A DNA stretch of 64,000 nt, from assembly GCF_032854445.1 (NCBI RefSeq), contig NC_088295.1, forward strand, positions 45,557,385 to 45,621,384, written 5' to 3'. The notes under the pieces were generated by a model that was given only the letters and a program-made list of their open reading frames with translations, was not told the origin of the DNA and made no database searches. The position numbers were made by a program, and so were the translations under genes. Positions within the stretch are counted from its first letter, which is position 1; every line of letters starts with the position of its first letter. Of this stretch, positions 1-64,000 are shown piece after piece. The stretch is from Liolophura sinensis (lineage: Eukaryota; Mollusca; Polyplacophora; Chitonida; Chitonidae).

Positions 1-436
1 TATAATGATAAATATGTATATAATTTGCCTTGGTCTACACTTGTTAGATAATGATATTGTGCTGTCAGACTTTTGATCGATTTTAAATTGCCGTACAGCA
101 TTTCGTATCACTGCATATTGGATACACACGATATTGTTTCTAATATTTTGCTGCTTTTGTCTTGGGGCGAAGTTTCGAAGGTACAAAGTGGCCCACGTAC
201 AGTTTCGTCGATTGTTATGTTTGATTGGGAGGTAACAACCTTTTCTCAAGCTTATTTCACAGCTACATGTAACACTGCGGTAAGTAAAGTGCTCGACCAC
301 TTAACGCTGCCCCCTTTCAGTCTAGAGCATGGCGCATGGCGGCAAGCTTTGATGAATCTAGTCTATAGAAATATTTGACCCATGGACAAAACTCGTTAGG
401 GCAGTAGCAGGCTATAGCTCCTCATTCTCGAGGGTG

Positions 437-698
437 ATTTTATTTATTTGATTGGTGTTCTACGCCGTACTCAAGTGTTTCACTTATACAACGACGCCCA
501 GCATTATGGTGGGAGGAAATCGGGCATAGCCCGGGGGAAACCCATGACCATCCGCAGGTTGTTGGAAGACCTTCCCACTTACGACCGGAGAGGAAGCAAG
601 CATGAGCTGGACTTGAACTCACAGCGACCGCATTGGTGCGAGACTCCTGGGTGATAACGCTGCGCTAGCGCGCTAACCAGCTGAGTCACGGAGGCCCC
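437..698 (-). repeat. tRNA-derived SINE (family A), near full length
   Basis: Near full-length copy in reverse orientation. The AT-rich tail and the TTGATTGGTG(T) end lie at the left. The tRNA-like head with the GGCCTCCGTG start and A-box-like CTCAGCTGGTTAGCGC lies at the right when read on the minus strand. The central block has the GGTGGGAGGAAA and ACGACCATCCGCAGGTTG segments shared by about fifteen other copies in this window. The family resembles widespread lophotrochozoan SINEs with a conserved central domain; the exact family name would need a Repbase or Dfam search. Confidence 0.85.
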
Positions 699-791
699 GA
701 GTTGGAATTTAGATACGTTGCATTTGTCTACAGATCTAAAGAGCAGTGCTTGAATATATAGTGGAATATACATTAGTGCATAGCGAGGGGC

Positions 792-900
792 CACTGTGGC
801 ATGGTCGTGAGCGCGCTAGCCCAGCTCTGACCGGTTTCCTCTCACCATGTTGGCTCCCGCCGGACAAGTGAAATATTCTTGAGCATGGCGCAAGACTCCA
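792..900 (+). repeat. SINE family A fragment with internal deletion
   Basis: Partial forward copy. It contains a shortened GCATGGTCGTGAG segment, a CCGGTTTCCTCTCACCAT segment and the AAGTGAAATATTCTTGAG 3' segment of family A. It lies about 100 bp from the preceding inverted copy. Confidence 0.6.
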
Positions 901-2519
901 CTCGAATGAATGAATGGGGATACATGTACAACGTAGACTTAATCTGCGGTTATGCAGAATATGGAGATCAACTTCTAAATACTGCGGTGACACCCCCCAA
1001 CAGACGTTACCCCATTTCTTTTAAAATTTAGGAAACCTGGTCTGCTCATTTTAGCCAAAATATATGTAATTCTAAGAGGTATACCAAGTTTGTTTTTCCT
1101 CACGTGGTTAGACCATCGAATGAACAACATACCTATATCTTTACATTTCCAAAAGACTGGTAAAGAAATATAATATTCTATATTTCAGCACTACTACCTG
1201 TTCCAAATTTTAGAGGAAACAGGACATGCATGGCTTCCAACCAACACTCTCCTGGCATCCAGTTTATACATTAAAAATGTGCATGTAGTTACGATTTAAA
1301 AGTCAGACACCACAATATACGGTATAGGTAGGTCTGTATGGTGCCATTGTTTTATATTTAGCGCAATCTTCGCATGTTCGAATCCAGACGCCGCTCCTTC
1401 ACCTAGTGGGATGGATTTAATTTCTACGGTATCTACGTGCGGGTTGAACGTTAGAAATTGTTACTGGTGTAAACAGAAAACCATAACGTGACAACTCTAC
1501 ATCTATCATCTACAGTTACCAATAAAGGGAGGTAATGTCAAACCAACGCACTGGTTTGCATTTTATTTGGCCACAGACCCCCTTTAATGGGGGCACTCGC
1601 AGCCTCATCACCGTCTGTCTCCTCTCGCCCAGAATTTCAAATTTTCATCAGTAAAACTCATACCTGCCCAAAACTTCGGAAATTTCCATCATTTTGATAC
1701 CAAGCATGCACCTGTACACCAAAAACGGCTGGCTGGCAGCAAGAAAAGATTTATCACTCTAAAATCCACCGAATTACATTTTGAAGCAATTTACCTACCA
1801 TAACACAAATATTCCCGCTGGACTGGACCAAAATTATTTAATTTTTTCACACGACAGAGGTCAGTGAGTAACTGGCGTACACCCTCGCCCTTAAGCTGCT
1901 CTGAATAAACCTATCTTTCACATGGATCTGAACTAGCGAGGACGACTTGAGCAATTTATGAACCCGATAGTTTCGCAGAACCAGGCCATAGCCGAAAATA
2001 CAACTTCATTCGATAGAGACTGATAGGTGTAGCAAATTCTTAAGTTGAATGAGTCCGCTACTTTGAAGTATTTCAAGCTTCAATGAACTTGGTTATAACT
2101 GACCATTATACCTTTAACAAATACAAATATCTGCTTATCCAGCAGCAAACTTTCAGAATCAGTGGTAAAATTTTAACAATTCAGAAAATGCATCTAAACA
2201 CTATGAAAGGTAACATGTAAAGACGTCAGGTATACAGTTAACAGACTTTTAATAGAATCTTTCATCCATAAAACAGCATGTTTCCTTTTACTGATTTAGA
2301 CCCTTATTTGTTCAACCAAAACTTAAATCCCATAAATTATGACTTTCACTAACTCACATGGTCAATGATTTTAGTTTTACAGTTTCTCAAGCACATAATT
2401 ATTTCTTAAAACCAATGATTGGACTGGAATGCACTTTACTTTAGCCAAATGACAAAGTTATAGAGCACAGAAAACACAGAATGCCCAGAACAAATTGTAG
2501 ATTGTTATTTAGGATGAAT
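901..2519. other. Intergenic stretch, no gene seen
   Basis: About 1.6 kb with no coding region I can support. It includes the 3' flank of the minus-strand polyubiquitin gene, so the 3'UTR and polyadenylation site should fall at the right end. No minus-strand AATAAA lies close to the stop; one is at about 1562-1567. A weak tRNA-like SINE remnant may be present near 1375-1460 (GTTCGAATCC-type B-box). Confidence 0.5.
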
Positions 2520-5452
<2,933 letters not shown>

Positions 5453-5486
5453 CGTTCGTCCGTTGGCTTCCGCAGCTACAGGGATC
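5453..5486 (-). other. Noncoding first exon of polyubiquitin gene
   Basis: Short predicted 5'UTR exon ending at the strong donor GTAAGC. The right boundary is set only by distance (about 25-30 bp) from the TATA box and is approximate. Confidence 0.55.
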
Positions 5487-5511
5487 ATGCACGACAAAGC
5501 AGTGTGGTGCG

Positions 5512-5518
5512 TTATATA
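5512..5518 (-). promoter_or_regulatory. TATA box of polyubiquitin gene
   Basis: TATATAA read on the minus strand, about 60 bp upstream of the first-exon donor. It is correctly placed relative to the CCAAT and heat-shock sites farther upstream. Confidence 0.7.
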
Positions 5519-5550
5519 GCCAGAGTCATGTGACACTAATCCGGGTTGTG

Positions 5551-5555
5551 ATTGG
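5551..5555 (-). promoter_or_regulatory. CCAAT box of polyubiquitin gene
   Basis: ATTGG on the plus strand is CCAAT on the minus strand, about 35 bp upstream of the TATA box and directly beside the heat-shock element. Confidence 0.5.
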
Positions 5556-5557
5556 AG

Positions 5558-5570
5558 GAAACTTCCAGAA
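5558..5570 (-). promoter_or_regulatory. Heat-shock element, three perfect alternating units
   Basis: GAA-AC-TTC-CA-GAA: three perfect five-base heat-shock-factor units in alternating orientation, about 40 bp upstream of the TATA box. HSF trimers bind arrays of this form. Polyubiquitin genes are classic heat-shock targets, so placement and form both fit. Confidence 0.8.
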
Positions 5571-7975
5571 CAGCTGTCAGCTCCATATTTACACCTATGA
5601 CGTTGCGAAATGTACAAGTTTGAACACGTCCTCACACGTTTGCCAAGCCGTTACCAGTTGTTATATACACCACCCAAGGCAATTGCGTTCAAGCTGTATG
5701 ATCAAAGTCTAGCAACGGTTAACAGTGAACCGGACTTTCACATGCTTATGAAAGCCTGCCCCACACCAATTCAAACATGACATATATAGCATAACATACA
5801 CAACTCAGCCTAAGCTAGTTTTTAGGCTAATCGCATAAGATTACGGAATATATATGTAACGACATGACCTTTTACCATTTATTTTTTGTGGTAATTTTCT
5901 AACTGGAGAGATACGATTGACTTAGAAATTAGTGTGTGTATTTGATACATGTATGTATGCATACCGGTATGTGGATTTGATATCATGTTATCAGTTCGAA
6001 TATAACCAAATTAACCTTACAGTAGGCCTAGTAAGCTAAGCTTGTATCTCTTTGTAAACCCACTCTCAAGTCGAAAATGTATTCTCACAGGTATATAGAT
6101 CCATATGCTAGCAGGCTTCTACACACTGGTAGGCCCAAGCAGTTTTATAGATTTTCCATAATAACTGAACATAGGATATTAATTGTTTCTGCTGTATTTA
6201 TTCTTAACGACTGGCTTCCATGGAGAGGATAAATTTATAATACAGGCTCGTTATTTCCGTTGGCAATAACCTTTTAAAACACGGACGGCAAGGTAGTTTC
6301 ACATTAACACAGCTCAGGTTGACTCAGGTATCAGGTGAGAATGACACATCACATACGCCTACCAGTACAAACATACAATGGGCTTATATATACCTCCATG
6401 CACATACGTACGTATATATGTATAGTCTGTATGTCTAATCTCGTATCAACTTAAGAGGAGAGTGACCTACAGAAAACAACCGGTGTATAAAACGTTTTGA
6501 ATGATGAAGGTGAAAATGAACGTTTACTTTATGAATCATCTATATTCTTTAATTGACCATGTATATCCTTACACTAGCAGCCTGCAGTCACGTACATGGT
6601 ACAGTTAAGGATAGGCTGAAGTTCAAGCATTAATTACCTGTACATTTATTGTACATCTACTATTTGGCCTATGACCTTTACTTCATATACCTTATGCCCA
6701 TGAACTGACACAGCCAAAAATATACCATGTTTTTTTGTACTTAAACCAAAGCATGCCAAGAAACCGTTGCTTGAGACATGAGAGATACCACCAGAAATGT
6801 GTTTTGGGGTCAAGTGCGCAGTTATTAGATGAGATACGTGCATTACTTACGCTGTAACTTCTATATATATTGTAAACGCCACATATACACTGTATATAAG
6901 GTGTATACATGTGTTATGCTAATGTTTTTCTTATCATTTCTATATTGTTAGTTGCTTGTCTCTTCGCTTGATAACATTTCCTTCATCCACTACAGAGTTT
7001 GACCTCTTTCCTCCATCATGAACGAGCTATGAACACAAAGGCATTAAATATAGGTTGACCTGTATGTATTTTTCTATTGAAGAAGAAAAAGGCAATGGTC
7101 AAATTTACTATGTGTGAACAGATACTATAAAAAGGATATATACATATTATATATGTATAACCATAACAACAGATTCTATTTATATATAGAACAGGTTGGG
7201 TGATTTCCTTGACTCACAGGACAAAGATGCTGTAATTAGGTCATCATGTATGAATGAAGTAGACATGTATACCTATACATCTACATGTAGACTCTTTACT
7301 GTCACATGAGTGTGATTCACTAGAGATCTTACAAAAATGTTCTTGCTGCGTCATTTTGCGTCTCAGATTTAAATACGTATAATTAAATATATATGTTTGT
7401 TATCTGACCTAAACTTGAAGATATGAATTTACGTTTATGTTTATAAGATAATACAATACAAAGGAAAACTATTTACTACTTACATAATGCTCAACAAAAT
7501 TATTGTTTATATGAACCGGTATCTATGCTGGAAAGGGCTTAAATTTTGATGTAAATGTTCTTCACAGATGTATTAAGCGCATGTCATGCAGTTAACCACA
7601 CGCTAACGACTTGGTTAGTTAAACATGAGGGTCCCCCTGCTGTTGATAGACATGTCTGATGAAATCAGCATATGCACGTCTATAACTCGGGCCGACCTGC
7701 TGAGTTTATCTTGTTCTCGTTAAAACAAAAAAAAACAAAACAACAAAAAAAAAAACAAACAAAGAATTTAAAAAACCCTATGGCATATTTCCGTCTGTGT
7801 CGGCCCGTTCTGAATATAAATGAGTTTTCGGTACAGTGGGTGAGAAAATGTTGAATATGTCTGTCAATCCATGCACTCCTTGCTACATGCTACAGCATAT
7901 GACGTGTGATACATCAAAATATATTTTTTTATATAGATTGTCTTTTATAGATATGGTTATGGATGTGGTTAGCAA
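5571..7975. other. Intergenic AT-rich stretch, no gene seen
   Basis: Short open frames here have no recognisable domain or splice context. The sequence is rich in TATATA and ACATGTAT-type words and has an A-rich run near 7725-7770. I see no gene. Confidence 0.5.
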
Positions 7976-7978
7976 ATG

Positions 7979-8098
7979 AAATTGATTTATTTATATTTGA
8001 TTGGTGTTTTACGTCGTATTCAAGAACATTTCACTTATACGACGACGCCCAGCTTTATGGTGGGAAGAACATGGGGGAAACACACGACCATCACAACT
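7979..8098 (-). repeat. SINE family A, 3' part only
   Basis: Reverse copy with the AT tail at the left, then the ATTGGTGTTTTACG and TTCACTTATACGACG blocks. It breaks off after the ACGACCATC segment, so the tRNA-like head is missing (5' truncation). Confidence 0.75.
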
Positions 8099-8654
8099 GA
8101 AAACGAATTGCAGGTATTTAACTATACAACATACGGCATCCTATACATTTTAGTATCATGGAAAACCAATTTGCCTCCAGTTCCTCTTTGTTTTGCTGAG
8201 ATCTATATGGACAAATAAATTCATTTATTAAAACAAAAAAATAAATCAATAAACAAAAGAGACGACCACTTCGTGCAAGTCATTTAAAGAATTGTCTAAA
8301 AAGAAACAGTATTATTGTTTACTTGGGATTTACACCCTCTGCATGTAAGGGCATGTCACAAATTGCATTACTGCAAAACAGGTGGCGATCACTGCGAGTT
8401 TCGAACCATTGATCTCAAGAAGCTTAATCACCAGCACCTGAATCTGTGTTATATACACCCAAAGACTTTAAATTTCAAATCACAGAAAACTTAATTAAAT
8501 CAAAAGACGTTCAAAGAAAAAAAATGTTTTGCATGTTAATTTTATGTTGGATTATTTACACACATTTTTCAAATTTTTAACTTCTGAAAGTTTGTTTTCC
8601 GGACTTCCTGACACCATTATCCTCGCCAGCTGAGGTAATATTTTGCCGGCGTTT

Positions 8655-8712
8655 ATTTGTCTGGCTGTCTGTCTGCCTGCCTGTGTGTTTGTCTGTCTAT
8701 CTGTCTTTCCTT
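8655..8712. repeat. CTGT/CTGC simple repeat
   Basis: Short imperfect tetranucleotide run of CTGT, CTGC and CTAT units. Confidence 0.7.
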
Positions 8713-8751
8713 TCGTCTCTCAACTTAACAGGAAACTGATTAAAAGATGAG

Positions 8752-9006
8752 GGGGGCCTCCGTGGCTCAGTTGGTTAGCGCCCTAGCGCGGCGTAATGAC
8801 CCAAAAGCCTCTCACCAATGCGGTCGCTGTGAGTTCAATTTCAGCTCATGCTGACTTCCTCTCCGGCTGTAATGGGAAGGCCTGGAAGCAACCTGCGGAT
8901 GGTCGTGGGATTCCTCTCACCATAATGCTGTCCGCCGCCGTATAAGTGAAATATTCTTGAATACGGCGTAAAACATCAAATAAATAAATAGATAAATAAA
9001 TAAATT
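8752..9006 (+). repeat. SINE family A, full-length forward copy
   Basis: Good reference copy. The tRNA-like head starts GGGGCCTCCGTGGCTCAG with A-box TGGCTCAGTTGGTTAGCGC. A B-box-like GTTCAATTTC lies about 50 bp on, then the conserved body (CAACCTGCGGATGGTCGTGG, GTATAAGTGAAATATTCTTG), ending in an AAATAAATAGATAAATAAAT tail typical of LINE-mobilised SINEs. Confidence 0.9.
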
Positions 9007-9085
9007 AAAATATGAAATGTTATGCACAGGTTGTCCTCAGGTTAACAGAAGATAATTGAAATACAGGCTTTTATTTCCATGAGAG

Positions 9086-9480
9086 CGAGTCGTGGCCGAA
9101 TGGCTAACGTGGATGCCTTTCCATTAATCACCAGGCCCTATACATGGAGCCAAGTCACAAGATGTGCGGATTCAAACCCGGTCTGGGAATACATGCATTT
9201 AGATTCCCCAGTCCTCACTGGGACAGTGGTCAAGGCGCGTTTGTTGTATGTACAGTCTAACGTTCGCTGAAGACCATGCACTTTCCTCCCAAAAATATAG
9301 TAAGCAAATCTAAACGTCATACGTGGAAAAGATTGTCTGCGACGTGCCAAAAGCTGATGGTTTATTCCGGGCACTACAGTTTATTCCGGGCACTACGGTT
9401 TCCACCACCCATGAAACTGACCGCTATGGTATATGTGAAAAATTTTCGCTTATGGTGAAAAATAACAATCAAATAAATAA
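9086..9480 (+). repeat. Second SINE family (C) with Leu/Ser-type tRNA-like head
   Basis: It starts with GTCGTGGCCGAATGGCTAA, an A-box of the Leu/Ser tRNA class, followed by a B-box-like GGATTCAAACCCGG at about 9171. The body differs from family A, but the 3' end CAATCAAATAAATAAATT matches family A, as expected if both use the same LINE machinery. A short duplication (TTTATTCCGGGCACTACGG/AG, twice) lies at 9360-9400. Confidence 0.7.
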
Positions 9481-10844
9481 ATTCATTTTTAAACAACGTA
9501 TCCATGGAAAGTGGATTCTATCCGTACTCAGGGAAATTATTTTTATCTGTTCGCATGCACACGTACAGCCCCAGTACATTAGTTATTAGTCCTTTTGAAG
9601 TGTTTGTAGCCTCTTTCTAAAGAAATTAAAAAGTGAGAAGTGATTAAAAGAACAACTCTGCCCTTACACGTAGCCTTTCGTTGTTTGCTTGCTTGGAGTT
9701 GAACAGTACTTTGGTCATACAACAAGGTGCCTGCGTAACTGGTGCTGTATTATTGGAACCACATGTCAAAGACATCAGACGTGACGCCCTTTTCACCAGC
9801 TGCAGTTTACTGACAAAAGGCGGAGTTGACCTGCATGCATCTCTGTAGGCTGTACATCGAGACGGTTTATTCTGCACGTTATACTGTGCAGGCCTACTCT
9901 AGAATATTTCTGTTTTTTCTTTGCAGGTACCTGACAAATCAGGCTGCCAGAACAGCGCTGCGAATGCTGGTTTCGAACTGGCATTCAGCCTCTACCTCTC
10001 AGCCAGCTGGAACCCTGCATTGGTGGTCAACGCTATACTTTACGTGTGCCTTTCCATCTTACTCTATGCCTGTATACCGGGCTAAAACATTCTTAAAAAA
10101 TACCAATCAAAGGTAAATAACACATACAAGGGGGTATTTATTTTCATATATTTATGCGTGACATCCCCAAAACGGTCAGTTAAACCAACGTCCAAAAAAA
10201 TCAACTTCCGCTATATAATGTTATAATACTGTATATGATTTATCTAAACAGATACAATCAGGATAAGATAGTAGGCCTATTTAAAAAAAAGCATATCTGG
10301 TTGACAGGTGTCATGAGTAGAGTGCACGCTGCCCCTGTGTGACACGCATCAAGGACTGCTGGAAAAAAATTACTCTTAAGAAGATTCAGGATTCAATCAG
10401 TTCACGAAAGAAACGTTTGCGCGCCGTCTACCGAGAAGATGGAGGACGAATTGATCACTTTCACAAGTAAAACAAGGTAGAACATCATTTTGAAATGTCC
10501 GGAACATGCGTTTTCGACTCTATTTTGATTTTGGTCCCATGAACAGAAATCTTCAAGGATGAAATTTAAATCTGGTCTGTATACTTAGGACATAATGGCT
10601 TTTGAGTGTGTAAATTTTTACGCAAGAGAGTTTCGGAGATATTGGGTGTCAAAGTAGGGCCCATTTTTTCTGCCCACCCGATATACGTGCACTTTATCAC
10701 ATTTTACATCACAACTATCTTTCATGGGCTTATGATATCTCTGTCTTGTTCCACAGTACAGTTACACTATCTGTGATACTGCCCTCACGGTTAGCGCATC
10801 GGTAGCTATTCTCTCTAACACATCTATACCGACTTACTTATAGG
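9481..10844. other. Intergenic stretch, no gene seen
   Basis: Several short open frames overlap on both strands, but none shows a domain or a splice pattern. I call no gene here. Confidence 0.4.
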
Positions 10845-11745
10845 TACTATCAATGGTCTGTGGTACCGTTCCTCGCCTCTCACTCTCCCTCACTCCAACT
10901 GTCCTGTATGCATACCATGGATGGTCCGTGGTACCGTCTCTCGCCCTCTCACCCTCTCACCCTCCCTCACACCTGCAGTGCTGCATGCGTACCACCGCTG
11001 GTTCCGTGGTACCGTCTCTCGCCTTATCACCCCCCAGCCCCTCACACCTAGTCCTGCATGCGTACCATTACTGGTTCGTGGTACCGATTCTCGCCATCAC
11101 CCTCCCTCACCCCTGCTGTCCTGTATGCATACCATGGATAGACTGTAGTACCGTCTCCCGTCTCTCACTCTCCCTAAGACCTGCTGTCCTGCATGCGTAC
11201 CATCGCTTGTCCTTGGTACCGTCTCTCGCTCTCTCAACCTCCCTCACACCTACAGTCCTGCATGCGTACCGTGGATGGTCCGTGGTACCGTCTCTCGCCC
11301 TCACCCTCCCTCACTCCTGCTGTCACCGTCTGTGGTACCGTGGTATCGTCTCTCGCCTCTGCTGTCCTGTATGCGTACCATGGATGGTCCGTGGTACCGT
11401 CTCTCGCCCTCTGACCCTCCCTCACTTCTGCTATCCTGTATGCGTACCATGGATGGTCCGTGGTACCGTCTCCCGCCTCTCACTCTCCCTCACACCTGCT
11501 GTCCTGTATGCGTACCATGGATAGACCGTAGTACCGTCTCTCGCCTCTCTCCCTCACATCTGCTTTCCTGCATGCGTACCATCACTTGTCCGTGGTACCG
11601 CCTCTCGCCCCCTCACTCTCCTTCACATCTACAGTCCTGCACGTGCACCACCGCTGGTCCGCGGTACCGTCTCTCACCCTCTCACCCTGCTGTCCTGCAT
11701 GCCTACCATGGATGGTCTGTGGTACCATTTCTCGCTCTCATCCCC
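10845..11745. repeat. Minisatellite, ~66-70-bp unit, about 13-14 copies
   Basis: Tandem array in which each unit carries GGTACC(G) or a one-base variant, then TCTCTCGCC, a CCCTCAC-rich pyrimidine tract, CTGTCCTGCATGCGTACCA and TGGATGGTCC. Unit spacing is about 66-70 bp with some shorter units. The plus strand is strongly pyrimidine-rich and open in several frames, so long spurious reading frames arise here. The right end lies just beyond the likely splice donor of the minus-strand exon 11789-12338, so the array is probably intronic. Confidence 0.9.
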
Positions 11746-11788
11746 TCTCTCCCTCCCTTCTCTCCCACTATTTCTCCAACACACCTAC

Positions 11789-12338
11789 CGTCCACCACCC
11801 GCCAGCCTAGACCGACGGTTTCTGGAGGCTCGCTCCATCTTTCCTCGAGTCGCTCCTTGTGGACCCTTCGGTGTTCCTCGTCGGCTTTTTCTTTCTTCGC
11901 CACGGCCTGGCGTTGTTTTACCGAAACAATGCGAGCTTTCCTCCTCACCCTAGACAACTTCTGTCTTCTGAGCACTCCCGCCTTGGTCATCCTGTTGTTA
12001 AGGTTTTCTCTGATCTTCTCTCGCTCTTGTTTCAGCTCAATCGGCTCCAAAAGCCGAGGTTTTCCCGATGGATAGGGATTGCCATCTAAAGACACGTAGA
12101 AAGCAACACTGCCATTGTCTTTTTCTAGGAGAGTCTCACATTTCAAGAGGCCTTCTTCCTTCAGCTCTTTCAGAACCTCCTCTTCAGTTTTCCTCCTGCG
12201 GGGCTCCTCTAGAGCTGGCTGCATGGACAGGGGTAGATAAATGGTCTGGACCATGGTGACTTCCCTCTTAGGTGGCTCTTTTCCGGCTGGAAGAGGAGCT
12301 ACTCTTCTGTTTGCTCTTTTGGACTGGATACAGCCCAT
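11789..12338 (-). CDS. First coding exon of a stathmin-domain-containing-1-like, probably myristoylated protein
   Basis: The frame starts MGCIQSK, a good N-myristoylation signal (Gly2) followed by Cys3, which suggests dual acylation and membrane anchoring. The middle part (VLKELKEEGLL, about 30 residues of beta-like sequence with NGSVAFYVSLDG, then PRLLEPIELKQEREKI) resembles the region before and at the start of the stathmin-like helix of STMND1. A long basic Arg/Lys/Glu helix follows (to about residue 170). Stathmin-type helices bind tubulin; here that is an inference from weak similarity. The exon probably ends at a GTAGGT donor at 11789/11788. Past that point the frame enters the minisatellite and reads low-complexity sequence to a stop at 11703, so the true C-terminus probably lies on another exon farther left that I could not find. 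Upstream (12440-12500) are a TGACGT CRE-like word and TATA-like words, but the promoter is not certain. Confidence 0.55.
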
Positions 12339-12831
12339 GTTATGACATCAGTGACGGTTAAAATGATTCTGCAACAGTAGATTTCACCGCACAATTCTTC
12401 GCTTCCACAGCTGTATTATCAGTGTAAACATATATCTGCTCGCGCTTTGCTTGTCTACGTCACTATACAAGAGCTGACCAATCAACGGGCTGTATAAAGA
12501 CCGCGTGACCTGAAAGCGTCGTCTGACGTTATCATATGAAGGTGGAACGTAACAATAAACGAGGTGTGCTCTAGTAAGGGAAGCTGTAATAAGTGATTGT
12601 TGTGTCCATGTATAGGCCTACTTGTCGTTTGACATGCATGCTAGAATGATGAGTTCACGAATTCTTTATTGTCGGCATTTCCTCATTTTGCAGTTTCGAC
12701 AAACGATAAACGCAACAACAGAAGCCTAGACGGAATATATGCCTTTCCTAAAATGTCATGAATAAACGTCAAAAATACACGAGATTAGCTGTTCGAGATA
12801 TATTTATTGTATTAATGTTATTCGAGTCTAA

Positions 12832-13052
12832 ATTTATTTATTTATTTATTTATTTCATTGGTGTTTTACGCCGTACTCAAGAACATTTTACTTATACGAC
12901 GGCGGCCAGCATTATGTTTCGAGAAAACCGAGCAGATCCCCGAGGAAACCCACGACCATCCGCAAGTTGCTTGAAGACCTTCAAGAGAAAGTCAACATGA
13001 ACTGGACCTGAACTCACAGCGACCGCATTGGTGAGAGGCTTCTGATTGCGTC
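12832..13052 (-). repeat. SINE family A, 5'-truncated reverse copy
   Basis: The TTTA tail (six units) at the left is followed by CATTGGTGTTTTACGCCG and the conserved body, ending near AGCGACCGCATTGGTGAGAG. The tRNA-like head is missing; a family-B element starts directly after. Confidence 0.85.
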
Positions 13053-13054
13053 AT

Positions 13055-13325
13055 ACCAAAGACTTTTAAAATGGTACTTGTTGCTGCCTCGCTTGGCGCG
13101 CAGCACTGAGGGGTTAGAGCAAGGGAACAGGATTGTTCGACCCGGTGTCAGTATAATGTGACTAGGAGTTGTGCCATATCTGGTGTCTTCGGCATGATAC
13201 TTCAGTGGCGACAGCATGGACTCGCTCTGCCACAAGAAGACACAGTATATGTACACGCACTCCTCGTTGTCATATGACTGAAAAATTGTTATCAGATACA
13301 TTATCTTGAGGTGTACGATAGGGAT
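13055..13325 (+). repeat. SINE family B copy, diverged
   Basis: It shares with 33365-33640 the ordered words TGCTGCCT, GCAGCACTGA, GTGTCTTCGG, GACTCGC(T/C)CTGCCACAAGA, and CTCCTCGT(T/C)GTCATATGA, so the two are copies of the same repeat. The head is not clear. Confidence 0.6.
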
Positions 13326-15369
13326 GTCCACTTACACCGCTTGGTTTGGAGCTATGCATCAAGTTTCACATGATATGACAGTAATGGTCACTCCATGGTT
13401 GGTCGTAAATGAAGAACAACTTTATGGGTCCAGCTGTGAAGTCCATAATTATGTCCTGTTTTTTGTTTGATTCTTGTTTAAACACCATAATCTTTAACTT
13501 ACACTATGGCGGCTGGACTTTTGACAAGTGACACTGATGAACGTGTCAGCTACAGAGACAGAGTCTTCAGCGAGGGTAAGACTGCACAAATGGCCAAACG
13601 AGCACCGTGGACCGTGTATTGTCATGGCGACTCCATCAGCAGTAAGGGAATTTACATATCCCCTGCCCGTGGCCCGGAGTGAACCCGCATTAAATGTTTT
13701 ATGCTTGTCTGTATATATACAAGGTTGGGTCATTAATATACAGGCTATGTTATAACATGGGTACTGACAGCATGGAAGAACCGACTTTTAGACATAGGGG
13801 TACATACAAGTTTCAGTCTGACTGAGTTATCACCCTTCTCTGCCCTATGCTTGTATATACACCTATATGTACGTATTATAGAACGTGTAGTGCCCGGAGT
13901 ACACCCCGCCCCCGACACAAATACAGATAAATATAAATCTACACCTAAAACTTCGTGTGCAGATTATAAGTATGATCTTAACAATTTTTCTCGATTTTAC
14001 ATGCAACAATCCTTATATATTTAGAACATAATAATGTAAAGACGATACATACGAAGAGGTGGTCCAAAATACCCACCATACATAAATATTTTCACATAGC
14101 CTTTCTCCTGAGAGAAAACATCGAATATCTATTAAAGACCATCTTTGTAAATAATTTTTCACGTTCTTTCATCTAATTTTGGCATCATTTTATGTTTTCC
14201 TCGCCTTTAAATCTTAGCGGCTATATGTGTGAAAGAGTTGTGTCCCTTAGTCCCTTCTACGGATATGAGTGTGATCGTTATCCGAGTACTAAGCTGTGGA
14301 CTGTGGTGTTGGGAAAACATCTCATGGTCACAATTTGACATTGAACCCTTACACCCTAAAACTAATCTGTTAAATTCAACACAACATTAGGTTTTCTGAA
14401 TAATGATAGAATGGATCATGTTATAGTGCAACACAGTATTGCGTTACACTGACAAAAGTATTCTGTGGTAAAATAATAGTTTGAGGCATTAACATAATAT
14501 ATCCGTCCTTCAGTCATATATGTAGCAAACATAACATTCTGTCAATTTAACAGATTAGTTTTACAGTGTATGGCCAAGCTTAATGAACGTAGGAAACTGG
14601 AAACTTTCAACACTTAAAATATTTAATTTTATTCCTTTAAACTACGTCCGGTCAGATAAAGTGGAGATCTGTATCATTTTCAGTTTCGAATAATTTTATA
14701 GTGTAGTACAAGGTGACATTATCAGACAGATTTCATGCCCTTCAGCCCTCGTGACTGACATAAAAAGAACGCGAATAACAATTATTACTGTTAGTTGGAC
14801 TTTCTGGATGTATAGTGGGACAGATTTTAGTGCTGAAAATTGGCTGAGATCAGTCCATTCATCAGGGTGTCAAATCAACGACCTAATCGGCAGCAATGCA
14901 TGTCAAAAATCCAAATTATTGGGCACTCAGGCCACCCACGCAAACAAGATAGGAGGTAGGGCCTATTAGTAGTTGACCCGCGGATTTTCCTGGCTTTTAG
15001 AGGCCAAACTCTGTGGTCGCCGCTTCGAAACACAACGTAGTCACAGCGGACTTTTAGAGCACCAGAATCAGTTCTATACTAGCATATATACGATAACAGT
15101 CGCAGAATTGTAGCAAAGGTATGCCGAAAGTAATTAAAGAGAAGTAACATTTATTCATTCATTTAATGAATTCATTAAAAATGTCATCTATGAGCTCACT
15201 TAGTTCCTGTAACGCCATCCATGTCAGCCCTTTGGTGACCACAACTTCATGACGAGGTGTCAACTCTCAGTCACACTGTCTCAGAGCTGATGTGGATTTC
15301 TCATCAGTGAAAATCCTTTGTACACATCTTTGCAATGTATATATACTATAGGTGATAACAACAAATGCA
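13326..15369. other. Intergenic stretch with one MITE, no gene seen
   Basis: Apart from the MITE at 14352-14568 there is nothing I can name. It contains the presumed 3' flank of the minus-strand receptor gene at its right end. Confidence 0.4.
14352..14568. mobile_element. MITE with ~25-bp terminal inverted repeats and TA target duplication
   Basis: The left end CACCCTAAAACTAATCTGTT and the right end, which reads CACTGTAAAACTAATCTGTT on the other strand, are near-perfect inverted repeats. Both are flanked by TA, the target duplication of Tc1/mariner-type elements. At 217 bp it has no coding capacity. Related ends occur at 39247 and 58572. Confidence 0.8.
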
Positions 15370-15375
15370 TTTATT
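15370..15375 (-). terminator. Candidate polyadenylation signal for receptor gene
   Basis: AATAAA on the minus strand about 230 bp downstream of the receptor stop codon. It is the nearest canonical signal I saw. Confidence 0.4.
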
Positions 15376-15601
15376 GTTAAGCATCGTGTGCATTCGCAAA
15401 CTACTTAAACAGACCCGTGTGATATCATGAGTGTTTCCATTGACAATAAGCAGGTAACCTGCACACCATTCACACACGGCTTGACAAATGTGCACCTATC
15501 CCGATGTTCAAACGTACTCAAGACGTTTTTACTGGGTATGCTGTCATACCATCTGCTGTGTTGTTCAGAGAACGCACAAACACATTTTTTAGATGAATAC
15601 T

Positions 15602-16073
15602 TCAAGTTGTTGCGTTACCAACAGTTAATTTCTCGTAATCTGTAGTTTTTGTCCCTTGTTCACCTTCCGGCGGTAAATGGCAGTATTCGGCGCTCTTTTG
15701 CTCAAGACCAAGTCGGGTATTTTCGTAGTCGAAAAATTCTCCGACCGAGTCGTACTCTCCAGAGACCACAGAAATTTCTTTCGTCAATTTCCGTTTGTTT
15801 TCGTACGGCGACTCCGTGACGGGACCCGAAGGGTTGAGATAGTCGTGCCCTGGATTTGCAACCCCATCCAGAACGGCGTACTTGGCTGCCTCGTTTTGGA
15901 CGTCTTCTGGTACACAGTATATCCCCTCATCTATGGGTTCGAAATATTCCGGACATGACGAAGTTCGGGAACCAAGGGATACTTTATGTGGAGAATTTCT
16001 GACCGGTAGAGCGGGAACAGCTGGTGGGAGTCTGGCTAACTTGCTTTCAGTATCTTTGCGCTCACCAGCACTC
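15602..16073 (-). CDS. Receptor exon 6: cytoplasmic tail
   Basis: The acceptor TTTATAG|GAG completes the split Arg codon of the preceding exon. It encodes about 156 residues with the nine tyrosine motifs and SH3 motifs, ending VGNATT and TGA. The first tract is Pro-rich; the rest is acidic and likely disordered. Confidence 0.8.
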
Positions 16074-19000
16074 CTATAAAAAGAAGAAAAACAACAATAG
16101 AATACGGGCATGTATATATACGTACGCACTTGTAGTTTCGAAGAAATGAGACTGACGATAGGCTATGAATCCCGGTAAAATACCGTTACATATATGTGCT
16201 GCCACGGAAAGTTGCCTGGAAATTTCCAGATTAATCCATTTTTATTAAATGTTTCCGCTTTATTTATTTTATATATATATATATTCCTCTCGTGGCGTCC
16301 ACATATTCCAGCGTAAACCTCTACAGGGCAAAGTTGGCACAGACATACCATGTTGCAGTGTCGTAGCTTCAGAATGTAGTTTTGTAGAAACAGTCTGCAA
16401 ATAATATACACAATGGCGCCACCATCAAAAATTTCATTTCATGTTCTGCCATCTTCCAGAATATTTAACAAAGGTAGTGTTATTGGGTGGTGGATTCGAA
16501 CAGGTGACCTCAATGATGAAGGGGTATGATGTTACTCAACAAGAACGCTTAATACAACTCAGCCGAAGACAACAATAGATGAATGTTATATGCCGATGAT
16601 ATAGATTCCCAACAAACCATGCAGGTAGCAAGAAATTTCGAGTGCGCATGACACATCCTGGCCTGAGATGGAAATTTCATGCTCTTCATTTGAATCTGTG
16701 TGACGCCTGCATGAAACTTTATTTGGACTCGAGCGTAGTTTCAAGTTAAAACCTTAGCTGTCGCCAATGTCTACAGTGTTGTAGAGTAGGCTTATGACAT
16801 GACAAATCGCCACACATGCGCATTTGTTTTTGTACCATTTGATCAATTATCATACAGCATAGATGCCCTTACCTTCTTCGTAAACAGATGAAGACAACGA
16901 CAGCAAAAACCACCAATACAAGAAAACCCCCCACTGCAACTCCGGCGATCAAACCTGGTAACGTACAATCAAGAAAAACTTGATTAAAAGCAATATATTC
17001 AGTTATTTATTTCAAATTCTCAAATTTTACACTTAGAGGGTTATATGGGTGGAGGGAACGGGAGTGCCTGGCGTAAACCATCGACTCTAGGGCTAGGTTC
17101 ACTATCTGCTTTTATCACGCGAGATTTGTAATATTGGAACATTGCTGTAAACAGCTATTTGCGAGTAACATGGTCTTCCTGGCCGAGAAAAGCCAATAGT
17201 GCACTTTAATGGGGCTCTAATCACTTGACCACGACCCGGTCATACTGACGCCATACATGTAACATAAAGAACCATGTAAAATCTTATTCAAAAACATATG
17301 TGCTCACTCTTAAAGATTTTATTCCTCTGGAAAAGAGTAGTTAAATGTTGGAATAGTAAATTGGGCTTTGTGGTCCATATTTAGGTATGTATTCATGTGA
17401 AGGCATTTTTCACTCCTAAATGTATTTTTGTGGAATCTGATCATATGTCAGTAATAAGTATATATAACAAAGTCTATAAAAACAGGTAATCTAATTTTAT
17501 ACACAATTTACGATAATAAAATAAACATTATACCAACACATTGCCCATAAATCTCTGACGACCAGTTGATATTACATGTATGTTTTTTTGAATGAGGTTT
17601 TTCTTTCAACGACGGTGATTAAAAATTGGCTTACCTATATAGCTCCTAGGCCCTGCACCTGCTGGATTGGAACTCGACTCAGTCGTGGAGGGGAAAAAGT
17701 CAGTCGAATGGGACACACTGTAGGAGGGTGTTGTGTCAGCCTGTGTGGATATGTGTCCCGAGCCGTCATAAGGAGGCTCTGTTACTTCCGGTAAAACTGC
17801 ACACTTCATCTCCACGTCAACTGGTTTGTTGTTAGAAGAAACTCCTGTGAATAGAAATTGTTAACAGTTTTAAGGAACCAGAAACACGACTTTAAATTGG
17901 AATAGCAGATGTGTACAGAATTCCAAGCAGGTACGTCGGAACAAGGAAAAGGAGCTGACGGCCACATAACCTTATTTGAAACATTATTCACCATCCAAAG
18001 AAAATACGCCCAAAGTTTTTGGATAGCCTACAGTATTCACATTACCACGGACACTTTCCTTCACTTCACGCGATTGCAGTAGAAAGAACACATGTAAACA
18101 TTTAAATTTAAATGTGAGTTTTCAAAACAATGATATGTAAACACATATTCCGAAACCTTCGCAAAAGATACAGAGTAGACTAAATTAGGCTGACATATTG
18201 TTAAAGAAATTGGTCATGTAATTTCATGTATTGGGCGCTCTTGGTGAAGACTTACCTCTGAGTGTAATCCATGCTCCTCTCCTAGGGCGTGTCACGTAAT
18301 AGTCCTGTCTTGAGTATATAAACGTCCATGTCGATTTCGGCAAAGTTATGTTTTTGGGCAAGTCTGTTGAGGTACATGCACCATTGGTATAATGAAGTAT
18401 TTCCCAGATGTCCTGATGGTCTTCAAGACTTCCGTTAAGGATCTCTTCTGCGCAAGTCCCCATTGTTCCCCAGATGAGGTCAAGGTCGACAACATTGGCT
18501 TGGATCTTCGCGTTATCGCGAACGGTGACGTTGCAGGCACATGTCATTGCCGACAAAAAACCATAATCTGGCTGAGGATAGGGGTAACCCGGACTCACCA
18601 GGTCTACTGCACCACGCGTGCGTAGCTCAAAATGATTGCAAATGTCTTTAGGTTCTGTAAGACAAAAAATGACCATGGCATTACATGTTGCTGATCCCAC
18701 ATATAGAATGTCAGTCTCAACACAACAGCATGTCAATCTCACTACCACAGAATGTTGACCTCACAATTGCGGCAAGCCATTATCACTACAACAGCATGTC
18801 GACCTCCCAATTACGGCATGTCATTATCACCACTCTACCATGTCCACCTCACAATTAAAGCATATGGAGCTCACTATCGTAACGTGTCAACCTCACCTTA
18901 TGTCACCTCGCTATTACGGCATATCTACCTCAGCATTACAGAATGTCAACCTCAGCATTGCAGAATGTTAACCTCACCTTTACAGCACGTTGGCATTATC

Positions 19001-21254
19001 AATATATCATGTCAACCTCATCATCAAAGCATGCCCACCTCGCATGTCTACCTCATAATTACGGCATGTCAATTTCGATATCAGAGCACGTCCCCCTCAC
19101 CATTACAGCGTGTTTCGCAATTACGGCGTGTCAACCATAACAGCACAGTACGTAAACCTCACCATAACAGCCTGTCAACGTCACCATTACAATACGTGAA
19201 CCTTACCATAACAGCCTGCCAACCTCAATAATACAGTACATGAACCTTCTCATAGCAACCCCTCCACCTCAACATTCTTTCAGTATATGAACTTTACCAT
19301 CATGACACGTGTACCGTACGAAGACATGACTGCTCCGTTCCGGGCACCATCCAAACCGCTTCGGGCTGACTAAAGTCACGAAAAATCCTTTCCCGTTCGC
19401 TTCCAAAATGTCCAGAGAGGTATCAGTCGTGTCTCCGACGCAGGTCCATTTCCTCACATCCTCTTCACAGCTGGAAGCTTGCCCGTGGAACACCTGGCGA
19501 ATGGCAATTACTCCTCTTCCACTAAAGGTGTCCTCGCACATTAACTTCAGATTGGAGCGGGTGGTCACTGATGAGGTCATGTCAAAAGACTGCAGGGAGA
19601 CGCATGCCTCTCTGGTTAATGCCTGCTTCACTGAAAAGTTAAGTCGTCCTAATATTAAACAGATAATTGAAAGGTTCATTAATATCTGTAATTATCCATT
19701 TGTTTATTTGGTTTTCTATAATTTTATTTTTCTTTACTGCTTTATTTATGTAAACACAGTACTGAAAAATGTTTCACTATAAATATGACCGTTATAAGGT
19801 TTGCGAGAAGAGGAAACCAGAGTAAACCACTGCCCTTGACCTTGACCAACTACCTATATATAATAATAATATAAAAAAAACCTTCACTTAAAACCCGTAG
19901 TCAATAAGGCGAGATCTGGATTAGAACCAGTGACATCATCGGTCGAACAATTGCAGCGAACAAGCGCTTTTAGTAACCGCCGCCTGAGCAAGCGCTGCTT
20001 TGCAATACTATTTTCATATTCTTGAATTATTTCATCCCTCCACTCAATGAAGTGATCATTTTGACTGATCGGGGACTTTGGTGTCTTACACAAACACATT
20101 CAGCCGTCTCCTTGAGGGCTCAAGGATATAATCATACGAGTCGAAACTGAAGTATTACACAGAGCAGAAAGGCGTGGGAGAAACGGGCGGCTGAGTGGGG
20201 TTTCAAGGCGGAGGGAGGGGATGAGTACAGGTTAGAATTCTGGACTTGTTTGTCCATATTTTCGGTTGAATGAAAAAGATACCCCTCGGGGATAACCATG
20301 AGAGTGAGGGTCACACTGACCTGAGAAAAAAAAAAACCCACAACAATCGTAGTAGCTCAAAAAACAACAGGAGAAAGATTGTGTGCCTAGATTTATGTTG
20401 CAAGACTAATGAGTGCTTTGTATGAGTGAAGTTTTGGGTTGGAAGTGAAAATAAATGGGAATAACGTAAACAAAAAAGAATCCATAATAGCAAATTAATA
20501 AGCAAATGTTTTTTTCTTGTCAATACCTTTTATAAAAACGACCCTTACACGTAAACGCAAATACAATTATTCAGTATATTACGCGGCTAGTAAATGTGAT
20601 ATTAAACATGTTTTATGGTGAATATGGTGAAAAAGAAAATACTCTAAAGCAAAACACCACCACTATGATGCTCAACTGTCAGTATGGCAGTATGGTTATA
20701 TGAGTTAACTGCTTGAGGTCAGTGTACAGAAACTGTGTTTAAAATATCGAAATACACGAAGAGAAGTCGTACATCTAAAACTCCACATCGATGGAGAACC
20801 TTTCATTTACTCTTTGGGATTATGCTGAATGGGTGTTACAGGTGTTTTCAACTGACAGCTAACTTTAACGTAAATGTCAAACATTAATGGTTTGAACGGG
20901 CACTTGGATGGTGTTTTCACCTACTCAGAAATTTGATACAACAGTAAGGCAGAATATATCTCGCACAATGGATGTTAATATGACAGGATCGAAATGGTTT
21001 GTCTTCAACTTTCTGGCCAATATTTGAGGGCATGAAGAAACAGTAATCAGTTTACGGGTTAATTTCACTCACTACTATCCGATGCAATTATTATTAGTTT
21101 CAACAAAGAAATCACAACAAGGAAAAACATTTTTTGCTACTTTCTCTAATTTTTGACATCCACTTTATTTTGAAAGTCAAAGCAGGCGAAACCACTTACC
21201 CGTACTGCAAACAGCTACGCAAACCAATAGCAAGAAAGTAGCAACCGCTTTCAT
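15602..21254 (-). CDS. Type I membrane receptor: SUEL-like lectin, CUB-like domain, phosphotyrosine-rich tail (six exons)
   Basis: Reconstructed as complement of 15602-16073, 16873-16954, 17635-17844, 18256-18654, 19298-19630 and 21200-21254. Every junction has GT-AG sites. The four extracellular introns are all phase 1, and the total is 1551 bp (516 aa plus stop). Order: signal peptide 1-17; degenerate SUEL/galactose-binding-lectin-like domain about 45-127; CUB-like domain about 135-262 with the SPGYP signature; Ser/Thr/Pro stalk 263-332; one membrane span 333-357; cytoplasmic tail 358-516. The tail has SH3-type motifs (RLPPAVP, PALPVR) and nine tyrosine motifs (YFEP, YCVP, YAVL, YLNP, YENK, YDSV, YENT, YCHL, YEKL), three of them YxN as favoured by the Grb2 SH2 domain. 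The likely role is a surface receptor or adhesion molecule that recruits adaptors once tyrosine-phosphorylated. The ligand is unknown, and I do not recognise a named orthologue. Confidence 0.75.
16873..16954 (-). CDS. Receptor exon 5: membrane span
   Basis: An 82-bp exon (2+78+2) encoding GLIAGVAVGGFLVLVVFAVV and a further VFICL, then the basic LRR stop-transfer. It is flanked by CCAG|GT and AAG|GTAAGG and is too short to appear as a long open frame. Confidence 0.8.
17635..17844 (-). CDS. Receptor exon 4: Ser/Thr/Pro stalk
   Basis: A 210-bp exon between TTCACAG|GA and TATAG|GTAAG. It encodes a juxtamembrane stalk rich in Ser, Thr, Pro and Gly (for example HISTQADTTPSYSVSHSTDF), a likely O-glycosylated spacer. 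Confidence 0.75.
18256..18654 (-). CDS. Receptor exon 3: CUB-like domain
   Basis: A 399-bp phase 1-1 exon, as expected for a shuffled extracellular module. It begins with a Cys, has VDLVSPGYPYPQPDY (a CUB-type strand and turn), and several Cys and N-glycosylation sites (NVT, NGS, NIT). The CUB assignment is moderate because spacing of later Cys residues is unusual. Confidence 0.75.
18725..19262. repeat. Degenerate ~22-26-bp minisatellite in receptor intron
   Basis: About twenty loosely related units built on CATGTCAACCTCACCATTACAG-like words (units such as GCATGTCGACCTCCCAATTA and GTCAACCTCACC). The array fills nearly the whole intron between the lectin-like and CUB-like exons. Confidence 0.85.
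19298..19630 (-). CDS. Receptor exon 2: SUEL lectin-like domain
   Basis: A 333-bp phase 1-1 exon. Features of the SUEL/rhamnose-binding lectin fold: an early Cys, hydrophobic strand GVIAIRQVFHGQ, TSLDIL, NGKGFF, and the closing pattern RFGWCP...VFVRYTC. The usual YGR and one CxGKxxC cysteine pair are replaced (FHGQ, NGKGFFV), so sugar binding is doubtful. Confidence 0.7.
19815..20110 (-). repeat. Probable SINE family C remnant in receptor intron 1
   Basis: The AGTAAACCACTGCCCTT word and an inverted B-box-like segment (GGATTAGAACCAGTGAC) at about 19918-19935 recall the reverse copies at 25050 and 31790. The rest is diverged. Confidence 0.35.
21200..21254 (-). CDS. Receptor exon 1: signal peptide
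   Basis: Begins at ATG and encodes MKAVATFLLLVCVAVCST, a classic short signal peptide with a basic start and hydrophobic core. It ends one base into the next codon at a GTAAGT donor. The open frame extends upstream, but this Met gives a clean secretory signal, so I chose it. Intron 1 is about 1.57 kb. Confidence 0.75.
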
Positions 21255-21459
21255 AGTCGTCGAAACTGCAAGTAATCCTTTGTCTAGGGGTCCGAATCTC
21301 GGAAGGTAATGTATAAACGCTGTGGAGAGAAGACTGTCTCTTCGGATATAGTTCACCAGGTATTTTGGAATCACGATCGGTCGGTGTGGGCGAGTAAGTG
21401 TAACTGTCCGAAAACAGTAACGTGCCCTCAAAACGTGCACTCTGAGGCACGATTTCACA

Positions 21460-22641
21460 ATAAAACTGTGTACCTGTGTGTTAACTCACAATAATTTTGG
21501 AACGTGCGCGTGCGGATTTCCTATGTCTCGGTAACCCTATACACTTCGACTTAGTCACCGCCGGTCGCTGTCTAAAACTGAGTTGCGCACAATGTACAAT
21601 GCATATACAGAATAGCATGCAGCAAAGTATTATACTGAGCGAGTCACGAGTTCCGAAACAATCTGAGCACTTGTCCACGGAAATGCCTTTTCCAGCTTAA
21701 CTTTCTTAAACGGATGAATCGAGTGGACAGATTAGTTTATCTGGTGTTTGCCGTTATTTCATTGGTCAGAAAACCGACACCTCACCCCAGTCCCCCTCTA
21801 AAACCCGACCCCTGTTTATCTTCTCATTAAGTCCCCACCCATGTACCCACGACCTTGACATCCGTCACCGTCGGGCTGTCTAACTGGATCCTAGCTTGTC
21901 AGGTGGCGCTGTTTTGTTTTCTAAAACACAATACACCAACTGGTGCATGGCACAAAGCCTCTTTTCAGTGGAATTGCAGTTGCATACACCGTTAATGCAT
22001 TCCACGGTTGACTAACTGCGCTACGACTATCTTATACACGTCATGGCCCTGTGGGTGGCTGGGGCAAGGGCGATGAGTAAGGGGTGGGGGGTGGGGGAGT
22101 GGGGGCGAGAGTTACGTTTCTTACTCACAGGTTAATGTAGGTTGGACGCCCGACATGTGTCTGAACATTTAGTACTTATATGAAAGCTTCATTATATTAA
22201 GGTGGCCATGTGCCTTTATAATTGACATTTAGAACTTCACAGTAGGATAACGTTGGCTGTATCGATGACAACTTCTAGTAATTACGTGACTGCCCTATTG
22301 CTGTGGCTGCTTTCGCCCTGACCAAGCTCACTAAAATCTATGATATCCAGATTCCCACTTGACTAATATTTTACAGGTATTCAAGAATTCAATAACTATT
22401 AAGCCCTTAACCCTAAACACACATGGTCATTTACATATCATATGGATGGCTTGGCGAAAGTGCACAGTATTTCCTTGCTAGATGAACATGAACATACAGG
22501 GCACTTAGTACAGAGACTAAACCTTTACATACATTAAGCATTCACAGAAATTCCTACTGTTACTCATAGATATAGTATTTTCTGGTATGATAGCATATTA
22601 CTGACTTAAAGTATAACCCCTCGAAAAACCGAAGTAAGCTC
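21460..22641. other. Upstream region of receptor gene
   Basis: Presumed promoter side of the minus-strand receptor gene. I found no convincing TATA box. It holds one strong G-quadruplex motif at 22081-22105. Confidence 0.35.
22081..22105 (+). promoter_or_regulatory. G-quadruplex motif
   Basis: Four G runs of 4, 6, 5 and 5 separated by T, T and AGT: a canonical short-loop G-quadruplex. It lies about 830 bp upstream of the receptor start codon. Function is unknown. Confidence 0.5.
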
Positions 22642-23070
22642 CACTAAATAGACCAAGTAAAACTATGGATGAATATACTTTCATTTATTTTTTTTTAGAT
22701 TTTTGTGAAAAGAATTAAAGGTATTCAAACATTTGATATATTTGGTGGGCTTTTTGGACCATGTTTTTAGAGTTTTGGAACTTTGACATCACAGGAAGAT
22801 TTTCCAACTCTGATAACGCCACAAGTTGGAATAATTCTTTTTACACAAGAGTAAAAGATTAGTGAAATAAAGTTCCCGAAAATTCGTTCCTTCTGGTGAA
22901 CATCAGGCAAAAAAGTGATGTGACGTCAGTGTTCCCAGATACCGTCAGTATGGCTCATAAAGCCGACCACAGTATTTAAATATTTTAATGCCTTTCAACA
23001 CTCATGAAAAAATTTGAAAAATAAATTAAAGTATTTTTACGCATAGTTTTCAGTTGCCTGTACGATGAAT
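22642..23070 (+). mobile_element. ~430-bp foldback MITE, copy 1
   Basis: It starts CACTAAATAGACCA. Internal words such as TATACTTTCATTTATT, GATTTTTGTGAAAAGA and GGTGGGCTTT recur in order, in reverse orientation, at 61765-62187. The two halves are imperfect inverted repeats of each other (GTGTTGAAAGGCATTCAAA-type arms), so a single strand could fold into one long hairpin. There is no coding capacity. Confidence 0.75.
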
Positions 23071-23346
23071 CTTATTTTCTGTTTTAGCTTTCTTTTATTT
23101 TAAGCTGATTTAGTTTTTCTTTTGTTCCTCTCCAACCATTTTTCAGTTGTTGACTAGGCGTTGAACTTACACATGTACATAGGCCTATATGGACGTAAAG
23201 CATATACATTACATATGCATACTATAAATAGGAGACAGCAGCATACCCTCGAGATCGTTTTCTGGTTGCTCTCCTACATTTTTTCCTTCAACGACAATGC
23301 TTTATATCTGTTCCTTTCAAACTCTTACATGTGTGAGATCCTAACT

Positions 23347-23570
23347 TAGCTCGCTGTGAATATCAACGAGCTGGTCAAATGTTCGAGCCCATCTCTCGCT
23401 GCTTCGACTTGGGCTATGTCAAGAAGTTTGTCCGATAGCTGGTGTAGGTATGTGATTTACCCCGGGGTACTCAGTCTCCCCCCAGCCGATATACCTTAGT
23501 GCCGTCATTTCAGTGCAAAATTCTTGAGTGGCGTTAAACACCAATCTATTAATGGATCAATCAATTAGCC
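23347..23570 (+). repeat. SINE-like element with family A-type 3' end
   Basis: A B-box-like GTTCGAGCCC at about 23382 is followed by a body distinct from family A. The end TTCTTGAGTGGCGTTAAACA plus CCAAT resembles the family A 3' end, which suggests a further family using the same LINE tail. Confidence 0.5.
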
Positions 23571-23680
23571 CAACTCTCACAAATGCTGTTGGTGTAGTGT
23601 TCATTTAAAGAAAAACGAGTAATTGATATCTCTTCTGTATATTAACTTAGATCTTTTATTAATTTTTCACAGCTTGCATG

Positions 23681-24003
23681 GTCTGCGGTAGATCGAGGGT
23701 CAATTCTGGGTTGAGTCACACCTAAGACTGTAAAAGAGGAACTTGTAACTTCCTCGCTTTGCGATTAGCATGAAGGGGATAGTGCAGCGACTGGTCGACC
23801 CGTATCAGTATAATGGCTCGGGTGGGGCGATTTACTTGCCTTCAGTAAGGCGTCTCACTGAAGCAGCACTAGATAAAAGAGCGGTGGAAATCCGCCCTGC
23901 AACAAGGCGGCACATTACATGCACTCTGTGGATTCCTTCGTGGTCATATGACTGAACAATTGTTAAGTACGACCTTAAACCCCAAGCATTCACTCACTCA
24001 CAG
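23681..24003 (+). repeat. SINE family B copy
   Basis: Matches 33043-33364 through ordered blocks: GGTAGATCGAGGGTC-like head, GAAGGGGATAGTGCAGCGAC, GACCCGTATCAGTATAATGG, TTACTTGCCTTCAGTAAGGC, ATCCGCCCTGCAACAAGG, and the end CCCCAAGCATTCACTCACTC. Confidence 0.75.
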
Positions 24004-24299
24004 CTTGCATGGTCTTGTATAGCTCATGTCCTTGAGTCTTAAGTATTTATTTATTCTCTTTGTTCGTATGCTGAAATTTGTCATCTGTTTTTTTTTTCAC
24101 ATAAACATAATTCGGCTGAAGGTTTAACTAAGCCATTTTGGGCTTAAACCGAAACTTATAATGAAAATTAAACTCCTGTTAATATATGCCGCAGTTCGAA
24201 ACTCTGAGCATCCAGTCTCAAATACTTTGTTTTTATTTCTTAGGACTTTATCCTAAAATGACTTGATTTGTGAAACAGGTTCCAGGTGTCTGAACACGT

Positions 24300-24570
24300 T
24301 ATGGGTGTATTACATTTTTCGGATTATATATAACCCATGTTTATTATTTTTCCATGTTTATATTTTATACATGTTTATTACATTTACAGGATTATATATT
24401 ACCCTTGTTTATTGCATTTCCATGTTTCTACATCATCCATGTTTATTGTATACCAGGTTTATACATATATTACCCATAATGATTACATTTCCAAGATTAT
24501 ATATGTATTACCCATGTTTATTACATTTCCAGATTTATGTATTACCCATGTTTATTACATTACAAAGTCT
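24300..24570. repeat. AT-rich tandem repeat, ~35-bp unit
   Basis: Seven or eight imperfect units of the type ACCCATGTTTATTACATTTC followed by CAGATTATATAT. The open frames here are repeat artefacts. Confidence 0.8.
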
Positions 24571-25049
24571 CATATTGTGGTAATCTTTAATAATTCTGAG
24601 TCCTTAACCGGAAGGTAGTAAACCACAGAAAACATTATCTAAAAATAGCTTTTCTTAGTTTTATATACTTTCCGGTAATTAACCTCATATATTTAGAACA
24701 TACTGATAGTGTCAGAGAACTGTGACGTCACATGTTTTTCTACTGATAAGAAGCCGAATTTGTCATCTCCCGTAAAACCTCGACTCAACAGGAATTTTGT
24801 CCACATGGGTGACTAAGATCTATACAGTGTCCGATTACATTGTCACCTTTCAGCGTGTGCAGAAAGGTGCGAGTCAGATATGATATGACATGCGCAACGT
24901 ACGACACGATTCACACTTAGGAGGACTGCCTCATTCAGCGCAGCAGATTGTCAACACCATGAAATGGCTCTTCGCACTTCATATCAATCCTCGTTAATCA
25001 ACTAATTGATTCACAACTGTTTAACGTCAGCGCATTTACGATAGCAGTT

Positions 25050-25325
25050 AGTTTCATGGGTGAAGGAATTCGGAATACTCGGGGTAAACCACTGCCCTTT
25101 AGCAAGATATTAACAAACTTTTCCCACTTGAAAATAAGCGCATAATACTGGTGGAAGACCAGTGGTCTTCAGCGTTAGGCGGTAGCAACAACCGCAAAGC
25201 AAGCGTCGTAGGCTGCTTAATCGTAACCAATTTACGACCAACGGACAACAAGGGTGGAGGAATCTACAGGTTGTCTGTCCTAGGACAAGTTTGAATCTCG
25301 TGTGCCAGATATCACCACGCCACAC
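25050..25325 (-). repeat. Probable SINE family C reverse copy
   Basis: GGTAAACCACTGCCCTTTAG near the left end matches 31840. An inverted B-box-like region (minus strand GAGATTCAAACTTG) lies near 25295, placing a tRNA-like head at the right end. Confidence 0.4.
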
Positions 25326-25829
25326 CTGGATCCTTCAGGGTGTTTGAACAAGATAATATCTATAATATATAGATATATATAATATGCATGTACAGTTAGA
25401 TGAATAAAAATGTTCATGAATAAATTTAACACACAGATTGAACCAATCGCACTTCGTGTGTTTATTTTTACAATAAATTCCGTTATAAAACATTTTCATA
25501 TATACAATGTTGCGATAGATACTGTAAAAAGAAAAAACTGCACAGTTTATTCTAATGACAAGAAATTTAAATGTCTTCGTATTTATAAAGCATCGAACAA
25601 ACACCAAGCACGCAGATTCACATAAATTCTCGCTATAGGACGCTTTAAAAGCCTTGATAACAATCCATCTTTACTTTAGGCCTACTGCTCCATAGTACGT
25701 CTAAATAATTGTCGAAGAAGGAGACATCATTCACAACATAAGCTAAATCAGAAATCTCTGATACTGTTATGGATCACCGACAATTTACATGGGCCTGATG
25801 TATTATAATTCACAAGTGGGAAAGTCAGC

Positions 25830-25972
25830 CGGCAGCCTGCGGATGGTCGTGGGTTTCCTCCGGGCTCTGCACGGTTCCCTCCTACCTTAATGCTGGCTGC
25901 CATCGTATAAGTGAAATATTCTTGGGTACGGCGTAAAACACCAATTAAATAAATAAATAAAAATAAGAAAGA
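25830..25972 (+). repeat. SINE family A, 3' half
   Basis: It begins at CAGCCTGCGGATGGTCGTGG and runs to the AATTAAATAAATAAATAAAA tail. The head is missing. Confidence 0.85.
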
Positions 25973-26805
25973 CGCTAATGCCATCAGTTTTGAATAATGA
26001 TAACATTCCTGGAGATGTTCACTGGATAAGACCAGACTCTTCTCTTCTATAGTTATTACATGAAATATTCAGCTAAACGCAATCCATGATAGCTACTCTT
26101 AGGGTCCGATTGTTGTCTCGCAGAGAAATGATGTAGAAGGTCACCATTCGACTGCACAAGAAATTCGTGTGTTTTCTAGTATTTCGTGAAACAGTCAGCA
26201 TGTGCTTATATCAGGCCTGCTGTCCACTGTTCCGAGCGACTTGTGGAATTCACCAAACTTCAAGAGGATCGCCAAAATTTCGATGGAAAATTAAAACAAA
26301 TAAATTAACATGTGTAGGGTAAAATTTTGCTGTTGCTTTTTGTTGTTTGTACTTCGCAGTTGCTAAGTGTACACGGACCTGTCAGCGAGTGTAAGTAATC
26401 CGCCCTCAAGTAAAACATGTTGACCTACATATAGATTGTAAGGCTTCATATTGATGGCGTCATTTGTTTTTCATACGTTTAAACTGTATGCGGCACCAAC
26501 CTATGCTATGCCATCACTTTTCGCCAACAGTTTTGGATGGCGTGAAAATATTCTCTGCATATACGGTCCGATATATGCAGTCGACGTCTGTATTCTCTGT
26601 GTAGTACGCATTTGGCAGATGTGTTGGAATCCTGATTGGTGATTGGATTTCGTGCAATAATTGCTTCAAATACATGTATAAATGCTTGATGTTGATACAG
26701 TTTTGCGTGCAGATTGATTTTATGGCCACTCTTTTTTGATACTTTTCGAAAACCAGTTTGATCCACGCTTATAAAGTCTCTGAATTCGATCCTTATCCAT
26801 ACCTT

Positions 26806-27012
26806 TGCGGTCGCTCTGAGCTCAAGTCCAGCTCATGCTGGCTTCCTCTCCGGCCGTAATAGGAAGGTCTCTCAGCAACCTGCGAATGGTCGTGGGTTTC
26901 CGACGGGTTCTGCCCGGTATCCTCCTACCATAATGCTGGCCGCCGTCGTATAAGTGAAATATTCTTGAGTACGGCGTAAAACACCAATCAAATAAATAAA
27001 TAAATCAATCAA
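26806..27012 (+). repeat. SINE family A, 5'-truncated
   Basis: It starts inside the tRNA-like region at TGCGGTCGCTCTGAG, then the full body and the CAATCAAATAAATAAATAAA tail. It is close to consensus and therefore fairly young. Confidence 0.9.
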
Positions 27013-27853
27013 TATTCATACCTTGGATCGTAAGGTTTGTTTCCAATCCTGTCTATTCTTATGTGCTCACCTGATGCAAGGTATTATTTTACTGATAGCT
27101 AAATTCCTCTGAAATCATGGTTAAGTTGAAGGTGTATATTTTATCATGAGGGACGTTCCAACGAAGAATTTTATACAGGATGATTTTTAAAATTTTATTG
27201 GTAAGATCATGTATATTGATTGATTAAGTTTTTCAGTTTGTAAAGCGACTTATTGAGCACTATAGGTTAATTTTATAGTTGTGTACGATGTTTGTTAGCT
27301 GAGAAAATATACGTGCTCATTCGATAATCAGAGAGATTGATAACTTGCGAAACCAGTATTGATGTCATTGATGTCATGAGTGGAGTCATCCGCATAGCTG
27401 TTCAGTGAGTCAGCACTATGTTGTTTCGTCATTATGATCCTCCGGGAGTTGAATAATCGAACAAGAATGAACTTCTGTTTGAGCGAACGAAACAACTGTT
27501 TACTCGGGATAACATCAGATCCCCCAATCCAGTTCCTGCACTGTAGGACCAGGAGAGCATGTAAAACTATACTTACTGGAAACGGACTTTAGACCAATTA
27601 CGTCACATATGTGTCTTCAAACGACATGGACGTCACCAATGACATACAGTAGACTCTCTGTAAACCGACCGCACTCGGGGCCGAACAGAAATGTCGATTT
27701 AGACAAGATGTCGGCGTATTGAACATGGGCATGTAGCCTATAACAACAACAGCATGTGTACTGTACATACATATATACGTTTAATTAAGCTTGGTAAAGA
27801 GCACAGTGATGTATAGCAACAAACTATGGAAAGAAGTTGATCTAAACTTTAAT

Positions 27854-28180
27854 TTAGTACATACACATAATTACTTTACAAAAAGTAGATCCAGGGTAGA
27901 TTGTTGCTTCTTCATGCCCTGGCGGACTATCATCTCTTCCGTGATCAAATTTACAAGCATTCTTAAATCGCCTTTTCTCGCCACTGGAATTCCTCTCGTA
28001 TTCGTCCAAATAAAACTGCTTTCTTTTTAGGATGTCAATCATAGTTGAACGGCCAACTGAAAACTTGTGAGCCAATTCAGTTTGTGTGGGCGTAGGGAAT
28101 GTTTCGTAAGCTTGGATAAGTTGAACTTGATCACTTAAGTTCATTTCCACACGGCGACGCTTCGCTGGTCTACTGGCCAT
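27854..28180 (-). pseudogene. CENP-B/pogo-type helix-turn-helix transposase fragment
   Basis: From an ATG the frame reads MASRPAKRRRVEMNLSDQ and continues with VQLIQAYETFPTPTQTELAH, FSVGRSTMIDILKRKQFY: a psq-type helix-turn-helix like the N-terminus of pogo/Tigger transposases and CENP-B. After about residue 75 similarity ends, and the frame closes without a second HTH or DDE domain. A basic RPAKRRR nuclear-localisation-like patch precedes the HTH. It is a truncated transposase or a small DNA-binding remnant. Confidence 0.7.
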
Positions 28181-28916
28181 TGTCAAATTACATGTACGCC
28201 AGGGTAAAAGCAGGGGAAATTGTGACGGCAACTTTTTTTTTTTAATTACTGGTTTTAGGGCCACTTTCCTGGCGGATATCGTGGCCCATCAGTGTTTTAT
28301 TTTTTTTTTAACACATGAATATTTTGGTTACATAATAGCAGTGCGTTGGTATACTATTTACATATGTACATGAGTCAATTAGTGGGATTAAACCTCTTTG
28401 TGGTAGCATGTGTATAGCTTATTGTATAGGTTCAAATGCTGCCATGGTCATTTAACAGAAGGGGGATAAATAGTAAGCTATTTACAGAGATTAACGTTAT
28501 CTTTACATTAGAAATACATAGATCTACATTAAAGAATTACAATGAGTTGCCTATACAGAAATTTACACAGAGAGAAAACAACAGCAGTGCTTTTATTTAT
28601 TGGTTAACAGTTTTGTTCTCTTGCTTCCTCCTCTGTGACGTGGAGTTAAGGAGCTCCCGCCACTTATACCGGACGCCGTCCAGGAAAAACAGCGTACTGG
28701 AAACCTGTGCCTGTAACAGGTGCGACAAGTATAAATGAGGAGCAAGGATGTCAGGCCTCATCCACTTAGTTGAAGCAAGAGATAGTCCTATTGTCATGAT
28801 GTCTTTCATGTTTCTGGTCTTCGTTTCCTGGGTGTTAATTTTCTTTGGTCCCATGGGTCTTCTTATTGTTTTCCCTGTCTTCTTCTTTAATTGATTTCCT
28901 TCTCTATTTCCAATTT

Positions 28917-29486
28917 TTATTTGTGGCCTCCCATGGCCTTCATAGACCGGTAGAATAGTTCCTGGCCTAGAGTGTTTAGGTGCACTCCGTCGTTGGTTAG
29001 AATTTGCTTTTGTGGTCGGATCAGTCCCCGGTGTCTCCAGCAGGTGGCCAATTGGTTGTTTGTCAGCTTCTTGTTAATTTCATGGATTTTTGTATTATAA
29101 ATGTGGACTGAAATTCGCCGAGTTACCTGACGGTAAAGAAGCTGGCTGATGTAGATCCTTGGAATTTGGAATTTCGATTTAAGTGCACCAACATAGTCTA
29201 AAATATCAGCACAGATAGCTGCTGCTGATTAGTGAGAGTCCACATCGTTTCCCCCAATGTGGAGGATAACTAGGTCAGGTTTTGTCTCCTGAAGGAGACT
29301 TTCCAATCTTCCAGAGCATCTAAGTGTCCCAACTCTAGCTCCCCCAATGCCAAAAAACCGAATGTCCTGGCCTGTTCCAAAGTCTGATTCTAGAGTTTGG
29401 GATCGAATTTCGAAGATACTGTTCTCCAGCCTATGAACGTAACTGCTGCCGATATAAAGATTTTCATCCTTATTTATTTTTTTTTC
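28917..29486 (-). pseudogene. SGNH (GDSL-like) hydrolase frame with one internal stop
   Basis: After an acceptor-like TTTTCACAG the frame contains the SGNH blocks in order: YIGSSYVHRL (block I, nucleophile Ser, second residue changed from Asp to Ser), FFGIGGARV (block II Gly), LVILHIGGND (block III), and TNDGVHLNTLGQ (block V Asp-x-x-His). A single TAA (29229-29231) lies between blocks III and V; otherwise the same frame continues 104 codons to the terminal TAA at 28917. SGNH proteins are esterases or lipases; esterase-type domains are also known in proteins of some retroelements. The activity here is likely lost by the stop, unless the stop is an assembly error or spliced out. It lies inside the TA-flanked element. 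Confidence 0.65.
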
Positions 29487-30002
29487 CTGTGAAAACAAAT
29501 AGAGAAAACAAATAGGCCTATACAAGATAGTTGTATGTTTTGATTTGCGAAAGGGTGACGGCAACTGTTGTTTGAGACATTTTTATCAGTCACTGAGCTA
29601 CTCAGTGGTCAGACTTATCATCTTTCACTCACAGAGTGACTAAACTCTGATCTCTGCAGGATGTATGTACAGTATAAAGACAGGAGATCACCACCTGCTA
29701 AAGTGGGCACAATTCACATAAGCAGATTATCTCCCTTCTCCTGATCTTCAGTCACCTGTCGAGCAGGCAAATGGAAGCCAACTCAGACTCTGTCGGATGT
29801 TGTGCGACACCTTTGTGGTATTAGACAAGAAAGATTAACACTCACTGGGAATGTCTGTACTACAAACCACTGTCGGTGTTTCACAATAGACAAGAGTCGG
29901 TGTACTGAAGGCAATTAACATTACTGTCAATTTAAGCAGAAATATTGTCGGTTTTGACAAGATGTCGGTTAATAAAGGTGTCGGTGTTGAGTGGATCTAC
30001 TC

Positions 30003-31769
30003 TAGAGCTACTTCTTCGCTGGGCACCGACTTATTAAACCAATCAAAAATCATTTCTTAGGTGAGAGCCATAGCGATCTTACTGGCGCCTGCACTTGTAT
30101 AGTGTATCACATAGCTGTCATACGTCACGCGGTACAGTACTGCCATAATAGGAAGACGTCACATAACAAGGACAGGATCTTGTGTGTGTTCTTGAAACAA
30201 AGTTTCAAATTTCTCCATAAATCGGACACAAGAGATTCCCAGCTTCAATGAGGGATAAATCCCACCCGAGCTAATTCGGTTGTTAATGTTTGCTTGTAAC
30301 ATGCTATGCATGCTTTAACGTGAGAACAAACAACGTTCGTTCGAACGTATACATAGCTCCTTCTGGTAGTTACGTTTTGCTTAATTATGACAGGTATGCT
30401 TGTGTTTGCAGGCATACTGCATGCCTTGTACCAATTATATTCGTCATTTTGTCTGGTGCATATTATCTGGTAACTTTATCGTTGCAGAAAGGTCTATTTA
30501 TAGGAACAGTAATTCTTCAGAGAAAATTCTCTTTCTTGAGCCGTCAAAAAAGAAGACCTTTTTCCTCCCAAACTGTAACAATTACGAGGGAACATTGTCT
30601 TTTCGCATTCCAAAAAATGTATCTCTGGCAGGTCCCTTGCCACTTTTCCGAAGAAAATCACTGTCAGTAACGTGAAAGCAAATTATACCGCTTTGTATTC
30701 AAAGGGAAGCAACTCCAGAATGAACTTGAGTTCTGTTGAACTGTGGTGCAGTAATATTACAATACAGTAACAATCAGGTAAATAAATAAATTAAATCGTG
30801 TATGCTACTATAATGCTATAAACATGACGTACATGTAATCCTATCCTAAACCGTTTTCTGAAATATTGATTTCTGAACAGTGTAGTGATGTGGTACGTGG
30901 AACCTCATGAGGAAAGTTCTTCACGAGTGGCTATAGGAAGCATGGGGGAAAATGGTATAAAAGCCAGTGCTCAATGTGATTTGCATAACGACAAAGAAAT
31001 GAAAATTTACGACATCTCCTTTTTCCAGTGTACAACTTCCTATCAATTTTGGGGTGTTTAAGCAGTCAAAAGCAATCTGAAGGCCGTTTTACGGTTTTTC
31101 ATATAGGCCTACAGTTCGTTGGAGCGAGGTCAATTGCCTCTTCACCAATATTGCATGTACGTATTAAATACGTATCAAAAATACTACAAAAGTTCTAGCA
31201 ACGAAACTTGCACCACTCTGTTTCTTTTAAGTTTTCGCCTATATTCAGCTCTCTGTAAAATCAATCGAATTCACCATTAAAACTGCTTTTTGTTAGTGAC
31301 TCATCACACCATAAATTCTTCTATATTATTGTAACAAAAATGCAAGCAGAGTACTTTTTTAAATTAGCTAAATAGTCTTAAAAATGAGTGTTGTGTAGAT
31401 TAGCCGAGCGACTGTAGTGGTAACAATCATGTCACAAGGGCAGGTGACCAGATAGCTGTGTTTATGGTGGCAACAACTGGAAATCAACAAGTGTTTAAAC
31501 CTACTTAAGAACACCTGATTTACACATGTCTATGTAGGAGCGTGCAGTGTCTGCGTCTTTGTTCAGTATACACTGTGAGAAAATTGTCTCAAAAACTAAT
31601 TAACACTGTTCAAGACACCCTTTCCTATACCACTATTGTCATGGTCCATTTAATTTTTGGAAATCGTAGCCTTTTTTATTATTATTACTGCATTTAAATA
31701 GTTTGAAAATTAGTGTTACCTATCTTAATTACCCAGGTGTTACACTGTGAGCAGGCCTGATTTATTTAC
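30003..31769. other. Intergenic stretch, no gene seen
   Basis: An open frame at 30290-30670 has no domain, no conserved motif and no splice context, so I do not call it. I see nothing else here. Confidence 0.4.
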
Positions 31770-32035
31770 TTATAATTTTTTTCACGAATTTCACACTGAT
31801 ACGATGGCGGGGTCTACGGTTGAGGAAGCTGGAATGTCCGAAGTAAACCACTGACCCTTAGACAAGTTTTGGTAAAGTCTTGCTTAGCTGGGCACTTTAA
31901 GTTTGACTTCAGATTATTCGAGAAATACTTCACCAATACTTATCCGTCCAAAGTCGGCTTTGAACCCGCATCTCTCTTACCCTATAACGTTTAAAAGGCA
32001 AGCTTCTTAATCATTCAGACACGTCCGCTCTCGAA
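31770..32035 (-). repeat. SINE family C reverse copy
   Basis: Left end TTTCACACTGATACGATGGC, then AGTAAACCACTGACCCTTAG. A tRNA-like head lies at the right on the minus strand (B-box-like GGGTTCAAAGCCGAC near 31950). Confidence 0.5.
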
Positions 32036-32074
32036 TTTATCTTCAGGAGCAATAACCTGTTGACAATGCTCGTG

Positions 32075-32290
32075 TGTATTTTGGCAGTCTAAGGTTTGTT
32101 GAAGACCATTTACCTTCCACCAGTATCATCTGCACATATCTGTAAGCCACACGTGGGTAAGTTTGTAACTTGCCAAAGATCAGTGGTTTATACCCGGGCA
32201 CTCCGATTTCCCTGACTACTATTGTATAAGTGAAACGTTCTTGAGTATGGCGTTCAAACAAAAACCGAATAAATCAATCAATTAAATTTC
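32075..32290 (+). repeat. SINE family C forward fragment
   Basis: The body resembles 9240-9480 (GAAGACCATTTACCTTCC, CGTGGGTAAGTTTG, GCCAAAGATCAGTGGTTTAT). It ends GTATAAGTGAAACGTTCTTG plus AGTATGGCGTTCAAAC, the shared 3' end. Confidence 0.6.
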
Positions 32291-32354
32291 TGCTCCACTA
32301 CTGAATTCATTAAATACCACAGATAAACAACAAGGATCCTAGGTGATGTACATG

Positions 32355-32546
32355 TATTTATTGATTTGATTTATTACTTTGATTGTGTTTTACGCAAGTA
32401 CATATTATGTATACTTTATTTCACTTATATGACGATGGGCTCGTTATGGCTGGAGAAAACCGGGCAGAGTCCGGTGGAAACCCACCACAATCCGCAGGTT
32501 GCTGAAAGACCTTCCCACTTAGGGCCGGAGAGGAAGTCTGCATGCT
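32355..32546 (-). repeat. SINE family A reverse copy, diverged
   Basis: The tail is at the left (TTTATTGATTTGATTTATT), followed by GTGTTTTACG, CCGGGCAGAGTCCGG, ATCCGCAGGTTGCTG and CCGGAGAGGAAG. The head is missing. Confidence 0.75.
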
Positions 32547-32882
32547 TAATGGTTTGATTGCTGGAAAGGTATTTGAGGTATATCGATTTAACCATATATT
32601 GCTGTCTGCACAAGAAAAAATGACCTATACATGTATGGGGATCGCGCTGTCTTCGGATTACTGCAAATTCTGCCTTTTAAAGACCGGCTGTGATGTGATC
32701 CCGCATCTCGCGTGACTCTGAAAGACAAGCACCGTTATCAGTTGGGCACTGTCTCCTCTCTGATACATGAATATTCAGTGACCATATACACTTATTCATA
32801 CCATTAAATGTACAAGCAATACAGTTGACCGGCTATACACGTCTTGTCGTCATGTCCGTCAAGCACATTGAGTAGAATACCA

Positions 32883-33012
32883 TGTGCGGTCGCTGGGAGT
32901 TCAAGTCCAGCTCATGTTGGCTTCCTCTCCGGTCGTGCGTGGGAAGTTCTGCCTGTAACCTGCGGATGGTTGTGGATTTGCCCGGGTTCCATAGGCCTAA
33001 TGCTGGTGGCAT
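32883..33012 (+). repeat. SINE family A fragment
   Basis: Runs from TGCGGTCGCTGGGAGTTCAA through the body to TAATGCTGGTGGC. The 3' tail is missing, and a family-B SINE follows within 35 bp. Confidence 0.75.
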
Positions 33013-33042
33013 GGGACCGCTTCGGTGGTTAGAGTGTCCCCC

Positions 33043-33364
33043 TCCCCCCTGACCCGATAGCACAGTTGGTATAGCGTCCGCTTTGGGAGCATTAGTTCCG
33101 CGATAGATCCTGGGTTGGTTCACACTTAAGATCATAAAAAGAGGAAAGTACACTTGGCCTTCAGCATTAAGGGAATAGTACATACGACTCTTTGACCCGT
33201 ATCAGTGTAATGGCTAGAGTGGGGCTGCTTACTTGCCTTCGGTAAGTCGTCTCAGTAAAGCAGCACAAGATAAAAGATGGAAATCCGTCCTGCAACAAGG
33301 AGGCGCATTACACACACTCTAAGGACTCGACGTCGTTAAACCCCAAGCACTCACTCACTCACTC
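33043..33364 (+). repeat. SINE family B, full-length with tRNA-like head
   Basis: Head CCCGATAGCACAGTTGGTAT, AGCGTCCGCTTTGGGAGC and B-box-like CTGGGTTGGTTCACAC show a tRNA origin. The body matches 23681-24003. It ends in CACTCACTCACTC repeats instead of an A-rich tail. Confidence 0.75.
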
Positions 33365-33640
33365 GAGGTCGGGAGGTCCGCGATCAAACCCGGAGTCGGA
33401 TCATAATAAAGACTTATTGTACTTATTGCTGCCTTGGCACTCAGCACTGACAAGTTAAATCAACGAAAAAGGGCTGGTTGGCCCGGCTGAGGTGTCATGC
33501 CTCGGGTCTTCGGAACGATATTTCAATGGCGTCAGCACTTTGGCGCCATGGACTCGCCCTGCCACAAGATGTACGCACACCTAATGACTCCTCGTCGTCA
33601 TATGAAAATTTTTCAAGTACGACGTAAAACCTTAATCACA
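33365..33640 (+). repeat. SINE family B-related copy
   Basis: Directly adjoins the previous copy. A B-box-like GATCAAACCCGG is followed by the same body blocks as 13055-13325 (GCACTCAGCACTGA, GGGTCTTCGG, ACTCGCCCTGCCACAAGAT, CTCCTCGTCGTCATATGA). Confidence 0.65.
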
Positions 33641-33679
33641 CATACATGCATGGCGACATGGCTCCACTATATATGTATG

Positions 33680-33868
33680 CATTGTCAGGAACAGTCAGCT
33701 TAAACCCCAAATACTATCTGGAACAGTCAGCTCAAAAGCCCCAAGCACTGTCAGAAACAGTTAGCTTAAAACCCCATATACTCTCTGGAATATTCAGCTT
33801 ATAAGCTCCAAACATGCATTTTCAGGAACAGTCTGCTAAAAATCCCAAACATTGCCAGACAGATGGTA
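33680..33868 (-). repeat. Short inverted copy of the 36-bp satellite
   Basis: Five imperfect units of the type GGAACAGTCAGCTTAAACCC followed by CAAATACT. These are the reverse complement of the array at 34800-35290. Confidence 0.8.
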
Positions 33869-34799
33869 TGCCCGTCAAATTGACGCAGTTTAAATCTCTC
33901 AAAAGCCTTGCATATTGACCAGAACGAATTCCTTAATTACAATTAAGAAGTCCATACATTATCAAATGGTCCATAAAGCTCACTTTTCAATCCACACATT
34001 TAACTGCATTGAATTCATAGAAAAGAAATCCAAATAATGGGTAGGGGTGTTTTCAGGCAAGGTTTTTAATTATTTTAAATAACACTGGTTTGCTTTCAGG
34101 TAAGAAGAAGAGATCCCGATACAAATATGAAAAAAATTATAAATCAGTTTTAAGAGGCCTATTTCGAGATATTATCATATTCTTATCCCCATAACAGACA
34201 AGAATATCCGTAACAGAGAAAGATCCCCTTAACAGATAATGGGAATGGCAACAGAAGACCATATGCACATTTACTTCCTTTTGGTGTCGCAGGCCTTTTC
34301 AATTTAGAAAAATATCGGCATCATTTGTATGTTTATTATTCATAAAATCATCTAGGATAAGAAATTTCAAGAACTCTGGTGTGAAAGTAATGTATATATA
34401 TATATGGGAAAAAACTAGTAAAAAGTAACCCATATGAAATTCATTTCTGGAACAATTTTCCCATGATGTATAGGATTTCTCAGTCCTACACGATGAGTGC
34501 GCCTGGATGTACGGCTTGTTCATCTATCCCACGTGTCTCACATGTACAATGTGGGGACAGCCTACAGCTTTAATATAACTGTAACCTTCTCTCTACCCTG
34601 ACATGTAATCACCATCAATAGGGGGAGTTTCGAGCTCGAACAGATGTTTTATTATGGACGTACTCTTGGGCTGTGAACTAAACCTTACCCAATATATGTG
34701 TAGTGTGCCTGCTCTCTCGACGGCGATTTTGAGTATGGACGTCTGTTCCATACTGATCCAGACTCGCTTCTAAACTGTGAAAGAAATGTGTTCAAAATG

Positions 34800-35290
34800 A
34801 AACACTTAGTTTTAGTGAGTGCTTGGGGCTTTTAAGTTGACGGTTCCAGGCAGTATTTGTGGTTTTAAACTGACTGTTGCTGACAATGTTTTGGACTTTT
34901 AGGCTGACTGTTCCAGACAGTATTTGGGGTTTAAGCTCACTGTTCCTGACAATGTTTGGGGCTTTTAAGCTGGCGGTTCCAGGCAGTGTTTGTGGTTTTA
35001 AACTGACTGTTGCTGACAATGTTTTGGACTTTTAGGCTGACTGTTCCAGATAGTATTTGGGGTTTAAGCTCACTGTTCCTGACAATGTTTGGGGCTTTTA
35101 AGCTGACGGTTCCAGGCAGTATTTGTGGCTTTAAACTGATTGTTGCGAACAATGCTTTGGACTTTTAAGCTGACTGTTCCAGACAGTATTGGGGGTTTAG
35201 GCTAACTGTCCCTGATAATGTTTGGGGCTTTTTAATCGACTCTTCATGGCTATTTCTGTGGTTTTAAGCTGAAAGTTCCTGGCAATGCTG
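34800..35290 (+). repeat. Satellite, 36-37-bp unit with ~145-bp higher-order repeat
   Basis: Units of the type GCTGACTGTTCCAGACAGTA and TTTGGGGTTTAA alternate as four variants (ending GGGGTTT, GGGGCTTTT, GTGGTTTTA and GGACTTTT) that repeat together about every 145 bp, at least three times. Minus-strand open frames here are repeat artefacts. Confidence 0.85.
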
Positions 35291-35787
35291 GAAGTTTTAA
35301 TTTCAAACAAAACACTAATGTGAAGGATATCTCAGACACTGTGTCCACAAAAATAGTTTGAAACTTTGGATTCTACCGTGGTCTTTTCTGACCATATTTA
35401 TGGGACCATTTTTTTTGTCAGTTATCACGCATAGACAGCTAGATTTCATGATTCTAAATCCACATACATATAGATCTATAGATGCATTCGCCTTGAAGCG
35501 AACTATTTCAACAAAAAATATGAATGTGACGTCACTGATACCTTCTGAGTCACTACAGACAACCTGAGAATCTGATGTTTTAAAACTATTTTATTCAGTT
35601 GAAAAACTAAATCGAACTATTTTCGTAAGCAGTGTTTAATGGTTGAAGTTTTAATCTCACTGTTCTTGACAATGTTTCTGGTTTCAATCTGCATATCATC
35701 ACGAGAACATGTTTAAACCAGAAGACAACAGATCATTGTCAACGGGATAACATTCAGAAGACAGGCTCTTCTGAAACCAGAAATGTG

Positions 35788-35897
35788 AGTTCAAGGCCGG
35801 TTTCCATTCCGGACGTATACGTGGGATGGTCTGACAGCAACCTGTGGATGGTCGTAAGCGTAAAATACCAATCAAATAAAAAAATAAATTTAAAACG
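35788..35897 (+). repeat. SINE family A with internal deletion
   Basis: GAGTTCAAGGCCGG, GACAGCAACCTGTGGATGGT and a direct jump to GCGTAAAATACCAATCAAAT plus tail; the middle of the body is deleted. Confidence 0.7.
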
Positions 35898-36105
35898 GGT
35901 AAGGAAACAAAGTTAATTAGAAAACCACATTAAATATAAATCATCAGAGTGTATTACGTACTCAACAAATCTTATGACACGGGCCAGTGGCCTTTAAATA
36001 AGTAGCAATGCAGTGGAAAAATTGAAATATATTAGTGGAAGGAAAGTGATTTTAAGCTTAATTCATCATGTACCTTCAGCACTGTCCACTGCTTCTTGTC
36101 ACCAA

Positions 36106-36232
36106 GGGCTCGTTTAACAAAGCCCACGTAGCGTTACGTTCACGTAACTACCATGGCGACGTAATACCTACAACGCTGGTTGCCATGGAAGATATGTACA
36201 CGTAAAGTTACGTGCGCTTTAGGAAACGGGCC
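36106..36232. mobile_element. Foldback MITE, 127 bp
   Basis: The left half starting GGGCTCGTTTAACAAAGCCC and the right half, which reads GGCCCGTTTCCTAAAGCGC on the other strand, are long imperfect inverted repeats meeting around CCATGG words. A related element with GTCTGTTTTACGAAGCAG ends lies at 55565. Confidence 0.65.
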
Positions 36233-36313
36233 AAAGGACCACAGAACAATGAATATTCTCTGTATATGAGAATGACATTGAATTCACGACTCGTCTGACA
36301 CCGTGGAACGCGT

Positions 36314-36590
36314 TGATTTATTTATTTATTTCATTTGATTGGTGCTGTAAGCCGTACTCAAGAATATTTCACTTGTACGACAGCGGTCAGCATTATGGTG
36401 GGAGGGAATCGGGCCCGGGAAAAACCACGACCATCCGCAGGTTGCTGACAAACCTTCCCATGCTGGCTTCCTGTACGGACGGAGAGGAAGCAAGCATAAG
36501 ATTGACTTGAACTCACAGCGATCGCACTGGTGGAAGGCTGGGTCATTGCGCCGTGCTGGTGTGCTAACCCCCTCTGCCACGGAGGATCCC
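36314..36590 (-). repeat. SINE family A, full-length reverse copy
   Basis: TTTATTTATTTATTTCATTTG tail region at the left, complete body, and tRNA-like head at the right ending GCCACGGAGG. Confidence 0.85.
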
Positions 36591-36695
36591 GGTAAGGGTT
36601 TGACTACATACAGTACATCCTTCTATTATTTATTACGGATTCTGTTTAATTCCATATGCGCATTTTGGGAATTCTATACATACTGTTATGTTCTG

Positions 36696-36833
36696 ATTAG
36701 TCCTCTCCTAACAGTGATCAGCTGTGGTAGCTGTGTGTACCCGTTATCACACCTAAACATGTTTGCTTGATGGCTCCATGTTGTATGCGTATATACAAGC
36801 ACTGGCACATGTAAATAATAATAAGAATATGAT

Positions 36834-36836
<3 letters not shown>
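36696..36836 (+). repeat. 141-bp inverted repeat, left arm
   Basis: Matches the reverse complement of 38770-38910 over 141 bp with one mismatch that I could find. The inner edge abuts a TA microsatellite. Confidence 0.9.

Positions 36837-36920
<84 letters not shown>
36837..36920. repeat. (TA)n microsatellite, 84 bp
   Basis: Pure TA dinucleotide tract at the inner edge of the left inverted-repeat arm. Confidence 0.98.
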
Positions 36921-36921
<1 letters not shown>

Positions 36922-36924
<3 letters not shown>

Positions 36925-36953
36925 GCAGGGTTCTCTGCAGAGCACCCTGCTTT
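36922..36953. repeat. 32-nt near-perfect palindrome
   Basis: AAAGCAGGGT and ACCCTGCTTT pair as a 10-bp stem. The loop itself contains the palindrome CTCTGCAGAG. It directly follows the TA tract. Confidence 0.7.
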
Positions 36954-37889
36954 GTGTTGCTTACCAGTAGTGTAAACCAAGTCACACAGACGGTCTCACA
37001 GGTATTCTTTATCGATCTGTTGACAGGTAGACAGGTAACGCTAAATTAGCGAAGCATATCGCTAGAATTACCTCTCGGTTACCTGATCGGGCTGAAATAA
37101 ATGGCAGAGTGAACTATCATCGGGTTTCTGTGAGAATACGCAGAGCAGTGGGTTGAGCAGTGCGGGCAATTGTCCAGTATTTGTTGTCAATTTATAGCCT
37201 CGATTCAAGCCGATGTACATGTATGTATATTGTTATATCTACACATGTATGTACAAAACAGACATTTGCCCCTGTATATTAAACGATCGGTCATTTCTTG
37301 CAGGCGAAGTCGCGCCAGTCGGTATAAACAGCGACATGTGCACAAATGTAATGACACATAGATGCATGCACATCTTAAGGGTGTGATCGACATGTATTGC
37401 CATTGTTGTTCATACCTCAGTTTGACTCGGGATGGGTGCATTTCCCAGTCACAACATTATGACAGTTTTAGTCAATGTTTTTATGGGACCTTGGCATACT
37501 TCATATAGTGTGACAGCGAGCAAATGCCATCATTGTTTGTAGCGTAGTAATGCAGAGAATTGCCATATTTCCAGCCTTCAGGCTCACCTCAATATTGGAC
37601 GATAAACCAAGGTTATATCAGCTCATGCCCAGCAACTTATCAAAACAAGCAGTGTACTGAAGGTAAGTGATTAGGCTGTGTCAGTAATGTATATATATAT
37701 ACATTTATATATTCAGTTAAGTTCATAAAATTTACTTACGGTTCACATTTAAATATTTAGCTGTAGATATCAGTTTTCGCAAAGTTTTCTCTTTATTGAC
37801 ATGCCATTATTACATTAATTTCACACTTCAATCTAATTCAGCCCCAGTCTAATGTGTTAGTACTCTATGATACCAGATCCAATTAAATT
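36954..37889. other. Spacer inside the large inverted repeat, no gene seen
   Basis: Only short open frames without domains. It is a unique-looking sequence between the two arms. Confidence 0.4.
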
Positions 37890-38036
37890 TATATTTATTC
37901 ATTCATTTGATTGATGTTTTACGTATTACTGAAGAATATTTCACTTATAAACAACGGCGACCATCGTTATAGTGCATGGGAGGAAACTGGGCAGAGCCCG
38001 GGAGAAACCCACGACCATCCGCAGGTTGCTGAAAAT
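37890..38036 (-). repeat. SINE family A, 3' part, reverse
   Basis: ATTCATTTGATTGATGTTTT at the left, then GAATATTTCACTTATA, GGGAGGAAACTGGGCAGAGC and ACGACCATCCGCAGGTTGCT. The head is missing. It lies between the inverted-repeat arms. Confidence 0.8.
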
Positions 38037-38659
38037 ATAGCTTGAAACCTTGTCCTGACAATTTTACAGTAAAAGCTGGCAACTTCCAATAATGTAATTG
38101 CTACTGAAAAGAGCAAAACACGACCGAGGCATGGTGGGAAAGTGGCCGCTTGTAATATTGGAATTCTGTTCAGGCGGCCTTAACCCAACAGATGTATACG
38201 ACGAAAGGATCGATGGTAGGGAGGGTGGTGCTATGGAACAAACATTGTTATATACGTCCCCAGCTGTATAGATAAGGAAAAGGTCGGGTACAGGCACACG
38301 TAATACTTTACTATTCTTGTAAAGCAATGCATGGAGCCTGGCGTGTACGGACACCTGATAAATCCTTCCACTTGACACTTGCAGTCAGGCGATAAGTATT
38401 CAGCCAAGGGGCACTCAATTCCTGTGTAAAAACCTCACCCCACCGGCCGCTCAATCGATAGTCTAATTAAGCTTGAAGGAGAGAGGCCGTGACTTTGATT
38501 GAGATATGTTCCTAGAACTAATTACTTTCTCTCTACCCTGTAGTGCGCGCGTGTTAAGAAGTGGCTTAGACCCGCCGGAAAATCCAGTCACCACATGAAT
38601 GAAGCAGATTTCATTGTTCCAACAGATGATGGATCCACGTGGCAGGTAAATAAGGGAGT

Positions 38660-38910
<251 letters not shown>

Positions 38911-39246
38911 ATAATACAGGTTAGTTTTGCTTTTGTTTACTCTCTAAAGACGGCTGCATATGTATGTGACAGGTACACTGGCAGTGTTAACAATATTATA
39001 ATGCACCGTGAGATTGCAGAAAACTAAGGCATTTTACACTGTTGCCATGGTAGTTAGCGACAAAAATGATTTGTAGTCTACGATATACCTTCAAGAAATC
39101 GCGGCCTGTCATGCGATCAAATTGACAGAAAATAATAGAATATGAAACAAGAGCCAGGCAATTGTGGAAATTTGGCGTAACGTTACGACAAATGTTTTAT
39201 GTTTTAGCACCAATACATGGTCCCAAAATAAGTGTTTATTTATTTA

Positions 39247-39475
39247 TTTGATTCACTCAAAAATTAATCTGTTAATTTAAAAAGAAAGTCTGTTATCTGA
39301 GTGATGCTAGAATGTAATATGTTATTGCAGCAGATTGTTCGGTTAAATGCAACACATATATTCTGTTAATTCAACATAAAGATTCTATTAGCTTAACAGG
39401 ATATGTTGAATATGACAGAATATTGTGTTATAATAACAGAATACATTTTAGCAAGAATAATTTATAAACACGTAT
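39247..39475 (+). mobile_element. MITE related to 14352-14568
   Basis: The left end CACTCAAAAATTAATCTGTT, then GTCTGTTATCTGAGTGATGC, are shared (inverted) with the element ending at 58572. The interior has internal repeats of TTCTGTTAATTCAACA type. The right boundary is uncertain. Confidence 0.5.
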
Positions 39476-39479
39476 AAAG

Positions 39480-39583
39480 GTCGGCGGCCAGCATTATGGT
39501 GGGAGGAAACCGGGCAGTACCCGGGGGAAACCCACGATCATTCGCAGATTGCTCACAGACCTTCCCACGTAAGATCGGAGAAA
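39480..39583 (-). repeat. SINE family A, central fragment
   Basis: GCGGCCAGCATTATGGTGGG through CTTCCCACGTAAGATCGGAG; both ends are missing. Confidence 0.8.
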
Positions 39584-40817
39584 AAAAGTGTTGGAATCAC
39601 ATTCAAAATTTGAACATTTAACCAACGATTGATTTGTGAAATTCTCGCCCGTAGGTGTGAGCAGGTCGTTTTTTCTGTATAGTATTTAATACTGTCTACA
39701 TTCTTGTCTATCTACTGTAACGTATCAGTTTTATTGTTGATTTGGTGTTAACACAATCAATTAAATCCGTATTGATTTATTTCTCTTATACAATGTGAGT
39801 AAGATTTATCGGTGAAAGAAAGCAGTCAGCGCCTGGAGGCCATGTACCATCGAGTCCCGTTATATTTCTGGACAGGAAAAGCTGAATTCCAATAGGCTAT
39901 ACACACAAGTAAAACCATATCGTGGTTCAGTTCCTCATGTAAAATGTGAAACATATTCAAAAATCTACTATCTCCGAATATTTGACCTACTACTTGTCTT
40001 CAGTTAATTATTTTTTTTTAATACGGAGTGCTATATACAAGTTTATTTGATACTGTTCATGTCAAATGAGAACTACAGTATTTATCATTGGGTAAAATCG
40101 GATTTCCTTATTATGTGATATGGTAAATATAATAGTCCAGTTAATCACCGCAGTATAGAATGACTGTGATGGCTTTTATAGTACCGGTATTGTAAAAGAG
40201 ACTGGAAAACAAAATGGATTGTTAAAAAAAAGATGAACCGTCTTCCTATAGTTCTACACACTAAGGTTAAAAGAATTGAGTACCTGTATGGAAATGTATT
40301 TCGTGAGAGATCATCAGAACTATTTTCAATTTGGCGTCAACGTTATAGGCTTACGGTAAAACGGGTTTGAACCCACTATAAGTGTTTATACTCTGTCATG
40401 ATTTATCACTGAGTGTACTGACATTACACACCTGCTAATCTATATGCTTTACTCTGACCTCAACACGTTTGCGCCTCTTTCTCGGCCAAACGTATTTGCA
40501 TACCGTGCTGAGATCACGGACCAACAGTGGAGAGTTATATGTCATGTGAAGTACCGGCGATACACATGTTCAAGGTGCAGTGGTCGCTGAAAGATCTGGT
40601 GTCTTTCAGACGACGAATTATGAAATAGCTAGAGCCCTGGGCTTAAAGATTCAAAGGTAGGATACTTTAATCATACGTATACAAGCTCATAGTTACTGAA
40701 TCGGCGTCAGCCCTCTAATTAGCTACATCACATCCAGCTCTAGCCGTCAGTTGGTCATCTGTCGACTACTGGAATCGGGTTGATTTTCACAGGTGCTCGC
40801 TGCCCTGAGATACCAAC

Positions 40818-41060
40818 ATGAAGACGTCAACCGGGATGGAGTCTTGTTCTTCCCCCAGGGTAGTCGCCAAGGGAAATAACGACACCAAAATTCCGTCGAT
40901 CATGCAGCATCTTCCACTTAAAGTGACCGAGGTGTCCAAAGAAACCATCAAGAACTTTGCCCACACCAAGAGAGTGGGGAATTATTTGCTGGGTCGAACT
41001 CTGGGAGAAGGGTCGTTCGCCAAAGTCAAGGAAGGACTTCACGTTCTTACTGGAGAAAAG
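40818..41060 (+). CDS. HUNK: HUNK exon 1
   Basis: Encodes residues 1-81, ending EGLHVLTGEK with donor AAG|GTATGC, phase 0. It contains the glycine-rich nucleotide loop. Confidence 0.85.
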
Positions 41061-44000
41061 GTATGCATACAGTTAGATCAAAGTACTCCCCGAACTAATA
41101 ATCTTTTAAATAATTCTGTTATTGCAGCAGAGTATTCTGTTATTGCAGAAGATTATTCTGTTATTGCAGAAGAGTATTCCGCCTGTGCAGCATAGTATTC
41201 TGGTGCTGCAGTAGAATATTCTGTTAAATGTGGAACACGTATTATATTAATTCAGCATAAAGGAAATGACAGACCAACAGGATATTATGTTAAATATGAT
41301 TTATGTTCAAATAAGAGAATAGATTCTAGCATCACTTAGACAGTAGACTTTGTTTAAAATAGCAGAGTATTCTTTTTACTGTATTGTGGCTTTTCTTATT
41401 AATGCTTTCACTTCGGTACATACAAAAGTGTTTGCCATGTGTAGCTCTGTACTACAAAAGTTTTCAGCGTGTGAAAATATGTGTGAACAAAACCCTCATG
41501 TTTAAGTACCGTGTTTTGCGCGATGTCTATATGTGTACGAAAATACTCAAATTATAATTTAAGCCGCTTAATAAGAATATAGTCTAGAGTATAACTTGAG
41601 AGACAAATAGTCAAAGGATCTGTTATGTATCAAACCGTCTGATAATCTCCGACAGGCTTTAACCACCTTACAAACACTCCTGTTTACGTCGCCATATTTG
41701 TTCTAAAGATTTGCCGCTTTGCTTCGGACAAAAGTTCGCACGAGCTTTCGCTATATCGCGCTGTTCTTTGTTAGACAATGTTTCAATGAGTTTTGTATAT
41801 AAACTGTCAATTCCCGTTAAACCTATCCCAGTATTCTGTCATTGACAATTTGATATGATCGGCAGTGCGGAATAATATCTGTGTGGGATTTATCGAGTTA
41901 ATGCTTGTGCTATTTGGCTTTGTTTGTGTTTGCGCATACATGTTATACAGTCTAAACTTGTTTGTAATTGTATTTAAATCGTGTTCCATATTTAGACGCC
42001 CAGAAATACGATACTGTGTAAAGTTCTAAGGCCGTTTTATACACACCCATGCCTTCGGCCAGCAGTTCGGTGATTTGACCTTCATTTTGGGATTCTAATA
42101 CCTTATGAGAACTAGAGGACCAAGGGCAAACAAGGGCCCACTGACCGAGATTGCATTGTGTCCTTTTATTACCTTATGTATGGAGTATTACCGAGTGTAT
42201 CAACTAAATGCTCAGGAATCTTTCAAGAAAACCATATATAACGAAGCACGTCGCCCTGACATAGCGCTCCAATAAATGAGCTTTTAATATGTGTGTCAGA
42301 GAACAATTTGTTGTGTTTATGGCCTGTTGTGGATAACAACGGAACTAGCCGCTGTAAATCTGCCTCCTTTGTCCCAGTTTTAATTTGAAATATTATATCG
42401 CCAGAAGAAAGTCCATTGTCCAGAGTATATAGTGTATGCACAGCGCGTGATGCTGGCATAGTGTACAGACTGGGCCTTCTGTGCTATTTTGTGAACGGAT
42501 TTACTATGATAACCCTTCATTAATGTTGCATGACGCTGGCTAATGACGCTGTTATCAGAAAGGCTCGATTGGTATAGGAACCATACCAATGCTAATGTGA
42601 GCTTTAGTCCGCCGACTTGATGTTTAGAAACAACGGCCTTAGTTAGTTATAACGTTTATGGAACTTAAAAATTTTGAGACAATCTTTGTCTTAAGACAAT
42701 TAAAACAAATAATATAACTATAGTTATGTCTGAAGAATGGTAGAATCGGGCCTAAACGCCCACAGTCATGTTTTTTCTGACTATAACAATATAAGGTTGG
42801 TAACTATATAAATCAACGTTGAATCTTGAATTCTGACGAGGTCATGGGATATATACATGCGTGTGTATGGCGAAAAGGCAGAACAGAGTTCAGGTGCCAT
42901 CAACGGAAAACAGCCTAACCACTTATCGTGTTATAGAAAATAAATCATTACTTAAACCTAATAATTAGTGCTTTAAGTGTTCCCCATACCTCAGCGCGTT
43001 TTAGTTTGCCCTGAACGCCGATATCTCTTTTATGCAGCATCACATAAATAGAAAGTTGTGAAATGATGTGAAAATCACTTCAAAACTGGATGTGAAATAC
43101 TAGTACTTCATCCATGAACGTCTAGTGTTTTTTCTTTTAAACCTTCAGCAAGATAAGAATATGCTCAGTTTATATATTATAAATTGTAGATGTGGATACG
43201 AAGAAAGCAGGCAATTTTATAACAATCACACAATCGGTGAATCGGTTGCTCTATCAAGCCGATGTGTGAAAGTTTGTGATCAGTGAAATCTGCTGGAGGG
43301 AAGTTGCAAATAACAAAACATCTGAAAAGACTTGTGTCCACTAATTTGCATACTTGATTATATAGCCAATAAAAAGACGCAATACTGAAAATGATTTTCA
43401 AATTAATTATTCTTAATTTTCGTAGCAAAAGTCTGATATGAGATTAATGACTATATGTTTATTTACCATACTGTTTTCAAGATATTTGCGTATCACTACT
43501 ATCCTCTACTTCAGTCTCTTTAGGCATAACAGCTTTTCGGATTGGCTTGCTGTCCATGTTGGTTGCATTGCGTGAAGCACGTAGGCCTAAATATATCCCC
43601 GAATGTTTTGAATGATTTTGTGAATGTTTTTTGTGAATGTTTGCAAAGCTACGTAATAAATGTTCAATAGCATTACCTATAAAATTCAATAATTATCACA
43701 GAAAACTGTGAAAGTATATTGGCAAATCTTTACCGCCAACAATCCTACAGAATTTACACCCACAATCCCACCTACCCATGTATGACGATCCCCACTGCAC
43801 ATGCAACCAGATAGTCTAAAAATAGTCATTATATACATACAGGCAAATTGCTTGCGGAGAAAGCACATATACATTAGTGTAGATGGTATAAATTTTTGTA
43901 GATCAATGAAAGAATGAAAGATTCATCAAATCTGATCTTATAAATAACTTTGTTAAACAGCAAGGTTGTGTGCAAATTTCGCCCTAGTTCAACCTGTAAC

Positions 44001-47000
44001 TTGTAACTTCAAACTAGAATGGGTAAACTAAGTGTAGTTTGAAGTTAGAAGTTACAAAAGTCATCATTGCTTACGCCTCCACAAACGGAAACTATGCAGT
44101 GTCATACATCCGTGCCGACGCAGATTTTGCCGCTTAAGGAGGTTGCTTGATGATTTAGCCGTCTACTCAACATTTGTCGCGCTAAACACCTCCCACGTTG
44201 TCACTCATGAACGGTTGTTCACAACTAATTCCATGCATTATGAAAGACTTTTGTATTTGTTTTGTCGGCAGTTGACGGCAATATCATCCATCTCATGCCA
44301 ATAGCCAGCGTATAGCTGGTACGGTTTTATGGCCACAAATGTTTGCTCAGATTTCACATTTACGACATAGTTATCAGGGGTTATATAGCTACAGCAAACG
44401 CGGATTGATCTACACTGCCCTTATGATCTGGAAGTCACTGATTTGACAGAAACACCAAGATGTAGTTTGCCCATGATTCCTGCCAGTGTCAGTTTTAGAC
44501 AAAATTTAGGCATATACATGTGCAGGCCTGTACAGAAGAACCTGTAGTCCTGATTTTAACATACAATGGTGTACATATACATGTGGATTTATTTCCGTAT
44601 TTGTTTGACTGGTGTTTTATGCCGCACTTCGGAATAATTTACTTATATATATACGACGGCAGCCAGCGTGGATGGAACCAGCTTCCGGGAGAAACCCACG
44701 ACTATCAATTTTTGTCATAATTCTCAGAAAACGAAATCATAATTGCGACATAGTTCTCACGCAAACATGCCCATAATGTGTACATGTCATCATTGTTACA
44801 CTAGACACTGCCACTTTTTCAGTCTCCAGAGGTTGTTTTAATTTTTAAATATTCAACGACCTGCATGAAGAGCTCAAAAACAACAACACTAAAGTAATCA
44901 AACCAAAATGGTGATCATGCCAGGCAAGACATTTACCAAGTATTATCCGATCTTCGAGAACGTTCTGTAGATTTTGTAACCACTGATTGTTGATCCGGTA
45001 ATCCAGTACGCCACTCTAGGATACAAAGTGATCGGTTCGGCCGTTTTGATTCATGATTTTTAGTGCATTTGTATGATTCTTCTCTGGTACAGGTTGCCAT
45101 TAAGGTTGTGGACAAAAAACGGGCCAAAGAGGACAGCTATGTCCGTAAAAACATGCGACGGGAAGGTAAACTGCTGCAGATGGTGCACCATCCGAACATC
45201 ATCCGTTTGTACGAGATCATGGAGACCGAAAATAGCTACTACCTGGTTACTGAGCTGTGCAGAGGCGGAGACTTCATGGAGTATATTTGTCAAAAGAAAC
45301 GCCTGAACGAGAAAGAGGTGAAGAAATACATCCGCCAGATCATATCCGCTGTGGACTACTTACATCGCTTGGGAATTCTTCATAGGTAACAATCTGGAGA
45401 GAAGCGAAATAGAAGAAAAGTAACTCCGAACATTAAGTCATAGTGGACCTATATTTTGGTTGTGTATAAATGTATATAAGCTTATGTATTCTTTTCTGTA
45501 CATATTTCGGTGATAATGGCACAAACATAGTAGCCGAAATATAGATCAATGTTCGGATTTACTTCCTCTCTATTTTATGCAAAACTGATAGGTGGGTCTT
45601 TTGTCGCACAAGTGACGCAAGACTATTTTTTCATAGCATCTGGAATTTTGCCGTAAATTAGTTATTTTGTAGGTTTCTGAGTGTGTAGATCAGTATAATA
45701 TAGATATACATTTACACACATATGCCAGGTCACAGTCGGTGTTTCGTTGTAAATTTATGCTAGAATTACTCATATTCGAATAATAGACGTATTATAGAAT
45801 GTTGACCCATTTTGATTTGCCTTGGAATTTTGACAAGACAGTTCTTTGTTTTAATGGTTAATTACTAGTTACTAGTTATGTCACTTAATGAATCGATCTA
45901 ACTAAATTTATTCTTTATTTATATAGAGATCTGAAGGTCGAAAACCTGCTTTTGGATGAAAATGGAGACATTAAACTTATTGGTAAGTATAAAATGTTTC
46001 TTTTAATTTAATTTAATCATCAACAACAAAATACGTTGTTGTTTAGGAAGGAATACCATTCATGTGGAAATGAAACCCAGGCCTAAAACAGTTCCCTTTT
46101 CCTTTCAGATTTTGGTCTTAGCAATAGCATACGAGGCTCTACCATGAGAGAGGGACAAAGAATGCAAGAGTTTTGTGTCACCCAGTGTGGAAGCCCAGCG
46201 TACGCTGCGCCAGAATTGCTTGGGCATAAGCACTATGGGACAAAAGTGGATGCATGGAGCATGTAAGGGCCATTTTTTTGTATTATTCATTTTAGCCTAC
46301 AAATAGGTTGTACATTTGATGTCTTTTGCATACGCACTACGCATTCCAATACTCGACCCTGGACTTCCTTTTGTCCTCAGAAACACACCGAACAAGTTTG
46401 AAGTGGGTATGATGAAGAGTAGTGGAGAAATAGAAGGACGGTCATACATACATATATACATATACGTACTTATGTACATATATAAATGCAGAAATTCCCT
46501 ACTGCATAATGATATACGTTATCATATAGGGTCTCCTCCCACGCGGTAGGGGAGTTTCTAGTTCGAACTCTTTAATTGCTAAAATGGGTGAAAAAATTGT
46601 CCTACTGTCCCATGTGACTTATGAGAAATCATAAACAACTATTTTTGATGACGTATACTATAACACAGGGAAAATTCATTCAGTGTAAAGGAAAGGTGGG
46701 AAAAAAATTCAGGTGATGAAAGATTGTGAATATCAAAATAGGGGTCATTTGTGCTTCATTCGTCGTGAGATGTGAGTTGTCCAACAGTTTTTACGAGTCA
46801 CATGATAAAAGTAGGACTCTTTGGTCTTAAAGTGATCATAAAGTCTGCCACTATATATACATAGAATAAATGATACACACGGCACAGTTATCACATAAAA
46901 ATGTGTAAAAAAAATTCTATTAACTTTTGAAAGCCGAGAAGATAAAGTTCAGCATTGGGGATATGGCACTGACGGACAAAAGTCACTTCGAGTCGCTAAC

Positions 47001-50000
47001 TAGGCGAATCACTAGCGCTGAAAGCGTCAAGTGATAACTGGCTGTTACGGCAAAAAAAAAAACCCTATTAGGTTATTTCTCTTAGTGGATAGACAGATAT
47101 CGATACAATAAATTGGATTGTCAGTTTAAGTGTTAAACTGATGCATTTTGGACCACACATTTATGAGCAGGGAGCTGAAAACGGCTGCCCGTGACACAAT
47201 GCACACATGTTGGGCAGGACACTACAGTAACTTGTGAGGGTGAGCTGGCAAGAAAATGGTCTCGGGAGCGTCAATGCTTGAAGAAAAGTATTGAGACTTT
47301 GCATTACTTTTTCTTAGCAATGCCAGATTTAGTACGAAAATGTCTTCCCAAAATGTGAATGAAAGAGCCTGTTATCAAGCAAAAGGCCCTGCTATGTTCG
47401 GTTATTTCCCCAAAGTCGGTACAACCAACTAGGCCAAATGCTTACACCTATGGAGGACGAAGATGAGTGTGACCTCTATAACACGACGCTTGTGTCCACG
47501 AATAGCCCTGACCGAGCGCCAAACTGGAAGAAACACAGGCCCTTTGAACACGGAACAGACCTGATACTCTTTGGTGGAGTATCGAGCGTTTTTGTTTGTA
47601 TTTTCTCATTGTCACATTGTTTAATACCGATGGTACGGGAGAGGTCCTAGGTTTTGTGACGTCACTCTCAGCAGCTATACCATGGCAAAATGTCGTCACC
47701 AGATGAGTGGCCCTTTGAACGCGGAACACAGTTGATACTCTTTGGTTGGGTATCAGGCGTTTTTGTTTGTATTTTCTCAGGGTCACATTGTTTAATACCG
47801 TTTAGTACGGGAAAGCTCCTAGGTTTTGTGACGTCACTCTCGGTACCTGATTGTATACTCAACAATCTCTCGGCTATATCTCGGCTGCCATATAAGTCAG
47901 AAAGCCGGAGTGCCCCATTTCGTTAAAACGACGACAGCGAAATTGTATAACGTCGTAAAGAAGACATAAAATCATTGGCATATACTTCTCTGTCACCAAT
48001 GAAACCGGTGGCGTTAGAATTCGTCTAAGACTATATAGTTTCAATAGACTGGTATAGATTCGGTTTGGAAAACACTGTTTTCAATGTACTCAAAGGCCCC
48101 TTGAATAGGATAGGGCCCATTATCTCATACACCATCGTTTTACACACACCTGTTTCGTAATTTAAATAATTACACGGGGGCGAGTTTAATTCCATGGAAC
48201 TTGATCCGGGCACTGAACGGATCGTCTCTCAAATTACTAAGACAAATCTGAACTCACGCATCTACAGTATGCCCTATCAGGTTACCTAGTTAACTTTCTG
48301 AGTTAGGACACGACAGTCTCGCTTTGCTTATACACTGCTAATACACAACACATGCAGGACTAAGGGCAGATATAATTTCCAATGCTAAATCGTGACCAGC
48401 GAAACTACTGGCTCGTGTGAGGCTCGAATTCACGACTTAACGTGTCAACCCTTCGAAAATATACACAACTCATGGAACAGTAATATTCCGGATGAAGAAT
48501 TCAAAGAATTTCAATCCCACTGAGACCATGTATTGTCGGTAAAACTGAAAGGTTTTGGGAACCCATGGTTTCTGGTACATAAATGCACCTGCGCGGTCTT
48601 CATCTGCCTGCAACTGGATGCCCAATAAAATTATCTGTACTATAGAGGCTAGTGGATCTAGGCTAGAGGCTAGTAGTTAAAACAACAGCATGTATCTTTA
48701 AGAAGCATTGAGTGTAGTATAGTTTTTATATTGCATTTTTTAAAATACACTGTATTACCCAAAAAATTTTTTGGACAATGTACCTTTCCTGGTTACAGAT
48801 ATACGTGCAAATCGCTGGTTTCCCAGTAGTTCGTTTTAACAACGGCGCGTGGAATTAGTAATGTATATTTAAAACGTTCACATAGGGATCTGTATGCCCT
48901 GAAATGAAATGAATACCGGGTAAGATAGAAGAACTAGTATGTCGTTGAGAATAAATAATAAAAATATAAGACTTACAGCTTAGGGAGTCAATCCAGGGCT
49001 GCGAGGACTGTGTAATAATTGGCAAATGGTCACACGTAACCGCTGAAATACGGCCGCTTGTCAATTTACCTCATGCCGTTAGGGTTTATATTTCAACTGT
49101 TTATGTAAATGCTCAAATATTAGCAAATTACCCAAGCCCACGATCCCACCCCAACCCCGACTCCCCCAGCACGATGACTTAAGCAGAATTTGTTTTAAAA
49201 AATTGCAGTAATGTTAATTTTAATTTATTTGACTTCACTGGAATAGAATTATCGAAAATGCCATTTTTTATCACATTTAACATATAATAACATTAGAAGC
49301 CCAGATTCTATCAATGTATCCAGTATTTTCCTGCACGTTTAAATGTGACCTACATAGCCTCTACACGCTTTGGAAACAATATATTTGAAGATCTGATAAA
49401 ATTTCGTTAAATATATGTGGATATAATACAGTTTCAGATACTGGTGTAGAGTCCAGGCCTTCATATACATGGCCATCCGGGAACACTGAACGAAAATATA
49501 TGCATTTTCTGCTAAACTCTGATTAAGTCATAGTACAAGGGGGCGTGTAAATTGTTACTGTTGATGCATTTGCATGAACAGTTAGAATAACACCTTGACT
49601 AAGGTATATTGACAACAAAGTATTGATTTGTATATTATGCCGTACTCAAATATATTTCGTTTATATTATGAACCTTCCACTTGAGCGCAGGACACAGTCT
49701 GTCGGCTCATTATCTTCATGAAGAATATGACGGCTTGGAATAAAATCATTTTCATACATGTATTTGATAAATTTTCAGAGGTGTGAATATGTACGCTATG
49801 CTGACTGGTAGCTTGCCTTTCACCGTGGAACCTTTCAACATAAAAACTCTCCACAATAAAATGCTGACCGGACAGATGAACCCTGTGCCAGACTACCTTA
49901 CAAGAGGTACATATATATATATGGGCCTAAGCATACTAGATAACTTGCAATTGAAAGTCAGCAGCTTGCCACAAGTGAGCTGTTGAATGGGCAGGGGCAG

Positions 50001-53000
50001 ACCACACGTGTGATGTTGGTGAGCCAGTGGCAGCCCACAAGTGTGCTAATGATGAGCGAAGGGCAGACCACAAGTGAGATGATGGTCAGCAGGTGGCAGG
50101 TGAGGTAGTGGAATACCTTTTAAACCGTTTAGCCTGTATTTTACAGTACCATGCGCATATTGTATCGTTTTCTGGTTTGTCCACACATATTTATTTGATT
50201 GGTGTTTTACGCCGTACTCAAGAATATTTCGCTTATACGACGGCGGCCAACATTATGGTGGGTGGAAACCGGGCACAGCCCGGGGGAAACCCACGACCAT
50301 CCACAGGTTGCTGACAGACCTTCCCACGTTCGGCCGGAGAGGAAGAAAGCATGAGCTGGACTTGAATTCACAGCGACCGCATTGGTGAGAGACTTCTGGG
50401 TCATTACGCTGCGCTAGCGCGCTAACCAACTGAGCCACGGAGGCCCCCTTGTCCATACATGTTAATATAATGGGGGCATGCGCCTTTCACCGCATAATGG
50501 CGGCTCGGGCCCAAGCTGAATTGACCTGTCTACGAGCCACGACCGTGAGAATACATAAACGTTCAACCTTCGGGAATATGTATGAGGTGTAACTGGAACA
50601 CCTAGCGGAAGTAAAATTCTTTTACTCAAGTGTTTAACATTCTATCGTGCACAGACTTTAATCTATGCCGTGTACATAGTTGAACAATACCACTGTTATT
50701 TAAATAGGCTCTGAACACTTTTCAGAATGCCGTGATCTGCTGAGGAAATTCCTCACTCCCGACCCGGAGAAAAGATTGTCACTGGGAGATGCGATGAAGC
50801 ACCCGTGGGTTTCTGAAGGTAAGACAAAAATTCGTGATAATAAACGCTATCTTTGCATATAAATATATTTTAAAATGAATTCCTGGTGCTGTTTAAAAGA
50901 AAAAACTCTGATGCCATGTTGAGACTAAAATAATAATCAGAATTTTTTAACGTCTTCATCATTTTTTTACGAATTTATGTTAAGTGAGATATCACTGAAA
51001 TATTAACCACGCATAACATGTAATATAAAAACATTCGCATTAATGTGCAAACGCCTGTTTTTATTTGAGGGCAGACGTCTTATCCCTAAACGCGTTACAT
51101 ATGCATGATGCTAGGACTATAGATTCATGCGTATTTGTTAAAGTTCGGGGTTTTCAGTAAATAATTCAAAACATTGGTGCTTTATAGAAAACATGTGACA
51201 TGTCTACTGGAGAGGTAAAATAGCCGTTTTTATTTCAGCATGTATATGCCTATCGGTTGTGTACAGGCCTACTTGAAGGCTGCCGTGTTTGGACAGCTGG
51301 AACCAAGCCAATTCCATAATTTTCTGTATTTCTCTGCCTCTCTGTGGTTACTGTCATATATAGGCTACAAGAGAACAATATGCAAATTTCAGGGTACTTC
51401 GAAATCAGTCACATAAGAGGATTTCCTGGAATGTTGCCTTTTGATTGCACCATTGAACCATAGCCCTACATATTCTCTGCTCGCTACGATAATAAAAAAA
51501 ATTATTTTCCATAAATGTCTAATTAGCTTTCTCAACACCAGGTAAAAACAGGCCCCTGGAACCCATTCCTTGTCCAAACAGAATCCGCTCGGAAGAAATC
51601 TGTGACGACATCCTGCATCACATGTCGGATTTCCATGGATATCGCATAAGTGACGTCATGAGGCACGTCACAAGCAACATGCCCGGACCTCAAACAGCAA
51701 TGTACCACTTGTTTAAACACAGACTCGACAAGTACAAAGCCCTTCAAAGAGTTCGTGGCAAGGTACCAGCCAATGAGGTCAGAAATAAAGAAAACAGGAT
51801 GTCACTTTTGTTAAAGGTATATATGTCGGCATGTATTCAATAAGTGAGATAGACTGATCTTTGAATACCATTCCATCTCCTTAGTCGCAAATTGGCAAAC
51901 CTGAAAAAATCTTCGCTCCCTAAGTGATGACGGATTGCATTTTTGTCCATCTAACAGATTAATCCATTTCTGATTATGAACGAATTAATCCGTTGTCAAG
52001 AACGTGTTAATCCGTTAGATCAACGACAATGCATCCCATCATCCTTCGGGGAACGGATTTAACGGAAGATTTGCAAATAAGATAGAAACAGAATACATAG
52101 TTATTTCATATTTTCGTTCATTTTGTGGATAATCAGTTCAGTCTACTTTTTGTGAATGTTTTGTGCACTAGTACGATAGTGGCTCATTCGCTGTAGCATA
52201 CTAGCATTTCAAATGAAACTGTTAGCATTCCTCTACAAGGGCAGACATTGTATAATCCTGAACAGGCTTTTCGTGTTTAACTATTCATGTATGATTAAAA
52301 TGTCTGTTTTTGACGAATTTACATGCTTCACATATTTAGAGAACTTTTCTCTTGTAATCAAGATTGTCAATTTCCAATGAGAAGGTTAATCGGAATTTTA
52401 TCAATATGTTTTTTTATCGAGTGCTTTGCACTGAGTTTAGTTTTTGCTTTGCGCAGAAACCAGCGAATGTTGTGGCTGGACAGGCACAGACGGCAATCGC
52501 AGGACCAGTAACTCCTGGAAGTCTACAAAAGGTTAGAAACAGACGTCCAGGCAGAATACATATGGTCAAGGAAGATACGTTAGAACCGAAAATAATAGAG
52601 CTGGTAAGTTATATTTACTCACAGGCTAGTGTCCCTCTGAAACCAGCCAACATCTAGTATATGACTGCGTCTGTTAAGAAGAAAAGTTAAGTTCCAATTG
52701 ATGCTCTGAGCACTTACTTTAAATAAGCATATTGATGTTCACTGCGGTGGTATTGGAGTTTGAGCACCGGATACTTTGCTTTCCCACAATGAATGACCAA
52801 CCATTTGTGATTACATCGAGCTTGCCAGTTTCATCGCGTTTTTTTGTTTTGTTTTTTTGTCGAAGTTTTAAGAACTGTAATTTTCGGACACACTTTCATA
52901 TTCCTCATAGCTGGGAGGCCATTTTGAAGTGATTTTGAGTAATTCTAAACCAGTGACATCTAATAAATTGCAATGAACATCACTGCATTTTTATTCATTT

Positions 53001-54884
53001 ACCTAATTCTGCTTAAGCCATGGTGCTAGGAGACGTGTAAATTGCTACTATTTAAGCATTTACTTGAACTGTTTTGAACATGAATACTGATTGTGGTAAA
53101 CTGACAATTTACGTGTGGCCATTTGCCATCTATCTTACTGTTATCGCTGCTCTGGTTTTACTCTCTGTGCTGTACGTCTTTGATTATATTCATATGTTTC
53201 CCGTGCATTTTATGTCTCCTATACTGAAAAACTTTGCAATTGATTTTCAAAGTTTTGTGTAATACAGCTTTGCATTTTTATGGTAGAAAATCTCGACTGG
53301 AGTATCACTCGATGTGCAGGAGAGCCCGAGGAACATACCTCAGATGAGAACCGCAATAAAAGTGAGGAAACGAGAGTCAAAAATGGAGCAAGGAAAAACA
53401 AAGGAGCAGGAGAAGCACCTGGTAGAGAAGGACATCGTTCTCATTGATATGTCTCCTGGAGACCCTGTCAAAAATATCCATGAAGAGATCAAGAACAAAG
53501 ACTCCAGTTCTAGCCATGGTAAATTTATTGATTGATTTATGTATTTTTGATGTTTAATACCGTATTTAAGATTTCGTATGCCAACGGTTAACTGTATGTG
53601 CGGAGGAAACCGGAATGCCTTTCTGTTATAAATTTTTGTTTTGGTAGAAGCTCTTAAAGCGACGCTATGCTATCCTAAATTCCATGCTGTTGTGCGTCGT
53701 TTTCAATGAAACCTATGCAATAAACATGTGTTTGCTGTAATGGCTTAACCCTCAGAAACCTCATACTCCAAAAAGTTTTAATGGACTGTCATTTCACATT
53801 CGTCCACGAAGCCTTGAACACTTTTACCAAACAATAACCTATTCAGCGGGATTCCAAGACGAAGTTTTCTTCAGCTTTTCGCAGTCTCTAATGTATATGA
53901 CAAGCTGACAAGTAAACAATCCATCAGTGTCCGCATTTGAAAGAAGGTAATTTACACGTTTTTAATGTGTTCACAGAGCCTTCGCCACGAACGGTGAGTG
54001 ATGAGAGCAAGCAGGTAACTACGCCTGTGTCTGGCATGAATAAGGCAAATCCACCTACTCCGCATGTCATCGGCACCAAGTACACAGGGACAATTTTATC
54101 GGAGCTTCTACCCAAACAGGCCCACTTACGCCAGCGTTTGTACAAGCATGTTACTCACCACCAAGCTCTCCGTGAATTCCGAAAAACAGTAGACCGCAAC
54201 AACAACAACCTGAGCAGTGGAACGACAATGTATGCCAAGCAGCGGAAAGTATCTGTGATAAACACAGCGAGAAAGTTGGGGAAAACGGGACCGCCAGAGT
54301 CGTCTCAGTCTCCAATTACTCTAAAACCTGAAGACAAAGAGGTTTCTGTTGGACAATAAGCAAAATAAAGATAATTCGTTGTTACAAAGTCCATGCCAAC
54401 AACATATCAGTACCCTTAAGTCTATTTCGCCAAGCAAGTCTTCAACTGTTCAATCACCGGCCCCTTTCTCGCCTCGGAGAAAGCATGGAATGGTGGATCT
54501 CCGATTGATCCATGGTGAAAAGCTCGTTAACACTCCGTATTCCCGAGTTCACATCAGCAAAAGTGCGGGGCTTCCAAGCGCCAGAGGCAGGTTGTCTAGA
54601 GACATTTACGACCCAAAGGAAATTCTTCTTGAAAAGTGTGGGGGTATCGTAACGAAAAGCAAAACAAAGCCGCCACCTAGTTCACCATCGAGAGAGACAC
54701 AGCCTTGTGTTAAGCAAGCTACGTTAGAGATGGTATCACTTCGCCTATCTCTCCTCGTTCGTCAACCGATTCCAAGAACTCTAGAAGCGCAACGGATCAC
54801 TCGGACAAATCCACGTCAACAAAAAGTTCCAATGTTACCTTGCCTTCCATAGCAATATCACCAACGATGATGAGGACAAACTAA
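40818..54884 (+). CDS. HUNK: HUNK-type serine/threonine kinase, ten exons
   Basis: Reconstructed as 40818-41060, 45093-45385, 45927-45982, 46109-46262, 49779-49906, 50726-50818, 51542-51816, 52457-52603, 53287-53518 and 53977 onward. All junctions are GT-AG with compatible phases. The product resembles vertebrate HUNK (hormonally up-regulated Neu-associated kinase), an SNF1/AMPK-related kinase, from HTKRVGNYLLGRTLGEGSFA through the kinase domain (about 54-321). Key residues: Gly loop GEGSFAKV, Lys85 in VAIK, HRDLKVEN (Asp180), DFG 198-200, T-loop Thr222 in VTQCGSPAYAAPE (the position LKB1 phosphorylates in relatives). A HUNK-typical helical segment (HHMSDFHGYRISDVMRHV) follows, then a long basic, Ser/Pro-rich tail. 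Frame 0 stops at 54357-54359 (667 aa), but coding-like sequence continues in shifted frame to 54884, so the annotated end is the later stop. The start Met is the first in frame; an acceptor-like TTTTCACAG 24 bp upstream suggests a 5'UTR intron. Confidence 0.9.
41088..41378 (-). mobile_element. MITE-like element with internal 24-bp tandem repeats in HUNK intron 1
   Basis: The right part (GATTCTAGCATCACTTAGAC) is the inverse of the 39247 element. The left half contains five imperfect units of ATTCTGTTATTGCAGAAGA type at 41114-41224, starting only about 50 bp past the exon 1 donor. Confidence 0.5.
43996..44055. repeat. Hairpin, 21-bp stem and 18-nt loop
   Basis: GTAACTTGTAACTTCAAACTA-type left arm (21 bp) pairs with the right arm at 44035-44055 with one mismatch. 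It could be a small foldback element or a structured intronic RNA; nothing shows it is a microRNA. Confidence 0.55.
44587..44710 (-). repeat. SINE family A, 3' part, in HUNK intron 1
   Basis: TTTGACTGGTGTTTTATGCC, an inserted TATATATA, ACGACGGCAGCCAGC and GGAGAAACCCACGACTATCA; diverged and headless. Confidence 0.7.
45093..45385 (+). CDS. HUNK: HUNK exon 2
   Basis: Acceptor GGTACAG|GTT. Encodes VAIKVVDKKRAKEDSYVRKN through LHRLGILHR, including the catalytic lysine. Donor AG|GTAACA, phase 2. Confidence 0.9.
45927..45982 (+). CDS. HUNK: HUNK exon 3, 56 bp
   Basis: Too short for an open-frame search. Acceptor TTTATATAG|AG; encodes R-DLKVENLLLDENGDIKLI. Donor ATTG|GTAAGT splits the DFG Asp codon. 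Confidence 0.9.
46109..46262 (+). CDS. HUNK: HUNK exon 4
   Basis: Acceptor CTTTCAG|AT. Encodes DFGLSNSIRGS, an activation loop of typical length with FCVTQCGSPAYAAPE, to VDAWS. Donor AT|GTAAGG. Confidence 0.9.
47539..47841 (+). repeat. Tandem duplication (2 x ~131 bp, 171-bp period), each with a CRE palindrome
   Basis: Units 47539-47669 and 47710-47841 share GCCCTTTGAAC, TGATACTCTTTGG, GCGTTTTTGTTTGTATTTTC and CCTAGGTTTTGTGACGTCAC. Each ends with TGACGTCA, the consensus CREB site. Confidence 0.8.
49624..49672 (-). repeat. SINE family A remnant
   Basis: GATTTGTATATTATGCCGTA, CTCAAATATATTTCG: the 3' end only. Confidence 0.45.
49779..49906 (+). CDS. HUNK: HUNK exon 5
   Basis: Acceptor ATTTTCAG|A. 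Encodes GVNMYAMLTGSLPFTVEPF and QMNPVPDYLTR, very close to vertebrate HUNK. Donor AGAG|GTACAT. Confidence 0.9.
50189..50447 (-). repeat. SINE family A, full-length reverse copy in HUNK intron 5
   Basis: Near-consensus element from TTTATTTGATTGGTGTTTTA to CAACTGAGCCACGGAGGCCC; head, body and tail are all present. It is among the youngest copies here. Confidence 0.92.
50726..50818 (+). CDS. HUNK: HUNK exon 6
   Basis: Acceptor CTTTTCAG|AA. Encodes ECRDLLRKFLTPDPEKRLSL and HPWVSE, the end of the kinase lobe. Donor GAAG|GTAAGA. Confidence 0.9.
51542..51816 (+). CDS. HUNK: HUNK exon 7
   Basis: Acceptor CAACACCAG|GT. Encodes GKNRPLEPIPCPNRIRSEEI and the post-kinase helical segment. Two in-phase donors are possible: AAG|GTACCA after 51762 or AAG|GTATAT after 51816. 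I chose the second because it is nearer consensus; the choice changes 18 residues. Confidence 0.8.
51924..52044. mobile_element. Foldback MITE, ~120 bp, in HUNK intron 7
   Basis: GTGATGACGGATTGCAT and, further in, ATCTAACAGATTAATCC on the left pair with GGATTAACACG-side words ending ATGCATCCCATCATC on the right. Imperfect but long inverted repeats. Confidence 0.6.
52457..52603 (+). CDS. HUNK: HUNK exon 8
   Basis: Acceptor TTTGCGCAG|AAA, 49 codons (KPANVVAGQAQTAIAGPVTP through EPKIIEL), donor CTG|GTAAGT. Low-complexity linker; supported by phase and splice sites, not by a domain. Confidence 0.7.
53287..53518 (+). CDS. HUNK: HUNK exon 9
   Basis: Acceptor TTTATGGTAG|AAA, phase 0. Encodes KISTGVSLDVQESPRNIPQM, a basic KVRKRESKMEQGKTKEQEKH stretch, and an acidic end. 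Donor CATG|GTAAAT. Confidence 0.7.
53527..53618 (-). repeat. SINE family A remnant in HUNK intron 9
   Basis: GATTGATTTATGTATTTTTG, TTTAATACCGTATTTAAGA and GGAGGAAACCGGAATGCC recall the tail and centre of family A. Confidence 0.5.
53977..54884 (+). CDS. HUNK: HUNK exon 10 with two apparent compensating frame shifts
   Basis: Acceptor TGTTCACAG|AG. Frame 0 encodes a Ser/Pro/Lys-rich tail to SVGQ and TAA (54357-54359). A +1 frame, open from 54325, then carries coding-like sequence (SISPSKSSTVQSPAPFSPRR, GRLSRDIYDPKEILLEKCGG) to about 54720. There frame 0 reopens (DGITSPISPRSSTDSKNSRS ... SPTMMRTN) and ends at TAA 54882-54884. Explanations: two single-base assembly or sequencing errors, compensating mutations, or a short intron (54342-54420, weak sites) plus one error. 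Confidence 0.6.
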
Positions 54885-54943
54885 TGCTATGGAACTTCAT
54901 TGCTTGTGAACTTTGCAGCTTGTGCCAAATTAATAATTTATAT

Positions 54944-55005
54944 ATTTATTTGACCTGATTTGATTGTTGTTTAGCGCCACGTATAAAGAATGTCTCACTC
55001 ATAAA
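54944..55005 (-). repeat. SINE family A 3'-end remnant in HUNK 3' flank
   Basis: ATTTATTTGACCTGATTTGA, TTGTTTAGCGCC and GAATGTCTCACTCATAAA, diverged. Confidence 0.5.
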
Positions 55006-55139
55006 AAATATCTATGATGTATATAAACCTAATACAATCCTGCGTGATATTACTTGACGAATTGTAGGCCTATATGACTTAAAATGTGCATAGATAGTTT
55101 GTAATTGTTTTCTTCTTTGCAACAATTGCAAAACTATTC

Positions 55140-55515
55140 AATGCAGCTAAACAGCCATGTCATGCGTTATTATTTGCATGTCAATTTACAGCGACGTTTA
55201 AAAAGTACATTTATTCGGTTTATTTTATTTCTTCTGTTTTCACATTTCGATTCATTCAATGAAGAAATGAAGTGTTCAGTTTAAGGCTTTTCTAATAGGG
55301 CAAATCTTTATTACGACGGTCTATTTTTGGGTCTCATGGCATACAGACCTATCTTATAATCGTCGAATTTTCGTAAACTTCAGTCATAAACGAAGGGTTT
55401 TCATAACGGTCGAAGATTTGAGGTTGCTCAAGAGCAGTTAATTTCTTCCTTTTTCATTTTTGTTTTCCTGGAAGAAATCGCGGGAAAACAAGGTTGTTTT
55501 GGGCTTTAGGAATGT
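55140..55515 (+). repeat. ~370-bp dispersed duplicate, copy 1
   Basis: Collinear direct repeat of 61045-61415. Shared words include TTTATTCGGTTT, CAATGAAGAAATGAA-like, AGACCTATCTTATAAT and GGTTGTTTTGGG. Identity is moderate. Origin is unknown; the absence of open frames suggests an old noncoding repeat or 3'UTR duplication. Confidence 0.65.
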
Positions 55516-55564
55516 TTAAAAGATTACTTCGATTATAGTTATTTATTGAACATCTTATATGCAG

Positions 55565-55696
55565 GGGGTCTGTTTTACGAAGCAGCTGCAAATTGCGCCT
55601 AGCCGTAACTTCCTTAACAACAAAAAGTGAAGAGATACGTCAACACGGTAATTGCGCTTGCTGTGTAGTGTTACGACTGCTTTCTAAAGACAGGCC
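55565..55696. mobile_element. Foldback MITE, 132 bp
   Basis: The left end GGGGTCTGTTTTACGAAGCA and the right end, which reads GGCCTGTCTTTAGAAAGCAG on the other strand, are inverted repeats. Inner words GCAAATTGCGCC and GGTAATTGCGCTTG also pair with each other's flanks. Confidence 0.6.
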
Positions 55697-56154
55697 TCAG
55701 ATCCATATAATACTGCACAAAGTTAGTACATGTATAATTCTTTGTTTTCATGTTGGACTTTATTCCCCGTTGCATGTCATGTATTTTATTTTTCGAATTT
55801 TGACACATGCTCCTGTAATGTCTAAGAATGCCTACATGTACTAACTTGTCCTGCACTATCTTGAGCTTTCGTTGTTTGTTTTGCGCTTAAGAAACTTTCG
55901 TTTTTTATCTGTGCCAGATAGCATTTCCATCGCCCTCGTAAGTTATGTCGCTGAGCAAAATGCCTCGCTTGACTGTCTTTTCATATAGGCTTTCAATTCA
56001 GTACAGCTCCATTTCATGTCGATTTGAAGCTTCTGTGCAATTTTCATTCTTTTCTGCAAACGCATTTAATGCAGTGGACTGCTGTTATGAAGCTATATTT
56101 ATCACCTTTGTTCTTAAAGCCGATTTATGCGTTCCGTATGGAAAATGGAACACA

Positions 56155-56700
56155 GCGGTGTACGCACATATATGTGTGCATATACCGCAGTACTGAGGAA
56201 ATACAACGCAGTAATGAGCGCATATAAAGCAGTGGTGCGCGCATATAGCTCAGTATAGAGTGCGCATATACGACGCAGCTGTGTGCACATGTAACGAAGT
56301 AATGTGTGCATACAGCTCAGCATAGCGTGCGCATATATGACGCAGCTGTGTGCACATGTAACGAAGTAATGTGTGCATACAGCTCAGCATAACGTGCGCA
56401 TATATGACGCAGCTGTGTGCACCTGTAACGTGTGCATACAGCTCAGCATAGTGTGCGCATATATGATGCAGCTGTGTGGACATGTAACGAAGTAATGTGT
56501 GCATAGAGCTCAGCATAGTGTGCGCATATATGACGCAGCTGTGTGCACCTGTAACGTGTGCATACAGCTCAGCATAGTGTGCGGCATATATGATGCAGCT
56601 GTGTGGACATGTAACGAAGTAATATGTGCACACAGCTCAGCATAGTGTGCGCATATATAACGCAGCTGTGTGCAAATGTAACGAATTAATATGTGAATAT
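56155..56700. repeat. Minisatellite, ~67-bp unit with shorter variants
   Basis: Units of CGCATATATGACGCAGCTGT, GTGCACATGTAACGAAGTAA and TGTGTGCATACAGCTCAGCA repeat about eight times; some units lack the GAAGTAATG part. Each unit contains several half-palindromes (GCATATATGC-like, CAGCTG). Confidence 0.9.
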
Positions 56701-58766
56701 AGCTTAATGATACTCTACACACGTGAAAATATGATCCTTCAACACGTTTACTTCCTTTGAGTTGTTGCAATAACTTCACAGTACACTATAGCTTCTTATA
56801 CATTATACAATGTACAAAACCTTATTTACTGGAACATGAGCCTTTATGCATCTCTTAGTGTTTATACATCGGCAGGTTGTTTTATACCATTTTACCAGAT
56901 TTTAGACCTTTGATGTCCGGCATTTGTTCTGTCAACTCCAGAAATGCTACATTGAAGCTCTTGAAAATTGATCTGGCAAGCACCCTCTCGCGAAACATGT
57001 AACTGTAGGCGTTTATGCCCATCTGTCCGCCAGGTGTACAAAGAGGTGTAATCGCCAGTTATCACTGTAGAATGCGGAAGGAAAGTGTGGTAAGATTGAA
57101 TTCTTGTGTTAATTGAATTCAGCTGCACGTCTCAAGTGTTCCAGTCAGCTGCAAGTCATGTAACCTTTATCATTGTGAAACTCATGTGAGCGAGGCATTA
57201 CACTGTTTCTACGCATCTGGATTATTTTCAGATATATAGTTACAATTTACATAGGAAATTAAATATTTATTTTTCAAGTGGGACGAACAGATTGATTTAA
57301 TGCCTTATGATGAAAAGACTATACACGTCTTTGAACTCATTTGTTATTGAGTATTAACATTGGAATTTTAAGTACAAGATTATCACAGTTCACTTCAAAA
57401 AGCGTGCCTTTAATATTTGTACATGCAAATAAGTCTTTAAATAGAGTTTTAAAGCAGCGAATTCCATTTTCCGGATGTAAAACTGAAATCAGTTTTGCAT
57501 CTTTCATTGAAACGGAAAAAATTGGAATCACTGCTTGTATTAAAAACAGAAGCAGTGTCTAATCAACAAATTAGCGACACGCATAACATTATCAGTTGTA
57601 TATAATCGATTTATCAATCGCTTCCAGTGTTACTATGAAATTTACTTGTATTTAACTTGTACAAGTGCCTTTTCCACAATAAAGTACGAATTATTCTATG
57701 CACATATATACCATGGATTTTCACGTTTGCATGTATATAGTTTAAGTGAATAAACAAAGTGAAAGTAGTAATGGACAAACGTGCCTACATGCTATATGCT
57801 TAAACGATATCTCCAGAGCATTATACTGACATGCTTTCAAGGTCAGCGTACAACATATTTTCAATGCCCTTGAAAATGAAAGAGTATGTAACATTTATTT
57901 TATAAAAACAAAACCTTTAGCCACATCTAACAGGAATGAATCTCCTCACACATACAGGAAGTGGGTAGGACACCTGTGATGTGTTAGAAAAACAACATCA
58001 AAGGCCTTTGAATAACAGAACTGGCAAATTCCAAAGCCATTGAGTTAATGTCAAATAATAATATTTGCAACCGTTTACTTTTCAGAAATGTACACTTAGG
58101 TTTATTAAGTATATAACCATTTAAAAATTAAATATTTCAGTTTAATAACATATTGTTTTATGTAAACACTGTTTCACATAAAATCAAATAAAACATAAAC
58201 AATGATTTTAAACAATATTTTTGTAAAAAAATATAAAAGTATCTCATTATTACGAAATGTCCAAATATACCTGTATAAATACGTTTAGATTAAACCAAAT
58301 AGGAAATAAACAGTGATTTGAAAAAATCATTTTCGAAAGCATAAAGGTGAGCAATAACTCACTGTTATGAAATGTTTTAATATACCTATATAAGTACATA
58401 GATAAAATTGAACCTGAAATAAACAGTGATTAAAAACAAAATTTCTCTTCCTGTCACAAAGTTTCAATGCGAAATAAAATTAGATTTAAAAGGACAATCT
58501 GCCGCAAGAGCACATTACATTCCAGCATCACTCAGACAACAGACTTTAATTTAATTTAAATTAACAGATTAATTTTTTGAGTGTATGCCATATTAATGGA
58601 AGCGCTCTTCAAGGAGCGTTGGCCTGCGCAAATCCGCTGTCCAAAGCAGGATACGAGGTCACAAAATGACATGCAGAAACGCCATGAATGACACAATACT
58701 GTTACGAATCAATCGATGAATCAAGAAAAGATGGAAAAAACAAACAAAGAAAAAAAACCCTGAAGG
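56701..58766. other. Intergenic stretch, no gene seen
   Basis: AT-rich, with blocks of related ATATACCTGTATAAGTAC and AAATAAACAGTGATT words at 58260-58440 that look like a short old duplication. A MITE end lies at 58515-58572 (TAACAGATTAATTTTTTGAG then TG and TA). An AATAAA at about 57676 could serve a plus-strand transcript. Confidence 0.4.
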
Positions 58767-58920
58767 CAGGGGCGTAGGCTGGGGGGGGGGGGGGGTGATG
58801 GGGGTTGGGTGCGGAGGGCCCCTGAACTCTCGCCTAATAGACTGTCAAAGTCCTTCCGATCTTGGCAAATCCGCACCCCCCCCCCCCCCCCCGCCATTAA
58901 AGATCCCCGCTATGCCCCTG
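58767..58920. mobile_element. Small MITE with CAGGGGC-type ends and G/C homopolymers
   Basis: The left end CAGGGGCGTAGGC and the right end, which reads CAGGGGCATAGCGGGG on the other strand, are inverted repeats. Next to the left end is a run of about 15 G, and near the right end a run of about 17 C. Ends of this form are common in hAT-type elements, but I could not see a matching 8-bp target duplication. Confidence 0.6.
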
Positions 58921-59367
58921 GTAAGTCAGCAACAAAAATGTATGCGGGTACTGTTAAAACATTACAGGACAACAGTTTTTTCACGATAAAACGTTTAATA
59001 TACCAAATAACTCATCAATAGATGTGTTATCCAGACATTTCGGTTTATATATGTGCATTACGCCAAATATAAAAACAGTAAAGTGGACAAAATCTCATCT
59101 AAAATTTGAAAAAAAAAACCCCAAAAACATCTGCACTCTTAATAATTTAACATCATGGAATGTTTTTATTTATTGTTATTCCACAAGGTTAAATGACTGT
59201 TTTAAGGATGCAATGGTAAGAAACTAACATGCATAAGGGCCTTGAGATTCTTGAACGCATATACCGGTGCTGCTAATGTATGAAAGATTTGTTGCTATAG
59301 TGAAACTCACAATCATGAGTAGAACATAACATCATTCATCACCGCTGGAACCTGGAAACACTTTTCA

Positions 59368-59462
59368 AACAAGCAATCATGAGGTTCCAGTAAGCAATCG
59401 TGAGGTTCTAATAAGCAATCGTGAGGTTCTAATAAGCCATCATGAGGCTCTAATAAGTCACC
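59368..59462 (+). repeat. 24-bp tandem repeat, four units
   Basis: Units of AAGCAATCGTGAGGTTCTAA plus T, with small changes. Confidence 0.85.
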
Positions 59463-60011
59463 ATGTGAATAAAACAATCGTATTCGACAACAGCGGCCTT
59501 TTAACTTCTTGCATCAGGAAAGTTCCAATCAAAACATGTGAAAAACAGCTCACCAATAAAGACAACATTGTTCTCCGCACATTTTGTTGGTGGGGCTACA
59601 TTCACAATCGGAATGAAATAATTAAGAAACAAAAATCGACTGATGACCGGAGCACATGTATGCTCTGTATGTCACAATACTAACACTGTTACATACATGT
59701 ACACATACTCTCACGAAAGACAATTCATGACTTTCACAAAATGACTTTTAAAATGATAACTCATGACTAAAACATATATTTCTGACAATTCGGGAATTTT
59801 TTTTTTTTTCATGACTACCCTGTCAGATGTCAATCGGCACATATTGAATCATTTTCATGTTATCAAGTCAAACCCCATGCATATAATGTGCCTACGTTCA
59901 CAGTACCTTGCACAGAGCGCTGTAAAAGCATAGCAATACATGTAGTATCTGGTTTGATACTGTGAGGATAGTACTGCGTCTAGAAATAGCAGAATGTAAT
60001 TAAGTAAACAG

Positions 60012-60150
60012 AGGATATTGCACTATGAACGCTGAATATCATAAATATTTTTCGAGTTAAAGATGAAAATAATAATCTACGAGACGCAAAGCGTCTAGTG
60101 GGTTATCATTTCCACTTTTCACAAGAAAAATCTTCACTGTGCAATATTCT
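60012..60150. mobile_element. MITE, 139 bp, with central palindrome
   Basis: The left end AGGATATTGCACTATGAAC and the right end, which reads AGAATATTGCACAGTGAAG on the other strand, are inverted repeats. The centre has the palindrome AGACGCAAAGCGTCT. Confidence 0.65.
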
Positions 60151-60997
60151 ATTTATTATTTATATTTTGACAATTTCTGGCTGTAGACCTTCAGAGACTT
60201 GTGTATATAGCATGACGTCACGCATGACGTCTTGTCTTGATAAGTGACATAAGAAATGTTAGTTGTCTGAACTTGTGTTAACATAATATGATGTCATTCT
60301 GCTAAGCTTGGACTGGAACGTCATAAAACAAAATATTTCTAACTCTACCCAGTCAGATATCACTTTTATCAGTGAAGGAAATCCTGACATTTCACCTTTA
60401 TATCAATAATAAAACTAGTAAATACTATAGTTTATATCCAAGCTAGTGTCAAATTACCACAATGTATGTAAGAATTTGATATTTTAATAACACAAACACA
60501 TGGCTCATAACATCAGGCAACATATATTTTGACTTGTCAGATGCAAAATGTTTCTTCGTAAAAGTAGTTTCAGTCCGCTGAGAACAAATATAAACAGCAC
60601 TGCACTCGTATGGTCCACCAATTATACAAGTGTTTCGTACAAACTCCGTTCAAATTGATTTCTCGTCTTTGGATTAAGTATACAGACTCATATTTCTACC
60701 TGTGCAAATGTTTTACTTCATAAATTATCATTTCACCAACCATTTCTTTTTTCGACTTTTCTTATTTTTACAGGTAACAACAGTTAGCCCAAGTTACTCG
60801 TGAGCAGGCATTAGCTATGTGAATAATCTTTGTCTTATTTCACAAGAAAAGAGGAAGCTATAAAATCAGAGAGTTCCTGACCCTGCCGTTGGTCGGGAGA
60901 GTGCTGTAATCGGGAGGGTGTTGTAATCAAACTTCCAAGGTGAAAATAGGCAGCCTACACACATGCCCACGCAGTCATACGCGGTGTGTTTGTTTCT

Positions 60998-61021
60998 GAT
61001 TTTTTTTTTTTTTTTTTTTTT
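60998..61021 (+). repeat. Poly-T tract
   Basis: A run of about 23 T, possibly the poly-A end of a reverse-strand retroposed sequence. Confidence 0.9.
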
Positions 61022-61044
61022 GAACGCATGCTAACTACTCGCTA

Positions 61045-61415
61045 GCGAGTTGAACAGCCATTGCCATTGGTGTTGATTTTTAATGTGAATTTATCGCGGA
61101 CAGTTTAAAACGGTGCATTTATTCGGTTTGTTTCTTTACCTCGGTTTCCATATTTTGAAACATTCAACGAACAAATGAAGCTATCATTTTAAGGTTTTTC
61201 TAACTGGGTACCGCTTTATTATGACTGTCTTATCTTTGGGCATATAGACCTATCTTATAATTGTAGAATTTGGTAAACTTGAGTTATAAACATAGAATAT
61301 ATCAACAGTGGAAGATTTGACACTATTAGTTCAAGAACCGTTTATTCTCCTCTCATCATATTTTGTGTTCCAAACGAAATATCTAGTCACCACGGTTGTT
61401 TTGGGGCTTTAGTTA
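61045..61415 (+). repeat. ~370-bp dispersed duplicate, copy 2
   Basis: Direct, diverged copy of 55140-55515 (see there). It follows a poly-T tract by about 25 bp. Confidence 0.65.
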
Positions 61416-61764
61416 CATACTCCAAGCATGTGAAGAAAGCTTTCCACTTTGACATAAAACATAGTTGTTAATAACACCGCCCCCCCCACTCATAACCATA
61501 TTTAAAAAATGAAAAGCGTTTTTTTTTTATATAAATGAGTTGTATTTGTTTCCTTAAAATAATAATTGAAATAATCATGAATCCATATTAACTAATGACT
61601 TTGACTGTACAGGCCATATAATCATTTCATCAACTCTTTGCTTCTTTCAAGTTGTGTTTGTTCAATAGTAAATCAACAGTCGGCTTGAAAGCACTGAAAA
61701 ATAAAAAAAAAACAGGTATTTGTAATTAAAACACATTCTGAACAAAATGGATTTAAAGTAACTT

Positions 61765-62187
61765 TCATCATACAGACAACTGAAAACTATGCGTAAAATA
61801 TTTTTATTTATATTTTCAGATTTTTTAAGAGTGTTGAAAGGCATTCAAATATTTGAATACTATGGTTTCCTTTATGAGTCATTCTGATGGTATCTAGGAA
61901 TTCTGACGTCACATCAACTTTTTTTCCTGGTGTTCACCAGAAGGAAGGAAATTTGGGGATATTACAGTAATCCTTTCCTCATGGGTAAAAAGAGTTATTT
62001 GACATCCAGTGCCATGTTTAGAGTTCAATAAACTTCCTGTAACGTCATAGTTCCTAACCTCAGTTAGTACGGTCCATAAAGCCCACCTTAGAATTCAAAT
62101 GTTTGAGCGCCTTTAACTCTTTTCACAAAAATCTAAAGAAATAAATGAAAGTATACTTATGCATGGTTCTAAATGGTCTATTTAGTG
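61765..62187 (-). mobile_element. ~425-bp foldback MITE, copy 2
   Basis: Inverse of 22642-23070, ending TGGTCTATTTAGTG. Both the outer ends and the inner arms (CAAATATTTGAAT, TTCAAATGTTTGAG) match the first copy. Confidence 0.75.
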
Positions 62188-62401
62188 ATGACTATATTGA
62201 TTTTTAGAGGTCTTTTCATTTATTTTGTAAAATTTGTAATCACACTATTAACTCATTCATACGACACCACTATCAAATAAGTTGGATTTAGGCAATACAT
62301 ATGTATATGTAGACTAGGAAATTAAGGAAAAAAGATAAATACATGTTTTCATCAGACTTATTTACTATTTATTTGATAGTTATTTATTGCCAAGAATTTT
62401 T

Positions 62402-62446
62402 CAGTCAGTTATACAGCAGTCAGTTATACAGCAGTCAGTTATACAG
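62402..62446 (+). repeat. 17-bp tandem repeat, nearly three units
   Basis: CAGTCAGTTATACAG repeated with a CAG link. Confidence 0.85.
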
Positions 62447-64000
62447 TTGGAGGAAACTGTATGTAACGTACAAACATTGCACTTGATATTGTTGGAAGAT
62501 AACAGGTCTTCCTAAAGTCTTCCTAATTCTCCCCGAAGTGCCGCAGTCAGTCAGAGCTGGAGAGTCTACAAATTCACTGTATGTCAAAAGTCTTAAGACT
62601 GTGACCTAGGGCTGATTTAACAAAATCATTTGTCAAAATTTAAGAACTCTAAAAACGCTACTAAATTTTTGGTAGCGGAATATGAAATTTACACATACTG
62701 GTAATTGTATGATAACACTGATGATGTAGACTAAAAATTTATTGCTAAAGCCCTAAAAAAAGTTTGAAGATCATATTTCAAAGTTTGACTTAAGTCAGGA
62801 ATGGCTGTTTGGAATCACCCCATGGCTTTATCAGGTGTTTGCAGAATTAGATTAGGTCTTTAAAAGACATGATGGAAACTGCAGAAGACAGTTCACAGTC
62901 TAAACATATCTATCAGTGCCTAGGCTATAGCACTGAAGGCTATGGTCACAACCCAGGGCTCAGTTTATCTTATTTTATTTTTTCCTGTGAATTGTGTATT
63001 CTTTTCATTATTTGACTTGAAATTACATCCTAGCCTTTGCTAAGTTTCAGCTTTGACAAAAATTAAAATAATAGCACTAAATTTACCAAATTATGTGTAA
63101 ATGCCCAGGGTTATAATGTTTAGGCATTGTATGTCCTGCAACAAGGAAATCTGGGTTTGGCACACCCGAAACTGCTATAAGGCTGTTTTTTTAATCATCA
63201 GGTCTACAGGCTTACCTTCCTTCTCTGATGATCCTGAATTGGCCAAGTTTTGTCAAGTCAATCACTGTGGACCCAAACCTGGACTCAGGAGTGTTCCCTA
63301 ACTGACCCCCATCAAAAACCAGGTGGAGTTGTGGCCACAGACACTTAAACTCCTGCAATACACAATCAAACGGACTTCATGAATCCTGCTAAGTTTAATA
63401 GAAGTAAAACAAAGTGGAATGGCTAAATTCATTTATGTTAAAAACAGTGAAAGACATCAAATCTATGCTTGAATAATAAAAAAATTTTTTTTTTTCAATT
63501 TGATCAGTGTTTTACGGCGAACATTCACTTATACGAACACAGGCAGCATAATGATTGGAGGAAACCACTGGCCATCCTGTAATTAAACTAAAGATGATGT
63601 TTACCTTGCCAAATATTAGTGTATGTAACATGTAAGAAATGCTAGAGCAAAATCTAGGTAATAGATGGGAGTTGCCCTTGTGTTGCTGAATTCTCTCTGC
63701 TGGGCTGGAACTCTCCAGTATTTTGGGTAAATTGATCAAGTTTGGCCCACATACTCAGAACTGAGGTTATATGGAAGATTTAAAATTTGACCTGCTTAAA
63801 AATAAGTCTGAGATATAGCTTTTCCACACATACAGTACAAGAGTTGTTATTTCCATAAACTGAATGTTACTTTAAATCTTGTTTTATGCTGTCCTTTAAT
63901 TCTTTTTTTTTTGAACACAAAAAACAAAATGCTATATTTGAATAATGCAAAGGATGAAATACTTCATTTATCTTTATTTGTGATCTTGTGAATCCAAGGC
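62447..64000. other. Window end, no gene seen
   Basis: Apart from a SINE remnant at 63497 I recognise nothing. Short open frames lack domains. Confidence 0.4.
63497..63577 (-). repeat. SINE family A remnant
   Basis: TTTGATCAGTGTTTTACGGC, ATTCACTTATACGAACAC and GGAGGAAACCACTGGCCATC; internal deletions. Confidence 0.6.

Follow-up and report, generated by a model that had tools for sequence, protein, structure and literature searches.

Kinase-less phosphotyrosine scaffold receptors are familiar from vertebrate CDCP1 and DCBLD. CDCP1 is described as dimerising through its transmembrane segment and as becoming phosphorylated after Src docking (PMC3534080), and the YxxP sites of DCBLD1 and DCBLD2 are reported to bind the SH2 domain of CRKL (PMC6029619). 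For SUEL (RBL) domains, an account of mouse Lat-1 gives the sugar-contact residues as Glu42, Tyr63, Gly117 and Lys120 (PMC2430599). Here we describe a gene in the genome of Liolophura sinensis for which we favour, with reasonable though not full confidence, the reading of a kinase-less single-pass receptor that combines a SUEL-fold and CUB ectodomain with a docking tail binding SH2 adaptors.

The gene lies on the minus strand of the window (the whole 64-kb stretch of DNA that was analysed). Exon translation and joining give six exons between positions 21254 and 15602, with intron phases of 1, 1, 1, 1 and 2, which encode a protein of 516 aa; the coordinates, phases and length proposed in an earlier note on this DNA proved exact. 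The stop codon ends at 15602, all five introns are GT-AG, and their donors match the consensus at 8, 6, 8, 7 and 8 of nine positions (introns 1 to 5), a score of at least 7 being reached by 3.8% of the 3928 GT sites on this strand. Exons 2, 3 and 6 lie inside open frames of 140, 178 and 186 aa, respectively; when the window is simulated 30 times under a first-order Markov model, frames at least as long arise by chance 1.3, 0.17 and 0.13 times per 64 kb. GC content is about 0.49 in the coding sequence versus 0.34–0.44 in the introns, the CpG observed/expected ratio is 1.23–1.37 around the gene start (approximately 21200–21600), and a sequence scan places a candidate polyadenylation signal, AATAAA (15370..15375, minus strand), 227 nt past the stop. 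The window holds no paralog below E 0.5 other than the six exons themselves. By its sequence, the locus holds a genuine protein-coding gene. That unrelated open frames were wrongly joined by eye, or that the gene is decayed, is very improbable: the donor of exon 2 matches poorly (6 of 9), no relative was seen in searches and the third-codon-position GC bias is not strong, but the coding sequence runs for 1551 nt without a frame break, the phases are consistent, the open frames exceed chance, the signal peptide, transmembrane segment and stop-transfer each stand at their proper place, and exons and introns differ in GC.

The product is a predicted type I single-pass protein with a signal peptide, two ectodomain exons, a stalk, a transmembrane exon and a 156-aa tail. 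Exon 1 (21200..21254, minus strand, as are all the exons) supplies the ATG and the signal peptide (MKAVATFLLLVCVAVCST, judged by eye) and ends in phase 1 at a donor matching 8 of 9 positions. Both ectodomain modules, exons 2 and 3, are phase 1-1 exons, as had been claimed. The five introns, scanned for any overlooked phase 1-1 exon of at least 50 codons, yielded none, at thresholds that the donor of exon 2 itself would fail.

Exon 2 (19298..19630, phase 1-1) is probably a degenerate SUEL domain. It has six cysteines (C28, C50, C73, C82, C114 and C127), and its gaps C2–C3 (23), C3–C4 (9), C4–C7 (32) and C7–C8 (13) all fall within the ranges of 11 SUEL domains, one of 12 rows, with nine cysteines, having been left out; the last three gaps are met by 0.036% of 200,000 random placements of six cysteines. 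The C1–C2 spacing of 22 is outside the SUEL range of 9–14, and the cysteines that are missing are both partners of the Cys96–Cys102 bridge described for latrophilin-1 (PMC2430599). Pfam returned no match to this exon up to E 10 with the HMMER filters on, PF02140 included, and the exon is absent from the five genome-wide PF02140 matches at E 0.001. A 10-domain SUEL profile (HMMER) gave a score reached by 165 and 249 of 5000 shuffles each (414/10,000), and by hhalign against 10 SUEL domains 13 of 600 shuffles were as good, a count that excludes 300 further sequences, reversed and rotated, run as a third set. The larger SUEL and CUB profiles, which include domains from the same genome, were built after the smaller ones had given weak support. 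On the 12-domain SUEL profile exon 2 scores 8.0 bits, reached by 16 of 5000 free and 31 of 5000 cysteine-fixed shuffles, and its hhalign match is weaker with 12 domains (P 0.051) than with 10 (P 0.025). The earlier description of this exon as SUEL-like is thus probable from most of its cysteine gaps and a weak profile score, but is not borne out at the Pfam cut-off or in the PF02140 genome scan.

An alignment read by eye has Ser at the column of Lys120, Glu at that of Gly117 and HGQ in place of the YGR stretch, with the Glu42 column ambiguous; the YGR and DPC hallmarks of SUEL are absent. Since most of the rhamnose-binding positions of latrophilin are substituted, 'lectin' refers here to the fold only and not to sugar binding. 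That exon 2 is some other small cysteine-rich beta domain, with the rest of the receptor reading unchanged, is rather unlikely. In its favour, Pfam is silent, the SUEL profile support is weak, the C1–C2 loop is too long and both hallmarks are lost; against it, the cysteine gaps match in four of five cases, the missing pair amounts to one disulphide, and the exon does better on the SUEL profile than on the CUB profile (47 versus 181 of 10,000 shuffles reach its score). By the same counts a second CUB domain was rejected for exon 2. Its mild score on the CUB profile implies that shuffles overstate significance for such domains.

Exon 3 (18256..18654, phase 1-1), with five cysteines and three N-glycosylation sequons (N171, N203 and N231), resembles CUB domains above the level of its shuffles, and its assignment as a divergent CUB-like domain is supported statistically. 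On a profile of 16 CUB exons from the same genome it scores 12.1 bits, versus 3.9 for exon 2 as a negative control, and this score is reached by none of 5000 free and none of 5000 cysteine-fixed shuffles; the 16 were chosen by hand out of 133 for their length and lack of stops, other long ones being left out, and one of them, L030 (= L017), had already matched exon 3 by tblastn. With six further CUB domains added to the profile the score is 10.4 bits, reached by 1 of 5000 and 0 of 5000 shuffles, with an hhalign P of 3.7e-4; with a smaller profile of six CUB domains, 20 of 600 shuffles were as good by hhalign. Pfam gave no CUB match (PF00431) for this exon, only a weak hexapeptide match (E 0.22), and it is not among the 133 genome-wide PF00431 matches at E 0.001, from a scan that scored 150 of its 205 candidates. 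The CUB-like character claimed earlier is therefore upheld by the shuffles (0/10,000) and not by the Pfam cut-off or the genome scan. AlphaFold models from single sequences were unusable for exon 2 (pLDDT 39) and exon 3 (pLDDT 36), too poor to judge either fold, and their Foldseek matches were noise, none of them SUEL or CUB.

Exon 4 (17635..17844, phase 1-1) translates to a Ser/Thr/Pro-rich stalk with a single cysteine, C277, and exon 5 (16873..16954, phase 1-2) to a transmembrane helix with a GxxxGxxxG start, a juxtamembrane C356 and an RRR stop-transfer. Searching Pfam with the 516-aa protein up to E 10 returned five families, all at the transmembrane region, of which TM_ErbB1 alone passes the cut-off (30.2 bits, E 3.6e-7). 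This match covers the transmembrane helix and RRR only; it probably reflects convergent composition, and membership of the ErbB family was rejected. Neither the whole protein nor any single exon had a relevant match in a sequence search of the PDB, and in a search of viral contigs two stretches matched a pattern, neither of them a relative.

Exon 6 (15602..16073) encodes the cytoplasmic tail, with an SH3-type stretch (RLPPAVPALPVR), nine tyrosines (Y403, 412, 425, 438, 450, 467, 476, 490 and 506) and the stop. Motifs of these kinds are read as Grb2-type (YxN), Crk-type (YxxP), Shp/Syk-type (Yxx[LV]) and SH3-type (RxxPxxP and PxxPxR). The tail contains three YxN (Y438, Y450 and Y476), against 0.40 expected, a count reached by 0.37% of 20,000 tail shuffles; four Yxx[LIV] (4.2% of the shuffles); one RxxPxxP (4.3%); and one PxxPx[RK] (11%). 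The tyrosine, YxN, YxxL/V and SH3 motif counts given previously were all as stated, and three YxxP sites (Y403, Y412 and Y438), read from the translation without a shuffle comparison, can be added to them. An acidic residue occurs at –4 to –1 of all nine tyrosines. Translation, Pfam and motif counts thus agree: the protein has one transmembrane segment and lacks a kinase, and its tail carries an SH3 ligand motif together with multiple SH2-type tyrosine motifs. The sequence gives good support to the predicted single-pass receptor with a docking tail of phosphotyrosine type.

The earlier note also suggested a recognition receptor, possibly in immunity or cell contact; the docking-tail receptor holds, immunity or cell contact is suggested by the architecture only, and an immune role has no support. 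An immune receptor, activating or inhibitory, is distinctly unlikely; on recognising microbes it would recruit Syk-type or Shp-type proteins, either through Y490/Y506 serving as a widely spaced ITAM or through single Yxx[LV] sites behaving like ITIMs. It would account for the four Yxx[LIV] sites and for the last two Yxx[LV] sites, YCHL-x12-YEKL, lying 12 residues apart. The YxxL/I pair of an ITAM, however, usually has a spacer of 6–8 residues (up to 12), the four sites carry A, G, A and T at –2, where an ITIM usually has I/V/L/S, the YxN and YxxP sites suggest adaptors of growth-factor type, and the sugar-binding residues of the SUEL domain are mostly absent.

By analogy, the protein would most likely act as a kinase-less docking receptor resembling CDCP1 or DCBLD1/2, and for its biological role we infer the following. 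The ectodomain would present a SUEL fold lacking the sugar-binding residues and one disulphide, and would continue through a glycosylated, divergent CUB domain into a flexible stalk; its ligand would most likely be a protein or a neighbouring cell-surface protein. On clustering, aided by the glycine-zipper transmembrane helix, a putative Src-family kinase would dock at the RxxPxxP/PxxPxR stretch of the tail and phosphorylate the tyrosines in their acidic surroundings. The phosphorylated sites would in turn attract SH2 adaptors, Grb2-type at each of the three YxN and Crk-type at each of the three YxxP, with Shp/Syk-type proteins possibly joining at the Yxx[LV] sites.

A gene for another SUEL single-pass receptor, L013, lies at C1:47.460-47.462 Mb, 1.84 Mb from the window. 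With splice sites placed by eye, it shares the phase 1-1 SUEL exon, a stalk-like piece, a transmembrane exon ending in phase 2 after RR, and a tail exon, but its SUEL domain passes the Pfam cut-off, no CUB exon was seen, and its 130-aa tail has one tyrosine. A probable EVA-1 gene (L010 and L011; the label is ours), with split SUEL exons, is found elsewhere in the genome. A reading that we regard as unlikely for the present gene is an EVA-1-like adhesion or guidance coreceptor, its ectodomain binding a secreted cue or, in cis, another receptor, with the tail serving as scaffold in a secondary role. The tyrosine-poor tail of L013 is in keeping with it; transmembrane-receptor RBL domains are also described as often lacking the sugar residues, and EVA-1 as a Slit coreceptor (PMC2430599). 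Against it, the tyrosine-rich tail of the present protein implies signalling of its own, and EVA-1 carries two SUEL domains. Returning to the docking receptor, we suggest only tentatively that it represents an undescribed animal receptor family, with a protein-binding SUEL fold, a CUB domain and a Grb2/Crk-type tail, standing beside tyrosine-poor relatives such as L013 that share its exon plan, as a receptor/decoy or coreceptor set based on the SUEL fold. If confirmed, a SUEL-CUB member would join the kinase-less phosphotyrosine scaffold receptors, and a lectin fold would have been reused as a receptor module after loss of its sugar site. The tail offers nameable adaptor sites that are concretely testable in an invertebrate.

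No description of a SUEL-CUB single-pass receptor, or of the same domain order, was found among the open-access papers listed, in agreement with the earlier remark that no named family is known to have this exact order; the modules are all known, and their combination and order are new, rather than a new kind of system. To our knowledge, CDCP1 has no SUEL domain. Its account describes a CUB-type ectodomain, a single transmembrane segment, cysteines just inside the membrane and a kinase-less tail with tyrosines that dock Src-family kinases, an architecture that the present protein resembles; five tail tyrosines are named there, versus nine here (PMC3534080). DCBLD1 and DCBLD2 are likewise described as CUB-containing scaffolding receptors with multiple YxxP sites, eight and seven, respectively, versus three here, but they have LCCL and discoidin domains (PMC6029619), and unlike them the present receptor has three YxN and a SUEL-like domain. 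Membership of the EVA-1 or latrophilin families was rejected by architecture. EVA-1 (C21orf63) is similarly a single-pass membrane protein with a SUEL/RBL ectodomain (PMC2430599), with two SUEL domains versus the one SUEL-like exon here, the limited intron scan having found no second. Latrophilin (ADGRL) is a seven-transmembrane receptor whose RBL domain shares the cysteine order and spacing of exon 2, save for the one disulphide lost and the longer C1–C2 loop in our protein, and mouse Lat-1 has the sugar-contact residues that are mostly lost here.

The receptor gene was rebuilt from the window sequence as six minus-strand exons (21254-21200, 19630-19298, 18654-18256, 17844-17635, 16954-16873 and 16073-15602), and the earlier note's model of six exons at 15602-21254 encoding a 516-aa protein matches to the base at both start and stop. 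The intron phases are 1, 1, 1, 1 and 2, and the GT donors of the five introns agree with 8, 6, 8, 7 and 8 of nine consensus positions, the weak one (6/9) being that of exon 2; as background, 3.8% of 3,928 GT sites attain 7. The open frames around exons 2, 3 and 6 are 140, 178 and 186 aa long, and frames of those lengths are expected 1.3, 0.17 and 0.13 times per 64 kb, respectively, under a Markov model of the window (30 simulations). GC content at codon positions 1-3 is 0.52, 0.47 and 0.49, and is 0.34-0.44 in the introns; CpG observed/expected reaches a maximum of 1.23-1.37 at the 5′ end, and an AATAAA lies 227 nt 3′ of the stop. From these sequence features we regard the model as a real gene. 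No extra phase 1-1 exon of at least 50 codons was found in its introns, at splice-site thresholds too strict to catch one whose donor is no better than exon 2's, and there is no further copy of the gene within the 64-kb window. Intron 2 contains degenerate 22/44-bp tandem repeats (18705-19248), spanned by a plus-strand open frame (18707-19231) that is probably a by-product.

Elsewhere in the window are a minus-strand polyubiquitin gene (2520-4385) of eight 228-bp units in one frame and a plus-strand protein kinase gene exon (45057-45386; Pkinase E 4e-27), together with a frame at 40809-41192 that has a sub-cut-off match to the start of the Pkinase domain (E 0.045). A minus-strand frame at 27857-28288, matching CENP-B_N just below the cut-off (E 5e-4), is perhaps a transposase remnant, and a 214-aa minus-strand open frame (11703-12347) with no Pfam match adjoins tandem repeats at 10946-11726.

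Exon 2, the SUEL-like domain, is given no name by Pfam, and a PF02140 scan of the genome (609 Mb in 632 contigs, the window being C1:45557385-45621384) at E 0.001 recovered five other places and not exon 2. Against a profile of ten SUEL domains of known structure it scores 4.2 bits, equalled by 165 of 5,000 free and 249 of 5,000 cysteine-fixed shuffles; with hhalign, the corresponding counts are 6/300 and 7/300. In pairwise global alignments with L013 (a second single-pass SUEL receptor gene of this genome), a probable EVA-1 of the same genome, latrophilin-1 and CSL3, the score is equalled by 127, 69, 105 and 319 of 4,000 free shuffles. Adding the L013 and EVA-1 domains to give a 12-domain profile raises exon 2 to 8.0 bits (16/5,000 free, 31/5,000 cysteine-fixed), whereas hhalign weakens from P 0.025 on ten domains to 0.051 on twelve. 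Exon 2 also scores on a CUB profile (equalled by 80/5,000 free and 101/5,000 cysteine-fixed shuffles), and because of this and the drop with hhalign, part of its SUEL signal is generic. Its cysteine gaps C2-C3, C3-C4, C4-C7 and C7-C8 (23, 9, 32 and 13) fall within the ranges of 11 of the 12 SUEL rows, one nine-cysteine row being omitted, and random placement yields the last three together 0.036% of the time. At 22, the gap from C1 to C2 lies outside the SUEL range of 9-14. The absent cysteines, chosen post hoc after inspection, are C5 and C6, which in latrophilin-1 pair with each other as the Cys96-Cys102 bond (PMC2430599, in part). We consider it probable, on balance, that exon 2 has a SUEL fold.

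Rhamnose in latrophilin-1 is contacted by Glu42, Tyr63, Gly117 and Lys120, and binding is lost or greatly lowered when either Glu42 or Lys120 is changed; the same source makes the case that RBL domains in transmembrane receptors bind ligands other than carbohydrates (PMC2430599). In an alignment judged by eye, in which the Glu42 column is uncertain, exon 2 has Ser for Lys120, Glu for Gly117 and HGQ for YGR. Because the sugar residues are mostly replaced, and in light of that argument, we read exon 2 as a putative lectin fold without a lectin role.

Exon 3, the CUB-like domain, likewise has no CUB name from Pfam, and it is absent from the 133 genome CUB matches at E 0.001, for which 150 of 205 candidates were scored. 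A profile of six CUB domains gave weak support, its hhalign score being equalled by 11/300 free and 9/300 cysteine-fixed shuffles. With tblastn against 19 loci, exon 3 aligns with a canonical CUB exon of this genome, L017 (identical at 28% of 93 aligned columns; E 0.051). On a larger profile of 16 of the 133 matches, hand-picked on length and lack of stops and including the L017 exon, exon 3 scores 12.1 bits, equalled by none of 5,000 free or 5,000 cysteine-fixed shuffles, and exon 2 scores 3.9 bits. With the six earlier domains added, exon 3 scores 10.4 bits (1/5,000 free, 0/5,000 cysteine-fixed; hhalign P 3.7e-4). The alignment is best over the early portion of exon 3, at residues 17-77 or 18-91 out of 132. 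The PF00431 genome scan also found densely clustered CUB-encoding exons at C1:78164145-78216997, perhaps, as a guess, a cubilin-like gene.

AlphaFold models of exons 2 and 3 alone, made without an alignment, have mean pLDDT of 39.4 and 36.0, and Foldseek on these two models returned noise matches, neither SUEL nor CUB; the predictions weigh neither for nor against the SUEL and CUB readings.

L013 (L013 and L014; C1:47460386-47462211), 1.84 Mb from the window, is a second single-pass SUEL receptor gene, whose exon phases resemble those of the gene in the window. Its SUEL exon is phase 1-1 and exceeds the Pfam cut-off, and is followed by a stalk-like piece, a TM exon and a tail (splice sites judged by eye). 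Both this TM exon and exon 5 of the receptor gene finish in phase 2 following RR, but the 130-aa tail of L013 has one tyrosine rather than nine. No CUB was seen between its SUEL and TM exons, nor did the PF00431 scan (E 0.001) find one there. The pair suggests a group of SUEL single-pass receptors with signalling and tyrosine-poor members, two genes being a thin basis.

Exon 5 of the receptor gene, the TM exon, opens with GxxxGxxxG and closes with CLRRR; its match to Pfam TM_ErbB1 (30.2 bits) is taken as convergent composition and not as a link to ErbB. The cytoplasmic tail is 156 aa long with nine tyrosines. YxN is a Grb2-type motif, RxxPxxP and PxxPx[RK] are SH3-type motifs and Yxx[LIV] is an ITAM-type motif. 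The tail has three YxN (mean 0.40 in 20,000 shuffles, 0.37% of which attain three), four Yxx[LIV] (attained in 4.2% of shuffles), one RxxPxxP (4.3%) and one PxxPx[RK] (11%). All nine tyrosines have Asp or Glu among the four preceding residues, with a chance of about 0.003 by hand calculation from a tail D/E content of 0.167. Three YxxP (Y403, Y412 and Y438), a CRKL motif (PMC6029619, in part), were read directly from the sequence.

The earlier note saw here a recognition receptor joining lectin-like and CUB modules to a phosphotyrosine docking tail; the observation is confirmed and the interpretation partly supported. We infer that a ligand, a kinase and adaptors would act with the encoded receptor. 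No description of this domain order was found among the open-access papers that the searches listed; closed papers and databases may differ. Among known CUB receptors, CDCP1 forms TM-mediated dimers and docks Src through a tyrosine in its tail, its phosphorylation taking place in clusters (PMC3534080, in part), and DCBLD1/2 are scaffolding receptors in which the SH2 domain of CRKL binds the YxxP sites once Fyn or Abl has acted (PMC6029619, in part). Membership of these families is not claimed; the chiton receptor has the components it would need to act in this way.
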